Assembly (NCBI GenBank): GCA_018396635.1
Contig: JAGTQE010000001.1
Location: 124,001-188,000, forward strand
Source of the DNA: Candidatus Bathyarchaeota archaeon
Lineage (GTDB): Archaea; Thermoproteota; Bathyarchaeia; Bathyarchaeales; DTEX01
Direction of reading: 5' to 3'
DNA length: 64,000 nucleotides
Made by a program: the position numbers and the translations under genes. This document shows positions 1 to 64,000 of this stretch, piece after piece. Under the pieces are notes generated by a model. That model was given only the letters and a program-made list of their open reading frames with translations. It made no database searches and was not told the DNA's origin. Positions within the stretch are counted from its first letter, which is position 1. Every line of letters begins with the position of its first letter.

Positions 1-501
1 TGATGCTGCCACAACACCTATCGTGGCTAAGCATAAATCGTTCACATATCTTGTCTTGCCGGATGGCAGCGATATCATAGTGCCCTCAGGCGTATGTGAG
101 ATTATTGTGGCGTAGGATCCGGATGAACGCGCAATCTTCCCCCCATCCCCGGGCGAGAGCTCTATGTTGCATATCACTGTGCCCTCTGGGATTACTTTAA
201 CTGGAAGAATGTTGCCGACGTTTATCGAGGCTTTTCCACCAACCTCTATTATCTGACCTTCGCGAATTCCCTCCGGGGCTATAGTGTAATATCTCTCGCC
301 TGTCTCGAGCTCTATGTAAGCTAGTGGGGCTCCTCTGCCCGGATCATGGACCAGCTCTAGTATCTGCCCCTTCAAAACCCTATCCATTATATTTATGCCT
401 GATAGGTTTGGATATTTTGCCGGGGCAACGCGCTTATGGGTTGCTGCCCTAAATGTTGGGGAGCCCCTTCCCCTTCTCTGGACCAGTATTCTTTTCCCCA
501 T
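1..501 (-). CDS. rpl2: Ribosomal protein L2 (uL2), truncated by the window start
   Basis: Reverse-strand translation from ATG at 501 reads MGKRILVQRRGRGSPTFRAATHKRVAPAKYP...RVLKGQILELVHDPGRGAPLAYIELETGERYYTIAPEG, typical archaeal L2; runs off the window. Confidence 0.95.
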   Translation of the reverse strand, partial: MGKRILVQRRGRGSPTFRAATHKRVAPAKYPNLSGINIMDRVLKGQILELVHDPGRGAPLAYIELETGERYYTIAPEGIREGQIIEVGGKASINVGNILPVKVIPEGTVICNIELSPGDGGKIARSSGSYATIISHTPEGTMISLPSGKTRYVNDLCLATIGVVAAS

Positions 502-514
502 ACCACATCACCCG

Positions 515-775
515 CTAGAATATGCCCAATCTAACGGCGAGGTCTGTTGCACTATATTCTTTAGAGAGCTTTACATAAGCTTTTTTAGTTCCATCTCTGG
601 TTATCACTGTGTTGACTTTGCTAACTTTAACTTGATATAGTTCCTCAATAGCCCTCTTTATGTCGCCTTTAGTCGCTTTGCGATTAACTATGAAAGTCAT
701 CTTGTTCTCCTTCTCAATCATCCGGCTTGTGACCTCGGTTACAAGCGGATAAATAATGACTTCATGAGCATCCAT
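515..775 (-). CDS. rpl23: Ribosomal protein L23 (uL23)
   Basis: 86 aa, [48 protein letters not shown]; between L4 and L2. Confidence 0.97.
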
Positions 776-778
776 ATC

Positions 779-1582
779 TTAATCAACCCCCACAGATACG
801 GGTAAAGTCATCTTTCTAAGCTCCTCAATGCTGGATTTAGTCCATATAGTTAGTCTTCCAGGGTGAGCTCCTGGAGCCAATAGCTCTGGGTTTAAATCTC
901 TCACGTTGATAACGTCGACTCCTGGAAGGTTTCTGGCAGCCTTAGATATACCATCATCCTTGGATATGACTATTAATGGCCCTACAGCCATCTTTCTCCT
1001 CCTTCCACGCATCTTCCCCTTACCGCTACGAACCTTTACGCTATCCATAACCCTCTCAATATCTTGCCAAACGCCAAGCGTCATGAGCACCCTCCTCAAA
1101 TCCTTCGCCCTCTTTATACTCTCAAACTCATCTACGACAATCAATGGTATTTCTGGAATACTATCTATAACATGCCCCCTAGCCTTAACCAATTCTTTCT
1201 GCGCAGACGCAGCTATAGCCGAATATAATGCCAATCTCCTCTCCTTCTTCGGAATCTTCTTATAAATCCTCTTCTCAACGACAGGCGGATGAGCCAAGCG
1301 CCCACCAACAGTTCCAGGCGCGAAAGCAGCCCTCCCAGTATTTAAGCGTGGAACCCTCGAGAGCCCATGGCCAACACCCCAAGATTCAGCCGTCGTCCTT
1401 TTACCAGCATATGGATCCCTTCCCTTAGGCTGAAGCCTATGAGATTGAAGGATTACAACCGCGCGCTTTATGACGTCTGGCCTAAATGGGGCTCTGAAAA
1501 CTTCGGGCAGTCTGATTCTACCAGCCTCTTTTCCCTCAAGATCGAAAATGCGGGCGAAAACCCTCACCATTATTCTATCCAC
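779..1582 (-). CDS. rpl4: Ribosomal protein L4 (uL4)
   Basis: 267 aa archaeal L4: GKEAGRIRLPEVF, GHGLSRVPR, RSGKGKMRGRRRK. Confidence 0.97.
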   Translation of the reverse strand: MDRIMVRVFARIFDLEGKEAGRIRLPEVFRAPFRPDVIKRAVVILQSHRLQPKGRDPYAGKRTTAESWGVGHGLSRVPRLNTGRAAFAPGTVGGRLAHPPVVEKRIYKKIPKKERRLALYSAIAASAQKELVKARGHVIDSIPEIPLIVVDEFESIKRAKDLRRVLMTLGVWQDIERVMDSVKVRSGKGKMRGRRRKMAVGPLIVISKDDGISKAARNLPGVDVINVRDLNPELLAPGAHPGRLTIWTKSSIEELRKMTLPVSVGVD

Positions 1583-2590
1583 CTAAACTCCTTGCTGAGA
1601 CTTCGTTGATATGAATAGGATCTGGGGTGGGGTTGGACTGATCTTTTTAGGTGGGCGGGCGGGATATCTAAGCCTTATGAGCCTTTTAGCTGGTCCGGGA
1701 ACGCTTCCACTCAACATTATATATGGTCCCTTAACAGGACCATAGTGTAGGAAGCCTCCTTCAGGAGTTACTTCCCTTCCATCTTTACCAATCTTAATTA
1801 TGCGTTTATTATATTCTGTTCTCTGGTGAAAGCCCATCTGCCCAGCCCTCGGGACAGTATATATAACCCTCTTCATTCCCCACGGGCCTAGCGTCCCAAC
1901 GCCGCGCTCCGTCTTCCGACTCTTGTGTTGCAGTGTTCTTACACCCCACCTCTTAACCGGACCCTGAATACCCTTACCCTTAGATATAGCTACAACGTCT
2001 ACGAATTGCCCCTCCTTAAAGACCTCCTCCACAGACACCGTTTTCCCTAAGATTTTCTTCGCGTACTCGAACTGCTCCTCTATTGTTCCCCCGCCTATCT
2101 TAATCTCCATTAAATCAGGCTTCTTCTTTGAGAGGTTTGCCAGCCTTGGCTGTGTGGCAGCTAAAACCCTGAACTCCACAATCTTATCGATGGCTTCCTC
2201 CATCTTTTTTAAGTTCTCTTTAGTATCCACTTTTGGAGGCGTTATCACCCTATCGAAATCCTTAGGCAGCGTGCCTGCCCAAACCTCAGTTAATGCCTTA
2301 AGGTAATTTTCGTCCCTGACATATGCGCGTATTGCAGCTATATACATGGGGGGAGCATCGATCACTGTGACGGGTTGAACAACCTCCTTTCCAAAGTTCG
2401 GTGAGCCTGGCTCATCATTAATAATTACTGCGTAGGTCATGCCTGCTTTATAGCCAGCAAAACCTAGTAGCACCGGCCCTCCTTCAACCTCCGGCCAATA
2501 CCTTATCCTCCCAACTATACGTGATGCCCTAGCCCTAGGTAAATATGCTAGCGAACCCCTCCTTGGAGCGTTAACTTTCCTATGACCCAC
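1583..2590 (-). CDS. rpl3: Ribosomal protein L3 (uL3)
   Basis: 335 aa archaeal L3: HRKVNAPRRGSLAYLPRARA, GFAGYKAGMTYAV, GPWGMKRVIYTVPRAGQMGFHQRTEYNKRI. GTG start preceded by GAGGAG. Confidence 0.97.
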   Translation of the reverse strand: MGHRKVNAPRRGSLAYLPRARASRIVGRIRYWPEVEGGPVLLGFAGYKAGMTYAVIINDEPGSPNFGKEVVQPVTVIDAPPMYIAAIRAYVRDENYLKALTEVWAGTLPKDFDRVITPPKVDTKENLKKMEEAIDKIVEFRVLAATQPRLANLSKKKPDLMEIKIGGGTIEEQFEYAKKILGKTVSVEEVFKEGQFVDVVAISKGKGIQGPVKRWGVRTLQHKSRKTERGVGTLGPWGMKRVIYTVPRAGQMGFHQRTEYNKRIIKIGKDGREVTPEGGFLHYGPVKGPYIMLSGSVPGPAKRLIRLRYPARPPKKISPTPPQILFISTKSQQGV

Positions 2591-2644
2591 GGTTATTCTC
2601 CTCTATGCTCTACTCCATAGTCTTTTTCATCAAAATAGAGATAT

Positions 2645-2660
2645 AGGTTATAAACCTTTC
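2645..2660 (-). promoter_or_regulatory. Probable BRE/TATA promoter for the L3-L4-L23-L2 operon
   Basis: Minus strand GAAAGGTTTATAACC, purine-rich BRE plus TATA-like box, about 55-70 nt upstream of the L3 start. Confidence 0.5.
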
Positions 2661-2701
2661 TCTTATATTTACTTAATCTTTAAGCCTTTGATTGGGGATG
2701 C

Positions 2702-3736
2702 GTGAGAATGGCTGGCCTCTCAATGTATGAGGGCCTCTGGCTTAAGGGGTCGCTACACTGCCACAGCTCTCTCTCAGATGGCCTACTTAGCCCAGATGAA
2801 GTTGCAAGATTTTATGCAGAGAAAAACTACGACTTCCTGTCTATAACAGATCATGAAAAACTGACTAAAGTCGCATCCTTCAGTGGCATATATTGTTCTG
2901 GGGTTGAAGTATCTAGGGGGAAAAGTAGGCTAGGCGAACCATACCACATAGTCATTTTAGGAATAGATGACCCGGCAATACTGGGTATAAATGATCCGCA
3001 AAACCTAATAGACTACGTTAATAGCGCAGGCGGATTAGCGATCATAGCACACCCCTACTGGTCGAATCTCACACATGAAGATTTGAGCCAACTGCAGGGA
3101 TATGCTGGCATAGAAATATATAATACTGGATGCGATGTCGAGGTGGCTAAGGGATATGGCTTAGTTCACTGGGACAGCCTTCTCTCATCAAATAGGAAGG
3201 TTATGGGCATAGCTGTAGACGATGCACATAGATATGTTAGGCCGCCAATAGATGCTGACGGAGGCTATATATGGATTAACGTTAACGATGCGCGTCTGAA
3301 AGATGCTTTAGAGTCTATAAGGGCTGGCAGGTTCTATTCGAGCATGGCTCCGAAAATAATCTATTTTCACTATACGCAAAGTTCTATCCGAGTGAAGTCA
3401 ACTCCAGCGGTTAAGCTCAACCTAATTGCGCCTAACGGCAGAGGCTTCTCAATATCGCTCAATACAATTCAAGGCATAATAGATTGCTGGAGGGATCCGG
3501 AGAGGAAGAGAATAATTGAAAGAATGATTACAAGTCTGGATTACGTTGATGAAGGCTCATACAAGGCCGTCTACGCGGAGACAGTAAAGAATGAAGGGAT
3601 ATCCGTCAAGTACAACTGTGAGGGGGTCACCGAGATTGAAATACGTAGGGATCTAAGCAAATACACATATTTTAGGGTTGAAGTTATTGACCATGAAGGT
3701 AGGTACGCCTGGACCAATCCAGTTCATAATCCTTAA
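2702..3736 (+). CDS. PHP-domain metal-dependent phosphoesterase
   Basis: LKGSLHCHSSLSDGLLSPDEVARFYAEKNYDFLSITDHEKL and IAHPYW are PHP motifs. Confidence 0.85.
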   Translation: MRMAGLSMYEGLWLKGSLHCHSSLSDGLLSPDEVARFYAEKNYDFLSITDHEKLTKVASFSGIYCSGVEVSRGKSRLGEPYHIVILGIDDPAILGINDPQNLIDYVNSAGGLAIIAHPYWSNLTHEDLSQLQGYAGIEIYNTGCDVEVAKGYGLVHWDSLLSSNRKVMGIAVDDAHRYVRPPIDADGGYIWINVNDARLKDALESIRAGRFYSSMAPKIIYFHYTQSSIRVKSTPAVKLNLIAPNGRGFSISLNTIQGIIDCWRDPERKRIIERMITSLDYVDEGSYKAVYAETVKNEGISVKYNCEGVTEIEIRRDLSKYTYFRVEVIDHEGRYAWTNPVHNP

Positions 3737-3787
3737 ATAAAGATTGCAATCCTTATTAACAAAAATGATCCGCTGAGAGGATGCCAC

Positions 3788-4651
3788 TTGAGCCTCCCCG
3801 CCAACCTATTAAGAGATAAACTTGAGGCCTTCCTTGAGGAAGATGTGGGCTTAGGCGACATAACTACTGAGCTAGTGGTGCCTCCAGGGATAACTGTAAG
3901 GGCGCAGATAATCGTCAAGGAGCCGGCCGTCGTGGCCGGATTACATGAGATAAAGATGCTTTTTGAGATGGTTGGCGCAAAAGTTAACTTCCTTGTGAAT
4001 GAGGGAGATGAGGTGCCGCCAAACACCATAGTTGCTATAGTTGAGGGCGATGGCAAAGCATTACTTTCAGCTGAGAGGACAGTGTTAAATATTTTCTCCC
4101 GCATGAGTGGAATAGCGACTGAAACTAGGAGACTTATTAAGAAGGTGAGGGGGGCTGGATTCAATATACGTATAGCCGCTACAAGGAAGACGGCTCCCGG
4201 CCTAAGATACTTTGATAAGAGGGCTGTCCTCATCGGCGGTGGGGATCCTCATAGACTGAAGCTTGATGATCAAATCCTGATCAAAGATAATCATATAATT
4301 ATCGCTGGCAGCCTGGAGAATGCGTTGAATAGAGCACGCTCCTCAGCGAGCTTCACAAAGAAGATCGAGGTTGAAGTTAAAACCGTTGATGAGGCTGTGC
4401 AAGCCGTTAAATTAGGCGCCGATATAATAATGCTGGACAACATGTCGGTTGATGAAGTCCGCAAAGTCATTGAATCATTAAAAGGTCTCGGTCTTCGCGA
4501 TAAGGTTCTAATTGAGGTGTCCGGTGGAATAAATGAGGAGAATATTCTGGAGTACGCTAGCCTAGGCCCCGATGTAATCTCTATAGGTGCCCTTACACAC
4601 TCGGTTAAGTCCATTGACGCCAGCTTAGACGTGATAGCTGTCATCAGGTGA
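3788..4651 (+). CDS. nadC: Nicotinate-nucleotide pyrophosphorylase (quinolinate phosphoribosyltransferase)
   Basis: EEDVGLGDITTELVVPPG, RTVLNIFSRMSGIAT, ATRKTAPGLRYFDKRAVLIGGGDPHRLKLDDQILIKDNHI. Confidence 0.96.
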   Translation: MSLPANLLRDKLEAFLEEDVGLGDITTELVVPPGITVRAQIIVKEPAVVAGLHEIKMLFEMVGAKVNFLVNEGDEVPPNTIVAIVEGDGKALLSAERTVLNIFSRMSGIATETRRLIKKVRGAGFNIRIAATRKTAPGLRYFDKRAVLIGGGDPHRLKLDDQILIKDNHIIIAGSLENALNRARSSASFTKKIEVEVKTVDEAVQAVKLGADIIMLDNMSVDEVRKVIESLKGLGLRDKVLIEVSGGINEENILEYASLGPDVISIGALTHSVKSIDASLDVIAVIR

Positions 4652-5882
4652 GAGAGTTTTGCCGCCTTCTCTCAGCAGCCTCCTTAACAGCTTTGACAAC
4701 AACGGACGCTGGGGCATCTGTTCTTATCCCTCTGGTATGAAAATGCGTTCTGAAGGCCTTAAAGCCCATCCCACCTATAATATCAATCACTTCTCCTATT
4801 GGAGGCGTCGGGATACTTATCCTCTCACATATCTTGTCAATAACATAATATGTTATCGGAGCGTCCGCTTCATCCTTAGCAAACATTATCAACCGCGCAA
4901 CCCCATCATCCAAATACTTAAAGTTGCCCAGGTTTCTTTCCATGAGGAGGCAAAAAGCCTTGTCAATTATTTTTCCAAGCCATAATGGGCCAGCCGCTTT
5001 AAGCGTTGAGCCACATTCTGGACACTTTAAGGCGCATTTCATGGGGAGAATCTCCTGAAGAGGTTCTCTATGAAGACATTTTGGGCAGTGGAGTAGATAA
5101 CCCATATTATTTATTGAGCTATCGGCTCTCTTGGCACCATACTCAATTAACGCGTAAAGCCTTATGCAGTGGCTTGCACTATGGCTGAATATCACTTTTA
5201 TGCCAATATCATGTTTAGCGGCCATCATCGCAAGGCAGCCGGCAACAAGCCTTACAGCAATCTCATGTGAATACTCGGTCTTTAAGGACAGGCCACCATA
5301 TTTTCTCAACGCAACTCTCGGATAAACCCCACATAACGTAGCTAAATCGGTTGAGGTTAACGCTAGTAATCCTCCATCCTTCAACGCCCTAACCGCCGAA
5401 TCAATGTATGGAACTGGGGAACCAAACGGATCTATATCTATAAAGTCGAATCTCTGGAGGGGGGCCGCGTGCCTAGATAAAAATAAATTTGCGTCCTCGT
5501 TTGAGATAAACACCCTCCCCTCTAAATTATTCAGCCGTACATTGTATCTGGCCAGCTCGCAGGCCTTAGCATTTATATCGTTAAGATGGACTGTGCTCAC
5601 CCCTCTAACCTCCCTTGCGAAACGTATTCCTCTGACGCCGCAGCCAGCCAGCGGCTCAGAGACCCTAATCTCCCTGCCAACAATCTCCTGATAGGATTGT
5701 AGGGCTAGAACCGCAATATCTCTACATGGTTTCATTAGGGGATTGTAGAAGACAGGGGCTCTAGAAGGGGCATAATCCCATGCTCCCCTCTTAAAAGCCT
5801 CAAGCCTAGGAACAATAATATTGGTCGTCCCCTCACAGATGGCCTCAACGGGGAAATCAAAGCCCAAGCGTCTCTCCACCAT
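4644..5882 (-). CDS. trm1: tRNA (guanine26-N2)-dimethyltransferase
   Basis: EGTTNIIVP, VFYNPLMKPCRDIAVLAL, EPLAGCGVRGIRFA, DIDPFGSPVPYIDSAVRA; C-terminal zinc cysteines. Confidence 0.95.
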   Translation of the reverse strand: MVERRLGFDFPVEAICEGTTNIIVPRLEAFKRGAWDYAPSRAPVFYNPLMKPCRDIAVLALQSYQEIVGREIRVSEPLAGCGVRGIRFAREVRGVSTVHLNDINAKACELARYNVRLNNLEGRVFISNEDANLFLSRHAAPLQRFDFIDIDPFGSPVPYIDSAVRALKDGGLLALTSTDLATLCGVYPRVALRKYGGLSLKTEYSHEIAVRLVAGCLAMMAAKHDIGIKVIFSHSASHCIRLYALIEYGAKRADSSINNMGYLLHCPKCLHREPLQEILPMKCALKCPECGSTLKAAGPLWLGKIIDKAFCLLMERNLGNFKYLDDGVARLIMFAKDEADAPITYYVIDKICERISIPTPPIGEVIDIIGGMGFKAFRTHFHTRGIRTDAPASVVVKAVKEAAERRRQNSLT

Positions 5883-5992
5883 TCAAAAGGGAATTTATTT
5901 TTTGAGGCAAAACATTTTTCAGACTCTTCCCTGAATAATATATGAGTGCTGCCCAAATATATGCTGTGAGCTGGGAAACGGTGATATAAACC

Positions 5993-6976
5993 TTGAAGTT
6001 TAAAGAGCTTGGGTGGAATGGCTTTTTACTCCAAATTCCAGAGGAGATGAGGCTGACAACTGAGGGTGGAAACATAAATTCTGGGTATCTTAAGCTTGAG
6101 ATGGAAAACTTAATAATGGAGATTAAGTGGGATGTCTTTGACCCCAAGAAGATCAAGTCTCTGGCTGAAGTATCAAGCTCATTTATTGAAAACTTGAAAA
6201 AAACTCTTGAAAAGAGAGCAAAAAAGAAGGTTGACGTAAAGGTTAAAACAATGGAGAATATCTTCATCTCGTCACATAATGCCCGTTTCATGGTTATCGA
6301 TAGCGGAACTGGTTTGAGGGAGCCAACCTACATGTGGATTTGTGACAAGAGTAAGAGAATAATTATACTGCATTTTGCTTTTTCGCCGCTCATGGAGGAG
6401 GGGGAGGAAACAGTCGGGCGCATACTCAGCTCACTTAAATGTCACGCAGAAGGGGACCTTATACCATGGTCAGCGCTAAATATTCGTTTCAACCTCCCTT
6501 TAAGCCTCCTCCTCTCCGAAAGGAAGATAGCTGTTGGCAGAACGTATCTAATATTTAGGGATCAAAAGTACTTTACATTCGGCGAAGCTGGAAGAAGCCT
6601 GTCAATAGAGTACTTCTCGATGGCGAACATACTCTTCGAAGACACGTATAAAGATCTTGACACATGGTTCCAAAAGAATTACTGGAAGGACTTAAAGAAA
6701 ACTCATAAGAACATTGATTTCCAATCTAGTGAAAGTAGGAGGATTATGCGGCACAACGCGTTGTACAAGCATGGAGTTGTTAAATCAGGCATATTCACAA
6801 GGAAGACTACTTTATGTAAGAACCTGACATGGTACTGCTCAAGGTCGAATCGAATATACTCGGTGACATACACATCCTATATTAGCAGACCATTCTTTCT
6901 CAAGAGAAGTATAAATGAGGACGAAGAGGAAAAATTCTTGCAAGATATTTTATCCTCCTTCAAATGCCACCTTTAA
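5993..6976 (+). CDS. Conserved-looking hypothetical protein
   Basis: 327 aa ORF with plausible coding composition; no recognised motif. Confidence 0.6.
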   Translation: MKFKELGWNGFLLQIPEEMRLTTEGGNINSGYLKLEMENLIMEIKWDVFDPKKIKSLAEVSSSFIENLKKTLEKRAKKKVDVKVKTMENIFISSHNARFMVIDSGTGLREPTYMWICDKSKRIIILHFAFSPLMEEGEETVGRILSSLKCHAEGDLIPWSALNIRFNLPLSLLLSERKIAVGRTYLIFRDQKYFTFGEAGRSLSIEYFSMANILFEDTYKDLDTWFQKNYWKDLKKTHKNIDFQSSESRRIMRHNALYKHGVVKSGIFTRKTTLCKNLTWYCSRSNRIYSVTYTSYISRPFFLKRSINEDEEEKFLQDILSSFKCHL

Positions 6977-7044
6977 CCATAAATCCCTCCAAATATCTTA
7001 AATAGAGTGGTTGAATATTCGCCAGTTGTGAGGTTAGCTGGACG

Positions 7045-8082
7045 ATGAATGAGCTTAGGAAGGACTATTTATTAGATCGGTGGGTCGTCATCGCCTCGCA
7101 TAGAAGGAGGAGACCCACGGACTTTATAGAATCTAGGAGAGAGGAGAAGAAGACTGCAACATGCCCCTTCTGTCCAGGAAATGAGCACCTTACCCCGCCT
7201 GCCTCCCTAATATATTTCATGGAAGGCGATGAGCTGAGGAGGGACTGTGATAAAAATGGAGAGCGCCGTAAGGATTGGATTGTTAGGTGCGTACCCAACC
7301 TTTATCCCGCTTTTTCGCCGCCAAGCTCAAAGATTAACTCTAAGAGAAGTGGGTGTGGTTGCATTTCAATGGAGGCCTTAGGTCACCATGAAGTTTTGAT
7401 TGAATCGCCGAATCATGATGAGCATCCAAGCGTGGCTAGGGTAACCCAGCTAGTTTACGTGATAAATGCTCTAAGGGATAGATTCTCATTTTTAATGACG
7501 AAAGAATATGTAAGGTATGTTTCAATTTTCAGGAATCATGGTGCCGGCGCCGGCGCTTCGCTCTCGCATGCCCACACTCAGATTATAGCAACACCCATAA
7601 TCCCAAAGATATTGCGTGAGGAGAGGGACGCTAGCAAAGAATTTTACTTAGAAAACAAGGATTGTATCTTCTGTAGAATAGTAGACTCTGAAATTAAAAG
7701 TGAGCGTTTTATATGGAGTAATGAGAGTTTCGTTGCATTTGCACCATGGGCTTCAATAAACCCATTCGAGTTCTGGATATTTCCTAAGAGACATCAATCA
7801 TCAATAGTCGATCTTATCGATAGCGAGATTAAAGAGCTCGCTGAGGCGCTTAGAGTAAGTCTTGGCGGGCTGAGAAGATTACTGAATGATCCACCATATA
7901 ACCTTGGATTCCACATGATCCCCGAAGAACACTACCACTGGCATATTGAAGTCTACCCAAATCTAGCTATCTGGGCGGGGTTCGAGAAGAGCACTGGAAT
8001 GTTCATAAATACGGTGCCGCCAGAGGAAGCAGCGGCAAGTTTAAGCGAGGCTTTTGAGAGCGAGGAGGAATCCCTAACCTGA
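7045..8082 (+). CDS. galT: Galactose-1-phosphate uridylyltransferase
   Basis: RKDYLLDRWVVIA, CPFCPGNE, SLSHAHTQIIATP, HWHIEVYP. Confidence 0.93.
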   Translation: MNELRKDYLLDRWVVIASHRRRRPTDFIESRREEKKTATCPFCPGNEHLTPPASLIYFMEGDELRRDCDKNGERRKDWIVRCVPNLYPAFSPPSSKINSKRSGCGCISMEALGHHEVLIESPNHDEHPSVARVTQLVYVINALRDRFSFLMTKEYVRYVSIFRNHGAGAGASLSHAHTQIIATPIIPKILREERDASKEFYLENKDCIFCRIVDSEIKSERFIWSNESFVAFAPWASINPFEFWIFPKRHQSSIVDLIDSEIKELAEALRVSLGGLRRLLNDPPYNLGFHMIPEEHYHWHIEVYPNLAIWAGFEKSTGMFINTVPPEEAAASLSEAFESEEESLT

Positions 8083-8155
8083 ACATTTAGCTGCCGTTAT
8101 AGGATTTAAGATAGACAATTGAGGCGTGCGTTAAAAATAGTGGGTGGAGAAAGAT

Positions 8156-8422
8156 TTAACTGTACATGCTTAGAACCTTTCTTATGCCATCTGCGGTTAC
8201 AAAGTACCTCTTTACGCCCAATGTCTCTTCAACACTAATGTATCTATCCTTCAAGAGTTTTCTGAGATTTATTTCGGCTTCAAGCGGATCCATTGCAGTC
8301 CAGCGCGCTATCTCCTCAAGCGTTAATGCTCTCTCAGGGCTGGTTGCGCCGATGTTATGTAAGATATGGAGCATGTAAATCTCGCCTGGGAGGGATGAGA
8401 ACTTGCCAGACATTAGGCTCAC
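8156..8422 (-). CDS. Small winged-helix protein
   Basis: 88 aa, LHILHNIGATSPERALTLEEIARWTAMDPLEAEINLRKLLKDRYISVEE; overlaps the start of the downstream-strand GT4 operon. Confidence 0.6.
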   Translation of the reverse strand: MSLMSGKFSSLPGEIYMLHILHNIGATSPERALTLEEIARWTAMDPLEAEINLRKLLKDRYISVEETLGVKRYFVTADGIRKVLSMYS

Positions 8423-9630
8423 TCCCTTAAAGCCTTCTCGTATGTCTCAACGGTCTTTCTCGCCACAGCATCCCAACTATATACTTCTCGGATCTTCCTT
8501 TTAGCATTTTGCACAAGCCAAGACGCATAGCCTGGGTCGGAGAGTATCTTATTCACTCCATATGCTATTGAATCCGGGTTCTCCTTATAGGCGAGAAAAC
8601 CAGTTTTATCATGCTCAATTATCTCGGCCAATCCACCGGTATTGCTGGCCACTATCGGAACCCCGGCAGCCATTCCTTCCAGGGCAACTATGCCAAACGG
8701 CTCATATATGGATGGTATGACTAAAACATCTGAGCTTAATGTCAGCTCAATTAAATCTTGGTCTGATAGGAATCCCAGGAATAACACTTTATGCTGGCAT
8801 CCTATTGATGATGCTAGGTTCAGGAGATAGTCTTTAGACCAGCCATTTCCAACTATAACCACCCTGGCTTCAGGATGCTTCTCAATTATCTTAGGCGTAG
8901 CCATAATCAAGTACTCAACACCCTTCTGTGGAACTAACCTCCCAATGAAGAGAACTATCCTCTCAGAAGAATCTATACCGAAGCGCCTCTTAACATCATC
9001 ACGGTCAACTCTAATCTCATACTTTGAAGAGTCTATCGCATTCGGAATAACATCGATTTTCTCGTCTGGTAGGCGAAAATGCTCCCTAACCTCCTGCCTC
9101 ATAGAATTGCTTATAACAATTATTCTCTTCGACTCATATGTTAACCACCACTCCAACCCATCGATGAGGTAGGAGTCGGGATTATGAAGCCCGCGTGATC
9201 TGCCAACCTCAGTGCTATGTATTGTTGAGATTAACGGCGCACCCAAATAGTGCTTTGAAGATATGCTGGCTGGCGCCACAAGCCAATCATGCGCATGAAT
9301 CACCTCAAACTTCTCTTGCTTACTTAACATGGCAACCTTCTTCTCCATAAAATGGTTGAAGAGTAAAACCCATACAATGAAGTTTGGATGCCCTAACTCT
9401 ATTGCCGTCCTATACACCCTTACACCTTCATCCTCCTCATAGTATGGGGCTCCGGGAAAATCTAGAGTGATTAAATAAACTGTGTGCCCCATTTTCGCAA
9501 GCGCCCTCGCTAAACCTTGACAATGCCTCGATATCCCGCCAACTATTCTAGGCGGGTATTCCCAGCTTAACATGCATATATTCATAAATATCACTAGTAA
9601 GTGCCCTGTGATATTACAGCAAATCCACAA
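8419..9630 (-). CDS. GT4-family glycosyltransferase
   Basis: MLSWEYPPRIVGGISRHCQGLARAL, LFIGRLVPQKGVEYLI, PSIYEPFGIVALEGMAAGVPIVASNTGGLAEI. Confidence 0.93.
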   Translation of the reverse strand: MWICCNITGHLLVIFMNICMLSWEYPPRIVGGISRHCQGLARALAKMGHTVYLITLDFPGAPYYEEDEGVRVYRTAIELGHPNFIVWVLLFNHFMEKKVAMLSKQEKFEVIHAHDWLVAPASISSKHYLGAPLISTIHSTEVGRSRGLHNPDSYLIDGLEWWLTYESKRIIVISNSMRQEVREHFRLPDEKIDVIPNAIDSSKYEIRVDRDDVKRRFGIDSSERIVLFIGRLVPQKGVEYLIMATPKIIEKHPEARVVIVGNGWSKDYLLNLASSIGCQHKVLFLGFLSDQDLIELTLSSDVLVIPSIYEPFGIVALEGMAAGVPIVASNTGGLAEIIEHDKTGFLAYKENPDSIAYGVNKILSDPGYASWLVQNAKRKIREVYSWDAVARKTVETYEKALRE

Positions 9631-9727
9631 TTATCAACCTTTCTATCAAGAATCCCATCTACTCGCAACATTATAATATTTAGGAGACATATTCAGCCAA
9701 ACAGACTCTTAAACCTGTTCCCTCCCC

Positions 9728-10990
9728 TTATGGAACAACCTCCTTATATATTCTGATTGTGTTCTCAGCAACTGTTCTCCATGTGAACATCTCCAGAACC
9801 CTCCTTCTGGCATTTGCGCCACACCTCTTCCTTAATTCCTCATCCTCAAGAAGGATCGTCACAAACTTAGCTATATCGCTTGGATCATATGGATTAATGT
9901 GGAAACCGCATTGGTTTGGACCTGAGGGAACAACCTGCTCCCTTAAGCCACTAACCCCTCTGGCCCCGACAACCACAGGCTTACCCATGCTCATCGCCTC
10001 AGTACACACTATGCCAAACGGCTCATACTTAGATGGAAAAACGCATACATCTGCCGCAGCATAAAACTTTATTCTCATATCTTCGGGAAGAAACTCATAT
10101 TTTAAAATGACTTTATCCCCAAGATTGAGTCTGGCAACTTCTTCTTTTAATAGCTCCTCTTGTTCTCCAACACCAACTACGACAAGCTTCGCTTTTGGAA
10201 CCCTACTTAAAATCTCAGGCATAGCAAGTATGAGTGTATCAGCTCCCTTAACCCAAGTCAACCTTCCTATAAATAATATCATGAACTCATCTTCAGCTAT
10301 GCCAAGACTCCTCCTTACCTGAAGTCTCTCCTCCATTGGAACATTTTCAGGCGCATATTTTTCTGCATCTATCCCATTATAAACAACGCGTATCTTCTTC
10401 TCGTCGTAACCCAAGCTTACAAGATGATCTCTCATAGCATAGCTAACAGTTATTATTCTCTCGGCAGCGTCGGCAGTGAGGCGCTCTAAACGCTTAATCG
10501 TGTCTGAGCCGTCACCGGTTCGCCCCTGCTCCGTGCTGTGCACATGAAATATGAGGGGTTTGCCTAATCCTCTGCTGGCTAATATGCCGCCTATTGAGCC
10601 GAGCCAATCATGCGAGACTATTAGATCAACTTTTCTCTTCTCCATCCTAACTAGATCATTCACTAGCTTGCTTGCCGATAGAATGTTGTAGAGGAAGATG
10701 TCTCCGAAGAACCTTTTGCCGCTCTCTGTCCAACGCTGTATCTCTTCAGGTATAAACATGGGCAGCAGTAGACTTATGTTCATGTTCTCAACTATTGGGC
10801 GGTGTACCTCAACGCCGCCATATATATCTCTTGTCGGAGCATCCTTAGTATGCATTGAAAAGACCGTTACATCATGCCCCATTTTAACAAGCTCTCTAGT
10901 TAAGTATTCAGCATATGTTCCGAGTCCGCCAACGATGTAGGGTGGGAATTCGTAGACGAAGAAGACTATCTCCATTCCGAGTTCTCCCAA
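9728..10990 (-). CDS. GT4-family glycosyltransferase, glycogen-synthase-like
   Basis: VYEFPPYIVGGLGTYAEYLTREL, LFIGRLTWVKGADTLI, PSKYEPFGIVCTEAMSMGKPVVVGARGVSGL. Confidence 0.92.
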   Translation of the reverse strand: MGELGMEIVFFVYEFPPYIVGGLGTYAEYLTRELVKMGHDVTVFSMHTKDAPTRDIYGGVEVHRPIVENMNISLLLPMFIPEEIQRWTESGKRFFGDIFLYNILSASKLVNDLVRMEKRKVDLIVSHDWLGSIGGILASRGLGKPLIFHVHSTEQGRTGDGSDTIKRLERLTADAAERIITVSYAMRDHLVSLGYDEKKIRVVYNGIDAEKYAPENVPMEERLQVRRSLGIAEDEFMILFIGRLTWVKGADTLILAMPEILSRVPKAKLVVVGVGEQEELLKEEVARLNLGDKVILKYEFLPEDMRIKFYAAADVCVFPSKYEPFGIVCTEAMSMGKPVVVGARGVSGLREQVVPSGPNQCGFHINPYDPSDIAKFVTILLEDEELRKRCGANARRRVLEMFTWRTVAENTIRIYKEVVP

Positions 10991-11093
10991 TTACAGAAAA
11001 TAACGTTCTCAATTTAACGTTTTCTCTATTATTTCGATAGAGAGAAAAGCTTATGGCTTCTTCTCAACTTAAGTATTTAAGGGGATTCATCAA

Positions 11094-11330
11094 TTGATAG
11101 CTTTCGTATTCATCAGGGTTGAGCTTGATCAAGTCTCTAAAGTTGCTTATCAGATAATGAAGATTGATGGTGTTGAAGAGGCGCATGAGGTTGCGGGCGA
11201 CATTGACATAATAGCGAAGGTTTCAGCGCGCAACATAGATGATCTAAGCAAAATAGTATTTAAGATTAGGGAGATTAGCGGAGTTCAGGGTACGGATACA
11301 AGAATTGTTCTAGCAAGCTATTTTAGGTGA
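11094..11330 (+). CDS. Stand-alone Lrp/AsnC ligand-binding (RAM) domain protein
   Basis: 78 aa; AFVFIRVELDQVSKVAYQIMKIDGVEEAHEVAGDIDIIAKVSARNIDDLSKIVFKIREISGVQGTDTRIVL; no HTH. Confidence 0.88.
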   Translation: MIAFVFIRVELDQVSKVAYQIMKIDGVEEAHEVAGDIDIIAKVSARNIDDLSKIVFKIREISGVQGTDTRIVLASYFR

Positions 11331-11674
11331 CAGCCTTGAGAAAGCCGATTTCAGATCGCATAAGAGAGATGCAGTTGGGTGGTTTATCGAGAGAAGAGAT
11401 TATCAAAAATCTTTACCTTGAAAAATACCCCATCTTTGAGATAACTGAGACTTTAAATATTTCCTCAAAAGAGCTCAGGGAAATTGAGGATAGACTTAAG
11501 CTCTCCCTGCTTAGGTGCCCCGCTGGCCACAGATTTCTTGAGGATCCGGCCTTACATGCCAACGATGCCCACTATTGTATCGAATGTAAAAGATGGTTTA
11601 ATGAAAGAACTCTTAAGGACGAGATATATCTTGAGATAAGTAGGCTTGAGGAGAAGGAAAAGAGATCAGGTTAG
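11327..11674 (+). CDS. Small HTH plus zinc-ribbon-like hypothetical protein
   Basis: 115 aa; HTH-like SREEIIKNLYLEKYPIFEITETLNIS and CPAGHRF...CIECKRWF; GTG start overlaps the upstream stop. Confidence 0.6.
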   Translation: MTALRKPISDRIREMQLGGLSREEIIKNLYLEKYPIFEITETLNISSKELREIEDRLKLSLLRCPAGHRFLEDPALHANDAHYCIECKRWFNERTLKDEIYLEISRLEEKEKRSG

Positions 11675-11689
11675 TATAAAAAGGCTGTT

Positions 11690-13285
11690 TTATCTATCGT
11701 CTCCAGGTTTCTTCGAAAAACTTGCATATCCCTTTAATTCCCTTATTCTCTCCTCAAGCAAGGCCAATAGTGCAGCTCTAAGATCGTCCAAATTCTCCCA
11801 AGATCTTGGTAGGCTCGCTATTCTTGCGGCTAGCTCCGCATCACCTATTACATTAGCAATCCACCTTTCAAAATCCCCTCTCCTCATATGAAACTCTATT
11901 GATTTTATACTAACCACCTTAAGGGCTTCATAGAATTCTTCAAGGCTATTGGCCATCATGCCTGTGGGCGAAGCAAACGTGTAAAAGAATTTAAATCCCT
12001 TGTAGGTTGGAATCCTCCTAAGTAGCCGGGCATATGTGAATTCAGGTTTATTAATCTCCGCCTCACATCTAGCTTTAAAATCGAGCAACACGCCCATATA
12101 GATAATAAAGGCGTCTATCGGGTTCCCATAAGGGTTGAATGACTCATGAACTATGCTAGATTCGCCACCCCCAGTATACATATAGTAAAAATGATCGCTC
12201 GCCTGAAGATAACGCCATACCCTCAGGAGATCATTGTTATTTAACGCCTTCACTATTAAGCCAACCTCATTGAGCAAATTAAAGGCTAAGCGCTGCTGCT
12301 GGTTGCCCAACCATGCGCTGGTATCACGTTCAACATCGGCCCATGAAATAGTATTATCTGGTGGGACATCTATCACGCCGCATGGAGAATATTTTCTAAT
12401 GACCTCGGAGGGGGTTGACCAGCATAGATTCTCCCACTTATTAGCCTCTATTGGCAGCCATTTTAAGAATTCAAGTATGCCGCTCTCAGCCCAATAATGC
12501 TCGCCAAATGTCTCATAGTCCAAAAATAGTACTATTACTTGGCCAGGAGTATGCGCCAGCCATGCAGCATATTTATCCGCTGTTAGGGGCCATTGATCCC
12601 ATTGCGTTGAGGTAAACCTAAAGCCTATGTCGTCTGAAAGCCTATAGTTGCGCAGTAAAACATTTATAGATGAGCTGGCAGCCCTATAAACGAAGTTTGG
12701 AGACCTCCAACCTAGAATCCTGTCAGCGCCTTCCGTTACTATGGCCTTAAAACCAATGCTTTCAACTGTTCTGGCAATATCATTATTATATAAACACTCG
12801 GTATTCTCGAATGTGCTTGGCACGTAGTTAAACGCATCCTTTATGATCCGCCTATGCATCTCAATCTGCTCAGGAAACTCTGAGCGATCCAGGTCATTTA
12901 GGCTTGAAAGTGAATGATAGTATGTTTGGCCGAGAAGCTCTACGCATCCTGTCTCAACCATCTGCCTAAAAATCTCAAGGAGATCCGGATTCCACCTCTC
13001 ACATTGCTCGATGAAGATTCCTGATAGGCTGAATGCGACCTTAAAGGGTTTCTTCTCCCTCCGGAATCTATCTATCTGCTCTAGAATTATCCTGCTAGCT
13101 GGATAATAGCATCTCTCAGAGACACGTATGAAGATCTCTCTATTAATATTGTGGTCGAAGTATATTTCCTCAAGATTCTTAATGCTGATCTCACGGCGTG
13201 TTATAGCATCTAGGTTGAAGTTTCGGTTTAACCTTAGGGGTTGATGAACCTCAAATAGAAGGCATATGTCTGTCAAACCGATCAC
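11690..13285 (-). CDS. GH57-family alpha-amylase/glucanotransferase-like protein
   Basis: LTDICLLFEVHQPLRLNR, CVELLGQTYYHSLSSL, FLDYETFGEHYW are GH57 motifs. Confidence 0.92.
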   Translation of the reverse strand: MIGLTDICLLFEVHQPLRLNRNFNLDAITRREISIKNLEEIYFDHNINREIFIRVSERCYYPASRIILEQIDRFRREKKPFKVAFSLSGIFIEQCERWNPDLLEIFRQMVETGCVELLGQTYYHSLSSLNDLDRSEFPEQIEMHRRIIKDAFNYVPSTFENTECLYNNDIARTVESIGFKAIVTEGADRILGWRSPNFVYRAASSSINVLLRNYRLSDDIGFRFTSTQWDQWPLTADKYAAWLAHTPGQVIVLFLDYETFGEHYWAESGILEFLKWLPIEANKWENLCWSTPSEVIRKYSPCGVIDVPPDNTISWADVERDTSAWLGNQQQRLAFNLLNEVGLIVKALNNNDLLRVWRYLQASDHFYYMYTGGGESSIVHESFNPYGNPIDAFIIYMGVLLDFKARCEAEINKPEFTYARLLRRIPTYKGFKFFYTFASPTGMMANSLEEFYEALKVVSIKSIEFHMRRGDFERWIANVIGDAELAARIASLPRSWENLDDLRAALLALLEERIRELKGYASFSKKPGDDR

Positions 13286-13348
13286 TTCGTGGCGTTACAC
13301 TTTAGATTGAGCACCCTCAAAATTAAATTTTAATGCAAATTAAAAATT

Positions 13349-13771
13349 GTGATGGTGCCAAAGATGATCATTAAGATGAGCAGAAGTCAAGTTGACGCCC
13401 TCCTTGAGGAGGCGAGAAGAGGCTATCCAATTGAAGTGTGCGGGGCTCTTTTCGGCCTTATAAGCGGGGATGAAGCATACATAGAGGAGGTTGTGCCACT
13501 TAAAAATGTGCTCAAGTCTGAGGTAATGTTCCAAATTAGCCCAGAAGAATTCCTTAGGGTTTTACTGGAGCATGAGAGAAAAGGTCTACGTCACATAGGC
13601 TTCTTTCATTCACATACGGGATGCATAAATCCATCTTCAATAGACCTAAAATACATGAGCTTATGGCCTGAGAGTATATGGGTGATTGTTTCGCATCATC
13701 CAGAGCCCAGGGTTGCAGCCTATCGAGCCATTAATGGTCGTCTTGAGGAAGTTAATGTGCACATAGAGTAG
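13349..13771 (+). CDS. JAB/MPN (M67, JAMM) metallopeptidase
   Basis: YPIEVCGALFGLISGDE and FFHSHTGCINPSSIDLKYMSLWPESIWVIVSH, a JAMM-type HxH...SxxD arrangement. Confidence 0.85.
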   Translation: MMVPKMIIKMSRSQVDALLEEARRGYPIEVCGALFGLISGDEAYIEEVVPLKNVLKSEVMFQISPEEFLRVLLEHERKGLRHIGFFHSHTGCINPSSIDLKYMSLWPESIWVIVSHHPEPRVAAYRAINGRLEEVNVHIE

Positions 13772-13900
13772 GCGTTTTGCTCCTCATTTCATTAACTCTG
13801 CAATCTATGTGTAGACTTTACTCCAACGTTCAACTCCCCTCATAAGCGTCCTCCCTTTTGGGGAAAGAGATAAAAATCCGGTAAAATCTATTAAGAGAAA

Positions 13901-15040
13901 TTGTTGAGCATCATGGGAAAGCTTGTTGTTGTCAAGGTTGGTACAAGCAGCGTAACTAAGAGTGACGGAAGCTTAGACCTCGATGCCATGAGAGCTCTCA
14001 CGGATCAGGTGGCTGAGGCAATTAGGAGGGGTTATCAGATAATTCTTGTAACCTCTGGAGCTATAGGCTCAGGAATAGCTGAGCTTGGGATAAAGCCGAA
14101 ACCGAATGACATAGTTTTTAAGCAGGCTTGCGCAGCGGTTGGCCAAGCGATTCTCATGGAACACTACCGCCAGCTCTTTAGGCGACATGGTTTAAAGGTT
14201 GCGCAGGTTCTCCTGACTAAAGAAGATTTAGCGAACAGGGTTTCCTACATCCATGTATGCAATGTCCTCGATAGGCTGCTCAGCCTAAACGTCGTCCCAA
14301 TAATAAATGAGAATGACGTCACGTCGGTTGATGAGATAATGCCAGTTATGAAGGGTTATAAGGTTAATTTCAGCGACAACGATATATTGTCGGTTTTAAT
14401 AGGTAATGCTGTCCAAGCAGATCTAATTGTAATTCTATCAGATGTCGATGGCCTTTATGATGCTAATCCCAGCAAGAAGAAGGATGCTAAGATAATCCCG
14501 GTGGTCGAAAAAATAACGCCTGAGCTTAAGATGGTGGCTGAGGGTAAAAGCACCCTTGGTAGAGGTGGAATGAAGACTAAACTTCAGGCCGCTGAAATAG
14601 CTATGCAAAGCGGCATACCACTTATAATAGCGAATAGCCGCAGAAAAAATGTGCTGATAGACATATTAGATGGGAAGAATGTGGGAACATACTTTAAGCC
14701 TCTAGGCGGCAGGATGCCGAGCATTAAGAGCTGGATAGCTTACGGAGCTGGGGCAAAGGGGCAGATTAAAGTTAATGAAGGGGCCAAGCAAGCTATCCTT
14801 AGGGGCGCAAGCCTACTCGCAGTTGGAATCGAAGATGTTTCAGGCCAATTTAAGATAGGTGATGTAGTCAGCATAGTTGGGCCAGATGAAAAGGAATTTG
14901 CGCGCGGCATAGTTAATTACTCCAGCGATGAGATAAACTTGATTAAGGGTTTAAAAACCTCACAAATAAAAAAAGTTTTAGGCTATATTAGAAGAAATGA
15001 AGTTATCGTTAGGAAGCTCATGTACGTGTTTGGTGAGTGA
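13901..15040 (+). CDS. proB: Glutamate 5-kinase with C-terminal PUA domain
   Basis: MGKLVVVKVGTSSVT, ILVTSGAIGSGI, SDVDGLYDANPS, GRGGMKTKLQAAEIA; PUA-like C-terminus. Confidence 0.95.
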   Translation: MLSIMGKLVVVKVGTSSVTKSDGSLDLDAMRALTDQVAEAIRRGYQIILVTSGAIGSGIAELGIKPKPNDIVFKQACAAVGQAILMEHYRQLFRRHGLKVAQVLLTKEDLANRVSYIHVCNVLDRLLSLNVVPIINENDVTSVDEIMPVMKGYKVNFSDNDILSVLIGNAVQADLIVILSDVDGLYDANPSKKKDAKIIPVVEKITPELKMVAEGKSTLGRGGMKTKLQAAEIAMQSGIPLIIANSRRKNVLIDILDGKNVGTYFKPLGGRMPSIKSWIAYGAGAKGQIKVNEGAKQAILRGASLLAVGIEDVSGQFKIGDVVSIVGPDEKEFARGIVNYSSDEINLIKGLKTSQIKKVLGYIRRNEVIVRKLMYVFGE

Positions 15041-15045
15041 ATTAG

Positions 15046-16308
15046 ATGGGTGAAAGCATAGAGGATTTGGTTTTAAATATATGCAAGAAGGCTAAGGAAG
15101 CATCATACATCTTGGCTAGGCTTCCCACTGAGACAAAAAATAAGGCTCTATACAACATGGCGGACGCCTTAGAAGATCACGCTGAAGAGATTCTTGAGGC
15201 TAATAGGATAGATGTTGAGACTTCCAGGGCTAGGGGTGTTAAAGAGTCGCTGCTTGATAGGCTAATTCTGAATAAGTCGAGGATTTCAAAGATGGCACAG
15301 TGTTTAAGAGAGGTTGCCGAGTTGCCAGATCCAGTTGGCGAAATAGTGAAGACATGGGTTAGACCAAACGGTCTGATAATTGGTCAAATAAGAGTTCCCT
15401 TAGGCGTAGTGGCGGTAATCTATGAGTCACGGCCAGATGTAACCTCGGACGCAGCCGGCATATGCTTAAAGTCGGGTAATGCGGTTATATTGAGGGGTGG
15501 CTCCGACGCCATAAACTCAAATGTTGTTATAGGCAAGATTCTGAACGAGGCAGCTGTCAAGTCAGGCATTCCTGATGGCGCTATACAGGTTGTTCCCATA
15601 ACTGATAGAAGAGCCGCCATAGAGCTTATGAAGATGAGAGATTATGTTGATGTGCTCATACCTAGGGGTGGGGCTGAGCTCATTAGGGCCGTCATAGAGA
15701 ACGCTAAGGTTCCAGTTATCGAGACTGGGACAGGCAACTGTCACATATATGTTGAGAGCGACGCTGACCAAGAAATGGCCATAAAAATAATTATTAATGC
15801 TAAGTGTCAAAGGCCGGGAACATGTAATGCGGCTGAGAAGCTGCTAGTCCATAGGGATATTGCACCAGTCTTCCTGCCAAAGGTTATAAGCGCTCTTAGG
15901 GCTCATGGCGTTGAGGTTAGAGGGTGTGAGGAGACACTTAAAATAGTGCCTGACGTTAAGCCAGCAACCGAAGAAGACTGGTACACTGAGTACTTAGACC
16001 TAATAATCGGCGTTAAGGTTGTCAGTGGAATAGATGAAGCCATAGCGCATATAAACAAGTATGGAACAAAACACTCCGACGCCATTATAACCTCAGACTT
16101 CAATAAGGCACTTCACTTCATTAAGAACGTGGATTCGGCAGCCGTTTACTGGAACGCCTCGACCCGCTTTACCGATGGGAATCAATATGGGCTTGGGGCC
16201 GAGATAGGCATAAGTACCCAGAAACTCCATGCTCGTGGACCGATGAGCGTACAGCATTTAACCACAATCAAATACTTCATCCTTGGACGCGGACATGTAA
16301 GGGAATAA
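15046..16308 (+). CDS. proA: Gamma-glutamyl phosphate reductase
   Basis: VRPNGLIIGQIRVPLGVVAVIYESRPDVTSDAAGICLKSGNAVILRGG, GTGNCHIYVE, ARGPMSVQHLTT. Confidence 0.97.
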   Translation: MGESIEDLVLNICKKAKEASYILARLPTETKNKALYNMADALEDHAEEILEANRIDVETSRARGVKESLLDRLILNKSRISKMAQCLREVAELPDPVGEIVKTWVRPNGLIIGQIRVPLGVVAVIYESRPDVTSDAAGICLKSGNAVILRGGSDAINSNVVIGKILNEAAVKSGIPDGAIQVVPITDRRAAIELMKMRDYVDVLIPRGGAELIRAVIENAKVPVIETGTGNCHIYVESDADQEMAIKIIINAKCQRPGTCNAAEKLLVHRDIAPVFLPKVISALRAHGVEVRGCEETLKIVPDVKPATEEDWYTEYLDLIIGVKVVSGIDEAIAHINKYGTKHSDAIITSDFNKALHFIKNVDSAAVYWNASTRFTDGNQYGLGAEIGISTQKLHARGPMSVQHLTTIKYFILGRGHVRE

Positions 16309-16372
16309 TTGAGTTCAAGCAGCGGGCGTCAGCATCCAAATGATTTTTCTTCTCAGCTAGCTTTGTTGCTCC

Positions 16373-17362
16373 TTACGGCGCCTTAATATCCTTATATATT
16401 TGTGAGCAGCAGGTTTGCGAGAATCTAACTTCCAGACCTAAGCTCTTCGCTATCTCTATAGCCTCAGTGCTTGGGAAAGCTATTGCGTTAACGCCAGCCT
16501 CAACCGCCAGTTTATCTAGCATAAGCCTATAAGCCCTCTTAGGTCTCGCACATCCGAGCGCAATCGGTACATGAGGCATTAATAAGCGGGCCCTTGTAAT
16601 GACGCCTATCACAGCTTCGGGTGGCGGTGGGCTGACATGCTCCATTTTCGTCCCCTTAATTGGAAAGAACACTATTATGATTAGGGCTGACGGCTCATAT
16701 TTCGAGATCATTTCTATCGCCTTGAACTCACCCTTTATTACACCGTAATGTAGCCCGACAAGAACGTGTGGCGTGAAGGGGACTCCAGCCTCCTTTAAGG
16801 CTCTAAGTGTCTCAGCATACTCCTTGAGTGAAGCCTTTAGGTGGTATACTTCTCTAACGGTTTCCTCCGAACCTATTATATCGACTGATATGGCATCTAC
16901 GCCAGCCTCCTTAAGCCTCACAGCGGTCTCAAAATCTATTAACCCAGTATGAACCACAATTGTCAGTCCCAACCTCCTCTTAACCTCAAATATGGCATCT
17001 ATGAACCTCCATATGGGGACGGAGCCATTGGGTAGGCAGCCCCCGCTCACCAGGCAGCCGATTGCCCCATTTCTCTTCAAGCTAGAACAAACCTCTATTA
17101 GCCTGTCCGGCGTTGTTGCAGGTATCATCGTCTTAAGGAGCTTGCCACAACAATGATCGCAGTTCAGTGAACAGTATAGACCAGTAATCGATATTGATGG
17201 AAAAATGTTCGGAAACGACCTGAAATATTTGTTATTGTAATGAGTGAAGCCCGGCGCATAAAAGTATATTCTTCTTCCAAATGTCTGCCAGCTTATCTCT
17301 CTCGCCCTGCTTATCTCCCTTTGAAGATCCTCTTCTCCAGCTCTGATAAGCTGCCACCCCAA
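16373..17362 (-). CDS. Radical SAM protein, biotin-synthase-like (LipS1 candidate)
   Basis: GLYCSLNCDHCCGKLL (CxxxCxxC), VSGGCLPNGSVP, SVDIIG; conserved C-terminal ALGCARP and CCSQIYKD. Confidence 0.8.
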   Translation of the reverse strand: MGWQLIRAGEEDLQREISRAREISWQTFGRRIYFYAPGFTHYNNKYFRSFPNIFPSISITGLYCSLNCDHCCGKLLKTMIPATTPDRLIEVCSSLKRNGAIGCLVSGGCLPNGSVPIWRFIDAIFEVKRRLGLTIVVHTGLIDFETAVRLKEAGVDAISVDIIGSEETVREVYHLKASLKEYAETLRALKEAGVPFTPHVLVGLHYGVIKGEFKAIEMISKYEPSALIIIVFFPIKGTKMEHVSPPPPEAVIGVITRARLLMPHVPIALGCARPKRAYRLMLDKLAVEAGVNAIAFPSTEAIEIAKSLGLEVRFSQTCCSQIYKDIKAP

Positions 17363-17447
17363 AGATAATTCAGCCCCCTCAATATTAAAGAAATTGAGTT
17401 ATACTTTTATTTGTTATAATCATAATTGCTGAGGTGAGGTTAGAGTC

Positions 17448-17966
17448 ATGGGTGAGGGGTATCCTGAGAAGGCTTATAAGCTGGCGTTTAAATATGAGGC
17501 TGAGTTTGGAAGCTGCCCTCAAGCAGTCTTAAGGGCGGTATATGAAACCCTCAACATTAAGGGGATGGAGCCCATAATTAAGTCAGCGCATGCCCTAGCC
17601 GGAGGCCTGGGACTAAGCGGGTGTGGAACGTGCGGCGCTCTCTCCGGGGGAGCCATGGCGTTAAGCTTCTTCTTTGGAAGAAGCTTAGAAGATATGGGTA
17701 AGGGCAGGTTTCTAAAGTCTTACGCCAAGGCGAAGGAGCTATATGATAGGTTTGTAAGCGAGTTTGGAAGCTGTATCTGTAAGGATGTTCAAATAAAGAT
17801 TTTTGGAAGATCATTTAACCTATGGAACCCGGAAGACTATGAGAAGTTTGAGGAAATGGGTGGCCATAGAGATAAGTGTACCGACGTCTCTGGCAAAGTG
17901 GCTAAATGGGTTGTTGAGATACTGTTGTCAGATGAGGGCGTGAAGAGGCAGCTAGGTATATCTTAG
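17448..17966 (+). CDS. C_GCAxxG_C_C family redox-type protein
   Basis: FGSCPQAVLRAV, LGLSGCGTCGALSGGAMALSFFFG, EFGSCICKDV, HRDKCTDVSGKVAKWV. Confidence 0.85.
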   Translation: MGEGYPEKAYKLAFKYEAEFGSCPQAVLRAVYETLNIKGMEPIIKSAHALAGGLGLSGCGTCGALSGGAMALSFFFGRSLEDMGKGRFLKSYAKAKELYDRFVSEFGSCICKDVQIKIFGRSFNLWNPEDYEKFEEMGGHRDKCTDVSGKVAKWVVEILLSDEGVKRQLGIS

Positions 17967-17974
17967 CTAGCCGC

Positions 17975-18955
17975 TTACCCTCTTCCCCCAGATATTTCGG
18001 AGATTAGTGCTGCTATCATTAGTGGAAGTATGACTGTCGCATCCCCCTCAATAGTTACATGCTTTGCGTTCTCCTTAACCTTACCCCATGAGATTGCCTC
18101 GCGCACCCTGGCCCCGGATAAGCTGCCATCCCATTCGACAGCCGTAGTTATATAAACTGCGTAGTCTAAGCCCCCCTTAAACTGGTTCCACCATATTACA
18201 TGGTGTTTTGAAATGCCTCCGCCAATTATTAGAGCACCAGTCCGCTTAGCGCTAAATATTATGTCATTTATCTCCTGCTCATCCTTAAGAATGTCGATTT
18301 TAAATTTATGGTCTTGCGAGAACAGCCATATCTGGTAGCCAACAGCCCCATCGGTTATGCCTGGAACATATACTGGTATATTGTTTCTAGCAGCCCAGTG
18401 GAGTAGCGAGTCTTCGCTGCAAAGCCTCAAACCTATCTCCTTGCTGAGCTCACGAGTCGAGATCTCCCTCACCCCCTCACCCCAAAGAGCCGATAAGAGC
18501 TCACGCATCTTCTCTTCAATAATTATGCCGTAGCTCTCATTTGGAATCAATATGTTTCCTAGGCGATTTATCCCTCTCCTATGAAGCTTCTTGTCGTCTA
18601 AATCGAATGATCCACGATAATATTTCTTCCAGCACCTAGCTAGGTCATGGTCTAGGGTTCCACACGTTGTTACGATCACATCTATTAGGCGGCGTTTAAC
18701 CATCTCCCTTATAACCCCCCTGGTTCCAGTAGCCACAATACATGCTGGGAAAGAGAGAAACTTCACGCATTCTTTGTCAGCAATCATCATCTTCAGGATA
18801 TCTATGCCTCTAACAATCTTCTCAGCGGTAAATCCCCAAGCCCCCCTCATCTGTTCAACGAGCTCACTAATACTCATGCCTTCCCGAAGATCATAGTCTT
18901 TGATCGCTTCAAGATCGCTGATCATAGCGCTCACCTTAGAGGATAAGAGGAGCAT
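17975..18955 (-). CDS. dys: Deoxyhypusine synthase
   Basis: TTCGTLDHDLAR, VYVPGITDGAVGYQIW, GGGISKHHVIWWNQFKGGLDYAVYITTAVEWDGSLSGARVREAISWGK (the catalytic-type Lys region). Confidence 0.95.
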   Translation of the reverse strand: MLLLSSKVSAMISDLEAIKDYDLREGMSISELVEQMRGAWGFTAEKIVRGIDILKMMIADKECVKFLSFPACIVATGTRGVIREMVKRRLIDVIVTTCGTLDHDLARCWKKYYRGSFDLDDKKLHRRGINRLGNILIPNESYGIIIEEKMRELLSALWGEGVREISTRELSKEIGLRLCSEDSLLHWAARNNIPVYVPGITDGAVGYQIWLFSQDHKFKIDILKDEQEINDIIFSAKRTGALIIGGGISKHHVIWWNQFKGGLDYAVYITTAVEWDGSLSGARVREAISWGKVKENAKHVTIEGDATVILPLMIAALISEISGGRG

Positions 18956-18992
18956 AAAATATATTGTTTTATCCCCCGGGGCTTCACTGCAG

Positions 18993-19868
18993 CTACTTTT
19001 CTTCTAGACCTCTGAGGAAGTTTAGCACGCATTGTGGAAGATCTCTTCCATAGCCGCCCTCTAGAACCGCAAAAACCCTCCTATTCAATTTCGCTATCAT
19101 GCGCCCTATGACTCTATATGATTCGGTGCTTAGGCCTAGACTGCAAATTGGATCAAACTTATGCGTATCAAATCCGGCCGAGACAGCTATTAATTCTGGG
19201 TTAAACTTCTCTATCTCATGTAAAGCAGCGCTCAAAACCCTAATATACTCTTCATCGCCGATGGGATGTGGAAAGGGGTAGTTGAGACAGTTCTCTGCAG
19301 ACTTATCTCCAGTTCCAGGGTAAACTCCACCATACCTATGGAGGGAGACGAAGAGGACCCGCCGATCCCTAAAGAATATCTCTTGAGTGCCGTTACCATG
19401 GTGGCAATCTATGTCTAGTATAGCTATTCTCTCAGCCTTACCCATATTCAGAGCTTTCCTGCACGCAACAGCAATATTATTGAAGTAGCAGAACCCTAAA
19501 GTTGGAGCTCCGAGAGCTCTTCCGTTAATGCCCGCATGATGCCCAGGCGGCCTCATGAGTGAGAAGGCTACTTCATCCTTCAGGGAAATCTCCATACTCT
19601 TTATTGCAGCCCCAGCGGCAAGCCTAGCATATTCATATATCCCAGGAATGTTTGGCGTATCAGGGTCATAGAATCTCCCACTTTTAATCCTGCCAACATG
19701 CTCTTTACTATGAACCATCAAAAGGTCATCTTCAGAGCAGGGCTCAGCCTCAACGAACTTAAATCCCTCCCTCCTAAGAAGAATATATATGTTAAGAACC
19801 CTCTCCGGAGACTCTGGATGCCCAAGCTCAAAATATTCTAAGCATCTCTCCGAGAAGACTATGTACAA
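18993..19868 (-). CDS. Histone deacetylase / acetylpolyamine amidohydrolase family protein
   Basis: LMRPPGHHAG, AILDIDCHHGNGTQEIFF, SLHRYGGVYPGTG, VSAGFDTHKFDP, VLEGGYG. Confidence 0.94.
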   Translation of the reverse strand: MYIVFSERCLEYFELGHPESPERVLNIYILLRREGFKFVEAEPCSEDDLLMVHSKEHVGRIKSGRFYDPDTPNIPGIYEYARLAAGAAIKSMEISLKDEVAFSLMRPPGHHAGINGRALGAPTLGFCYFNNIAVACRKALNMGKAERIAILDIDCHHGNGTQEIFFRDRRVLFVSLHRYGGVYPGTGDKSAENCLNYPFPHPIGDEEYIRVLSAALHEIEKFNPELIAVSAGFDTHKFDPICSLGLSTESYRVIGRMIAKLNRRVFAVLEGGYGRDLPQCVLNFLRGLEEK

Positions 19869-19890
19869 TCATAGATCCCCTCGGCAGATA

Positions 19891-20910
19891 TTATTCATAA
19901 AACCAGTCTATCGGGAAAATCTTCAGCTTTAATGAGAGAAGATTAGTCTTTCTATCATGGCAGTAGTAAGTTATTAGCGCCTCATCCCTAACAAAAGTTA
20001 TGCTTGGATAGGCGTATGAGAAGCGCGGATCAGCCTCTATATCCTTAATGTTTTCCCAAGTTTCTCCCTCATCCCTCGATATTGCCGTCGTAAGAGGGAC
20101 TCTTTGTGGGCCAGGGGTGTTATTCCAAACCAATAGAATATCGTTTGTTTTCGGTATCCTCTTCATGGCTTGGGGAGAATTTGGAGACGAAAGCGGCATT
20201 GGCTCAGCCTTACCCCAAGTTTCCCCAAAATCATCTGAGAAAGCCCTATAAATGTAACCCAGCGTAGTCCTAAACCACATCATAAGCCTACCATCCTTCA
20301 GCTCAATGACGCCGGGTTCCTCGGCAGTAGCTTTTTGCAAACTTACTTCCACATCTGACTTAAACCAGGTTCTTCCATTATCGTCAGAATAGAAGCAGAA
20401 GGAAGTTAATTTTCGCATAGCCCAAATATTGGGGGTGTATGCTACTGGCAACAATATTCTTCCATTTGATAGCTGAATTGCCCTATCGTTATTGGTAGTA
20501 AAGTATCCCTGGTAAAATTTCGCTATTGGGACGAGTTCAGACCATGTTCCCGCCTCATCAAAAGTCTTTTTCATATATGGATGGCAGTCGGATTCAGAGT
20601 TCTTAATTAGGAAGAAGAGAGCAATCTCACCCGTTCTGAGCCTTAGTAAATCAGCCTCCATTACATTATTACAGCCAATATTCTCCTGTATAGTGAAGGG
20701 GTCACTCCAGCTTCTACCACGATCATAGGATATTTTTCCAGCTATTCTAGCCGGAGCCATATCATGGCTCTCGTAATGATAGAATTCCGTATAGGCTAAT
20801 AGTAGCCTTCCATCAGTCAACTCTATGATGTCTGCCTCTGTGTTTCTCGGATTCCTACTATTCGCTGGACAAACTATAAGATCAAATACCTCCCCAGCGA
20901 GACTACACAT
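19891..20910 (-). CDS. Sialidase-like beta-propeller protein (BNR/Asp-box repeats)
   Basis: Four Asp-box-like repeats: SYDRGRSW, YSDDNGRTW, FSDDFGETW, SRDEGETW. Confidence 0.88.
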   Translation of the reverse strand: MCSLAGEVFDLIVCPANSRNPRNTEADIIELTDGRLLLAYTEFYHYESHDMAPARIAGKISYDRGRSWSDPFTIQENIGCNNVMEADLLRLRTGEIALFFLIKNSESDCHPYMKKTFDEAGTWSELVPIAKFYQGYFTTNNDRAIQLSNGRILLPVAYTPNIWAMRKLTSFCFYSDDNGRTWFKSDVEVSLQKATAEEPGVIELKDGRLMMWFRTTLGYIYRAFSDDFGETWGKAEPMPLSSPNSPQAMKRIPKTNDILLVWNNTPGPQRVPLTTAISRDEGETWENIKDIEADPRFSYAYPSITFVRDEALITYYCHDRKTNLLSLKLKIFPIDWFYE

Positions 20911-20970
20911 CCTCCCACCAATCTCATAAAACCATAAGATAGATTTCTCCCGTCGAAGATTTTAATTTTA

Positions 20971-22098
20971 ATGGACAGCAAGCGTAGGATGCTGGAGGCG
21001 ATATCTAGGGGTTTAGAAAGCGAATTTCCAGTTGTTATTCCATATACTGGCATATTCCTGCGTGATCATTGGGAGGAGATAACTGATAAACCTTGGTGGG
21101 TGATGAGTAACATTAATCTGTCAGCCCGCCTGGAGGTTGAAGAAGATCTTCTGAAGAGATTGGACTTAGATTGGGTGGAATGTACTCTTTGCCCATCTAG
21201 AGGCTGGAGGGAGTCTCATAGGATTGAGGTTATTAATGGTCGAGTATTTCTAACCAATGTTGTGAGCCGTGAAAGAAGGGAGATAAAGAGACCGCCTATA
21301 GGCGGAGATATTATTCGGATAGATAGGGAACCCCTCATCAAATCGATCAGCGACGTCGAGAAGTATATACAGATTGTGGACGCGATGGAAATGATCAAAA
21401 ATGGGAATCTCGACTATGCGAAGATGGTTGTGGAAAAATTTGGCTCAAAGAAGTTTGTCTGCGCTAGCGTCAGCTCACCCTACTGGACGGCGCTGAGCAA
21501 TTACTTTGGGTTTAAGGGGATGCTGCTATTCATACTTAAGAGGACTAATATTGTGAGAGCCGTGCTCGATAAGATAACAGAGCAGATTATTGAGGTGTTA
21601 AAGGCTTACGCTGAAGCTGGTGTTGACGGAATATGGCTTGAAGAATGTTTAGCATCAGCCAACGAGATTTCTCCAAAAATCTTTAGAGAAATAATCCTGC
21701 CTTACAATTCTGAGATATTTTCGGTAATGAGGCATTTAGGCCTAAAAAGCATCTATTATTCATGTGGAGATATACGTGACCGACTAGAATTAATATTAGA
21801 TGCCCAGCCAGACTGCATCGCAGCAGAGGAGAGTAAAAAGGGCTTTAAAATTAATATAGAGTGGATTAGCGAGATCGTTGCCGGTCGGGCCTGCATATTT
21901 GGCAATATAGATTCCATAAATATTCTCCAAAACGGTACGATTAGCGAGCTAGAGAAGGAGATTGAAAGGCAGATTAGTGTTGGACGGAACCATAGAAGAT
22001 TTGTAGTGTCGCTCGGTAGCCCGGTAACCCCGAAAACTCCCACTTCTCGGGTTAGAGAGTACATAGAAGTTGCCCGTAGGCTATCAATGTCAGCCTAG
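20971..22098 (+). CDS. Uroporphyrinogen-decarboxylase-family methyltransferase-like protein
   Basis: AYAEAGVDGIWLEECLASANEISPKIFREIILPYN, YYSCGDI...FGNIDSINIL. Confidence 0.8.
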   Translation: MDSKRRMLEAISRGLESEFPVVIPYTGIFLRDHWEEITDKPWWVMSNINLSARLEVEEDLLKRLDLDWVECTLCPSRGWRESHRIEVINGRVFLTNVVSRERREIKRPPIGGDIIRIDREPLIKSISDVEKYIQIVDAMEMIKNGNLDYAKMVVEKFGSKKFVCASVSSPYWTALSNYFGFKGMLLFILKRTNIVRAVLDKITEQIIEVLKAYAEAGVDGIWLEECLASANEISPKIFREIILPYNSEIFSVMRHLGLKSIYYSCGDIRDRLELILDAQPDCIAAEESKKGFKINIEWISEIVAGRACIFGNIDSINILQNGTISELEKEIERQISVGRNHRRFVVSLGSPVTPKTPTSRVREYIEVARRLSMSA

Positions 22099-22184
22099 GT
22101 CTAAGAAACCTCTAAACGCTCCTTAAGTAAGTTGAAGAGGAGAAGAGAACAGAGCCATTAATATAGGGGCGTGATGGCGAAGCT

Positions 22185-23195
22185 ATGAGTGTGTCAAAGG
22201 GAGTGGAGAGAGTTAGGGTCTCAATAGGGTCAGCGATAGTTTTAGGTTTGGTTAAGGGCGTCATTAACGCTAAGCCCACAACCGTGTACCTGCTTACATA
22301 TAGGGAGGGGCGGTGCTCGGCCAACTGCGCCTTCTGCCCGCAGGCCAGGGACAGCACCTCAAGGGCAGACATGCTATCAAGGGTTATATGGCCGGACTTC
22401 ACGCTCAGTGATGTTGTGAGCAGCATTATAAGGTCTGTGGAAAATGGTGAGATAAAGAGGGTCTGCATACAAGCGCTCAATTATGCTGGCGTTCAGCGTG
22501 ACCTAGAGTATCTGGTCTCTAAAATAAGGTCTACTTGTGAGGTCCCAATATCTGTCTCATGTCAACCGCTCACACCTGAAGATATGAGGATGCTACTCAG
22601 CGCCGGCGTTGAGAGGATAAGCATAGCGTTGGACGCTGTTACTGAGGAGATTTTCTCCAGAGTTAAGGGGGAGCTGGCTAATGGCCCATATAGATGGAGG
22701 CTTCACCTTAACTCCCTTAGGGATGCCGTCAGGGTTTTTGGAAGAGGAAAGGTTACGACACACCTCATAGCCGGCCTAGGCGAGAGTGAGGAGGAATTCA
22801 TCTCTATGATGCAGAAGTGCGTTGATGAGGGAGTTTTTCCAGCCCTCTTCGCATTCACGCCAATACAGGGCACGAGAATGGCTAATCATCCAAGACCCCC
22901 AATAACATACTATCGCAAACTTCAGATAGCGCATTACTTAATAACGCACAGGATAAGACGTTACGAGGACATGGCTTTTATGGATGGAAGACTTATCAAT
23001 TTTGGGTTGCCCAACGAAGATTTGATGAGAATAATTTTAACTGGCGAGCCCTTTAAGACCAGCGGGTGCCCGGGCTGTAACAGACCATACTATAATGAGG
23101 ACCCGAGGGGCCCAATATACAATTACCCAAGAGACTTAAATGCGAAAGATATAGCGTCCGTGTTAAGGGAGGTTAATTTGGCGCTCAGTCAATAA
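22185..23195 (+). CDS. Radical SAM protein, biotin-synthase-related (LipS2 candidate)
   Basis: GRCSANCAFCPQARDS (CxxxCxxC), VSVSCQPLTPEDMRMLLSAGVERISIALDA, HLIAGLGESEEEF; C-terminal CPGCNRPYYNE. Confidence 0.82.
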   Translation: MSVSKGVERVRVSIGSAIVLGLVKGVINAKPTTVYLLTYREGRCSANCAFCPQARDSTSRADMLSRVIWPDFTLSDVVSSIIRSVENGEIKRVCIQALNYAGVQRDLEYLVSKIRSTCEVPISVSCQPLTPEDMRMLLSAGVERISIALDAVTEEIFSRVKGELANGPYRWRLHLNSLRDAVRVFGRGKVTTHLIAGLGESEEEFISMMQKCVDEGVFPALFAFTPIQGTRMANHPRPPITYYRKLQIAHYLITHRIRRYEDMAFMDGRLINFGLPNEDLMRIILTGEPFKTSGCPGCNRPYYNEDPRGPIYNYPRDLNAKDIASVLREVNLALSQ

Positions 23196-23264
23196 ACTTT
23201 AGCTTGTTAAGAGGATAAATGTTATTTTTGATTCTATAGAATTAGATTTCTGTGGCTGTCGGAA

Positions 23265-23831
23265 ATGGTCCCAATAATTAGGGGTGAAGATGGAGAGAAG
23301 GAGGCCATTATCGAGGCTGCGAGGCTCATGCAAGTTGCCGCGAGAACGGCTCCAAAAACTAGGGGAATCGACGATATTTTAACGCTGATAGTTTTCGGTT
23401 CTGAGAAAAATGCAATAGCCGAGAAGATGAGGGAGATGGCGAGGGAGAGGGGCGCAAACCTATTTGAGCGCGACGCAATATGTGTAGAGAACTCTGAAGC
23501 AGTACTCCTCATAGGCGTTAGGGGGAATAGGGCTCCTGGCTTAAATTGTGGCGCATGCGGCAGCAGAGACTGCAAGGAGTTTGAGGAGAAGGAGAAAAGG
23601 ATAGGCCAGGACTTTTTAGGTCCAACATGCATATTTAAGGCATTAGATTTGGGGATAGCTTTAGGCTCAGCCGTTAAAATTGCCAGCATACTCAACGTTG
23701 ACAACAGGATAATGTATCATGTGGGCGCGGCTGCCATGAGGATGAATCTAATGCCGGAAGCAACGATAATTCTAGGGATACCATTATCGTCTAGGGGTAA
23801 GAACATATATTTTGACAGAAGATGGCCCTAA
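23265..23831 (+). CDS. DUF2148 ferredoxin-domain protein
   Basis: GLNCGACGSRDCKEFEEKEK, GPTCIFKALDLGIALGSAVKIASILNVDNRIMY. Confidence 0.85.
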   Translation: MVPIIRGEDGEKEAIIEAARLMQVAARTAPKTRGIDDILTLIVFGSEKNAIAEKMREMARERGANLFERDAICVENSEAVLLIGVRGNRAPGLNCGACGSRDCKEFEEKEKRIGQDFLGPTCIFKALDLGIALGSAVKIASILNVDNRIMYHVGAAAMRMNLMPEATIILGIPLSSRGKNIYFDRRWP

Positions 23832-24008
23832 ACTAGCATCCACCACTATTTATTTTATTCTCTTATGAAGACGGATTCGTGGACTTGGCTAGGAAATGGA
23901 GCCATAACTCTGAAAAGCCAAATTCAAGAAGAGTCCTCGTCTCTTAGTTGGCGCTGTCGAGTGGAGAGCTCATGCAGCCCAATATTTTTGGATGGGAGAA
24001 ATGTCCAA

Positions 24009-24039
24009 GCTTTTGGCGAAAAACTGCTTCGCCAAAAGC
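24009..24039. repeat. Perfect 12-bp inverted repeat (hairpin)
   Basis: GCTTTTGGCGAA at 24009-24020 and TTCGCCAAAAGC at 24028-24039 around a 7-nt loop AAACTGC. Confidence 0.8.
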
Positions 24040-24129
24040 GTTTATCCTCTAATGGGTAAAGAATCTACCTTTTTTCCTCAACCCTAACCACGCGGATCAA
24101 AAACATTTAAGATTTGAAGCCTAGGATAC

Positions 24130-25488
24130 ATGATATGTGTTGAGAGATGCTCCATTGGGGCGGTTGGAATGAAGCGCACACTTTATCCGCATCCAAGAAA
24201 CCCACGCTACTTCACAGATGATGGTAAGCGTGCCATCTACCTTACAGGCTCTCACACCTGGTGCAACCTGCAGGATATGGGTGTAAGCGATCCCCCGCCA
24301 GAATTCGACTTCCAAGCCTACCTAGATTTCCTTCAAAAGCATGGACATAACTTTATCCGGCTATGGCGTTGGGAGACACCGAAGTGGCGTTATAGCCTAG
24401 ATAAACCATTCTCATTCTCCAAGCCGCATCCATGGAGGCGTGTGGGGCCCGGCCTCGCCGCGGATGGGAAGCCTAAATTCGATTTAGCTAGATTTGATGA
24501 ATCGTATTTTGAGCGCCTACGTACTAGGGTTGGGATGGCCGCTGAGATAGGCATCTACGTATCAATAATGCTGTTTGAGGGACACTGCGTCCAGTTTGCA
24601 GCTCAGGGATGGGAGTTCCATCCATTTAATCCGGAGAATAACGTAAATGGCATAGATGGTGGCCGACTAGACTACTACACCCTTAAACGTAGGGAGGTGC
24701 TCGCATTGCAGGAGACATATGTCCGCAAAGTTATAGACACTGTTAATGAGTTTGACAATGTGCTATACGAGGTTTGTAATGAGGCTGGCAGATACTCAAC
24801 CGAATGGCAATATTACTTCATTCGCTTCATCAAGTCTTATGAGAAGGAGAAGGCAAAGCAGCACCCAGTAGGTATGACATTCCAGTATGGTGGGAAAGAA
24901 TATAGCGGTAGCAATGCTGATCTATTCAATAGTCCAGCAGACTGGATATCTCCAAACCCTGAAGGCGGCTATCGAGATGACCCTCCAGTGAACGATGGAT
25001 CGAAAGTTGTTCTCAACGACACTGATCATTTATGGGGTGAGGGAGGTAACCCGCAATGGGTCTGGAAAAGCTTTACGCGTGGACACAATGTCCTATTCAT
25101 GGATAGAATAGTTGCTTTAACCCATCGGACGATTACGTGGGCGGGGTTGTCGCCCGCAGAAGACATACCTTACGCTGAGGAGATACGAATGGCTATGGGA
25201 AATACCATTAAACTAGCAACCCGCTTTAATATCGCTGATATGACTCCCCTTCCAGAGTTAGCCTCAACAGGCTATTGCCTAGCAAATCCCGGTGAAGCAT
25301 ACATAATTTATTCGCCATCAAATGCTGAGATTAAAGTGGACCTACGAACAGCATATGGAAGGTTGAAAGTGGAGTGGATGCATCCGGTCCTCGGTAACTC
25401 AATCCAAGCTGGCACTGTTGATGGAGGAGAGTGGTGCACCCTTAAACCACCATTAGAGGGGGACTCTGTTCTCCTGCTATATAAATGA
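24130..25488 (+). CDS. Glycoside-hydrolase-like protein (apiosidase/DUF4038-like TIM barrel)
   Basis: NPRYFTDDGKRAIYLTGSHTWCNLQD, HGHNFIRLWRWETPKW, VLYEVCNEAGRYSTEWQYYFIRFIK. Confidence 0.78.
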   Translation: MICVERCSIGAVGMKRTLYPHPRNPRYFTDDGKRAIYLTGSHTWCNLQDMGVSDPPPEFDFQAYLDFLQKHGHNFIRLWRWETPKWRYSLDKPFSFSKPHPWRRVGPGLAADGKPKFDLARFDESYFERLRTRVGMAAEIGIYVSIMLFEGHCVQFAAQGWEFHPFNPENNVNGIDGGRLDYYTLKRREVLALQETYVRKVIDTVNEFDNVLYEVCNEAGRYSTEWQYYFIRFIKSYEKEKAKQHPVGMTFQYGGKEYSGSNADLFNSPADWISPNPEGGYRDDPPVNDGSKVVLNDTDHLWGEGGNPQWVWKSFTRGHNVLFMDRIVALTHRTITWAGLSPAEDIPYAEEIRMAMGNTIKLATRFNIADMTPLPELASTGYCLANPGEAYIIYSPSNAEIKVDLRTAYGRLKVEWMHPVLGNSIQAGTVDGGEWCTLKPPLEGDSVLLLYK

Positions 25489-25550
25489 TGTCTCAGTTAA
25501 AATCGGTAATGAAAATTGGAGTGGTGAGTGGATACAAAAGCATCGACCAC

Positions 25551-27983
25551 TCATCTTCTCTTGCTTAGCATACGCTCAAGGTGTGGGCGTAGCTTCTCGT
25601 TTTCCTGGATTATTCTTTCTCGGCCAATCTCTTTTAGTTTAGCCGCCATCTCCCGAATTATCTGAGCAAACTTTACTCCCTCAGCTGCGGATACGTATTC
25701 AACCCTGAACCTGTCAGGCGTTAGGCCGAGTTTCTCCAGGGCTTTAGCCAGAGCGTCCATTCTAACCCTCATCTTCAGGTTTCCGTCAATATAATGGCAG
25801 TCATATGGATGGCATGCCCCTATGAGAACCATTCCAGCGCCCTTCCTAAAGGCATGGAGCACAAAGTCTCTGTCAACACGCCCAGAGCACATAACCCTAA
25901 CAATCCTTATGTTTGGAGGATACTCAAATCTACTTGTTCCAGCAAGATCCGCACCAGCGTAAGCACACCAGTTGCAGCAGATTCCAAGTATCTTATCTTC
26001 GGGGTTATCCTCTAAGGCAGCGTCTATCTGCGCCAGTATCTGTGCGTCTGTAAAGTGCATTTGAGTTATGGCATCAGCTGGACACTCGGCGACGCATGTA
26101 CCACACCCATGGCACATGGCGGGCGTAACCTCAGCGGGCTTGCCAGTCTCAGCCTTAATGGCACCATATGGACATCTCATCGCGCATATGCCGCACTTAA
26201 CCTTAGTATTCCTACACTTCTCCGGGTCTACGACCGCTATTATAGGCTCAATCGTGACAGATGGCTTAGATAGTATAGTAGCAGCCCTGGCGGCAGCCCC
26301 ACAACCTTGAGCAACACTATACGGTATATCTTTAGGCCCTTGGCATGCTCCAGCCAAGAATATTCCGTCAACCGCCGTATCTAGGGGTTTAAGCTTCGGA
26401 TGGCTCTCCAGGAAGAACCCGTCTGCCCCCCTAGGTATGTTCAGAAGCCTCGCAAGCTCATCTGACCCCTTACTCGGCACTGCAGCCGTTGCCAGAACAA
26501 CCATCTCAGCCTCGAGCTCTATTGGCTCTCCGAGCAGAGTATCCTCCGCATATATTATAAGGTTCTTCGTCTTAGGATCCTCAACTACCCTCGATACCCT
26601 ACCCCTAATGAAGTTTACGCCCATCTCCCTAGCCCTCTGGTAAAACTCCTCGTATCCTTTAAAGTGGCTGCGCATATCCATGTAGAATACATAAACCTCT
26701 ACGTCGTCTCCATAATGCTCTTTTAATTGAATTGTATGTTTAAGTGTATACATGCAGCAGAAGTTTGAGCAGTATGGATGCTTATTCACATCTCTGGAGC
26801 CGACGCATTGGATGAAGGCAACGCTCTTCGGTCTCCTCCCATCAGACGCCCTCACAACATGCCCGCCCGTCGGCCCGGCCGCAAGTATAAGTCTCTCAAA
26901 CTCTAGGCTAGTTATAACGTTACTATATTTGCCATAGCCGTATAGATTACCCTCCTCAGGCAGGTAGATGTCGTATCCCGTTGCAACGATTATTGCACCA
27001 ACTTTAAGCTCTATCTCCTCAGGCTTCTGGTCGAAGTTTATTGCTTGGCGTGGTCCGCATGCATCAACGCACTTATAACACTCAATACAATAGTCCCGGT
27101 TTATCCTATATACTAATGGAACCGCCTGCGGGAACGGAACCGATATAGCCTTCCTAACGCCGAGATTCATATCCCATTCATTAGGATACTCTATTGGACA
27201 TACTGCTGCGCATTCGCCACAACCAGTGCACTTATCCTCTAAGACATAGCGCGGATTCTTTCTAATGACCACCCTAAAATTACCAATATAACCCTCAACC
27301 TTCACCAGATCTGCGAAAGAAATTATCTCAATGTTTGGGTGGCGAGCAACATCAACCATCTTCGGCCCCTCGATACAGATGGAGCAGTCTAATGTTGGGA
27401 ACGTTTTATCTAGCTGTGCCATATGTCCACCTATACTCTCCTTCTTCTCCAGCAAATAGACCTTAAAGCCCATCTCCGCAAGATCTAGGGCCGCATTTAT
27501 GCCAGCTATCCCCCCACCTATCACTAGGGCTGTTGGCGTTACTGGCACCTTTATTGGCTCTAATGGCTGAAGGAGTCTTGCCTTAGCAACAGCAATTTTA
27601 ATTAGTTCTTTAGCCTTTTCAGTAGCCTCCTTTGGGTGGCTGGGATGCGCCCATGAGCAGTGCTCCCTGATATTCGCCATCTCAAAAAAGTACGGGTTTA
27701 AGCCAGCCTCAGCAACGCACCTCCTGAACGTGAATTCATGCATTCTCGGCGAGCACGCTGCAACGACCACGCGGTTTAGATTATACTCCTTTATAGCCTT
27801 CTTAATCTCCTCTTGCCCTGGATCAGAGCAGGTGTACCTGTTATCTATGGCGAAGACAACGTTCGGCAGTTTACGTGCATAATCAACGACGTCCTTAACA
27901 TCCACTACACCAGCTATATTTAAGCCACAGTGACAGACGAATACACCAATCCTCACATCTTCAGGCTTAGATTCCACACTCAT
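25551..27983 (-). CDS. hdrA: HdrA-like heterodisulfide reductase subunit A with C-terminal MvhD-like domain
   Basis: GVFVCHCGLNIAGVVDV, FAD motif ALVIGGGIAGINAALDLA, SICIEGPKM, several CxxCxxCxxxCP clusters, and a C-terminal ICCNWCAYAGADLAGTSR...CSGRVD...GACHPYDCHY domain. Confidence 0.93.
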   Translation of the reverse strand: MSVESKPEDVRIGVFVCHCGLNIAGVVDVKDVVDYARKLPNVVFAIDNRYTCSDPGQEEIKKAIKEYNLNRVVVAACSPRMHEFTFRRCVAEAGLNPYFFEMANIREHCSWAHPSHPKEATEKAKELIKIAVAKARLLQPLEPIKVPVTPTALVIGGGIAGINAALDLAEMGFKVYLLEKKESIGGHMAQLDKTFPTLDCSICIEGPKMVDVARHPNIEIISFADLVKVEGYIGNFRVVIRKNPRYVLEDKCTGCGECAAVCPIEYPNEWDMNLGVRKAISVPFPQAVPLVYRINRDYCIECYKCVDACGPRQAINFDQKPEEIELKVGAIIVATGYDIYLPEEGNLYGYGKYSNVITSLEFERLILAAGPTGGHVVRASDGRRPKSVAFIQCVGSRDVNKHPYCSNFCCMYTLKHTIQLKEHYGDDVEVYVFYMDMRSHFKGYEEFYQRAREMGVNFIRGRVSRVVEDPKTKNLIIYAEDTLLGEPIELEAEMVVLATAAVPSKGSDELARLLNIPRGADGFFLESHPKLKPLDTAVDGIFLAGACQGPKDIPYSVAQGCGAAARAATILSKPSVTIEPIIAVVDPEKCRNTKVKCGICAMRCPYGAIKAETGKPAEVTPAMCHGCGTCVAECPADAITQMHFTDAQILAQIDAALEDNPEDKILGICCNWCAYAGADLAGTSRFEYPPNIRIVRVMCSGRVDRDFVLHAFRKGAGMVLIGACHPYDCHYIDGNLKMRVRMDALAKALEKLGLTPDRFRVEYVSAAEGVKFAQIIREMAAKLKEIGRERIIQENEKLRPHLERMLSKRR

Positions 27984-28891
27984 CTCCTAACCCTCCCCCC
28001 AACCCTAAGCCTCCTAACAGAGTCACATACTCTGGATGTAGATTTACTTCGGAGCTCTTTAACCATACCTTCAGTCGAAGTTAGCCTCTCCAGGGCTTTA
28101 TTCCACGCTCCAGACTTGACTGGAGCATGGCGAATGGACATCCTCTTAATTTCTATGGCGCCCTCAACAGGGCAAGCATTCCTACATGCGCCACAATAGA
28201 CACAGAATAAATCGTTGACCACAACCTTCCCACCCTCAGATATTGAGAGAACCGATGGGATTGGACATGCGTCAACACATCTGCGGCACCCTTCTGGACA
28301 TATATCGCTATTAATTTTTATTGAGCCTGTAAGGATTTTTCTCGCGTGTATTGCATCATAAGGACACTTCACTTCGCATACCCTGCAGCCCGGGCAGCGA
28401 TCAACATCAACATTAACCTCAGACACTCTACCGCTTCCATTAAATCTAACGTTAATGAGATGTAGGGGGCACTCTTCCTCACATATCCTGCAGCCTGGGG
28501 GGCACTTCGCCACATCAACCTTTACCTCATGCACTATTTGCGGAAAACTTTCGCTCTTCAGGACGGGAACCCACACTTCTCCATTAACGCTCTGTCCGAA
28601 TGCGCCAAATATGCATATTTCGCTGCATATGCCGCAAAAGTTGCATTTGTCCTCAAGAACAGTTACGGTTATCTTCTTTGGCATGCTCTCAGAGACTGCC
28701 TCAAGATTTTCTGGCTTAACTATTTTTATTGCCTCCTTTGGGCAAGCATCCTTGCAGAGTTCGCATCCAATACATCTGCTCCTATCAAGGGATAAGGTGT
28801 AATGTTTAGTGTAGAGAATTCTTTCTAATGTAAGAGAATTTTCATCTTCCTTCTTAACAATTTTTACGGGCAAGCTCCTTCCAACCCGCAA
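27980..28891 (-). CDS. Polyferredoxin with six 4Fe-4S motifs
   Basis: Six CxxC(x)CxxxCP-type motifs: CIGCELCKDACP, CNFCGICSEIC, CPPGCRICEEECP, CPGCRVCEVKCP, CPEGCRRCVDACP, CVYCGACRNACP. 4-nt overlap with hdrA. Confidence 0.9.
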   Translation of the reverse strand: MRVGRSLPVKIVKKEDENSLTLERILYTKHYTLSLDRSRCIGCELCKDACPKEAIKIVKPENLEAVSESMPKKITVTVLEDKCNFCGICSEICIFGAFGQSVNGEVWVPVLKSESFPQIVHEVKVDVAKCPPGCRICEEECPLHLINVRFNGSGRVSEVNVDVDRCPGCRVCEVKCPYDAIHARKILTGSIKINSDICPEGCRRCVDACPIPSVLSISEGGKVVVNDLFCVYCGACRNACPVEGAIEIKRMSIRHAPVKSGAWNKALERLTSTEGMVKELRSKSTSRVCDSVRRLRVGGRVRR

Positions 28892-28948
28892 GTTTTTACA
28901 ATTATATATCGCTCAAAAATAAGAACTTTATGCTAAACTTGCATTACA

Positions 28949-30322
28949 ATGCCATGGAAAACTTCAAATATAAGCCGAATGCTTTTGAGGTTAGGGACTT
29001 CTTTATTCTTAGGGAGGAAGTACCATATGTCAGGTCAGATGAAGGCTGCAAAGGGAGGGCGGGAGACTGAGGAGATGCGGTTAATTGCGATGGAGGAGGG
29101 TTTATCTCCTGAGAAGGTGCGTAGAGGTGTTGCTGAGGGAGCTATCATAATAGCCCGGAACATTAACCGTGAGAATGTTCATCCCATAGGTATAGGGAGA
29201 GGCTTAAGAATAAAGGTTAATGCTAACATTGGGACAAGCCCCGACATATGTGATGTAAATTTGGAGATTGAGAAGGCTAGAGTTGCCGTTAAGTATGGCG
29301 CTGATACAGTAATGGATCTCAGCACCGGAGGAGATCTAGATGAAGTACGGAGGGCGATAATTAGAACCGTCAACGTTCCAGTTGGAACCGTCCCAATCTA
29401 TCAGGCTGCAATAGAGTCCGCTAGGAAGAAGGGATCAATAGTTCACATGACTGAGGATGATATATTTAACATGATAGAGAGACACGCTAAGGACGGCGTA
29501 GATTTCATGACGATTCACTGCGGGGTCACAAAAGATATTGTAAAGAATCTTGCGGAGCATCCACGCCTAATGGGCATAGTTAGTAGGGGCGGCGTATTTC
29601 TAGCCGCTTGGATGATCCATAATGGAGAGGAGAACCCACTCTACAAGAACTATGACTACCTTCTAGAAATAGCAGCTAAATATGATTTCACGCTAAGCCT
29701 AGGGGACGGATTGCGGCCCGGATGCATATTTGACTCAACAGACCTCCATCAAGTACAGGAGCTGCTGGTTGTAGGGAGACTTGTTGAAAGGGCTAGAAAG
29801 GCTGGCGTTCAGGCTATGGTTGAGGGGCCGGGCCATCTACCACTAAACCATATCGAAGCCAACATTAGGCTCGCAAAAGCTATCTGTCGGGATGCCCCAT
29901 TATACGTTTTGGGACCGGTTGTAACCGAGATAGCTCCAGGATACGACCATATCGTAGGCGCAATTGGAGGAGCTTTGGCTGGACTAGCGGGAGCCGACTT
30001 CCTCTGCTATGTGACTCCAGCCGAACACCTTGGGCTGCCATCTGTAGATGATGTTAAGGAGGGTGTTATAGCTGCCAGAATAGCGGCCCACGCTGCCGAC
30101 ATAGTCAGACTTGGCGAAAGGGCTGCACTAAATGACCTTGAGATGGCTAAGGCTAGAGCAAACTTAGACTGGAGGCGACAAATAGAGAATGCCATAGATC
30201 CAGAGAGGGCTGCGAAGATTCGAGCTAGAACTAAGCTCATAAGTCCGGAAGCTTGCTCAATGTGCTCAGAATACTGTGCAATAAAGATTTTAAAGGAAGT
30301 GTTAAAAGCCTCTTGCCTGTAA
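28949..30322 (+). CDS. thiC: Phosphomethylpyrimidine synthase (true start probably near 29026)
   Basis: NPIGIGRGLRIKVNANIGTS-type region, GADTVMDLSTGGDLDEVR, MVEGPGHLPLNHIE, C-terminal CSMCSEYCAIK. Confidence 0.96.
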   Translation: MPWKTSNISRMLLRLGTSLFLGRKYHMSGQMKAAKGGRETEEMRLIAMEEGLSPEKVRRGVAEGAIIIARNINRENVHPIGIGRGLRIKVNANIGTSPDICDVNLEIEKARVAVKYGADTVMDLSTGGDLDEVRRAIIRTVNVPVGTVPIYQAAIESARKKGSIVHMTEDDIFNMIERHAKDGVDFMTIHCGVTKDIVKNLAEHPRLMGIVSRGGVFLAAWMIHNGEENPLYKNYDYLLEIAAKYDFTLSLGDGLRPGCIFDSTDLHQVQELLVVGRLVERARKAGVQAMVEGPGHLPLNHIEANIRLAKAICRDAPLYVLGPVVTEIAPGYDHIVGAIGGALAGLAGADFLCYVTPAEHLGLPSVDDVKEGVIAARIAAHAADIVRLGERAALNDLEMAKARANLDWRRQIENAIDPERAAKIRARTKLISPEACSMCSEYCAIKILKEVLKASCL

Positions 30323-30349
30323 CCAGAATGATGTCGCGGGGCAAATATT

Positions 30350-31753
30350 ATGTTTAGGGGAACCGAAGGTTCTAATAGAGTACCGGTAGCTATAACCATC
30401 GCTGGAAGCGATTCTGGCGGGGGCGCTGGAATACAGGCAGACCTGAAAACTTTTGCAGCTCTGGGGGTTCATGGAACAACCGCAATAACATGTATAACTG
30501 CTCAAAACACTTATTCTGTAACGGCTATTGAATGTGTTAAGCCTGAGATTGTGAAGGAGCAGATTAAGCAAGTAGCCGAAGATATGGGGATAGATGCTGG
30601 AAAAACCGGTATGCTTTATACTGAGGAAATTATTAAGGCTGTTTCAGAGGAGATCTCAAAATATAATTTTCCATTGGTCGTTGACCCGGTTATGGTCGCT
30701 AAATCTGGAGCATTCTTATTAAAGCCTGAGGCTGAGGCTGCTTTAAGAAAGTATCTTTTACCATTAGCAACCGTTGTAACGCCGAATAGATTTGAAGCTG
30801 AAAGGCTTACTGGAATGGAGATCAGAAGTATGGAGGATGCTAAGAGAGCTGCTAAAGAAATATGTTCTATGGGGCCGAGAGCTGTTGTCATTAAGGGCGG
30901 CCATTTAGATATGCCAAAAGACGCAATTGACATACTTTACTATATGGGCGAATACAGAATTTTCAGTATGCCAAGATTAGATTCGAAGACAACGCATGGA
31001 ACTGGCTGCAGTTTCTCAGCTGCCATAGCAGCATTTCTCGCGAAGGGAGAGGATATACCCTCGGCGGTTAAGCAGGCAAAAGAGTTCACTACCAATGCAA
31101 TAAAATTTGGCTTGAAAATTGGTAAAGGCGTTGGACCAGTCAACCCATTAGCAACATTATATCGTGAGGCTGCCAAATACGGTGTCCTAAAGAGTGTCAG
31201 GGAAGCTAAAAGAATTCTCGAGTCTTTCCCTGAAGTTGCGGATCTAGCGCCAGAGGTTGGAATAAACGTTGCTATGGCACTGCCTTACCCGGAAAACATT
31301 AATGATGTGGCAGCCATACCGGGGAGACTAATGAGGGCATTCGGCAGAGTTAAGGCATCTTCGAGCCCGGATTTTGGAGGATCAAGTCACTTGGCCAGAT
31401 ACCTACTTGAGATGATTAGGCATGACCCTAGAAAGAGGGCAGCAATTAACATAAGGTTCTCGGAGGAGATTCTCAGTATACTTAGAGGAATTGGCATGAA
31501 GATATCGTTTTTCGACAGAAAGGAGGAACCAGCTGACGTTAAGCATATTGAAGGAATGACAATACCTTGGGGCGTTAAGCAAGCGATAGCCAGAATTGGT
31601 GAGACCCCGGATGTTATCTATCATATGGGTGATTTTGGAAAAGAACCCATGATAGTAGTTTTCGGCGAAGATGCCGCTGAACTGGCAAGGAGAATAGTTG
31701 AAGTGGCATCCAAGTACAGGTCTTCCCAGCGAAAGGGGAATTGTAGCATCTGA
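30350..31753 (+). CDS. thiD: ThiD-ThiN fusion: HMP/HMP-P kinase plus thiamine-phosphate synthase
   Basis: TIAGSDSGGGAGIQADLKTFAALGVHGTTAIT, KTTHGTGCSFSAAIAA; C-terminal ThiN: SPDFGGSSHLARYLLEMIRHDP, VIYHMGDFGKEPMI. Confidence 0.94.
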   Translation: MFRGTEGSNRVPVAITIAGSDSGGGAGIQADLKTFAALGVHGTTAITCITAQNTYSVTAIECVKPEIVKEQIKQVAEDMGIDAGKTGMLYTEEIIKAVSEEISKYNFPLVVDPVMVAKSGAFLLKPEAEAALRKYLLPLATVVTPNRFEAERLTGMEIRSMEDAKRAAKEICSMGPRAVVIKGGHLDMPKDAIDILYYMGEYRIFSMPRLDSKTTHGTGCSFSAAIAAFLAKGEDIPSAVKQAKEFTTNAIKFGLKIGKGVGPVNPLATLYREAAKYGVLKSVREAKRILESFPEVADLAPEVGINVAMALPYPENINDVAAIPGRLMRAFGRVKASSSPDFGGSSHLARYLLEMIRHDPRKRAAINIRFSEEILSILRGIGMKISFFDRKEEPADVKHIEGMTIPWGVKQAIARIGETPDVIYHMGDFGKEPMIVVFGEDAAELARRIVEVASKYRSSQRKGNCSI

Positions 31754-31912
31754 CCCCATTAGGAACCATGAGATGCATGAAAAGAATCTTGGGAGAGCGT
31801 GAATACGGATACAAAAGCATCAACAAGAGTCTCCTCCAATACGGTTGAGCGGAGTTTTTACTTAGGTACAATAACCTTATATTTTATATTCGGAGAAAAA
31901 GATTAAATATGA

Positions 31913-32587
31913 ATGGATACGTGTGCTGGGATTGGCGTAATGAAGGTAAAGCGCAAAATATTTGGGCTCCGCCTCCCCATCGCTATCTTCATAATATTGA
32001 TTTTAACTTTCTTTTCGACAGGATACCTACTGATATACTTCACTCTGTTAAGAAATTTATCTGAGGATGGAGAGTGCATATCTTTTGAGACAGATTTTTT
32101 CAGGTTTAAGTTTCCCAGGAACTGGTATGCTAGAGCCAAATGGGAGAATGACAGCCTTTGCATAATTAATATGCTTACTACAGAATACGATTCATTTTTC
32201 GGCTTAATTTATTATAAGAGTTGGGAGTACGCTCAGTCTATATTTAGCGGACTTGACTTAAGGGACGGTTTATTAATAACAACCTTTGAGGTTAATAGAT
32301 TCTATGGGGAGCTTCAGAAGAGATCACAAAACGCCACATTACAGTTTCTTAGGAATGGATCTCTTGAGATTTCCGGCTATAGTGCCATTTATACAATCTT
32401 TCGCATAGAAAATGTTGCCGCAGAAAATCTCCAATATAACTTTACCGGAATTATCATTTATTTCTTGACGGATCGGGGAGCGGTTGAGATAGTCTTCTAC
32501 ACATGGATAGATAGAGTTTGGGAGGAAAGATATGAAACTTTTAAAGCGAAGATTCTTGAGTTGCTGGTGATAAAGCGTGGGGTTTAA
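31913..32587 (+). CDS. Hypothetical protein with N-terminal transmembrane segment
   Basis: LPIAIFIILILTFFSTGYLLIYFTLL anchor, then a soluble domain. Confidence 0.55.
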   Translation: MDTCAGIGVMKVKRKIFGLRLPIAIFIILILTFFSTGYLLIYFTLLRNLSEDGECISFETDFFRFKFPRNWYARAKWENDSLCIINMLTTEYDSFFGLIYYKSWEYAQSIFSGLDLRDGLLITTFEVNRFYGELQKRSQNATLQFLRNGSLEISGYSAIYTIFRIENVAAENLQYNFTGIIIYFLTDRGAVEIVFYTWIDRVWEERYETFKAKILELLVIKRGV

Positions 32588-33107
32588 TGAGGGAGTAAGA
32601 AAGATAGATTTGAGGCTATTGGTTCACTTACTCATAGGTGGATTATTATGTTCTGTAGCACTTTTCTTTCTCAAAAATCTCATAATAATTGACTTGCTGC
32701 TTAAGTCGCTTAATTGCCTCGGAGCATTAATCTTTGAGGAAGCTCAGATCGGCAAAAAAATAATTAGTTTCGGTTTAATCCATTTGCCTAGCGGCTTCTT
32801 AGGCGGGCTATATACAGGATATAAGATTAAGGAGAGACTTAAGATCAACTTAGTTTTCCCGAGCATAATTGCGCTCCTCATCTCAGCCATATACACTACA
32901 GTGATTCTTTTCATCTCTGGCTACACTGGTTCTCTACAATTTTTCCCGATCTTACTTGGGTATTATTTTGGGTTAAGCGCCGACTACTTGATGGGGATAA
33001 TTGCGCCATTTCTCGTAATGACCACTGGCGTATACTTAGGCGGGTACACGGTTAGCTGGAAGGTTGAGGAAAGAATTGAGGAGGAAATAAGGTTTTTAAA
33101 AGAGTGA
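32577..33107 (+). CDS. Hypothetical multi-pass membrane protein
   Basis: Several hydrophobic spans; overlaps the preceding ORF by 11 nt. Confidence 0.55.
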   Translation: MGFNEGVRKIDLRLLVHLLIGGLLCSVALFFLKNLIIIDLLLKSLNCLGALIFEEAQIGKKIISFGLIHLPSGFLGGLYTGYKIKERLKINLVFPSIIALLISAIYTTVILFISGYTGSLQFFPILLGYYFGLSADYLMGIIAPFLVMTTGVYLGGYTVSWKVEERIEEEIRFLKE

Positions 33108-33113
33108 GGTGCT

Positions 33114-34499
33114 TTATAAGACGACTAGGATTGTTATATCGTTTACGTTCGTTCCCGTCGGACCTGTATAAATTAGATCTCCCAACTCCCTAAAGAAAGA
33201 GTATGAATCATTGTTGCGCAGATATTCTTCAGCATTAAGCCCTAACTTCTTCGAACGTGGAATTGTCGATCCGTCTACAATAGCTCCGGCAGCGTCGGTC
33301 GGTCCATCGATACCATCGGTGCTTGCCGAAGCGATTACAACGCCCTTCAAGCCGGATATGCTTAGTGCTGACGATAAGGATATCTCTTGGTTTCTGCCAC
33401 CAATCCCTTTCCCAGTAACGGTGACCGTGCTCTCACCCCCTATAACTATGCCAGCTGGGCGCTTTACTGGATTCTCTGACGAGAGTATTTCTCTAGCTAT
33501 AGCGCTAACGATTAAACCTATGTGTCTAGCTTCACCTTCAGCATAAGAAGTCAGTAAAAGGGTATTTAATCCAGCCCTTTTAAGCTCATTCACCGCAGAG
33601 ATGCACGCATCCCTGTTATTTCCTATAATAAAATTATGAACCTTTTCGAAGCATGGGTCGTCGCTCTTCGGGGTTTCTTTAATCAGCCCTTTTTCTCCAC
33701 TTAGAAGGAGCTCTTTGACAGCTCTGGGAACAGCATCCCAAACATTGTACTTTTTGAGGATATTAATTGCATCTGTAAATGTTGTAGTATCCGGAACAGT
33801 AGGGCCGGAGGCTATTACATCTAGTGGGTCTCCTATAACGTCGGAGAGGAGAAGACTGATTAATGTTGCGGGATAGGCGCTCTTTGCCAAATGCCCGCCC
33901 TTAAACTTTGATAGATGCTTTCTAACAGCATTTATCTCCTTGATGGTGGCTCCACACTTAAGAAGTATCTCTGTAACTTTCCTCTTATCTTCAAGTGATA
34001 TCTCATTGCGTGGATAAGCCATAAGGCTCGACCCCCCGCCGGATATTAGGCATATTATAAGATCATCTTCTCCAGCCGCCTCAACAACCTCTGTGATTCT
34101 TCTTGCACCCTCCACGCTGCTCTCATCTGGGACTGGGTGACTTGCCTCATGAATCTTTATTACCCTTGTCTTAAATTTCTCAGAAGTCCCCTTCGGAACA
34201 ACAACTATTCCGCTTTCTATCCTATCCCTAAGAATAGTCTCTATTGCCTCAGCCATATATCCACTTGCTTTACCCCCGCCTATAACAAAAATCCTTCTAA
34301 ATGACCTGAGATCAAATACCTTCCCATCTATTATCATTTTTCCATCATCAACCTTCACTTTTGAGTAAATTAGGTTTTTTGGGTCCACAGATGCTATCGC
34401 CCGTTCAATAGCGTCTAGGGCAATCTCTCTGGCCCGCCGATCTTGAGGTGATTCGGCGTTGGCGAGGATCTCCTCTCTATTCCTAATTCTAACAATCAT
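33114..34499 (-). CDS. Glycerate 2-kinase (GckA/MOFRL family)
   Basis: FVIGGGKASGYMAEAIE, LICLISGGGSSLMAYP, GGESTVTVTGKGIGGRNQEISLS, STDGIDGPTDAAGAIVD. Confidence 0.93.
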   Translation of the reverse strand: MIVRIRNREEILANAESPQDRRAREIALDAIERAIASVDPKNLIYSKVKVDDGKMIIDGKVFDLRSFRRIFVIGGGKASGYMAEAIETILRDRIESGIVVVPKGTSEKFKTRVIKIHEASHPVPDESSVEGARRITEVVEAAGEDDLIICLISGGGSSLMAYPRNEISLEDKRKVTEILLKCGATIKEINAVRKHLSKFKGGHLAKSAYPATLISLLLSDVIGDPLDVIASGPTVPDTTTFTDAINILKKYNVWDAVPRAVKELLLSGEKGLIKETPKSDDPCFEKVHNFIIGNNRDACISAVNELKRAGLNTLLLTSYAEGEARHIGLIVSAIAREILSSENPVKRPAGIVIGGESTVTVTGKGIGGRNQEISLSSALSISGLKGVVIASASTDGIDGPTDAAGAIVDGSTIPRSKKLGLNAEEYLRNNDSYSFFRELGDLIYTGPTGTNVNDITILVVL

Positions 34500-34604
34500 T
34501 ATGGACCACCAATAATCTACTAGCGCCCTTCTCAGATCATTAATAGCAAAAGCCTTTTTATTGTTTTAGCGTGCACTTCAATGAAGAATAGGAAGCATTA
34601 AGGA

Positions 34605-35705
34605 TTAGATCCTCAAGGGGTATCTGCCATACTTTCTGGCAGCTTCATAAATGGCAAAGAAGTTCTCTATAGGCGTGTCCTGTGTAATGTTGTTGGATGT
34701 GCCAAGCACAAATCCGCCTCCTGGAGCACATATCTCTATGGTCCTTTTAATCTCCTCCTTAACTTTCTCAGGAGTCCCATAGGGTAACGTATCTTGAACA
34801 GATAAGCCTCCCCATAATGTTATTTTATCGCCATACTCCATTTTTAGCTCAGCTAGGTTCATGCAGTCTGGCTGAATCGGATTTAGGATATTTACGCCTA
34901 TCTCTATCAAGTCTGGGATAATTGGTTTGAGGTTTCCGTCAGAATGATAATAAATATATTTTATCTTCGGCTTCAACGTATCACTCAATCTTTTATAGCA
35001 TGGCTTGAAGTATCTGCGCCATAATCTAGGCGAAACAATCATCCCAGTTTGGGCCGCAATATCGTCATACATATTTACTTGATCTACTCCAAGATCAGCC
35101 AACTTTCTACCAATTCCAGTATAGTATTCCAGCAGCTTAGACAAAAGTTTATCGATAAATCTTGGGTTTTCATATAAGTCGATCATTAGCCGTTTAAAGC
35201 CCCTAAGATACCACGCCTGACACCAGAATGTGTCCGCTCCGAAGCCGCCCACAACCCAATACCCATCCTCCTTCATTCTCTCAACATCCTCCCTAGTTAT
35301 CTTAAACCTGCCAGGAGCGTTTGGATCTGGAAATGGATATCTATCCAGGGAGTCTTCATCAGCCCTCTCTAAGGGATGGTAGACTATGCGACTCTCCGTC
35401 CCAGCACCGGTTAAACTACGTCTCACACCCCATTCATCCTCCATAACGCCCGGCTCAACCCATACGCCAATACCATAATGTATGAAGGGCACATGTACTA
35501 CACCTTTGCGTGCAAAGTCTTCTGAGACACTTGGACTAATACTTTTGATGCCTAGCCATAGATCTGGCGAGAATCTAGTCATCTCATCATATCCCAATAG
35601 ACTTCGGAGCTTAGCTGCGAAGGCTGGTGAGAGCCAGACGTCCAGTGGAAGCCTATCAGGCTCCTCATGCTCAAGTATCCTCAGAAACCTCTCGCGCCAC
35701 TCCAT
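34605..35705 (-). CDS. Uroporphyrinogen-decarboxylase-family methyltransferase
   Basis: RFLRILEHEEPDRLPLD, YYHSDGNLKPIIPDLIEIGVNILNPIQPDCM. Confidence 0.87.
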   Translation of the reverse strand: MEWRERFLRILEHEEPDRLPLDVWLSPAFAAKLRSLLGYDEMTRFSPDLWLGIKSISPSVSEDFARKGVVHVPFIHYGIGVWVEPGVMEDEWGVRRSLTGAGTESRIVYHPLERADEDSLDRYPFPDPNAPGRFKITREDVERMKEDGYWVVGGFGADTFWCQAWYLRGFKRLMIDLYENPRFIDKLLSKLLEYYTGIGRKLADLGVDQVNMYDDIAAQTGMIVSPRLWRRYFKPCYKRLSDTLKPKIKYIYYHSDGNLKPIIPDLIEIGVNILNPIQPDCMNLAELKMEYGDKITLWGGLSVQDTLPYGTPEKVKEEIKRTIEICAPGGGFVLGTSNNITQDTPIENFFAIYEAARKYGRYPLRI

Positions 35706-35711
35706 TTAATA

Positions 35712-36782
35712 TCACCTTTTAAGCGGATATCTACCATACTTTTTGGCTACCTCATAAAGCGCAATTATATTCTTGAAGGGTGTGGAGGGTTGCAGTCCAT
35801 GTGCGGGCGCAATTATTAATCCGCCTCCATGGGCGCACGTGCTTATTCTCGTAATAACCTCGCGTTTAACATCTTCTTCAGAGCCGAGTTGCATAGTCTC
35901 TTGAACTGAGATAGTCCCATGCAACGTTATTTTATCTCCATACTTCTCCTTTATCTCAGCGGGATCCATGCAGTCTGGTTGAATAGGATTTAATATATTC
36001 ACTCCAATCTCTATTAAATCTGGTATTATCGGCTTGACATTTCCATCGCTATGATACCAAATATACACGTCTCCGTGCTTCTTTAACTCATCTATTAAGG
36101 CTTTCATCCTAGGCTTAAAGTATTTTCTCCAAAGATTTGGATGGATTAACATCCCAGTCTGCGCGCCAACATCATCCCCCAATTGTATACAGTCAACCCC
36201 AAGCTCAATGAAGCGTTTACCCATCTCTAACCGATATTTAAGTAAGCGATCAAGCAGCTCGTTAACAAAGCTTGGATTTTCATAAAGGTCTATGAGAAAT
36301 CTGTTAAAGCCCCTTAATAGGCGGGCTATTTCAAATAAAGTACAATACATAACGCCTTGGACAAAATACTCTCCACGCCAAATTCTTATGAACTCGGCAG
36401 CCCTATCAAATATCTTGTCAAAACTTGGAAACTCGAAATCGCTCAGAGAAATATGCTGGAGAGGATGGTAGATTACTCGCGTATGCACACCATCAGCGGT
36501 AACTTCATACTTAACTCCCCAACTATCCTCAAAGATTAAACCCGGCCTCCTTTCTGAAGGTATCTTTAATTCTTCTTGTGTCGACCAGCCAATCCTCCTT
36601 AGATCAATGCCAAGTCTCCTCCTCAGATCCTCATAGGTTTTAGCTCCGAGGTAATTTGCCGCATATACCCACGGATGCGGATGAGCCCAATCAATAGTTT
36701 CGTCGAGAGGAACTCTATCAGGCTCCTCGTGCTCCAGTGCTCTAAGAACTCTTTCACGTGGGTTCAACCTTCCTCCGCCCAC
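35712..36782 (-). CDS. Uroporphyrinogen-decarboxylase-family methyltransferase
   Basis: RVLRALEHEEPDRVPLDE, WYHSDGNVKPIIPDLIEIGVNILNPIQPDCM; tandem paralog of the downstream gene. Confidence 0.87.
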   Translation of the reverse strand: MGGGRLNPRERVLRALEHEEPDRVPLDETIDWAHPHPWVYAANYLGAKTYEDLRRRLGIDLRRIGWSTQEELKIPSERRPGLIFEDSWGVKYEVTADGVHTRVIYHPLQHISLSDFEFPSFDKIFDRAAEFIRIWRGEYFVQGVMYCTLFEIARLLRGFNRFLIDLYENPSFVNELLDRLLKYRLEMGKRFIELGVDCIQLGDDVGAQTGMLIHPNLWRKYFKPRMKALIDELKKHGDVYIWYHSDGNVKPIIPDLIEIGVNILNPIQPDCMDPAEIKEKYGDKITLHGTISVQETMQLGSEEDVKREVITRISTCAHGGGLIIAPAHGLQPSTPFKNIIALYEVAKKYGRYPLKR

Positions 36783-37402
36783 CTCCTTATTATCTCCAAC
36801 CCCTTAATAGCGTCGTTTATAGCTGCATCTAAACCGTACTTCTCGATCATCCATTGTCTAGCTGCAGCTCCCCCAACTATCACCTTAACTTTATCGCGTA
36901 ACCCCTCTTCCCTTAATTTTTCAACAACCTTAGCTGTATTAACTATTGAAGTTGAGAGTAGTGCTGAGATTCCAATGATTTTCGCACCTGTCTCTTTAGC
37001 CGCTTCAACAAATTTCTCTGGGGGAACATCTACACCTAGATCGTAGACTTCAAAACCAGATGAGATTAGCAGCGTCTTAATAATCTCCTTACCAATATCA
37101 TGTAAGTCGCCAATTATAGTCCCCAAAACGATTTTACCCTTACCTCTACCTTCGCTTTTTAAGTGGGGCTTTAAAATCTCCAATGCCCTCTTCATTATCT
37201 CCCCAGACATAACCAGCTCGGAAATAAAGTACTCACCGCTCTCAAATCTCCGTCCAACCTCGTCCATGCCTGAACGCAGCACCCCAATAATCTCTATTGG
37301 ATCGAGCTTCAATGTGAGAGCTTTATTAACCAAATCAATTACTTTGGCAGCATCCATATTGATTAAGGCATCTTTTAGGGCATCCAAAATATTGGAGGTC
37401 AT
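36764..37402 (-). CDS. Corrinoid (B12-binding) methyltransferase protein
   Basis: VLGTIIGDLHDIGKEIIKTLLISSGFEVYDLGVDVPPEKFVEAAKETGAKIIGISALLSTSI; DxHxxG B12-binding motif. Confidence 0.94.
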   Translation of the reverse strand: MTSNILDALKDALINMDAAKVIDLVNKALTLKLDPIEIIGVLRSGMDEVGRRFESGEYFISELVMSGEIMKRALEILKPHLKSEGRGKGKIVLGTIIGDLHDIGKEIIKTLLISSGFEVYDLGVDVPPEKFVEAAKETGAKIIGISALLSTSIVNTAKVVEKLREEGLRDKVKVIVGGAAARQWMIEKYGLDAAINDAIKGLEIIRRWAEEG

Positions 37403-37606
37403 CTAAAATCGCCTCTTTTAAACCTTCCTTCATATTTGTCACATTTAGATTTAATGGTTTTGATGCTTGCCATAATCACCAATTCATTAAAGGACTCATC
37501 AACAACAAGATGTGTAGTACCAGTGCCATTAATTTCCTCCTTGCCCTTAACAGGAGAAAATTATTTCTCTTTCTTTTGAATTCACTTTCTTTTTGGAGGA
37601 GAGTTT

Positions 37607-38674
37607 TTGAAGAATCTGCTTAGCTTACCTAATGTCAAGGAATCTCTATTTTATAGTAAGGTTTCTAACGATAAAGTTGAGTGTACTTTATGTGAGCGAA
37701 AGTGCATCATTCCTCCTGGGGAGAGCGGATTCTGTAAGACTCGACTAAACATCGAAGGAAAACTTTATACGGTAATGTATGGCGCATTGAGCGCTATAGA
37801 GAGTAGGCCGATAGAGATTAAACCCTTCTTCCACTATTGGCCTGGCTCAACAGCCCTCACATTCTCAACTTGGTCATGTAACTTCAGCTGCCCTTGGTGT
37901 CAGAACTGGACTCTATCTAAGGTCTCGCCCAATCCAAGCAGTGTCAGCTATTATTCGCCCGAAGATATTGTTAATCTAGCTATTCAGAGCGGCGATGATG
38001 GACTCTGCGCCAGCTTCCAAGAGCCCACTCTATTAACTGATTGGAACATTGAGACATTCAGGATTGGATGCGGAATTGGCTTATATGCATGCTATGTCTC
38101 GAATGGCTACATGACGCTTGAAGTTCTAAAGGCTATCCGAGAGTCTGGCATGGATGGGCTGAAGATCGATATTAAGGGAGATTCTGAGGTCTATGAGAAG
38201 CTTTGCGGTGGCATAGATGTAGAGAAGATTTGGAGGAATGTTAGGGAGGCAAAGAGAATGGGCTTTCATGTCGAATTAGTGAACCTTGTGATCACCGATG
38301 TTAATGATGATGAGGAGTGCCTGAGATCCATAATTGAGCGCGCGATTAAAGAGGCTGGTCCAGATACGCCTATCCACTTCACTAGATATTATCCAGCATA
38401 CAAGTTTAATAAGCCGGCGACAAGAATAAGGACTCTTGAGATGGCTTACGAGATGGCTAAGAGCATGGGCGTTCTTTACCCATATGTGGGAAACGTTCCT
38501 GGCCACAAATATGAGCATACTTACTGTCCAAACTGTAATGAAGCTCTCATAAAGAGATATGGTTTCAGCGTCGTACGCTACAACGTTTCTGAAGATAATA
38601 GATGCCCGAGGTGTCGCACGGTCATAAATATACGTGGCAGATATATTAGAAAGGGCCCCCGCTTATATCTATAG
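37607..38674 (+). CDS. Radical SAM protein, PflA-like/AmmeMemoRadiSam type
   Basis: CTLCERKCIIPPGESGFCKTR, STWSCNFSCPWCQNW (CxxxCxxC), HFTRYYPAYKFNKPAT. Confidence 0.88.
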   Translation: MKNLLSLPNVKESLFYSKVSNDKVECTLCERKCIIPPGESGFCKTRLNIEGKLYTVMYGALSAIESRPIEIKPFFHYWPGSTALTFSTWSCNFSCPWCQNWTLSKVSPNPSSVSYYSPEDIVNLAIQSGDDGLCASFQEPTLLTDWNIETFRIGCGIGLYACYVSNGYMTLEVLKAIRESGMDGLKIDIKGDSEVYEKLCGGIDVEKIWRNVREAKRMGFHVELVNLVITDVNDDEECLRSIIERAIKEAGPDTPIHFTRYYPAYKFNKPATRIRTLEMAYEMAKSMGVLYPYVGNVPGHKYEHTYCPNCNEALIKRYGFSVVRYNVSEDNRCPRCRTVINIRGRYIRKGPRLYL

Positions 38675-38704
38675 TTGCTTAAAAGAGCCGGGCTTAGCGT
38701 CAAC

Positions 38705-39205
38705 CTAATTTATAGCCTCGAGAGCAATATTACTTCCCTCACTTCTATGGATTGAATAATCATTAACTGAATCTATCTTCTTAAAAACCCATTTATATGG
38801 GAATTTCGCCGCTAAAATCGCTAACTTAACCGGGTAGTTCTCAAACATTTCTAGGAAGCTGAAGAGCTTTTCTACCTGCTCTCTCGGAAAATACGCTCTG
38901 CTAGCGTTGGGCGCCTTAACCTCGAAGGCTATTATGCATTCTCCCCTAGTAGCGAAGACATCAGGTAGGGGCTCACTACTAGGCGCTGAAACTGGTATCC
39001 TAACAGATTTAAAACCGAGGTCACGAAGCCTCTTCACAAGTTCTCTTTCAGCCTGATAGCCACGCTTCTTCATTCGCCTAATCTCTTTTGGGGTTAATAT
39101 TCTGCCTCGTCTACCTTTACGCTTTCCCCTAGCAGCTATTTCCCTCAGCGACAAGCCATGCCACCATGCTGACAACAGCAAACTTCTTTTACTTTCTCTC
39201 TTCAA
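38705..39205 (-). CDS. hjc: Holliday junction resolvase Hjc-like, with basic N-terminal extension
   Basis: KKRGYQAERELVKRLRDLGFKSVRIPVSAPSSEPLPDVFATRGECIIAFEVKA. Confidence 0.88.
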   Translation of the reverse strand: MKRESKRSLLLSAWWHGLSLREIAARGKRKGRRGRILTPKEIRRMKKRGYQAERELVKRLRDLGFKSVRIPVSAPSSEPLPDVFATRGECIIAFEVKAPNASRAYFPREQVEKLFSFLEMFENYPVKLAILAAKFPYKWVFKKIDSVNDYSIHRSEGSNIALEAIN

Positions 39206-39488
39206 GAGGTCTTATAGCCAGCCTTATCAAGTCCATGAGCCAATCAGAAAAGTTTTTAGCATTAGCATACTTCTGATACTTCTTTCTATGGGGAACTTTA
39301 GAAATCATATGCATCTCTAGCATCTTCCTCACATAGAATTTAGCTGTTGATCTAGGGATTCCGGCCTCCTTCGCCAGGTCGCCGCTTGTGAAGACCATAC
39401 CCAGCCTAGAATAAGCTCTTATAACTTCAGCCGGGAATGGCATTGAAATATTCACTATCCTGATGAGCTCTTCATTCAGCTGGGACAT
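39189..39488 (-). CDS. Winged-helix transcriptional regulator-like protein
   Basis: MVFTSGDLAKEAGIPRSTAKFYVRKMLEMHMISKV. Confidence 0.75.
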   Translation of the reverse strand: MSQLNEELIRIVNISMPFPAEVIRAYSRLGMVFTSGDLAKEAGIPRSTAKFYVRKMLEMHMISKVPHRKKYQKYANAKNFSDWLMDLIRLAIRPLEERK

Positions 39489-39557
39489 AGTGTTTCACCT
39501 TTTGGATTAAAAATATGCCCAAACTTTAAAAGAATTTCTAATATCATTTTTGCGCCA

Positions 39558-40262
39558 TTAAGCATATGAGATATAAAAGCTGTTTATATCATCTAGATGA
39601 GCTATGACATTCTGTAGGAAGTCGTTGAGCGACAGGATTGGGACTATTGGGGTTCTTTCATGAAATTTATGCTGCGATGGAAATAGCGATAGAACGATCG
39701 GCACGAAGTATGCGTATCTCCATCCCTTAATGCCTATTTTGCCTGCAAGACGTCTGGATGCTTCCGCCAAGGCTTTCGTTCTTTCAACCTGCATCTCCAC
39801 GGCTCTTAGACTTGCGGTTCCACTCCACTTCCGTTGCCAATGCTTACAGTCGGCTGAAATCACTATAGGCCTCTTAACCCCAAGTATATCTATCTCCCAC
39901 CTCTTACTAAGCCATACAAAACGGAAATTCATCTTAACAATAAAACCATTCTCCTCAAAAGATATCCTAGAAAACCTCTCAAATTCCGACCATGTTAGAA
40001 ACCTCGCAATCCTCTCAATATCAGAGCCCAATTCTGCAGCTTTAAGGGCTATTTTGAGGCGTTGTGCACCATTAACTGCGATTGTTTCGTTGTGGATTTT
40101 TAGAAGCCCACCCTCAGAAAACTCCATTATAAAATCTCTTACCAAAGTTCTTGGGGTATGCGCTGATTTGGCAATATCATCTATTTTTACGTGGTTTAAT
40201 GCCGCGGTCTCTTTAAGTATAGCTAGTAAAATCTCCCTCTTAATATTCTCCACAGCGCTCAA
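39558..40262 (-). CDS. HTH plus PD-(D/E)XK nuclease-like protein
   Basis: N-terminal HTH (KIDDIAKSAHTPRTLVRDFIMEFSEGGLL) and WEIDILGVKRPIVISADCKHW, consistent with a D...DxK nuclease core. Confidence 0.65.
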   Translation of the reverse strand: MSAVENIKREILLAILKETAALNHVKIDDIAKSAHTPRTLVRDFIMEFSEGGLLKIHNETIAVNGAQRLKIALKAAELGSDIERIARFLTWSEFERFSRISFEENGFIVKMNFRFVWLSKRWEIDILGVKRPIVISADCKHWQRKWSGTASLRAVEMQVERTKALAEASRRLAGKIGIKGWRYAYFVPIVLSLFPSQHKFHERTPIVPILSLNDFLQNVIAHLDDINSFYISYA

Positions 40263-40315
40263 TTCCAGCCTGGTTCTGAAAGAATGGTGTTGGATAATCG
40301 TCCAGATTCCTAAGG

Positions 40316-40600
40316 CTATTTTTGTCCCTCTAAGTTTGGTTCTCTCCTTCCCCTCCCCCTATACTCCTGCGCAACGATCATGGTTGATGTTAGGATTACG
40401 CTCGGCATACTCCTAACTTTATCAAGAAACTCATTTAGATGGGTTAGCTCGGGCACGGCAACCTTCGCAATTATATCATATTCTCCATAGATTATGCTCG
40501 CATCTAAAACGTTATCTAGATCGGCTATCTTCTTACAGACTTCTTTCTCAGACCCAGAATTCACCTTAAAGAGCACATAAGCCTTGATCATACACCTCAC
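40316..40600 (-). CDS. Stand-alone Lrp/AsnC ligand-binding (RAM) domain protein
   Basis: MIKAYVLFKVNSGSEKEVCKKIADLDNVLDASIIYGEYDIIAKVAVPELTHLNEFLDKVRSMPSVILTSTMIV. Confidence 0.87.
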   Translation of the reverse strand: MRCMIKAYVLFKVNSGSEKEVCKKIADLDNVLDASIIYGEYDIIAKVAVPELTHLNEFLDKVRSMPSVILTSTMIVAQEYRGRGRREPNLEGQK

Positions 40601-40690
40601 TCCTCAAGCCATCACTAGACGCAAAATTATACTCCACAACAATTACTTAATTATTTCTGTCATCTAGGCTTATCTTAGCCTAAATTTAAG

Positions 40691-42859
40691 TCATTTCCAT
40701 GGGAACTCCACATATTCCCTAACCATGAAACTGCCGGTTAGCCGTATATCCTCTGACGATGAGCCGATCATTATTTTAAATTCCCCAGGTTCCACTATCC
40801 GCTTCAGCTCATGGTTAAGGAATGATATATCTTCAAGCGTTAACTTGAACTCGACAGATTTCTCCTCACCTGGCTTAAGTGTTACCCGCCTGAAACCTTT
40901 AAGCTCCTTCACCGGTCTGGTTACGCTTGCAACAACATCTCTCACATATAGCTGTGCAACTTCATCACCTTCTCTATCGCCAACATTCTTCAGTCTAAAC
41001 GTAATTCTTATATCCTGGTCCTTAACAACCTCCTGCGGACTTATATATAGGCCGCTATACTCGAACCTGGTGTAGCTTAATCCGTGCCCGAAGGGGAAGA
41101 GAGGCGTGTATGAAACATCTATATACTTTGAGGTCCATTTATTCTCTGGTGAGGGAGGCCTACCAGTGCTCTTATGATTGTAGTAGATTGGCACCTGCCC
41201 AACCGTTCGCGGGAAGGTTACCGGTATCTTTCCTCCAGGATTATAATCCCCGAATATGACATCCGCTATCGCATTTCCCGCCTGAATTCCCGGGAACCAT
41301 GCCTCTATGATTGATGGTATGTGCTCAGCGGCCCATGAAATCGATAGCGGCCTACCGTTCATTAAAACCATAACTATCGGCGTTCCGGTTGCATGTACTG
41401 CCTTTAAAAGGTCTTCTTGGAGGCCTGGTAGGTCTAGGTAGGCTCTAGAGGCTGCCTCACCGCTCATTTCCCTACTCTCACCAACAACTACTATAGCCAC
41501 ATCGCTCTCCTCTGCTAACCTAACAGCCTCCTCAAAATCTTCCCTCGAACCACCTACGACGTCGCATCCCTCAGCATATAAAACTCTCGTCTTATCTGAA
41601 ATCTTCCTCTTAACACCTTCTAAAACCGTGACAACGTCATTTGGATTGCCTAAACATGACCATGGGCCTAGCGGCGCCTCCTTATCATCGGATAGCGGGC
41701 CTACGACGGCAACGGTCTTTAAATCCTTACTTAGTGGTAGCAGGTTGCCCTCATTCTTCAGCAAAACTATACTCTTCCTCGCTACCTCTAAGGCGGCTCT
41801 GATATGCTCTTCACGCTTTATTACTTGGCTGGCTCTTTCAGGGTCGGCATATGGTCTCTCGAAGAGCCCAAGCTTAAACTTGATTTCAAGTATTCGCCTA
41901 ACAGACTCATCTATTAAATCTTCTGAGACTCTTCCCTCCTTAACTAGGTGGAGAAGAGCCCTCTGGTATACGTCGCCCTGCATATCCATATCTACTCCAG
42001 CTTTAAGGGCTTTTTCAGCAGCCTCGTAGATGTCGCCTGCAATCCCATGATTTATCAGCTCTCCTATGGCGTTCCAATCGCTCACAACAAAACCTTTGAA
42101 TCCCCACTCCTCACGCAGTATTATTTTGAGGGTGTATGGGTTCGCTGAGGCCGGTATGCCATTTAGGTCGTTGAATGCGCTCATTATTGTCCCTGCGCCA
42201 GCCTTAACAGCCGCTTTAAATGGTGGCAAGTAAATCTCCCTTAAAGTGCGCTCAGATATGTCAACAGTGTTATAGTCTCTCCCGCCTTCAGCTCCCCCAT
42301 AAGCAACGTAATGCTTTGGACACGCGAGAAGCGAGCTTAGATTAGATAGATCCGGCCCCTGAAAGCCTTCCACTAAAGCCCTAGCCATAACAGACCCTAA
42401 ATACGGGTCTTCACCAGCACCTTCAGCTATTCTGCCCCACCTTGGGTCGCGTGCAATATCAACCATTGGTGCAAAAGTCCATTTTATGCCATCAGAAGAT
42501 GCTTCAGCGGCTGATATAGATGCAGCCCTTTTAACAACCTCGGGATCCCACGTGCTTGCGAGACCTAAAGGTATCGGGAAAATAGTCTTGTATCCATGTA
42601 GAACATCTAGACCGAATAGTAGCGGTATACCAAGCCTAGACTCCTCAACCGCTATCCTCTGAACCCTGTTAACCTCAGCCGCGCCATAAACGTTGAGTAA
42701 TGCTCCAACCTTACCTTCCCTAATCATCTGCTCAATCTTGCTCGTTACGCCACTGTACTGACACATCTGCCCAATCTTCTCTTCAATAGTCATTCTGCTT
42801 AAAAGATCCTCAACCCTCCTATTAACTGGCTGATTAGGGTCCAGGTATGGTGGCTTCAA
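40691..42859 (-). CDS. GH3-family beta-glucosidase-like glycoside hydrolase
   Basis: MTIEEKIGQMCQ, GIPLLFGLDVLHGYKTIFPIPLGLA, KHYVAYGGAEGGRDYN, GFKGFVVSDWNAI, C-terminal fibronectin-III-like domain. Confidence 0.95.
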   Translation of the reverse strand: MKPPYLDPNQPVNRRVEDLLSRMTIEEKIGQMCQYSGVTSKIEQMIREGKVGALLNVYGAAEVNRVQRIAVEESRLGIPLLFGLDVLHGYKTIFPIPLGLASTWDPEVVKRAASISAAEASSDGIKWTFAPMVDIARDPRWGRIAEGAGEDPYLGSVMARALVEGFQGPDLSNLSSLLACPKHYVAYGGAEGGRDYNTVDISERTLREIYLPPFKAAVKAGAGTIMSAFNDLNGIPASANPYTLKIILREEWGFKGFVVSDWNAIGELINHGIAGDIYEAAEKALKAGVDMDMQGDVYQRALLHLVKEGRVSEDLIDESVRRILEIKFKLGLFERPYADPERASQVIKREEHIRAALEVARKSIVLLKNEGNLLPLSKDLKTVAVVGPLSDDKEAPLGPWSCLGNPNDVVTVLEGVKRKISDKTRVLYAEGCDVVGGSREDFEEAVRLAEESDVAIVVVGESREMSGEAASRAYLDLPGLQEDLLKAVHATGTPIVMVLMNGRPLSISWAAEHIPSIIEAWFPGIQAGNAIADVIFGDYNPGGKIPVTFPRTVGQVPIYYNHKSTGRPPSPENKWTSKYIDVSYTPLFPFGHGLSYTRFEYSGLYISPQEVVKDQDIRITFRLKNVGDREGDEVAQLYVRDVVASVTRPVKELKGFRRVTLKPGEEKSVEFKLTLEDISFLNHELKRIVEPGEFKIMIGSSSEDIRLTGSFMVREYVEFPWK

Positions 42860-42906
42860 AAAGCGTCCCCTCCATCTAGCCTATACAAACACGATCAAAT
42901 CCTATC

Positions 42907-44034
42907 TTATTTACGATAAGCTGGGGGTTCCCCTAGATCCGGTATTTTAAACCATCTTCCACCCGATAGCGCTGACTGATGGGCAATGAATCCCGGTATA
43001 CAGTAGCGCGCGGCTTCCCAAGCGTTGATACGCGGCAGGCGGTTGCTGTTCACGGAGTCAACGAATTCATGGACTATATATGCCTCGGCGCCCTCATGGC
43101 CCACGTTAACATATGGTCTTAGGCTCTCTGGAAGGGGCTCCCGTAGCTGCCATTCTTTCAATTCTTCGGGCTTTAATATCCCCTTCCCCCTTTTATCAGC
43201 CCATACGGCGCCAGCCAGGTTGCTCTCAAATGAACCCTCAGTCCCATAGATCCCGCTGACACGCTCAACCTCAATGCCACCGATGCGCCGGAACTCTGAA
43301 ATTATTGCCACGGCACCGTTGCTCATTTTAAATAGGGCCGTCTCATTACAGAATGGATTTCTGTAAATTGTGTCTACTCGGAAGAAATCGTCGTTTGGAT
43401 AAATGTATCCTAGGGCGGAGACTTCAACCATATGAGCCTTCATTACTGATACTGGGAAACATATTGAGTGTGAGGGATACCACATTGGCGGGTCTCCTGT
43501 CTTATCCAGACTCCAGAGATCACCCCACCTATTTATCAGAACCCTCCATAACCCATGAGGATACTCCCCCACATCATGAAAGTATTCAGCTCTGCACTGG
43601 ATAAATTCACCAAACTCGCCTTTCTCAGCTTTCTTTCTACAGAAAATGGACTCGGGGCGGAAGTAACTAGTCTCACCCATCATATAGATCAGACCTGTCT
43701 CTTTCACCATATTTACTATGGATATGCATTCATCTATGGAGTATGCCATCGGAACCGCTGAGAGGACATGCTTACCCTCCTTTAGAGCCTTAAGGACGTG
43801 AGGACCATGGAGCCAATGCTGCGTAAAGATCGCCAGAGCCTCAATATCTGACTGGCATATTTCGTCTAGGCTTGAGTAAGTTTCAGCAATATCATATTTC
43901 TTCGCATAATGCTCCAGCCTATCCTTACGCACATCGCATATGGCGAGTCTCTCAACATCAGGATGCTTCATAAAGAGTTCTATGAACATGCTTCCAAACA
44001 TTCCGAGACCCACTAAGCCGAGGCTAATGCCCAT
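42907..44034 (-). CDS. Gfo/Idh/MocA-family oxidoreductase
   Basis: LGLVGLGMFGSMFIELFMKHPDVERLAICDVRKDR, ALKEGKHVLSAVPMA. Confidence 0.88.
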   Translation of the reverse strand: MGISLGLVGLGMFGSMFIELFMKHPDVERLAICDVRKDRLEHYAKKYDIAETYSSLDEICQSDIEALAIFTQHWLHGPHVLKALKEGKHVLSAVPMAYSIDECISIVNMVKETGLIYMMGETSYFRPESIFCRKKAEKGEFGEFIQCRAEYFHDVGEYPHGLWRVLINRWGDLWSLDKTGDPPMWYPSHSICFPVSVMKAHMVEVSALGYIYPNDDFFRVDTIYRNPFCNETALFKMSNGAVAIISEFRRIGGIEVERVSGIYGTEGSFESNLAGAVWADKRGKGILKPEELKEWQLREPLPESLRPYVNVGHEGAEAYIVHEFVDSVNSNRLPRINAWEAARYCIPGFIAHQSALSGGRWFKIPDLGEPPAYRK

Positions 44035-44045
44035 AACTAATCCAC

Positions 44046-45278
44046 CTAAACCTTAAGCTGATATAGGTTCTTTGGGTTATCATAAAACCACATCTTAGCA
44101 ACCTCTATAGCTTCATTCTCAGTCATAAGCCCCTCCTCAACCCGCTCCCCTAAAACCTTCGCTATATCCTCACGTGCCATAACAAGATGCCCATAAACCT
44201 TCTCCACGGGGATATTATAATCTCCCCCAAAAGCTATTATCTTATTTATTGGCACAAGGTCTATTACCTCGCTAAGGGCTGAGCACGTCAACTTCTGAGA
44301 GATTATGTGGCACCAGCATAGATTAAGCCAGACATTTGGGAAATTTTTTCCAATAATTATCGCCTCTCTAACATATGGTATCCCTAAGTGGTACATGTCA
44401 AACCTTGTTTTTGGATGTCTACCGAATATTGGTATCATATGCTGGGGGTCTAGATCTCTAAAGTCTCCCCACATTCCAGTATGAACTGCGACAACCATAT
44501 TAAGGTCAGCAGCTATATCCAAGATCTCTTCAACCAGAAAACAGTAGAGGGGGTTCATGAATGGAAGTTCCTTCCCATCATGCATTATCTTATCGAATAG
44601 CGCTACTGCCTTGCTCCTATTGTATGGCAGATATTTATGGGAGCTCATTTTAAGCCCAACTACACCAACCTTCCTCCACCTCTCAATTCCCTCCCTGACC
44701 ATATCCAAATAATCGTTAAGGCTTCTGATATTCCAGCCGAGCTTAGACGCATGATCGTCGATAACCTTTTTAGACCTGACTGCGGCATACGTGTCTAGAG
44801 GCATTATTGGAATTAGAAGATCTAAGTCGTAGTCAGTCCTATTTTGCTGGGTTAAGGCGACCCTAATTTTACATTTCTCCCGTAATATTCGACGATAAAT
44901 TCCCGGAGTATTCTCTGCGGCAATTCTTTCAGATATCTCCTTATAGTTTCTTTCGTTAATGTCATCGAAACCATATATTTCCTTAGCGGCTATAAATGCT
45001 GGCCGAGCATAGGAACCATACTTTATCATCTTTAGATAGGGCGCAAATATCCTCCAGCGCTCCTCAAGGGGGATTGATGGATCATGTATCTTATTCCAGT
45101 ATTCATCAGGCATGCCCGATGATATTAGGTCGACCCTGGTATAGTGGCTGAATAATGTGAAGACATCCACCTTAAGCGATAGACGGACGCTCTCAGGAGG
45201 TAAATGCTCATGCGCATCAATTATCTCAAACTTCTCGATCTCCCTTAAAATGCTCTCACTAACATGGGATAGCTTCAT
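44046..45278 (-). CDS. Amidohydrolase-family protein
   Basis: EIIDAHEHLPPE N-terminal metal motif, VVAVHTGMWGDFRDLDP, FGGDYNIP. Confidence 0.75.
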   Translation of the reverse strand: MKLSHVSESILREIEKFEIIDAHEHLPPESVRLSLKVDVFTLFSHYTRVDLISSGMPDEYWNKIHDPSIPLEERWRIFAPYLKMIKYGSYARPAFIAAKEIYGFDDINERNYKEISERIAAENTPGIYRRILREKCKIRVALTQQNRTDYDLDLLIPIMPLDTYAAVRSKKVIDDHASKLGWNIRSLNDYLDMVREGIERWRKVGVVGLKMSSHKYLPYNRSKAVALFDKIMHDGKELPFMNPLYCFLVEEILDIAADLNMVVAVHTGMWGDFRDLDPQHMIPIFGRHPKTRFDMYHLGIPYVREAIIIGKNFPNVWLNLCWCHIISQKLTCSALSEVIDLVPINKIIAFGGDYNIPVEKVYGHLVMAREDIAKVLGERVEEGLMTENEAIEVAKMWFYDNPKNLYQLKV

Positions 45279-45389
45279 GTTAACAGTCTCCTCAACATCT
45301 CTCTAATCTCAATTCGCTTATATTATTTAGGCCATAGGTCAACTAAAAGGAAGAAATTTGAGAAGGATCATTTAACAATTAAAAAAGTT

Positions 45390-47447
45390 TTATAGGCTTA
45401 TGCCAACTAGTATTGGTGCGAAGACTTCGGCTACCAGCGACATGACTGTGATCATCGTATTTAATGATGGGCCAGCAGTGTCCTTAAACGGATCGCCAAC
45501 AGTGTCGCCTATAACTGCAGCCTTATGTGCCTCTGAGCCCTTACCGCCATAGGCTCCAGCCTCAATATACTTTTTGGCATTATCCCATAGGCCACCAGCG
45601 TTAGCCATTAGAAGGGCGAAGATTATTCCCGTAATTATACTTCCAGCAAGGAAACCTGCAAGAGCCTCCTTACCCAAGAATATTATTGTCAGAATTGGGA
45701 CCACTATCGCCAATAGACACGGTAATATTAGCTCTGTGAGTGCTCCTTTGGTAGCTATATCCACGCACCTAGCGTAATCTGGCTTGGACCTGCCATCTAT
45801 TAAGCCTGGAATCTCCCTGAATTGCCTTCTAATTTCCTCAATCATCCTCTCAGCATTCTTTCCAACAGCTAGGATCAACAGGGCTGAGAGTAAGGGTGGC
45901 ATCATTCCTCCAAGAAATACTCCGGCTACAACCTTTGGATCCATTAAGTCAAGCCACTTTATATCCACTAGATGGGCGTAGGCTGCGAACAACGCCAGAA
46001 CCGTCAGCGCCGCAGCGCCTATGGCGAAGCCTTTTGTAATAGCCTTCGTTGTGTTGCCCGCTGCGTCAAGTCTATCAGCTATTTCGATAACCTCCTCGCC
46101 TAGACCAGACTGTTCCGCTATGCCCTTCGCGTTGTCAGAGATTGGTCCATACGCGTCTGCGGATATCGTCATTCCAACCGTTGCAAGCATTCCAACGGCG
46201 GATATGGCAATGCCATAAAATGGGTTTACATTGAACATCTGGGATAGGCTCCAGGCTGCCAGCATAGCTATGCAGATCCCAACTATCGGCGGAACAATGC
46301 TAACTATACCGTAGGAGAAACCAGTCAATATATTTATGGCGGCACCCGTCGTTGATGCGTAGGCAACTTTCTTTGCAGGCGCCCTATCTATTGATGTAAA
46401 GTAGTCAGATGTTAGACCAATCACAACCCCAGCTATTAATCCTGCCGCTGTTGGGAGGAAAACCCCAGGCCACCTTTCCCCTAAACCTGATAAATACACT
46501 GTGGCGAGAAGGAGGACTGCGAATATTATCCATGTTGAGAAGGAGCCTCTATTTAAGGCCGCTCCAGGATTACCCTTTATGCTTGCCTTAACAACAAATG
46601 CGCCCAATATTGAGGCAAACAGCCCTACAGCAGCTATCATAAGAGGCAACATTATCAGCGTGCTTTCACCTTGCTCCGCACCAATAATCATGGCTGCTAT
46701 AAGGCTCGCTATGTATGAGTCCGTTAAATCCGCCCCCATGCCAGCTACGTCCCCAACATTATCTCCAACGTTATCCGCGATCACAGCTGGATTGCGGGGG
46801 TCATCTTCAGGTATTCCGAGCTCAACTTTTCCAACAAGATCAGCGCTTATATCCGCAGTCTTCGTATATATGCCTCCTCCAGCCTTCGCGAACAGGGCGA
46901 GGGCGCTGGCGCCGAAGCTGAAGCCTAAAACCACATTTACTGCCTCCTCATAGCTCCAGTCTAAGATGAATCTATAAATGTAGAATAGTAGGCTTACGCC
47001 TAGAAGGGAGAAGCCTATAATGGATAGCCCCATTACAGCGCCGCCATAAAAGGCCACTGGAAATGCTCTTCTCAGACCTTCTCTCGCAGCATTAGCCGTT
47101 CTGACATTGGCTTCAACTGCTGCCAGCATACCTATATAGGCTGCAAGAGTTGTTGATAGGGAGCCGAGAATATAAGCGATTGCCATACTAGCCCCAAAAT
47201 AAATTCCCCTGTCCTCTACGTGATAAAGCGTATAAACTGCCCCAAGGATTAAAGCCATTATTAGGACAAAGGCGAGCAGCGTAGTATTTTGTCTCCTAAG
47301 GTAGGCTTTAGCGCCCTCCTTAATCGCGCCAGCTATTTCTTTCATCTTTTCGGTGCCGCTCTCCTGTCTAATAATATACTGATATAGATAACCAGCTAAC
47401 CCGATTGAAACAAAACTAACAGCCAACGCCACATACAGCCAAATCAT
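45390..47447 (-). CDS. hppA: Membrane-bound proton-translocating pyrophosphatase
   Basis: [90 protein letters not shown]. Confidence 0.97.
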
Positions 47448-47576
47448 ATCAAAGCCCTTCCTTCCAACTGATTATGTAATTGATTTAGATTCTATTGAAT
47501 ATCTTATATTTTTTGTGCCTTATTAAAGAAAGCCTTATCTATTTCAGCCCACTTATCGAATCATAAATAAAGATAT

Positions 47577-48419
47577 TTGGGGTTGGAGTTTACGCCGATT
47601 GGTGCTGGATTAATTGGTTGCGGCGCGATAGGCACAGTCATAGCTGAAGCCATAGATCGCGGGAAGGCTGGTGACATAAACCTAATTATAGTGTACGATT
47701 TAATCCGCGATAGATCTGAGCTACTGGCTTCTAGACTGAGTCATAAACCGCTTATAGCCGAGGGGCTTAACGATATCCTTGAAAGGAAGGATGTCCATTT
47801 AGTGATAGAGGCTGCTTCACAAGAGGCCGTTAGGCAATATGCTACAAAAATCCTGAGCAGCAATAAGGATCTAATGATTATGAGCGCAGGCGCCCTGGTG
47901 GACGATAATTTGTTCGCTGAGATAATTAAAGTTGCCAGGGAAAACGGGAGGAAGGTTTATGTACCCTCAGGCGCAATAGTCGGCCTAGACAATATTAAGT
48001 CGGCTAGCGTAGGTCAGATTGAAGAGGTTACGCTCACAACCAGAAAGCCCCCGATAAGCTTTAGGGGCGCACCCTACGTTGAGAAGAGTAAAATAGATCT
48101 ATCCTCGCTTAAAGAGCCCTTAATCTTATTTGATGGTCCGGCCCGCGAGGCTGTTAAATTATTCCCCCAAAATGTTAATGTTGCAGCTACGCTAAGTTTA
48201 GCTGGGATTGGCGCTGATAGAACAAGAGTTAGGGTTATAGTTGACCCAACTATAAAAAACATCATCCATGAGATTTATGTGAGGGGCGAGTTTGGAGAGA
48301 TCTACACGAAGACTGTAAATAGACCCTTCCCAACAAACCCGAAGACAAGCTATATTGCAGCGCTCTCTGCGATAGCTACGCTGAGGAAAATAAGCGAAAA
48401 TATAATTGTCGGAACATGA
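47577..48419 (+). CDS. nadX: L-aspartate dehydrogenase
   Basis: GLIGCGAIGTVIAEAID, EAASQEAVRQYA, YVPSGAIVGLDNIKSA, NVNVAATLSLAGIGADRTRVRVIVDP. Confidence 0.93.
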   Translation: MGLEFTPIGAGLIGCGAIGTVIAEAIDRGKAGDINLIIVYDLIRDRSELLASRLSHKPLIAEGLNDILERKDVHLVIEAASQEAVRQYATKILSSNKDLMIMSAGALVDDNLFAEIIKVARENGRKVYVPSGAIVGLDNIKSASVGQIEEVTLTTRKPPISFRGAPYVEKSKIDLSSLKEPLILFDGPAREAVKLFPQNVNVAATLSLAGIGADRTRVRVIVDPTIKNIIHEIYVRGEFGEIYTKTVNRPFPTNPKTSYIAALSAIATLRKISENIIVGT

Positions 48420-48440
48420 TTAGGAAGATATCTTCATACT

Positions 48441-49322
48441 CTATTCTGTTAGGAGGTTGAGTATTGACAGCGTTGCATAAATGGCTTCCTCAGTCCTAAC
48501 GGTTTCAGTGGCTTGTTTAGGAATTGTGTTAACTATGAAGTCCGCCAGCTCATTCAACTCAAAACCCTCACGTCTAACTATCTCATAGAGGCCCTGCGTT
48601 GGAGCGCCAAAAGCTATAAGCACTTTCCTCGATCTACGCCATCTATCTAGGATAGCATCCTTAACGCTCATGAATGGATCCCCATATTTTGAGGTGGCTA
48701 TAACTAAGTCGAAGTCTCCGTTCTTTATAGTACGTCCAAGCGGGGCTCTTGAAATTATAACCTTATACCCCCAGTATGTGGGTATTTCTTCCCGGCTAGC
48801 TAGCACAGCCTTAGGGCTACTGCCACCCTCAATAATTTTAACCGTTACACGCGCCCCCACAGGTAAACGTGCTCCTAAGACGGGTATCGGATCCTCAACG
48901 CCAACATCCACCAGTATCAGATCCCTTTTCTCAGCGACAACCACACCCTCCCTAAACTCGTTTACTACTAAATCCTTCTTTCTCCTTCTAGTTGGATGGT
49001 GTGGGGTTCTGAGTGGGGGCAATATGCCTGCGTAACGTAGCTCAGGCATTATTCCGAAGAGTCTCCTTCTAATATATTGTGGAGTCTCCAAATAGGATAG
49101 GATTGTGGAGACAAGATTCAGATCGCTGCTCTGATCGATCTCAGGCATATCCGGGTAAACTATAACTTCATCAACCCTGAAGATCGCCAGAGCTCGCCCT
49201 ATCCACCCTATCTTCATCGTCTTCTCTCTTAAATGGGGAACATCCGAAACTATTGATGCAGGTATCGCTACGCAAAGCTTCTGTTGACGTCTTATCGGCT
49301 GATTTAGCGTGGACTGGAACAT
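48441..49322 (-). CDS. SPOUT-fold RNA methyltransferase (COG2106-type)
   Basis: KIGWIGRALAIFRVDEVIVYPD, YLETPQYIRRRLFGIMPELRYAGILPPLRTPHH, KVLIAFGAPTQGLYEI. Confidence 0.88.
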   Translation of the reverse strand: MFQSTLNQPIRRQQKLCVAIPASIVSDVPHLREKTMKIGWIGRALAIFRVDEVIVYPDMPEIDQSSDLNLVSTILSYLETPQYIRRRLFGIMPELRYAGILPPLRTPHHPTRRRKKDLVVNEFREGVVVAEKRDLILVDVGVEDPIPVLGARLPVGARVTVKIIEGGSSPKAVLASREEIPTYWGYKVIISRAPLGRTIKNGDFDLVIATSKYGDPFMSVKDAILDRWRRSRKVLIAFGAPTQGLYEIVRREGFELNELADFIVNTIPKQATETVRTEEAIYATLSILNLLTE

Positions 49323-49330
49323 GCCAGCAT

Positions 49331-50380
49331 CTAAGCCTTACCCGAAATATATTCCTCAAATAGCTTCTCCGCTTCATGTATTGGAAGGATTTTAGCCGGA
49401 TGCTTAAACGCGTAAGCCGATATTGGAAGTATGTGACCGGACTCCCCTCTTAACAGAGCTAACTTAGTTCCACGGATCGCATCCAATAATATTGGCACGG
49501 CGTTTGGCGCGTCGAGCGTATTCAATCTAATCTCGATCTCAAACCTAGCGCCACCGAAGTACTCCCCAGAAACCCATATATAACTGTCCCGCCTACTCCC
49601 CAGAAAATCTACGAAATCTGTTGATCCAGCAACGACAGCTGCCCTATACGGTAAGACTGCTTCAATAGTTTTAGTCTTTATTGCGCGCTTAGTTCCCCAG
49701 GCGCGCTCAATATCTGCGGACTCCGTTCCGCCGCCAACATCCAATTGATATGTCTCCAAAATTTGAACGCCTCTACTATTCAGCGCCTCAAGTATAGCCT
49801 TATGGATGAATGTTGCGCCAACCTGATCCATAAGGTCATCTCCAATAAGCGGTAAACCAGCCTTACGGAAGCGGTCATCCCATGAGGGGTCGCTGGCAAT
49901 TATAGTCGGGGTTGCGTTGATGAATGCGCATCCAGCCTCTAAAATCTTGTCAGCATACCATAGAGAGGCTCTCTGGGCTCCGCCGGGCAGAAGGTTAACC
50001 ATGATCTCCGCACCACTCTCCCTAATCTTATCTGCGACATCAACTTCAGGCCTCGGATCAACCCTCACAATCTTCTTAGTATATTCGTTAAGACCGTCTA
50101 AAACGGGCCCCTTCAAAACTTCGACCCCCAAATTTGGGACATCGGCGAATTTTGGTGCGTTATTAGGTGCTGCAAATATTGCTTTAGATAAATCTTTGCC
50201 AACCTTACCCTCAGCTATATCGAAGGCGCAGACGAACTCTATATCTTCCGGCCGGAAACCTCCTATCTCCGGATACCTCAGTTTAACACGACCACCTTCA
50301 CCTCTACAGTAATGAACCCCTTGAATAAGCGCCGAAGCACAGTTCCCAACACCTATCAAACCAACTCTAATCTTAGGCAA
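49331..50380 (-). CDS. Myo-inositol-1-phosphate synthase
   Basis: KIRVGLIGVGNCASALIQGVHY, EIMVNLLPGGAQRASLWYADKILEAGCAFINATP, GDDLMDQVGATFIHK, YQLDVGGGTES. Confidence 0.93.
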   Translation of the reverse strand: MPKIRVGLIGVGNCASALIQGVHYCRGEGGRVKLRYPEIGGFRPEDIEFVCAFDIAEGKVGKDLSKAIFAAPNNAPKFADVPNLGVEVLKGPVLDGLNEYTKKIVRVDPRPEVDVADKIRESGAEIMVNLLPGGAQRASLWYADKILEAGCAFINATPTIIASDPSWDDRFRKAGLPLIGDDLMDQVGATFIHKAILEALNSRGVQILETYQLDVGGGTESADIERAWGTKRAIKTKTIEAVLPYRAAVVAGSTDFVDFLGSRRDSYIWVSGEYFGGARFEIEIRLNTLDAPNAVPILLDAIRGTKLALLRGESGHILPISAYAFKHPAKILPIHEAEKLFEEYISGKA

Positions 50381-50792
50381 CCTCGATCACCTAAATTACA
50401 TTAATGAAAATTAAAAAAATAATTGTAAGAGGAGAATATATGCCTTAAATTGAAAAGCAGAAACATGCTGCAAGAGATGGAAACGGGCTTTAAAAGCTTC
50501 AGCTATGGCTGCGCAGGCTTCATGAACATTAATAGAATTTAGCAAAAACTTTTACATATTGTAGTGCGGCTGTTGCTTAAAGCTCGCAGGAATTATGAGC
50601 ATATTGCAAGCATATATAGAGATTAGTAGAAAGAGACTTATCCTATAATCGTGTACTTCATTTTACGGACCATTTCCATCTCTTTTTCTAATTCTACTAT
50701 ATTTTTATCCTTCAGTTGGCATTCTACTTAATTGACCTAAAGTGTTATTTGCGGAAAACAATGCCTTGCTGTCCAAACTAGCCAAGAATATA

Positions 50793-50974
50793 TGGTGGGG
50801 CTGGCCGGATTTGAACCGGCGACCTACGGGTTTCTCCAAGCTCCAGACTATCTTCATCCCTGAAGAGGTCAGCAAACCCGTTTTCTGGCATCTGGAGCCC
50901 CTAACGACTTAAGCGGCTTCAGCCGCCTAAGTCACCGCTTAAGTAGTCGTCATACCTGGCTAGACCACAGCCCC
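50793..50974 (-). tRNA. tRNA-Trp (anticodon CCA) with two introns: 50901-50945 (28/29) and 50832-50891 (37/38); 3' CCA encoded
   Basis: Removing both introns gives GGGGCTG TG GTC TAGCCAGGTAT GAC G ACGGG CTCCAGA CCCGT AGGTC GCCGG TTCAAAT CCGGC CAGCCCC ACCA, a complete cloverleaf. Both junctions fit bulge-helix-bulge motifs. Confidence 0.93.
50832..50891 (-). ncRNA. Putative box C/D guide RNA embedded in the tRNA-Trp 37/38 intron
   Basis: D' CTGA (50872-50869), C' ATGAAGA (50857-50851), guide ACGGGTTTG upstream of D', and TCTGGAGC (50847-50840) complementary to the anticodon loop. Confidence 0.65.
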
Positions 50975-51000
50975 ACCAATATTAGAAATGAAAAATAGTT

Positions 51001-51014
51001 CACTTATATATGTT
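51001..51014 (-). promoter_or_regulatory. TATA box for tRNA-Trp
   Basis: Minus strand AACATATATAAGTG, about 27-40 nt upstream of the tRNA 5' end. Confidence 0.6.
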
Positions 51015-51069
51015 ATGCTTCTTTCATCTAGGCGAAAAGTTAAAGAGGCAGTTAATCAACAAAAATAAT

Positions 51070-51200
51070 TGGCGGGTTGCCGGCCAAAGGGCGCGGGAAA
51101 CACCCAAACCCATTCCGAACTTGGAAGTTAAACCGCGCTCCGTCCCCGGTTTTAGTGGGGTCTTCGGCCCCGCGAAGCCGGGGAAGCTGGCAATCCGCCA
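51070..51200 (+). rRNA. rrf: 5S ribosomal RNA
   Basis: TGGCGGGTTGCCGGCC...CCCAAACCCATTCCGAACTTGGAAGTTAAACC...GGCAATCCGCCA; conserved 5S core with complementary ends. Confidence 0.95.
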
Positions 51201-51270
51201 TTACTGAAGCAATTACGCCTATTTTGCGTCAGCTTCTTCGTTCCGTCCTACTGCGCCTTTTCACATCAAT

Positions 51271-51576
51271 TTAGATCTTGGATCCTTCTAAGAGCCATTT
51301 TAATGGGATATCTTGGTAGGTTCCATCTGGAAGTGTTCTCCTAATGGTTATTGGCAGGACCCCACGTCTGAGCTCCTCTAGGGCTATGTCTATTGGACTC
51401 CTTAAATCCTTTGTGATCTCTATTAGCACTGGGGCCCCCATGGCGATCTGTAGTGCCCGTGCACCACATATCCTCGCCTTCTCGAAGCGTGTGAGATGAG
51501 GGGGACCTATAAGGATCTTTCTTCCTTCCTTCTCTTTCGCGCTTACAGCCCCATATTCTTCTGCGATTAACGACAA
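51271..51576 (-). CDS. rpoK: DNA-directed RNA polymerase subunit K (Rpb6)
   Basis: [31 protein letters not shown]...[22 protein letters not shown]. Confidence 0.95.
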
Positions 51577-51769
51577 ATATTAAGCCCCCTACTCAACAGC
51601 ATTTTAAATCGAGATTTCAGAACAAATACTTTAAACAGATAATAGCCCCCACGCTTTAATGCATCACTAAAAACATTAATTAAAATATAAACTTTACTGA
51701 AAAAGGTGGGAGGAACATAAGATTTAATTTCATCTTGCCATATAATACCTCTACTTTGAGGTATGGGGG

Positions 51770-52447
51770 TTGCTCTCGGAAAAAACAGAGAGACTGAAGC
51801 TTGGCAGCGTAATCGTCATCTTTGATAGGGATTCAGGAACCTCCTTCTTTCAGGATCTGAGAGTATACGGGAATTTGCTTGATGATGCAGAGTGGCTGCT
51901 TGAGAGAACGCCCCAAAGGTCTTGGGGCATTATAATTAGACCTATAATGGATGATGAAAAGTATGGTTTATGGATAGGCGAATATGGTCCGCATACTAAC
52001 CGAGTAATCTCTGAGGAAATGTCCTTTGATAAAGGATCTTCAGTTTTAAGTAAAGTTCTCTTTAGATATGCGGAGCATGGAATTGATGAGTCGAAGGTAA
52101 GAAGGGTTATAACCATAGATACTTGTAAAAGAAAGATTAGGGACAGCAGAATTATTCAGAAATTTAAATATTACCGCTGTCCAGAAGATAGATTTTACAA
52201 GAGCTGTAAGCGTGTTGAAGAAATATATAAGGCAGTAAAAGATAAATATGGGTCCGAAGCAAAAGTCCAATACTCCCGTATATTGGACATAATATTGAAT
52301 GTGGAGCCGTGTGAAGATGCACTCATATGTCCATTTCTATCACTTCCAAACCCACTTGAAAGGATTATTAATTTAAATAAAGCTTTGAGGAGTCGAAAGA
52401 TTGGGGAGATAAAAATTGTCAATGGCGGCCTAATACAGATAACTTAG
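51770..52447 (+). CDS. Hypothetical protein
   Basis: 225 aa ORF with TTG start; several Cys residues; no recognised family. Confidence 0.5.
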   Translation: MLSEKTERLKLGSVIVIFDRDSGTSFFQDLRVYGNLLDDAEWLLERTPQRSWGIIIRPIMDDEKYGLWIGEYGPHTNRVISEEMSFDKGSSVLSKVLFRYAEHGIDESKVRRVITIDTCKRKIRDSRIIQKFKYYRCPEDRFYKSCKRVEEIYKAVKDKYGSEAKVQYSRILDIILNVEPCEDALICPFLSLPNPLERIINLNKALRSRKIGEIKIVNGGLIQIT

Positions 52448-52926
52448 CCAACCATTTGTTGCGCCAGCCGCCTAGCCTGATTTAAAATACTATTTATTCT
52501 TTTCCAGTGAGCCCCCTTCCAGTAAACTTGCCCGCATCCAACGCAGATCCAAAATTCATTATATGTTTTATAGGTTGACTCTGGGACTTTTTCTTTAATC
52601 TCCCTCTTATCAACCGGCCTTATATTAGAATTACATTTTGGGCAACGTGATCTCTCAATATCTATTTCAAGATTGATGCCAAGAAGTCTTGAGAGATTGG
52701 CCAGCCTCTCAACATGCGTTTTCCCTTCAACAAAGATTGCTTTAACACCATAGGCGTTCGCCTTCCTAAAAAATTGATAGTCTCTAGTTAATATGATTCG
52801 CTTCTCTTGAGAAGCTATCTTCAGAATCTCATCATCGCTTAAATTATTGAAATATTTCGTATCGAGACCCAGCATCCTAAGCCATCTAGCTAACCTGCCA
52901 AGCATACTGTCTACAGCTATCTCCAA
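52444..52926 (-). CDS. Mut7-C RNase domain (DUF82) protein
   Basis: AVDSMLGRLARWLRMLGLDTKYFNNLSDDEIL, RIILTRDYQF, CPKCNSNIRPVDKREI, FWICVGCGQVYWKGAHWKRI. Confidence 0.93.
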   Translation of the reverse strand: MEIAVDSMLGRLARWLRMLGLDTKYFNNLSDDEILKIASQEKRIILTRDYQFFRKANAYGVKAIFVEGKTHVERLANLSRLLGINLEIDIERSRCPKCNSNIRPVDKREIKEKVPESTYKTYNEFWICVGCGQVYWKGAHWKRINSILNQARRLAQQMVG

Positions 52927-52947
52927 GGCTTTAACCTCTAACGAACT

Positions 52948-54285
52948 TTAATTTACGATTATTTTTCCATGTCCAGGTTTCACTACTATTTCACATTCAT
53001 CCATAGATAAAACACCATTAACAAACGTTTTTACTGGTTTACCCTTCACAACCCATCCCTCAAAAGGTGAGAATTTAGCCTTAGAATAAAACTCTGATGG
53101 GTCTATAACCCACTCCCGCTTAATATCAACCACAACGAGGTCCGCATACGCACCCTCCCTTATTACACCCCTATCTTTCAGCCTAAATATTTTAGATGGC
53201 TTCTCTGCAAGCACCTTAACAATAGTTTGAATTGAAATCTGGCCCCTATTAAACATTGTCAGCATCAACGGTAGCATTGTTTCAAGCCCAACCATGCCAG
53301 CCGAGATATCCCAGACTGAGGAGCCCTCCTTCTCCTTAAGCGTGTGCGGTGCATGATCGGATGCCACTATGTCAATTAAGCCTTCTTTAAGGGCTCGCTG
53401 AAGATACAACACATCTTCGCGGGATCTAAGGGGTGGGTTTATCAGCGCTATGCTACCGACTTTATCCACGTACTCCTCTGATAGTAGAAGGTGATGTGGT
53501 GTAACTTCACATGATACTGGCAAGCCGCTACTTTTAGCTTTACTTATGATTCTCAGCCCATCAGCCGTGCTGACATGGCATACATGTACATGCGCGCAGG
53601 ATTCCCTTGCTAATTTCATCGCCCGTCTAATACCCCTAACCTCAACCTCAGGGGAGTGCGCTTCGGAAAATGCATACAGATCATCCCTGCCCTCCAACCT
53701 CAGACTCTTAATATTTTCCTGCAGAAGGAGACCATCTTCAGCATGCACTGCTATCGGAAGATTACTTTTTGCAGCTTCCATAAACGCCTCAATTACAGAT
53801 TTCTCATTATTTGGGTCTAATCCGCCGACAGTATGGGATAGAAATATCTTAAATGCTTTCGCACCTGCGTTAGCTATCCTCCTTATCTCGCTTATCTCCC
53901 TTGGAAAGGCTGAGTAGAAGGCTACGTTAACAACTATCCTCCTGGAGGCTAAATCCATTCGCTCCTTTAATGCTGCTGAGGTCATCGTCACAGGCTTGTT
54001 GTTCGGCATATCGATGACAAGCGTTACACCACCATTAGCCGCAGCACATGTTCCAGTGTAGAAATCTTCCTTATAGGAGAGCTCCTGGTCTCTCAAATGG
54101 ACGTGGACGTCTATAACTCCTGGAAGGACTAGCATACCATTTAAGTCCATCTTCTCTGACGCGCTTGGAAGGTTGCTCTCCTTAGCAACTTTAAAGATTC
54201 TTCCATCTTCAATAGCTAGCCCAGCCTCCACTATACCACTAGGCAAGTATATCTTAGCATCCCTTAAAACCAAGTCAACCGTCAA
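52948..54285 (-). CDS. pyrC: Dihydroorotase
   Basis: VLPGVIDVHVHLRDQELSYKEDFYTGTCAAANGGVTLVIDMPNNKP, HVCHVSTADGLRII, CEVTPHHLLLSEEYV, IVASDHAPHTLKEKE. Confidence 0.94.
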   Translation of the reverse strand: MTVDLVLRDAKIYLPSGIVEAGLAIEDGRIFKVAKESNLPSASEKMDLNGMLVLPGVIDVHVHLRDQELSYKEDFYTGTCAAANGGVTLVIDMPNNKPVTMTSAALKERMDLASRRIVVNVAFYSAFPREISEIRRIANAGAKAFKIFLSHTVGGLDPNNEKSVIEAFMEAAKSNLPIAVHAEDGLLLQENIKSLRLEGRDDLYAFSEAHSPEVEVRGIRRAMKLARESCAHVHVCHVSTADGLRIISKAKSSGLPVSCEVTPHHLLLSEEYVDKVGSIALINPPLRSREDVLYLQRALKEGLIDIVASDHAPHTLKEKEGSSVWDISAGMVGLETMLPLMLTMFNRGQISIQTIVKVLAEKPSKIFRLKDRGVIREGAYADLVVVDIKREWVIDPSEFYSKAKFSPFEGWVVKGKPVKTFVNGVLSMDECEIVVKPGHGKIIVN

Positions 54286-54342
54286 ATATTATCGCCTTCT
54301 CTTTTCAGACGGCATACAACCTTTAATAGTTAGGGTATCAAG

Positions 54343-54987
54343 TTAATGCTCCGCCCGCATTCTCTCCGCGTAACAGTCCTCGCATAGATATACTCCATCA
54401 GCCTCTCGAAGATTATCTGACCAGGATCCGCAGTTATCACAATAGCCAGCCAGTGGCGGGCTCTCCTCGATCTCCTCGCTAGCTGATATCTTCGCCTTCT
54501 CCTGAATTATTTCGATCAGCTCAGGTGTCACGGCCAATATATCTTTGCTGGAGATTATTCCAACGAGGCGCCCCTTATACATGACTGCCAGCCTTCGAAT
54601 ATTGTGGCGGTTCATCTCTTTAGCAGCTTCACTTATCGTTTTATCCGCATCTATGGTTATTAATGGCGTGCTCATTATCTCTCTCGCTGTAACTTTACTT
54701 GGCTGTATGTCTTCAGCAACAACTCTTGTAATCAAATCCCTTTCAGTTATAATACCTATAGGTTTCTCATCAGCCGTGCTCACAATTACGCACCCAATAT
54801 TATTGTCCCTCATTAGCCTAGCAGCCTCATCCGCCCTCGAATCCTCCCTAACAGTTATGACGGGGCTAGTCATAATATCTTTAACAAGAATTCTCGATCT
54901 TATCTCAAAGCCCGCCATAAGTCTTTTCCTCTCCAACATGAGAAAAGAATTAATATTATTTAGGCTTTTTGATCTAATAACCACCAA
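54343..54987 (-). CDS. CBS-domain pair protein with C-terminal zinc ribbon
   Basis: VKDIMTSPVITVREDSRADEAARLMRDNNIGCVIV, AREIMSTPLITID, CDNCGSWSDN...LCEDCYAER. Confidence 0.92.
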   Translation of the reverse strand: MVVIRSKSLNNINSFLMLERKRLMAGFEIRSRILVKDIMTSPVITVREDSRADEAARLMRDNNIGCVIVSTADEKPIGIITERDLITRVVAEDIQPSKVTAREIMSTPLITIDADKTISEAAKEMNRHNIRRLAVMYKGRLVGIISSKDILAVTPELIEIIQEKAKISASEEIEESPPLAGYCDNCGSWSDNLREADGVYLCEDCYAERMRAEH

Positions 54988-54995
54988 AAATTATG

Positions 54996-55541
54996 TTAGG
55001 ATGTCTTAACGAAAACTCCGCAAATTCTCGATATTTCATCATGAAGTCTCTTAATCCTTTCTATTGCCGGATGATCCTTCCCCAGCTCGCTTTTAAACCT
55101 CTTTATAGTCTCTTCAATTGAGATAATTTTCGACCCCTCAACTAACTTATCAGCATAGGCAACTATTTTCTCTTCTATAGTTTCGGGAATATAGCTCTTA
55201 TTCGGCCAACCAAGTTCCAACGCCTCTTCAGCCGAGATCCCCCCACCTGCATGGCGCTCTATAATACGTACGACCTGCTCCGGTAGATTTAGTGAGCGTG
55301 CTATCTCGGCACCAACCACAACATGGTGGACGCTATGGGTCCTTGACCTACCTATATCGTGTAGAAGACCACCAATGTGTACAAGGTTAATGTCAACTGC
55401 TACTCCATTCCTCAAGCATCTTTTAGATATTTCGACCGCAAGGTTAGCGACCGCCTCACAGTGCCTTATAACATCCTCTGAGCAACCAACCTCCCTGAGA
55501 ATTTTAAGAGCCTCTTCGGGTGAGGGTAATTCTCTACTCAT
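54996..55541 (-). CDS. HD-domain hydrolase
   Basis: VIRHCEAVANLAVEISKRC, LVHIGGLLHDIGRSRTHSVHHVVVGAEIAR. Confidence 0.9.
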   Translation of the reverse strand: MSRELPSPEEALKILREVGCSEDVIRHCEAVANLAVEISKRCLRNGVAVDINLVHIGGLLHDIGRSRTHSVHHVVVGAEIARSLNLPEQVVRIIERHAGGGISAEEALELGWPNKSYIPETIEEKIVAYADKLVEGSKIISIEETIKRFKSELGKDHPAIERIKRLHDEISRICGVFVKTS

Positions 55542-56058
55542 TCCTTAATTCACTTCTGATACGCTCAATCTTTTTTGAGAGGGCCTCAATTATCTTACTA
55601 TTATCGTAGTGGACTAATGGTTTATGACATACTGGGCACCTAAATATATTTTCGGTGGCTTCTTCAAAAGTCATGCGCCTACATCCAGGCGTATAGCAGT
55701 AATAAAAGTCATTGTTTTTCTCATAGCTTAGCCTAATCTCCAGCTTCTCAAGTATCCGCTTCTTCTGGCTTATTATAAAACCCTCAACTTGATCCATTTG
55801 AACCCTCCAGTGAAATATGAACCAGCCAGTGTCCTTGTCTCTCGTCCGCCTAAGCCCCACTATTGAGTGCTCATAAAGTTTATAGAGGATTTTCCGAACA
55901 TTGTTAATCTTGACCCCTGTCTTCGCGACTATCTCTTCCTCAGTCATCTCATCGTTTTGACTGAGAACTTCAATTATTTTAACAGCCTCTTCTCCACCAA
56001 TTATTCGAGCAACCTTAACTAAGGTGTCATAGGTGATCAATGGCATTGTGGACCGCAC
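55534..56058 (-). CDS. tfe: Transcription factor E (TFE alpha)
   Basis: N-terminal extended winged helix VKIIEVLSQNDEMTEEEIVAKTGVKINNVRKILYKLYEHSIVGLRRTRDKDTGWFIFHWRV plus zinc ribbon CYTPGCRRMTFEEA...FRCPVCHKPL. Confidence 0.94.
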   Translation of the reverse strand: MRSTMPLITYDTLVKVARIIGGEEAVKIIEVLSQNDEMTEEEIVAKTGVKINNVRKILYKLYEHSIVGLRRTRDKDTGWFIFHWRVQMDQVEGFIISQKKRILEKLEIRLSYEKNNDFYYCYTPGCRRMTFEEATENIFRCPVCHKPLVHYDNSKIIEALSKKIERIRSELRNE

Positions 56059-56127
56059 TCAATAAAATATTACTGCTTTACAAAACTTAAATTAATCGGA
56101 AAGTTGACGCTGTTTTTCAAGGCTGAC

Positions 56128-56697
56128 TTAACTCAGCCTTATTACCCTCTTACCCCTAGCCTGTGGGATAATTTTAATCTTGGCATTCTCAAACTCCCTT
56201 TTAAGCTCCGCGCCCATATAGAGTTCATGCAGGAAAACGCTTAGCGCGCCGACTTCTGAATGTGGCTGTAGCGTTACTGAAACATTCCAGTCTGCAATTT
56301 CGAAAATGAACCTTGGAACCTTCTCGCTGCCAACAACAATAAGCTTGTTTTTCTTCGATCCTCTTATGTCGTCTATGACTTCATCTAAGGGAAGCCCATA
56401 CATTGTGAGATGTATGACTTCGCCCCCGCCTTTCCGCCACTCCTCTATCTTCCTTACCCAATCTCTAACGTACTCAACGTTGAATGAGCCGCCCCACCTC
56501 TCGACCACCTTCCTAACGCTCTCCTCAACCTTATCATCCCTTTGACCACTATAGAATGCTCCATGAGCACCAAATGCCCTAGCTACGAGAAAAACGTGGG
56601 TTGTAATCCGCTTATCCCTTTCTATCCTGTGGCCAAGCCTAAGGACGAATACCTTCCACTGCTCATAAGAGCTCAAATTTGCCACCAACTCTCTCAA
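56128..56697 (-). CDS. tRNA (cytidine56-2'-O)-methyltransferase (Trm56, SPOUT)
   Basis: VLRLGHRIERDKRITTHVFLVARAFGA, VHLTMYGLPLDEVIDDIR-type motif, VVGSEKVPRFIFEIADWNVSV. Confidence 0.92.
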   Translation of the reverse strand: MRELVANLSSYEQWKVFVLRLGHRIERDKRITTHVFLVARAFGAHGAFYSGQRDDKVEESVRKVVERWGGSFNVEYVRDWVRKIEEWRKGGGEVIHLTMYGLPLDEVIDDIRGSKKNKLIVVGSEKVPRFIFEIADWNVSVTLQPHSEVGALSVFLHELYMGAELKREFENAKIKIIPQARGKRVIRLS

Positions 56698-57934
56698 CCT
56701 GACTTTTAATCTTGTCTATCAGGCTTACTGGTGCGCTGAATTGTATTTGAATCGAGTTATCACTGTATTCTATTTTATGGACGTTCATATTTTCAAAGAT
56801 TCGGGAAAGGAATGATAGCGAGTTCTGGCTGATCGGTAATATAGAGGATATGGCTACATATTTTCCCAGAATCTTCACGATCTCGCCTTTGAGGAGATCA
56901 AGGTTGATGCCGTAGAGGGCTGAGATTGGGATGAAGGTTAGATTAAATGTTCCCTTTAACTTCTCAATCTTCTCCTGTAATTCCTCACTTGATATTAAGT
57001 CGATTTTATTTAGTGCCACAATTATTGGCGTTTCTAGGACACCTATCTCCCTTATGGTTTCTAGAGAGGCTATGAGTTTCCTCAAGATCTCACTTATAGG
57101 TTCACTTACATCAACAACAAGAAGAATTAAGTCAGAGAAGATCGTCTCCTCAAGGGTTGAGTGAAAAGCCTCTATTAAAGTTATCGGAAGACGATCTATG
57201 AAGCCAACCGTGTCAGTTATGAAAACCTTTTCACCAAGTATCTCAGATAACCTTGTGGTTGTTGAAAGGGTTGTAAAGACTCCTGAATCTACTGGAACGC
57301 TCTCCTTTGTTAAGGCGTTAAAAAGAGTGCTCTTGCCGGAATTAGTGTATCCAGCCAACGATATGGATGGAAAACCCATCTCAGATCTGCGGGTGCGATG
57401 AATATTCCTAGTTCTTCTAATCTCCTTTAGCTTCTCCTGAATCTTGTTAACTCTTCTCTTAATAGCCTCGTAGTAAACGTCAGCCTCATATTTACCTAAG
57501 CCATGAAAACCCGGCTGCTCACCCATCTTGGCGAGCTTAACCTTCTCTCTAGCATTAGCCATCTCATATCTTAATTTTGCTAGCTCAATTTGTAATTTAG
57601 CTTCCCTTGTCGAAGCTCTTCTAACAAATATTTCAAGTATTAACTGTAGGCGGTCTATAACCTCAACTCCTGTCAGCTTGGCAAGATTGTATATCTGCAC
57701 TATTTTCAACTCATTTCCAAAAATCACCTTCTCAGCATTAAGATCCTTAACCATTTGCGCTAATTCCTTCGCCTTGCCAGCGCCTATATGATATCTAGGG
57801 TGAGGCGTCGATTTAACCTGCTCAACTGAGCCTACAACCTCATATCCAGCAGCCTCAGCTAACGCCTTAAGTTCCTCCATGCAGGATTTTTCGAGCGGCT
57901 CTCTCCGATACGCTATTATCGCTCTCGTCTTCAC
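56663..57934 (-). CDS. hflX: HflX-family GTPase
   Basis: HYHIGAGKAKEL-type motif, FGNELKIVQIYNLAKLTGVEVIDRLQLILEIFVRRASTREAKLQIELAKL, SLAGYTNSGKSTLFNALT, DTVGFIDRLP, NKID. Confidence 0.95.
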   Translation of the reverse strand: MKTRAIIAYRREPLEKSCMEELKALAEAAGYEVVGSVEQVKSTPHPRYHIGAGKAKELAQMVKDLNAEKVIFGNELKIVQIYNLAKLTGVEVIDRLQLILEIFVRRASTREAKLQIELAKLRYEMANAREKVKLAKMGEQPGFHGLGKYEADVYYEAIKRRVNKIQEKLKEIRRTRNIHRTRRSEMGFPSISLAGYTNSGKSTLFNALTKESVPVDSGVFTTLSTTTRLSEILGEKVFITDTVGFIDRLPITLIEAFHSTLEETIFSDLILLVVDVSEPISEILRKLIASLETIREIGVLETPIIVALNKIDLISSEELQEKIEKLKGTFNLTFIPISALYGINLDLLKGEIVKILGKYVAISSILPISQNSLSFLSRIFENMNVHKIEYSDNSIQIQFSAPVSLIDKIKSQVERVGGKFELL

Positions 57935-57948
57935 GTCCCCTTCCCTTT

Positions 57949-58491
57949 CTACTCATCAATCTTCAAATGAACTATTTCGCCTAAAGTAAGGTTTCTTTTA
58001 TCCTTAGAGCCTTTAGGCTTATCTAAGCTAGCGTCAAGCGAATGTTGTTTCACCAGTAATTTTATCTTTAATGCATGCTCTATCTTGGCCGCCAATCTTA
58101 TGTCTGGAACAATCTTTTCACTCTCAACTTTCCTCATTACGGACTCTTTCTCACCAATCTTTTTAGCCAGGTCCTCAATAGTTAAGCCGAGCTTCTCCCT
58201 AGCCCTCCTTATCATCTGGCCGAAGCCGTCAACTATCTCTATATTCTCCATGGTGCTTAAGTCTAAATCAGTCGATTCCAATACCGTAGACTTTGCAGGC
58301 TTAGATGTGGAAGCCAACGGACTCTTTCTCTCTTTAGGCTTAGGCTGAAACCTTTTTGATTCTGTAGGCTCCGGCAACCAGTAATCTGAGCCGAGCTTTG
58401 CGCAATCCTCACATGTAATCATTTTTGCTCCTTCAATGATTACCCTCTGGGGTTTCCTGAGGATCTCCCGACCACAGACCTCACACTGCAA
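57949..58491 (-). CDS. Multiprotein bridging factor 1 family HTH protein
   Basis: N-terminal zinc ribbon CEVCGREI...CEDCAKLG, HTH GQMIRRAREKLGLTIEDLAKKIGEKESVMRKVESEKIVPD. Confidence 0.92.
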   Translation of the reverse strand: MQCEVCGREILRKPQRVIIEGAKMITCEDCAKLGSDYWLPEPTESKRFQPKPKERKSPLASTSKPAKSTVLESTDLDLSTMENIEIVDGFGQMIRRAREKLGLTIEDLAKKIGEKESVMRKVESEKIVPDIRLAAKIEHALKIKLLVKQHSLDASLDKPKGSKDKRNLTLGEIVHLKIDE

Positions 58492-58588
58492 CCTCTCAAC
58501 ACCCAGACATTATCTATTCTAAAAATTCGCATAGACTTAAATATTAGAGTTTACACTCTATTCTCTAATATCCTCGAAAGAGTTCTTT

Positions 58589-59065
58589 ATGTTTAGTAAA
58601 GAGTTCATTCTTGAGCGGATAAGGAAGATAGCCGACTATCAGTTTGGTAGGGGTATAGGAGAAAATCTATTTCCCGATGATGTTGAAATAATCTTCTCTA
58701 AGAGAACTGGCAGGATAAGGCATATTTATCTAAATAGCGTTCTCCTAGCAACCCTGAACCCAGTGACAGGACTATTCTCGCTGACAATTGAGGGGGCTAG
58801 AAGGGTCTTCTCATCAATGAGCGCTAAGCGCCTATGGGTTAAGATTAGCAGTGATGCCGTGCAGTTTGTTGAGAGGGGAGGAGATGTCTTCGCTAAACAT
58901 GTGATCGACTCAGACGATGAGATTCGCCCGGGAGAGGAGGTCATAATTATAAGCGATTGTGGGGAGATAGTTGCTGTCGGTAGGGCGGTTCTCTCCGGAA
59001 CGGAGATGAGGGCTTTCAAGAGGGGGGTTGCGGTGAAGGTTCGTAGAGGTAGAAGCGAAAAGTAA
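58589..59065 (+). CDS. PUA-domain protein (archaeosine-TGT C-terminal-like)
   Basis: KIRKIADYQFGRGIGENLFPDDVEI-type N-terminus, WVKISSDAVQFVERGGDVFAKHVIDSDDEIRPGEEVIII PUA. Confidence 0.87.
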   Translation: MFSKEFILERIRKIADYQFGRGIGENLFPDDVEIIFSKRTGRIRHIYLNSVLLATLNPVTGLFSLTIEGARRVFSSMSAKRLWVKISSDAVQFVERGGDVFAKHVIDSDDEIRPGEEVIIISDCGEIVAVGRAVLSGTEMRAFKRGVAVKVRRGRSEK

Positions 59066-59113
59066 AAAGGTGCAAGAGACAAATATTATAGGTGATTTGC
59101 GAGGTTTAATGCT

Positions 59114-59455
59114 ATGCGCAAAATAAGCCCACGAGAAGCTAAAAGGCTCATGCAGCGTATGGGTTTAAATATGACAACGCTTGATGTAAGTGAGGTGATT
59201 CTGAAGGCTTGTGACAAGGAGATAATAATTGAGAACCCTGAAGTTACTGTTTTAGATGTCCAGGGACAGAAGATATTTCAGGTGATGGGCGGGAAAATAT
59301 TTGAGAGAACAGTTAAGAGGAAGGTTACCATCCCTGAGGAGGATGTGCTCCTAGTCGCACAGCAGGCAAACGTGAGCCTTGAGGAGGCGAGGGCGGCTCT
59401 CGAGCAGACTAACGGCGATCTGGCGCAAGCCATACTGCTTCTAAGCCAGAGATAA
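59114..59455 (+). CDS. nac: Nascent polypeptide-associated complex protein (alpha NAC)
   Basis: ISPREAKRLMQRMGLNMTTLDVSEVILKACDKEIIIENPEVTVLDVQGQKIFQV; C-terminal UBA VSLEEARAALEQTNGDLAQAILLL. Confidence 0.96.
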   Translation: MRKISPREAKRLMQRMGLNMTTLDVSEVILKACDKEIIIENPEVTVLDVQGQKIFQVMGGKIFERTVKRKVTIPEEDVLLVAQQANVSLEEARAALEQTNGDLAQAILLLSQR

Positions 59456-59486
59456 ACTGTTTAATGTAGCCCATAATCAATTAAGC

Positions 59487-59873
59487 TCAGATTTTAAGCG
59501 ACTCAATGTAGTGCTTTATCTTAATATAGGCTTCTTCAGGCAGTTCAACACTCAAAGTTATCTTCTCGAAGGGACATAGATCATCTCCACGCCTATTCAT
59601 TATCTCTGGAACAAGTTTCTCATATTCAGCCCTTATATGATGCTTGGCCAGAGCACTCAGTCCACTCCTGCTCATGGTGACTGCGTAAACTTCCTTGGCG
59701 CGGAGATAGGCTAGAAGTAGGGCGGCTGCTCTACCGACAATTTTATCAGCCACGGAGGAATAATATGCTGCTTCGCCTAACCCTTCTATAGCCTCTATCA
59801 GCCCAGCTAAACCTTGAAGGCTTGACTTAAAAATTACCTTTCTGCCCTTAACTATTATTAGAGACAAATCCAT
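59487..59873 (-). CDS. DUF1893-family protein
   Basis: VADKIVGRAAALLLAYLRAKEVYAVTMSRSGLSAL. Confidence 0.85.
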   Translation of the reverse strand: MDLSLIIVKGRKVIFKSSLQGLAGLIEAIEGLGEAAYYSSVADKIVGRAAALLLAYLRAKEVYAVTMSRSGLSALAKHHIRAEYEKLVPEIMNRRGDDLCPFEKITLSVELPEEAYIKIKHYIESLKI

Positions 59874-60001
59874 CTCCCTTAACTTCTGTTTTGCGATCTC
59901 AAGATCTGGCGAGCCTAATGTCCCTCACCCATATACTTATAGTATTTTGGGAAAGATATAAGTTAGGGAGAAACAGCCAATAAGGGTGTTGGGAGGCTAA
60001 C

Positions 60002-61090
60002 ATGTTGCCGGTATCTAGCCGTATAAATAAGATTAGGGATATTCTAGCCCAGAAGGGAATTGATGCCCTCCTGGTCTCCGATGAGAAGAACATCTATTAT
60101 CTTACGGGCTTTCCATGGGGATTTAGGCTCCTAATACCTCTAGACGGAGAGAGCACACTCTTCGTCCATTCAGTTAACTATGAGGCTGCTAAGTACGCTA
60201 TTAGGGATGCTGCTGGCTTGAGGATTGAATTGATAAGGGTTGGGGAGAAATGGGGTCAGAAAATTATTAGCGTGATAGGAGGGGGCGGATTTAAGGCTGT
60301 TGGCTTCGATAGGATTAGCGCAACTGAATACGCTAGGATAAGGGATAGTTTGAGGTCCCTCAACCTAGAGTGTTTAGAGGAAGCAATATGGTCTTTAAGG
60401 AAGGTTAAGGATGAGTTTGAGTTAACGCTTATAAGAAGGGCTGCTGAGTTAACGAGGAGAGGAATGATAAAGGCCTTCGAAGTAATAAGGCCGGGGCTTA
60501 TGGAGTGGGAAGTTGCCGCTGAGATAGAGTACGAGATGCGAAGGTTAGGCTCCAGCGGAGTCGCCTTCGACACAATAGTTTGCAGTGGGCCGGAGTCAGC
60601 GTTCCCGCATGGCGGCTTTGGCGAACGTAAGATTGAGGAGGGGGATCTTGTCGTGGTCGACATCGGCGCCAAGTACCGCGGTTACTGCGCGGATATGACA
60701 AGGACTTTTATTGTTGGAAAGCCGTCTGAGAAGCAGAAGGAACTATATGACATAGTTAGGAGGGCACAGAGATTAGCTATTAAACATGTGAGAAGCGGTG
60801 TAAGGGCGAAGGATATCGATGAGGCTGCTAGGGAGTATATTGCGGGCAGAGGGTACGGCGAATACTTCGTTCACAGCTTAGGTCACGGCGTGGGATTAGA
60901 TGTTCATGAACCCCCAACAATAGGCCCTACAAGTGAGGAAGTATTATCCTGCGGAAACATAATAACTATTGAGCCTGGAATTTATATACCGGGGTTTGGG
61001 GGCATACGTATAGAGGATACCGTTCTCGTGCTCGAGGATAAAGCCACAAATCTAACAGAGATAAGCGAAGGCGAAGAATTGATTAGCTGA
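60002..61090 (+). CDS. pepQ: Xaa-Pro dipeptidase/aminopeptidase (M24)
   Basis: LRKVKDEFELTLIRRAAELT, FDTIVCSGPESAFPHGGFGER, VVVDIGAKYRGYCADMTRTFIVG, HSLGHGVGLDVHEPP, ITIEPGIYIPGFGGIRIEDTVLV. Confidence 0.96.
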   Translation: MLPVSSRINKIRDILAQKGIDALLVSDEKNIYYLTGFPWGFRLLIPLDGESTLFVHSVNYEAAKYAIRDAAGLRIELIRVGEKWGQKIISVIGGGGFKAVGFDRISATEYARIRDSLRSLNLECLEEAIWSLRKVKDEFELTLIRRAAELTRRGMIKAFEVIRPGLMEWEVAAEIEYEMRRLGSSGVAFDTIVCSGPESAFPHGGFGERKIEEGDLVVVDIGAKYRGYCADMTRTFIVGKPSEKQKELYDIVRRAQRLAIKHVRSGVRAKDIDEAAREYIAGRGYGEYFVHSLGHGVGLDVHEPPTIGPTSEEVLSCGNIITIEPGIYIPGFGGIRIEDTVLVLEDKATNLTEISEGEELIS

Positions 61091-61107
61091 AAAATTTATC
61101 CCTTTTC

Positions 61108-61797
61108 TCATCGCTTCTTCAGGATTTTCCTAATTACGGGGCCGTTTGGGCTTGTCTCCTCAAATATTATGCACTGGAACTTGTATATTTTTGTTCCCTT
61201 AAGCAGCCAGCAGTCCGGTGGAAGCCCAGCTTTTAGGCAGCATTGGCATAGAAACTCCTCCTCATCCCAATTCCATTCAACTGGCACTTGAGGTAGGAGC
61301 AGCCCCTTATAGAAGCCTCTCTCAACTATCAAGCCATCCTCACCAACCTTTATTTTAAACGGATATTCTCTGGGAGAATCAACTTTAATGAGCTCCGGCT
61401 CAGTTAAAATGCTTACCTCAAAGACCACATGATCGAGCTCGCTTAGAGTCATTGGTGGGAAGCGCGGATCCCTAGTAGCTGACTCTACGGCGGCCTCTAT
61501 AACTGCTCTTATAAGCGGATAGACTGGGTACGGGAAACCTATGCATCCTCTAAGGCTCTTTTCCCCCTCCACTATGCTGTTTATTGTAACGAAAACGCCC
61601 CTCTTCTCGAAGAGATGTGGCGGAACATTCTCTGGCGGACTAATTATTTTACCATCCTTAAGATTTTCCTCAACCGCCCTCCTTGCGAGCTTAACTAAAA
61701 AGGCCCCCTCCTCATCTGTTAAATTAAGCACATTAAACCCTCCAGGATTCCATCCGTGAAAAAGGCTAAAATCTAATGGATTCCTCCTTAATGCCAT
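61108..61797 (-). CDS. AMMECR1-domain protein
   Basis: RGVFVTINSIVEGEKSLRGCIGFPYPVYPLIRAVIEAAVESATRDPRFPPM. Confidence 0.95.
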   Translation of the reverse strand: MALRRNPLDFSLFHGWNPGGFNVLNLTDEEGAFLVKLARRAVEENLKDGKIISPPENVPPHLFEKRGVFVTINSIVEGEKSLRGCIGFPYPVYPLIRAVIEAAVESATRDPRFPPMTLSELDHVVFEVSILTEPELIKVDSPREYPFKIKVGEDGLIVERGFYKGLLLPQVPVEWNWDEEEFLCQCCLKAGLPPDCWLLKGTKIYKFQCIIFEETSPNGPVIRKILKKR

Positions 61798-62377
61798 TCT
61801 TTGTTATTATCAAGATGTCTATTCCATCACCGCTCATAGCATCTCTACTTATGGCCGATTTTATCGCTCTTATAGCCAGATCCCTACCCTCCTCAACAGT
61901 CATCCCCTCCCTATACGACTCCTCCAGAACACCTATCGCTATCTCGGCTCCCGAGCCCACAGCGGCGTATTTATCGGGTATTGTTGAACCCAGAAGGTCG
62001 AGCACATATACTGAGGGGCCCTCTTCATCAACTCCGCCGATAATCGTTTCAGTTATATATGGCAGGAGCCTACTGCTGAATAGTAGATTTGACATAACTT
62101 TTGCTGCAGCCTTAACGCTTATCGGTCGCCCAGCCTCGATTTTAAATAGGTTGGCGTAAACGCTAACCTCGCGTACCAATATTTGCATATCTGAGACCAA
62201 GCCTGCACAAGCAGCGCCTATATGATCAGCTATCTTAAAGACTTTTTTCCCAACACGGCTAAGAACAAAATTACCATAGGACACTCTCTTCTCAGATGCT
62301 AGCACAACTCCGTCTGAGCAAACTATTCCAACAGTCGTCGCGCCTGGGATCGCGACATATTGACCCTGAATATCCAA
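61766..62377 (-). CDS. psmB: Proteasome beta subunit
   Basis: GATTVGIVCSDGVVLASEKRVSYGNFVLSRVGKKVFKIADHIGAACAGLVSDMQ, VGSGAEIAIGVLEESY. Confidence 0.96.
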   Translation of the reverse strand: MDIQGQYVAIPGATTVGIVCSDGVVLASEKRVSYGNFVLSRVGKKVFKIADHIGAACAGLVSDMQILVREVSVYANLFKIEAGRPISVKAAAKVMSNLLFSSRLLPYITETIIGGVDEEGPSVYVLDLLGSTIPDKYAAVGSGAEIAIGVLEESYREGMTVEEGRDLAIRAIKSAISRDAMSGDGIDILIITKNGIKEESIRF

Positions 62378-62456
62378 TTAAAGTCCTCTCCACCAATATC
62401 CATCAATTATTTCTCCTTAAATATTCATTTGCAACTCTATAAATATTACTGAAAGC

Positions 62457-62795
62457 CTAATAGATTATCTTATCATTAATCTCAACCCTGTAGCCCTTCA
62501 CTGGAACACCTTCCTCAATAAGCAGAGCCCTTCTGGCCTCAATCTCCTCTCTAGTCTCGCCAACTATCCGGCCATCAGACCTTACAACCCTATGGCATGG
62601 AATAAGCGGCGCAAGCGGATTTTTATGCAGAGCATTTCCAACAGCCCTAAAGGCCTTCGGCCTACCAATTTTTTCAGCTATGCGCTTATATGTGCTTACC
62701 TTTCCATGCGGTATCTCAAGCGTAGCCATTAAAACCATTTTCTCAAACTCTGTCCTTCCTTCTAATCGCTTAGAGATCTCCTCAAAACTTGTCAT
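62457..62795 (-). CDS. ogt: Methylated-DNA-protein cysteine methyltransferase
   Basis: IPHGKVSTYKRIAEKIGRPKAFRAVGNALHKNPLAPLIPCHRVVRSDG (PCHRV active site intact). Confidence 0.95.
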   Translation of the reverse strand: MTSFEEISKRLEGRTEFEKMVLMATLEIPHGKVSTYKRIAEKIGRPKAFRAVGNALHKNPLAPLIPCHRVVRSDGRIVGETREEIEARRALLIEEGVPVKGYRVEINDKIIY

Positions 62796-62899
62796 GCTGC
62801 ACCCGACTCACAGAAGCCATAAATATAGATTGATGCATCACAATAAAAAGCTTTAATTCTGTAGGAATGTAATGCCAAGTATAATGGGGTTGTAGGATT

Positions 62900-63439
62900 A
62901 TGAGTAGAAGGTTTTTTAGAGCTCTTTATGTTGGGCGCTTCCAACCATTCCATCTCGGACACCTTGAGGCTGTAAAATATATCCTCAATAATGCCGAAGA
63001 AATTATTATTCTCGTGGGCAGCGCTCAGGAGAGCCATACTCTTGAAAATCCATTCACTGCAGGTGAGAGAGTTTACATGATTAGATTAGCGCTTAACGAA
63101 ATTGGCGTCAACCCCAGCAAATACTATATTATTCCAGTGATAGACGTTAATGTGCATAGCTTATGGGTCTCACATGTATGCTCCTACACCCCGAAGTTTG
63201 ATGTAGTCTACTCTAATGAGCCCTTGACTAGACGCCTATTTATTGAGAGCGGCTTCAGAGTTGAGTCAATACCATTCTTTAGAAGAGAGATATACTCGGC
63301 AACTGAGATTAGACGGAGGATTCTATCCGACGCAAACTGGGAGGAGCTCCTACCAAGAAGCGTTGCAGCCTACATTAGGGAGATAGGTGGCATTGAGAGA
63401 CTTAAGGACTTAGCGAAGACCGATAAAGTAATACAATAA
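62900..63439 (+). CDS. nadM: Nicotinamide-nucleotide adenylyltransferase (archaeal NadM)
   Basis: RALYVGRFQPFHLGHLEAVKYIL, VGSAQESHTLENPFTAGERVYMI, SATEIRRRI. Confidence 0.95.
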   Translation: MSRRFFRALYVGRFQPFHLGHLEAVKYILNNAEEIIILVGSAQESHTLENPFTAGERVYMIRLALNEIGVNPSKYYIIPVIDVNVHSLWVSHVCSYTPKFDVVYSNEPLTRRLFIESGFRVESIPFFRREIYSATEIRRRILSDANWEELLPRSVAAYIREIGGIERLKDLAKTDKVIQ

Positions 63440-63465
63440 TACTATGATTATGATTAAGTATCTAA

Positions 63466-64000
63466 TCACCCTTCAGAGGATATCTGCGAAGATATTTCGA
63501 TGGATTTTTCTGTAGCCGCCTTTACAGCTTTTATGAATGCGTGCCTAATCGGGAAACCCTCAAGCTCAAGCAGTCCGCTTATCGTGACTCCTCCAGGGGT
63601 CACAACCATATCGCGTATCTGTGAGGGGGTCTTTCCTCCCTCAAGTATCAGTTTTCCGGTTCCAATCATTGCTTGAGCTGCTATCTTTAGGGATAACTCT
63701 CTATCTAAGCCAGCATATAGTCCGGCATATGTGAGCGCTTCAGCTATCAGCGCCAAGTATGCGGGGGCGCATCCGCTGAGAGCTGTTATGGCATCCATAT
63801 GCGACTCATCAATCATATATGGCTTTCCTAAAACGCTCAATATCTTAACAGCAACCTCAACATCTTCCTGACTAAGGTCTGGGCTTGGAGAGTATGCTAT
63901 AAAGGATTCGCTGACAATTAACGCTAGATTCGGCATAGTTCTAATAATCTTAGATTTTGGAGCCAGCTTTCTGAGAAAGCTTAGTGAAACTGCTGCAGCA
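63466..64000 (-). CDS. proC: Pyrroline-5-carboxylate reductase, truncated by the window end
   Basis: Open frame continues upstream of the listed Met: AAAVSLSFLRKLAPKSKIIRTMPNLALIVSES...SGCAPAYLALIAEALTYAGLYAGLDRELSLKIAAQAMIGTGKLI...VTPGGVTISGLLELE. Confidence 0.92.
   Translation of the reverse strand, partial: AAAVSLSFLRKLAPKSKIIRTMPNLALIVSESFIAYSPSPDLSQEDVEVAVKILSVLGKPYMIDESHMDAITALSGCAPAYLALIAEALTYAGLYAGLDRELSLKIAAQAMIGTGKLILEGGKTPSQIRDMVVTPGGVTISGLLELEGFPIRHAFIKAVKAATEKSIEISSQISSEG

Follow-up and report, generated by a model that had tools for sequence, protein, structure and literature searches.

A box C/D-like guide predicted in the 37/38 intron of a bathyarchaeal tRNA-Trp gene, with one conserved kink-turn

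Results

The intron between positions 37 and 38 of a tRNA-Trp gene in the window, the 64,000-nucleotide stretch of Candidatus Bathyarchaeota DNA analyzed here, is very probably a compact box C/D-type guide that acts on its own precursor, for which methylation is predicted. Comparison with relatives indicates that its conserved core is a single D/C kink-turn, closed by a hairpin and flanked by a guide on each side. The first-pass annotation of this DNA had proposed a box C/D guide whose targets are residues 34 and 39 of the tRNA that contains it, and this holds insofar as the guides and the D' and C' boxes are conserved and covary, but the layout appears to have one kink-turn and the duplexes appear to be those of the precursor.

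The tRNA-Trp(CCA) gene lies at 50796-50974 of the window, on the minus strand like every element of it described here, and is interrupted by two introns. Exon 1 (tRNA positions 1-28; 50946-50974) ends at a splice site placed by a bulge-helix-bulge (BHB) motif and by relatives that lack the first intron. It is followed by a non-canonical intron at 28/29 (45 nt; 50901-50945) with a stable hairpin, whose BHB, assigned by hand, has the helix GACG/CGTT and cuts at AC^T and AG^G; several Thermoproteota relatives also have introns at this site of tRNA-Trp. Exon 2 (29-37; GGGCTCCAG; 50892-50900) carries the anticodon CCA and the proposed methylation target C34, and exon 3 (38-73; 50796-50831) starts with ACCCGT and carries the proposed target C39. 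Between them lies the canonical 37/38 intron with the box C/D-like guide, which is conserved in class and phylum; the coordinates, sequence and strand first given for it were right, 50832-50891 being exactly the 60-nt intron. Intron borders were derived from relatives without extra introns together with the BHB rule, and the BHB of the 37/38 intron consists of a 4-bp helix, CTCC/GGAG, with two 3-nt bulges, AG^A and AA^A, at the splice sites. Removal of 50832-50891 and 50901-50945 leaves a 74-nt RNA that ARAGORN calls as tRNA-Trp(cca); run on the whole window, the program did not call the unspliced gene because of its two introns. No other tRNA-Trp gene was detected in the genome (1.45 Mb, 35 contigs), in which the intron model described below gives a single match and a pattern search found no intronless tRNA-Trp copy.

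Read 5' to 3', the intron contains the guide directed at C39 (guide39, ACGGGTTTG; 50873-50881), D' directly 3' of it (CTGA; 50869-50872), the hairpin that closes the D'/C' kink-turn (CCTCTTCAGGG; 50858-50868), C' (ATGAAGA; 50851-50857) and, following C', the 12-nt segment directed at C34 (guide34, TAGTCTGGAGCT; 50839-50850). D' and C' are conserved, the stem pairs of the hairpin are kept with changes in relatives, and CTGA-hairpin-ATGAAGA conforms to a D'/C' kink-turn (NNGA ... RUGANNN). Located at 37/38 of tRNA-Trp, the intron has complementarity to two positions of that tRNA, 34 and 39. The earlier reading of D' as preceded by a guide whose fifth nucleotide, G, lies opposite C39 was confirmed at 50881-50869, as was that of C' after D' at 50857-50851. 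That reading had set guide39 against mature positions 35-43, which we do not retain: its first 8 nt form 8 perfect base pairs with the unspliced junction AA^ACCCGT, a duplex of the precursor across the splice junction, whereas on the mature tRNA a G-U pair with G37 is required. Within guide34, also as first described, TCTGGAGC (50847-50840) is exactly complementary to GCTCCAGA, and the G that faces C34 stands five nucleotides ahead of TGGA; the guide34 duplex with GCTCCAG^A, which spans the 5' splice junction, has 8 bp plus one G-U. C39 stands at -5 of D' in a 12-nt guide; for C34, with no conserved D box available as a reference, counting from C' gives the corresponding place. When the 60-nt intron was shuffled 20,000 times with dinucleotides preserved, 84 shuffles placed a guide39-like element with 8 bp or more beside a CNGA box, 36 produced a stem-bearing D'/C' kink-turn, 384 contained CTGGAGC, and none combined the guide39-like element with the kink-turn; the question of chance is irrelevant because the intron is conserved in relatives.

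A pattern search in the class Bathyarchaeia gave a match in 59 of 257 genomes, and inspection of these yielded 50 tRNA-Trp loci with the same intron, 49 of which were used to build a covariance model (R1). With R1 the intron was found in 211 of the 257 class genomes and, of 398 genomes sampled from the phylum Thermoproteota, in 257; among good genomes, defined by completeness of at least 90% and contamination of at most 5%, the counts are 114 of 120 and 222 of 316, respectively. Bearers of the intron include Desulfurococcales, Pyrolobus, Nitrososphaeria, Geothermarchaeota and Methanomethylicia. Parsed relatives show the order guide39 (or a diverged segment), D', hairpin, C' and 12-nt guide34 segment. 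Comparative anatomy was based on 73 non-redundant introns, in all of which D' and C' were located, D' by a search for GA, so that its GA is not countable as conserved. The pairs of the kink-turn stem change together in these relatives, and conservation of D'/C' and of the guide segments, on which the first-pass annotation had made its proposal depend, is found for both, with covariation. One genome of the same genus, G167, holds two different such tRNA-Trp introns (G167:C18 and G167:C15; L171 and L172), reflecting either contamination or a second gene.

Where guide39 is present, its positions -2 to -11 pair with a precursor stretch that runs from i-2 in the intron to 45 in the exon; Watson-Crick pairs at -1 and -12 are almost never seen, which limits the pairing window to 10 nt of the 12-nt guide. 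Positions -2 and -3, which face the two final bases of the intron, are each Watson-Crick paired in 39 of 43 relatives (row L211 excluded), against shuffle means of 23.4 and 15.9, and the pair types include T-A, C-G, A-T and G-C between them; the observed value was reached in 0 of 5000 shuffles, which ignore relatedness, the recurrence of several pair types in distant families serving as a safeguard. Positions -9 and -11 are likewise above shuffles. As alternative partners of guide39, mature G37 and A36 give Watson-Crick pairs in just 16 of 44 and 30 of 44. Guide34 begins 4 nt past the 7-nt C' in 61 of 63 cases and is paired with intron bases 1, 2 and 3 in 62, 52 and 44 of 63 (shuffle means 53.6, 18.8 and 16.7, with 0 of 5000 shuffles reaching each), and with intron base 4 in 9 of 63, under the shuffle mean of 15.5. 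Box C/D guides recognize at most 10 nt (Yang 2016, by its title as cited in PMC6313347), and both duplexes stay within this limit, guide39 at -2 to -11 and guide34 by reaching no further than intron base 3. The duplexes of relatives are up to 10 bp long for either guide, with N+5 falling on C34 and C39. Each of them spans an exon-intron junction, and on the intron side the covarying positions are the first three bases for guide34 and the last two for guide39. Because these intron-side bases covary beyond shuffles, we infer that the guides are selected to pair with the unspliced precursor and not with mature positions 35-43.

Guide34 is kept in all of the non-redundant relatives and guide39 is lost in about 29 of the 73. 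Residue 39 had been singled out as C rather than U, which is true yet normal, C39 being invariant in the 43 relatives with guide39. In L039, L047, L073-L076, L078, L079 and L083-L089 guide39 is gone and the kink-turn and guide34 remain; L074, L076, L078 and L079 have a common AGTTGGATG ahead of CTGA in its place, and this segment may have another target. The pattern suggests that C34 is the conserved function and C39 an optional one, with methylation presumed at each, and since guide34 is kept where guide39 is lost, it points to the wobble residue C34 as the function under selection. Cm34 has been identified by mass spectrometry in tRNA-Trp of Sulfolobus acidocaldarius (PMC7668247). For position 39, a review lists "Um39 (or Cm39)" (PMC6313347), and in P. 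furiosus the predicted methylation of C39 was not detected (PMC7668247), which counts against a C39 mark.

Discussion

In the mechanism that we propose, the single D'/C' kink-turn, closed by its short hairpin, would bind L7Ae and recruit Nop5 and fibrillarin, all three of which are encoded in the genome. Spanning the 5' splice junction with about 10 bp, the 12-nt segment after C' would position C34 for 2'-O-methylation; the 12-nt segment before D' would do likewise for C39 with about 8-10 bp over the 3' splice junction. The precursor would then refold to the BHB (CTCC/GGAG, bulge AA^A) and be cut, and the excised intron is probably circularized; circular tRNA-Trp introns were present in all archaea reanalyzed in one study, Sulfolobus among them (PMC12558985). 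The BHB helix is part of the computed free-energy minimum at -59.2 kcal/mol and the guide34-paired fold has -56.2, so that the splicing fold and the guide34-paired fold are close in energy in a model that contains neither proteins nor the guide39 pseudoknot.

The same pairings could in principle be a splicing structure only, in which the intron folds on both junctions and exposes or delays the BHB, and no methylation follows. Both duplexes do use splice-junction bases and exclude the BHB fold, but splicing has no need of a 10-nt window in a 12-nt guide, nor of the guides' fixed distance from D' and C', the conserved kink-turn and the N+5 register on C34 and C39, and Cm34 exists in a Thermoproteota tRNA-Trp; we regard this explanation as unlikely. 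The identity of the gene itself might be questioned, given that the intron's ACGGG is able to pair with CCCGT and leaves a TGC triplet over, so that alternative exons (ACGGG TT TGC ... AA CCCGT) would make it tRNA-Ala(TGC). We rejected this exon choice as wholly implausible: the acceptor has G3-C70, whereas G3-U70 marks tRNA-Ala, the spliced form is called tRNA-Trp, and the Trp exon order is seen in relatives without the first intron.

A guide on the tRNA-Trp precursor could also be a complete box C/D sRNA of the ordinary kind, which has two kink-turns. In the first-pass annotation ATGCCAG (50885-50891), 12 nt ahead of D', was taken as a weak terminal C box and TGGA (50835-50838) as a degenerate D box, and both do stand at exact 12-nt spacing in the window, and recur there as such or with small changes in three genus-mates (L053, L055 and L172). 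Among the 73 relatives, however, TGA occurs at the C box place, 12 nt before D', in none, and GA at the D box place, 12 nt after C', in 19, and we rejected these boxes as conserved elements; ATGCCAG is not conserved beyond close relatives, and no conserved terminal C/D kink-turn emerges from the set. Some introns are without room for either box: L068-L070 have about 4 intron bases before guide39 and 3 after guide34, and neither terminal box fits because too few bases lie outside the guides. In addition, the tandem G-A pairs are broken by C4, which replaces A. By contrast, CCGA stands 12 nt after C' in 48 of 48 parsed haloarchaeal introns, a count made without requiring CCGA, and most of these introns also have a C-like box together with a terminal stem that matches; two Thermococcus-type MAGs have C(ATGAGGA)-12-D'(CTGA)-4-C'(GGGATGA)-12-D(CCGA or CCGC). 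A better account of TGGA, which overlaps GGAG, is that it belongs to the 3' strand of the CTCC/GGAG splicing helix, and the two-kink-turn layout is very unlikely to apply here.

The layout with one kink-turn can be set beside the euryarchaeal pre-tRNA-Trp box C/D introns, namely sR50 of Pyrococcus and that of Haloferax volcanii (Clouet d'Orval 2001, Bortolin 2003 and Singh 2004, as cited in PMC7994747, PMC4090602 and PMC6313347). They share the gene, the 37/38 site, targets 34 and 39 and the order guide39-D'-C'-guide34 with the intron described here, and the Thermococcus MAGs share the 12-nt guide on each side. The annotation had named euryarchaeal introns that guide 34 and 39 as the known kind, but the kind is not euryarchaeal only, being found across Thermoproteota. 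Terminal C and D boxes are present in Haloarchaea and the Thermococcus MAGs and absent here, Thermococcus has a 4-nt D'/C' loop where D'/C' here has a stem, and target 39 is C here and in Thermococcus but U in Haloarchaea. In Nanoarchaeum equitans the tRNA-Met intron, predicted to be a C/D sRNA, is likewise a tRNA intron with C/D boxes and a stable hairpin, but lies in another tRNA, and the accessible part of its description contains no self-target (PMC3491384). Only one Rfam C/D family touches the intron, the archaeal box C/D sRNA sR40 (RF01297); it does so on the right strand but is no match, its 14.9 bits (E 1.3) falling short of the gathering score of 50. At the gathering threshold the neighboring 5S rRNA is the sole Rfam match, and the sub-threshold matches (tmRNA, Plastid-ycf2 and sR40) were dismissed as chance or the T arm. 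Two MAGs labelled Methanomicrobia (L215 and L258) share the layout of the intron described here, with no clear C box in the terminal place; the single-kink-turn form may extend beyond Thermoproteota, or the labels may be wrong.

The guide function as such is already known, since reviews class archaeal tRNA-Trp introns generally as box C/D (PMC4090602). According to the literature an archaeal C/D RNP requires C/D as well as D'/C' (PMC8413462), and in its textbook form it depends on two motifs bound by L7Ae; this weighs against the proposed guide, in which a single motif is conserved, and makes that motif the point of interest. The chances are about even that, Thermoproteota-wide, a guide RNP on a single hairpin-closed D/C kink-turn with flanking guides methylates two residues of the unspliced tRNA without a second kink-turn, the terminal C/D pair having been lost here or gained in Euryarchaeota. 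Such a natural one-motif guide across a phylum, if real, would provide a ready test of the second motif's role. The covariation with the intron ends indicates, from sequence alone, guides selected to act before splicing, and the intron is much more widespread than the euryarchaeal cases usually cited. No paper on the Bathyarchaeia intron or on a single-kink-turn layout was found in the open literature, of which coverage was partial, so that priority is uncertain; the layout and the phylum-wide precursor covariation may be the new part.

Further insertions, probably introns, occur on the variable-region or T-arm side of the tRNA-Trp gene in L032, L171, L173, L174, L175 and L178. In the window, a 5S rRNA gene (51076-51195, plus strand) diverges from the tRNA-Trp gene, and beyond it lies an Rpb6/RpoK-like gene (51271-51576, minus strand).
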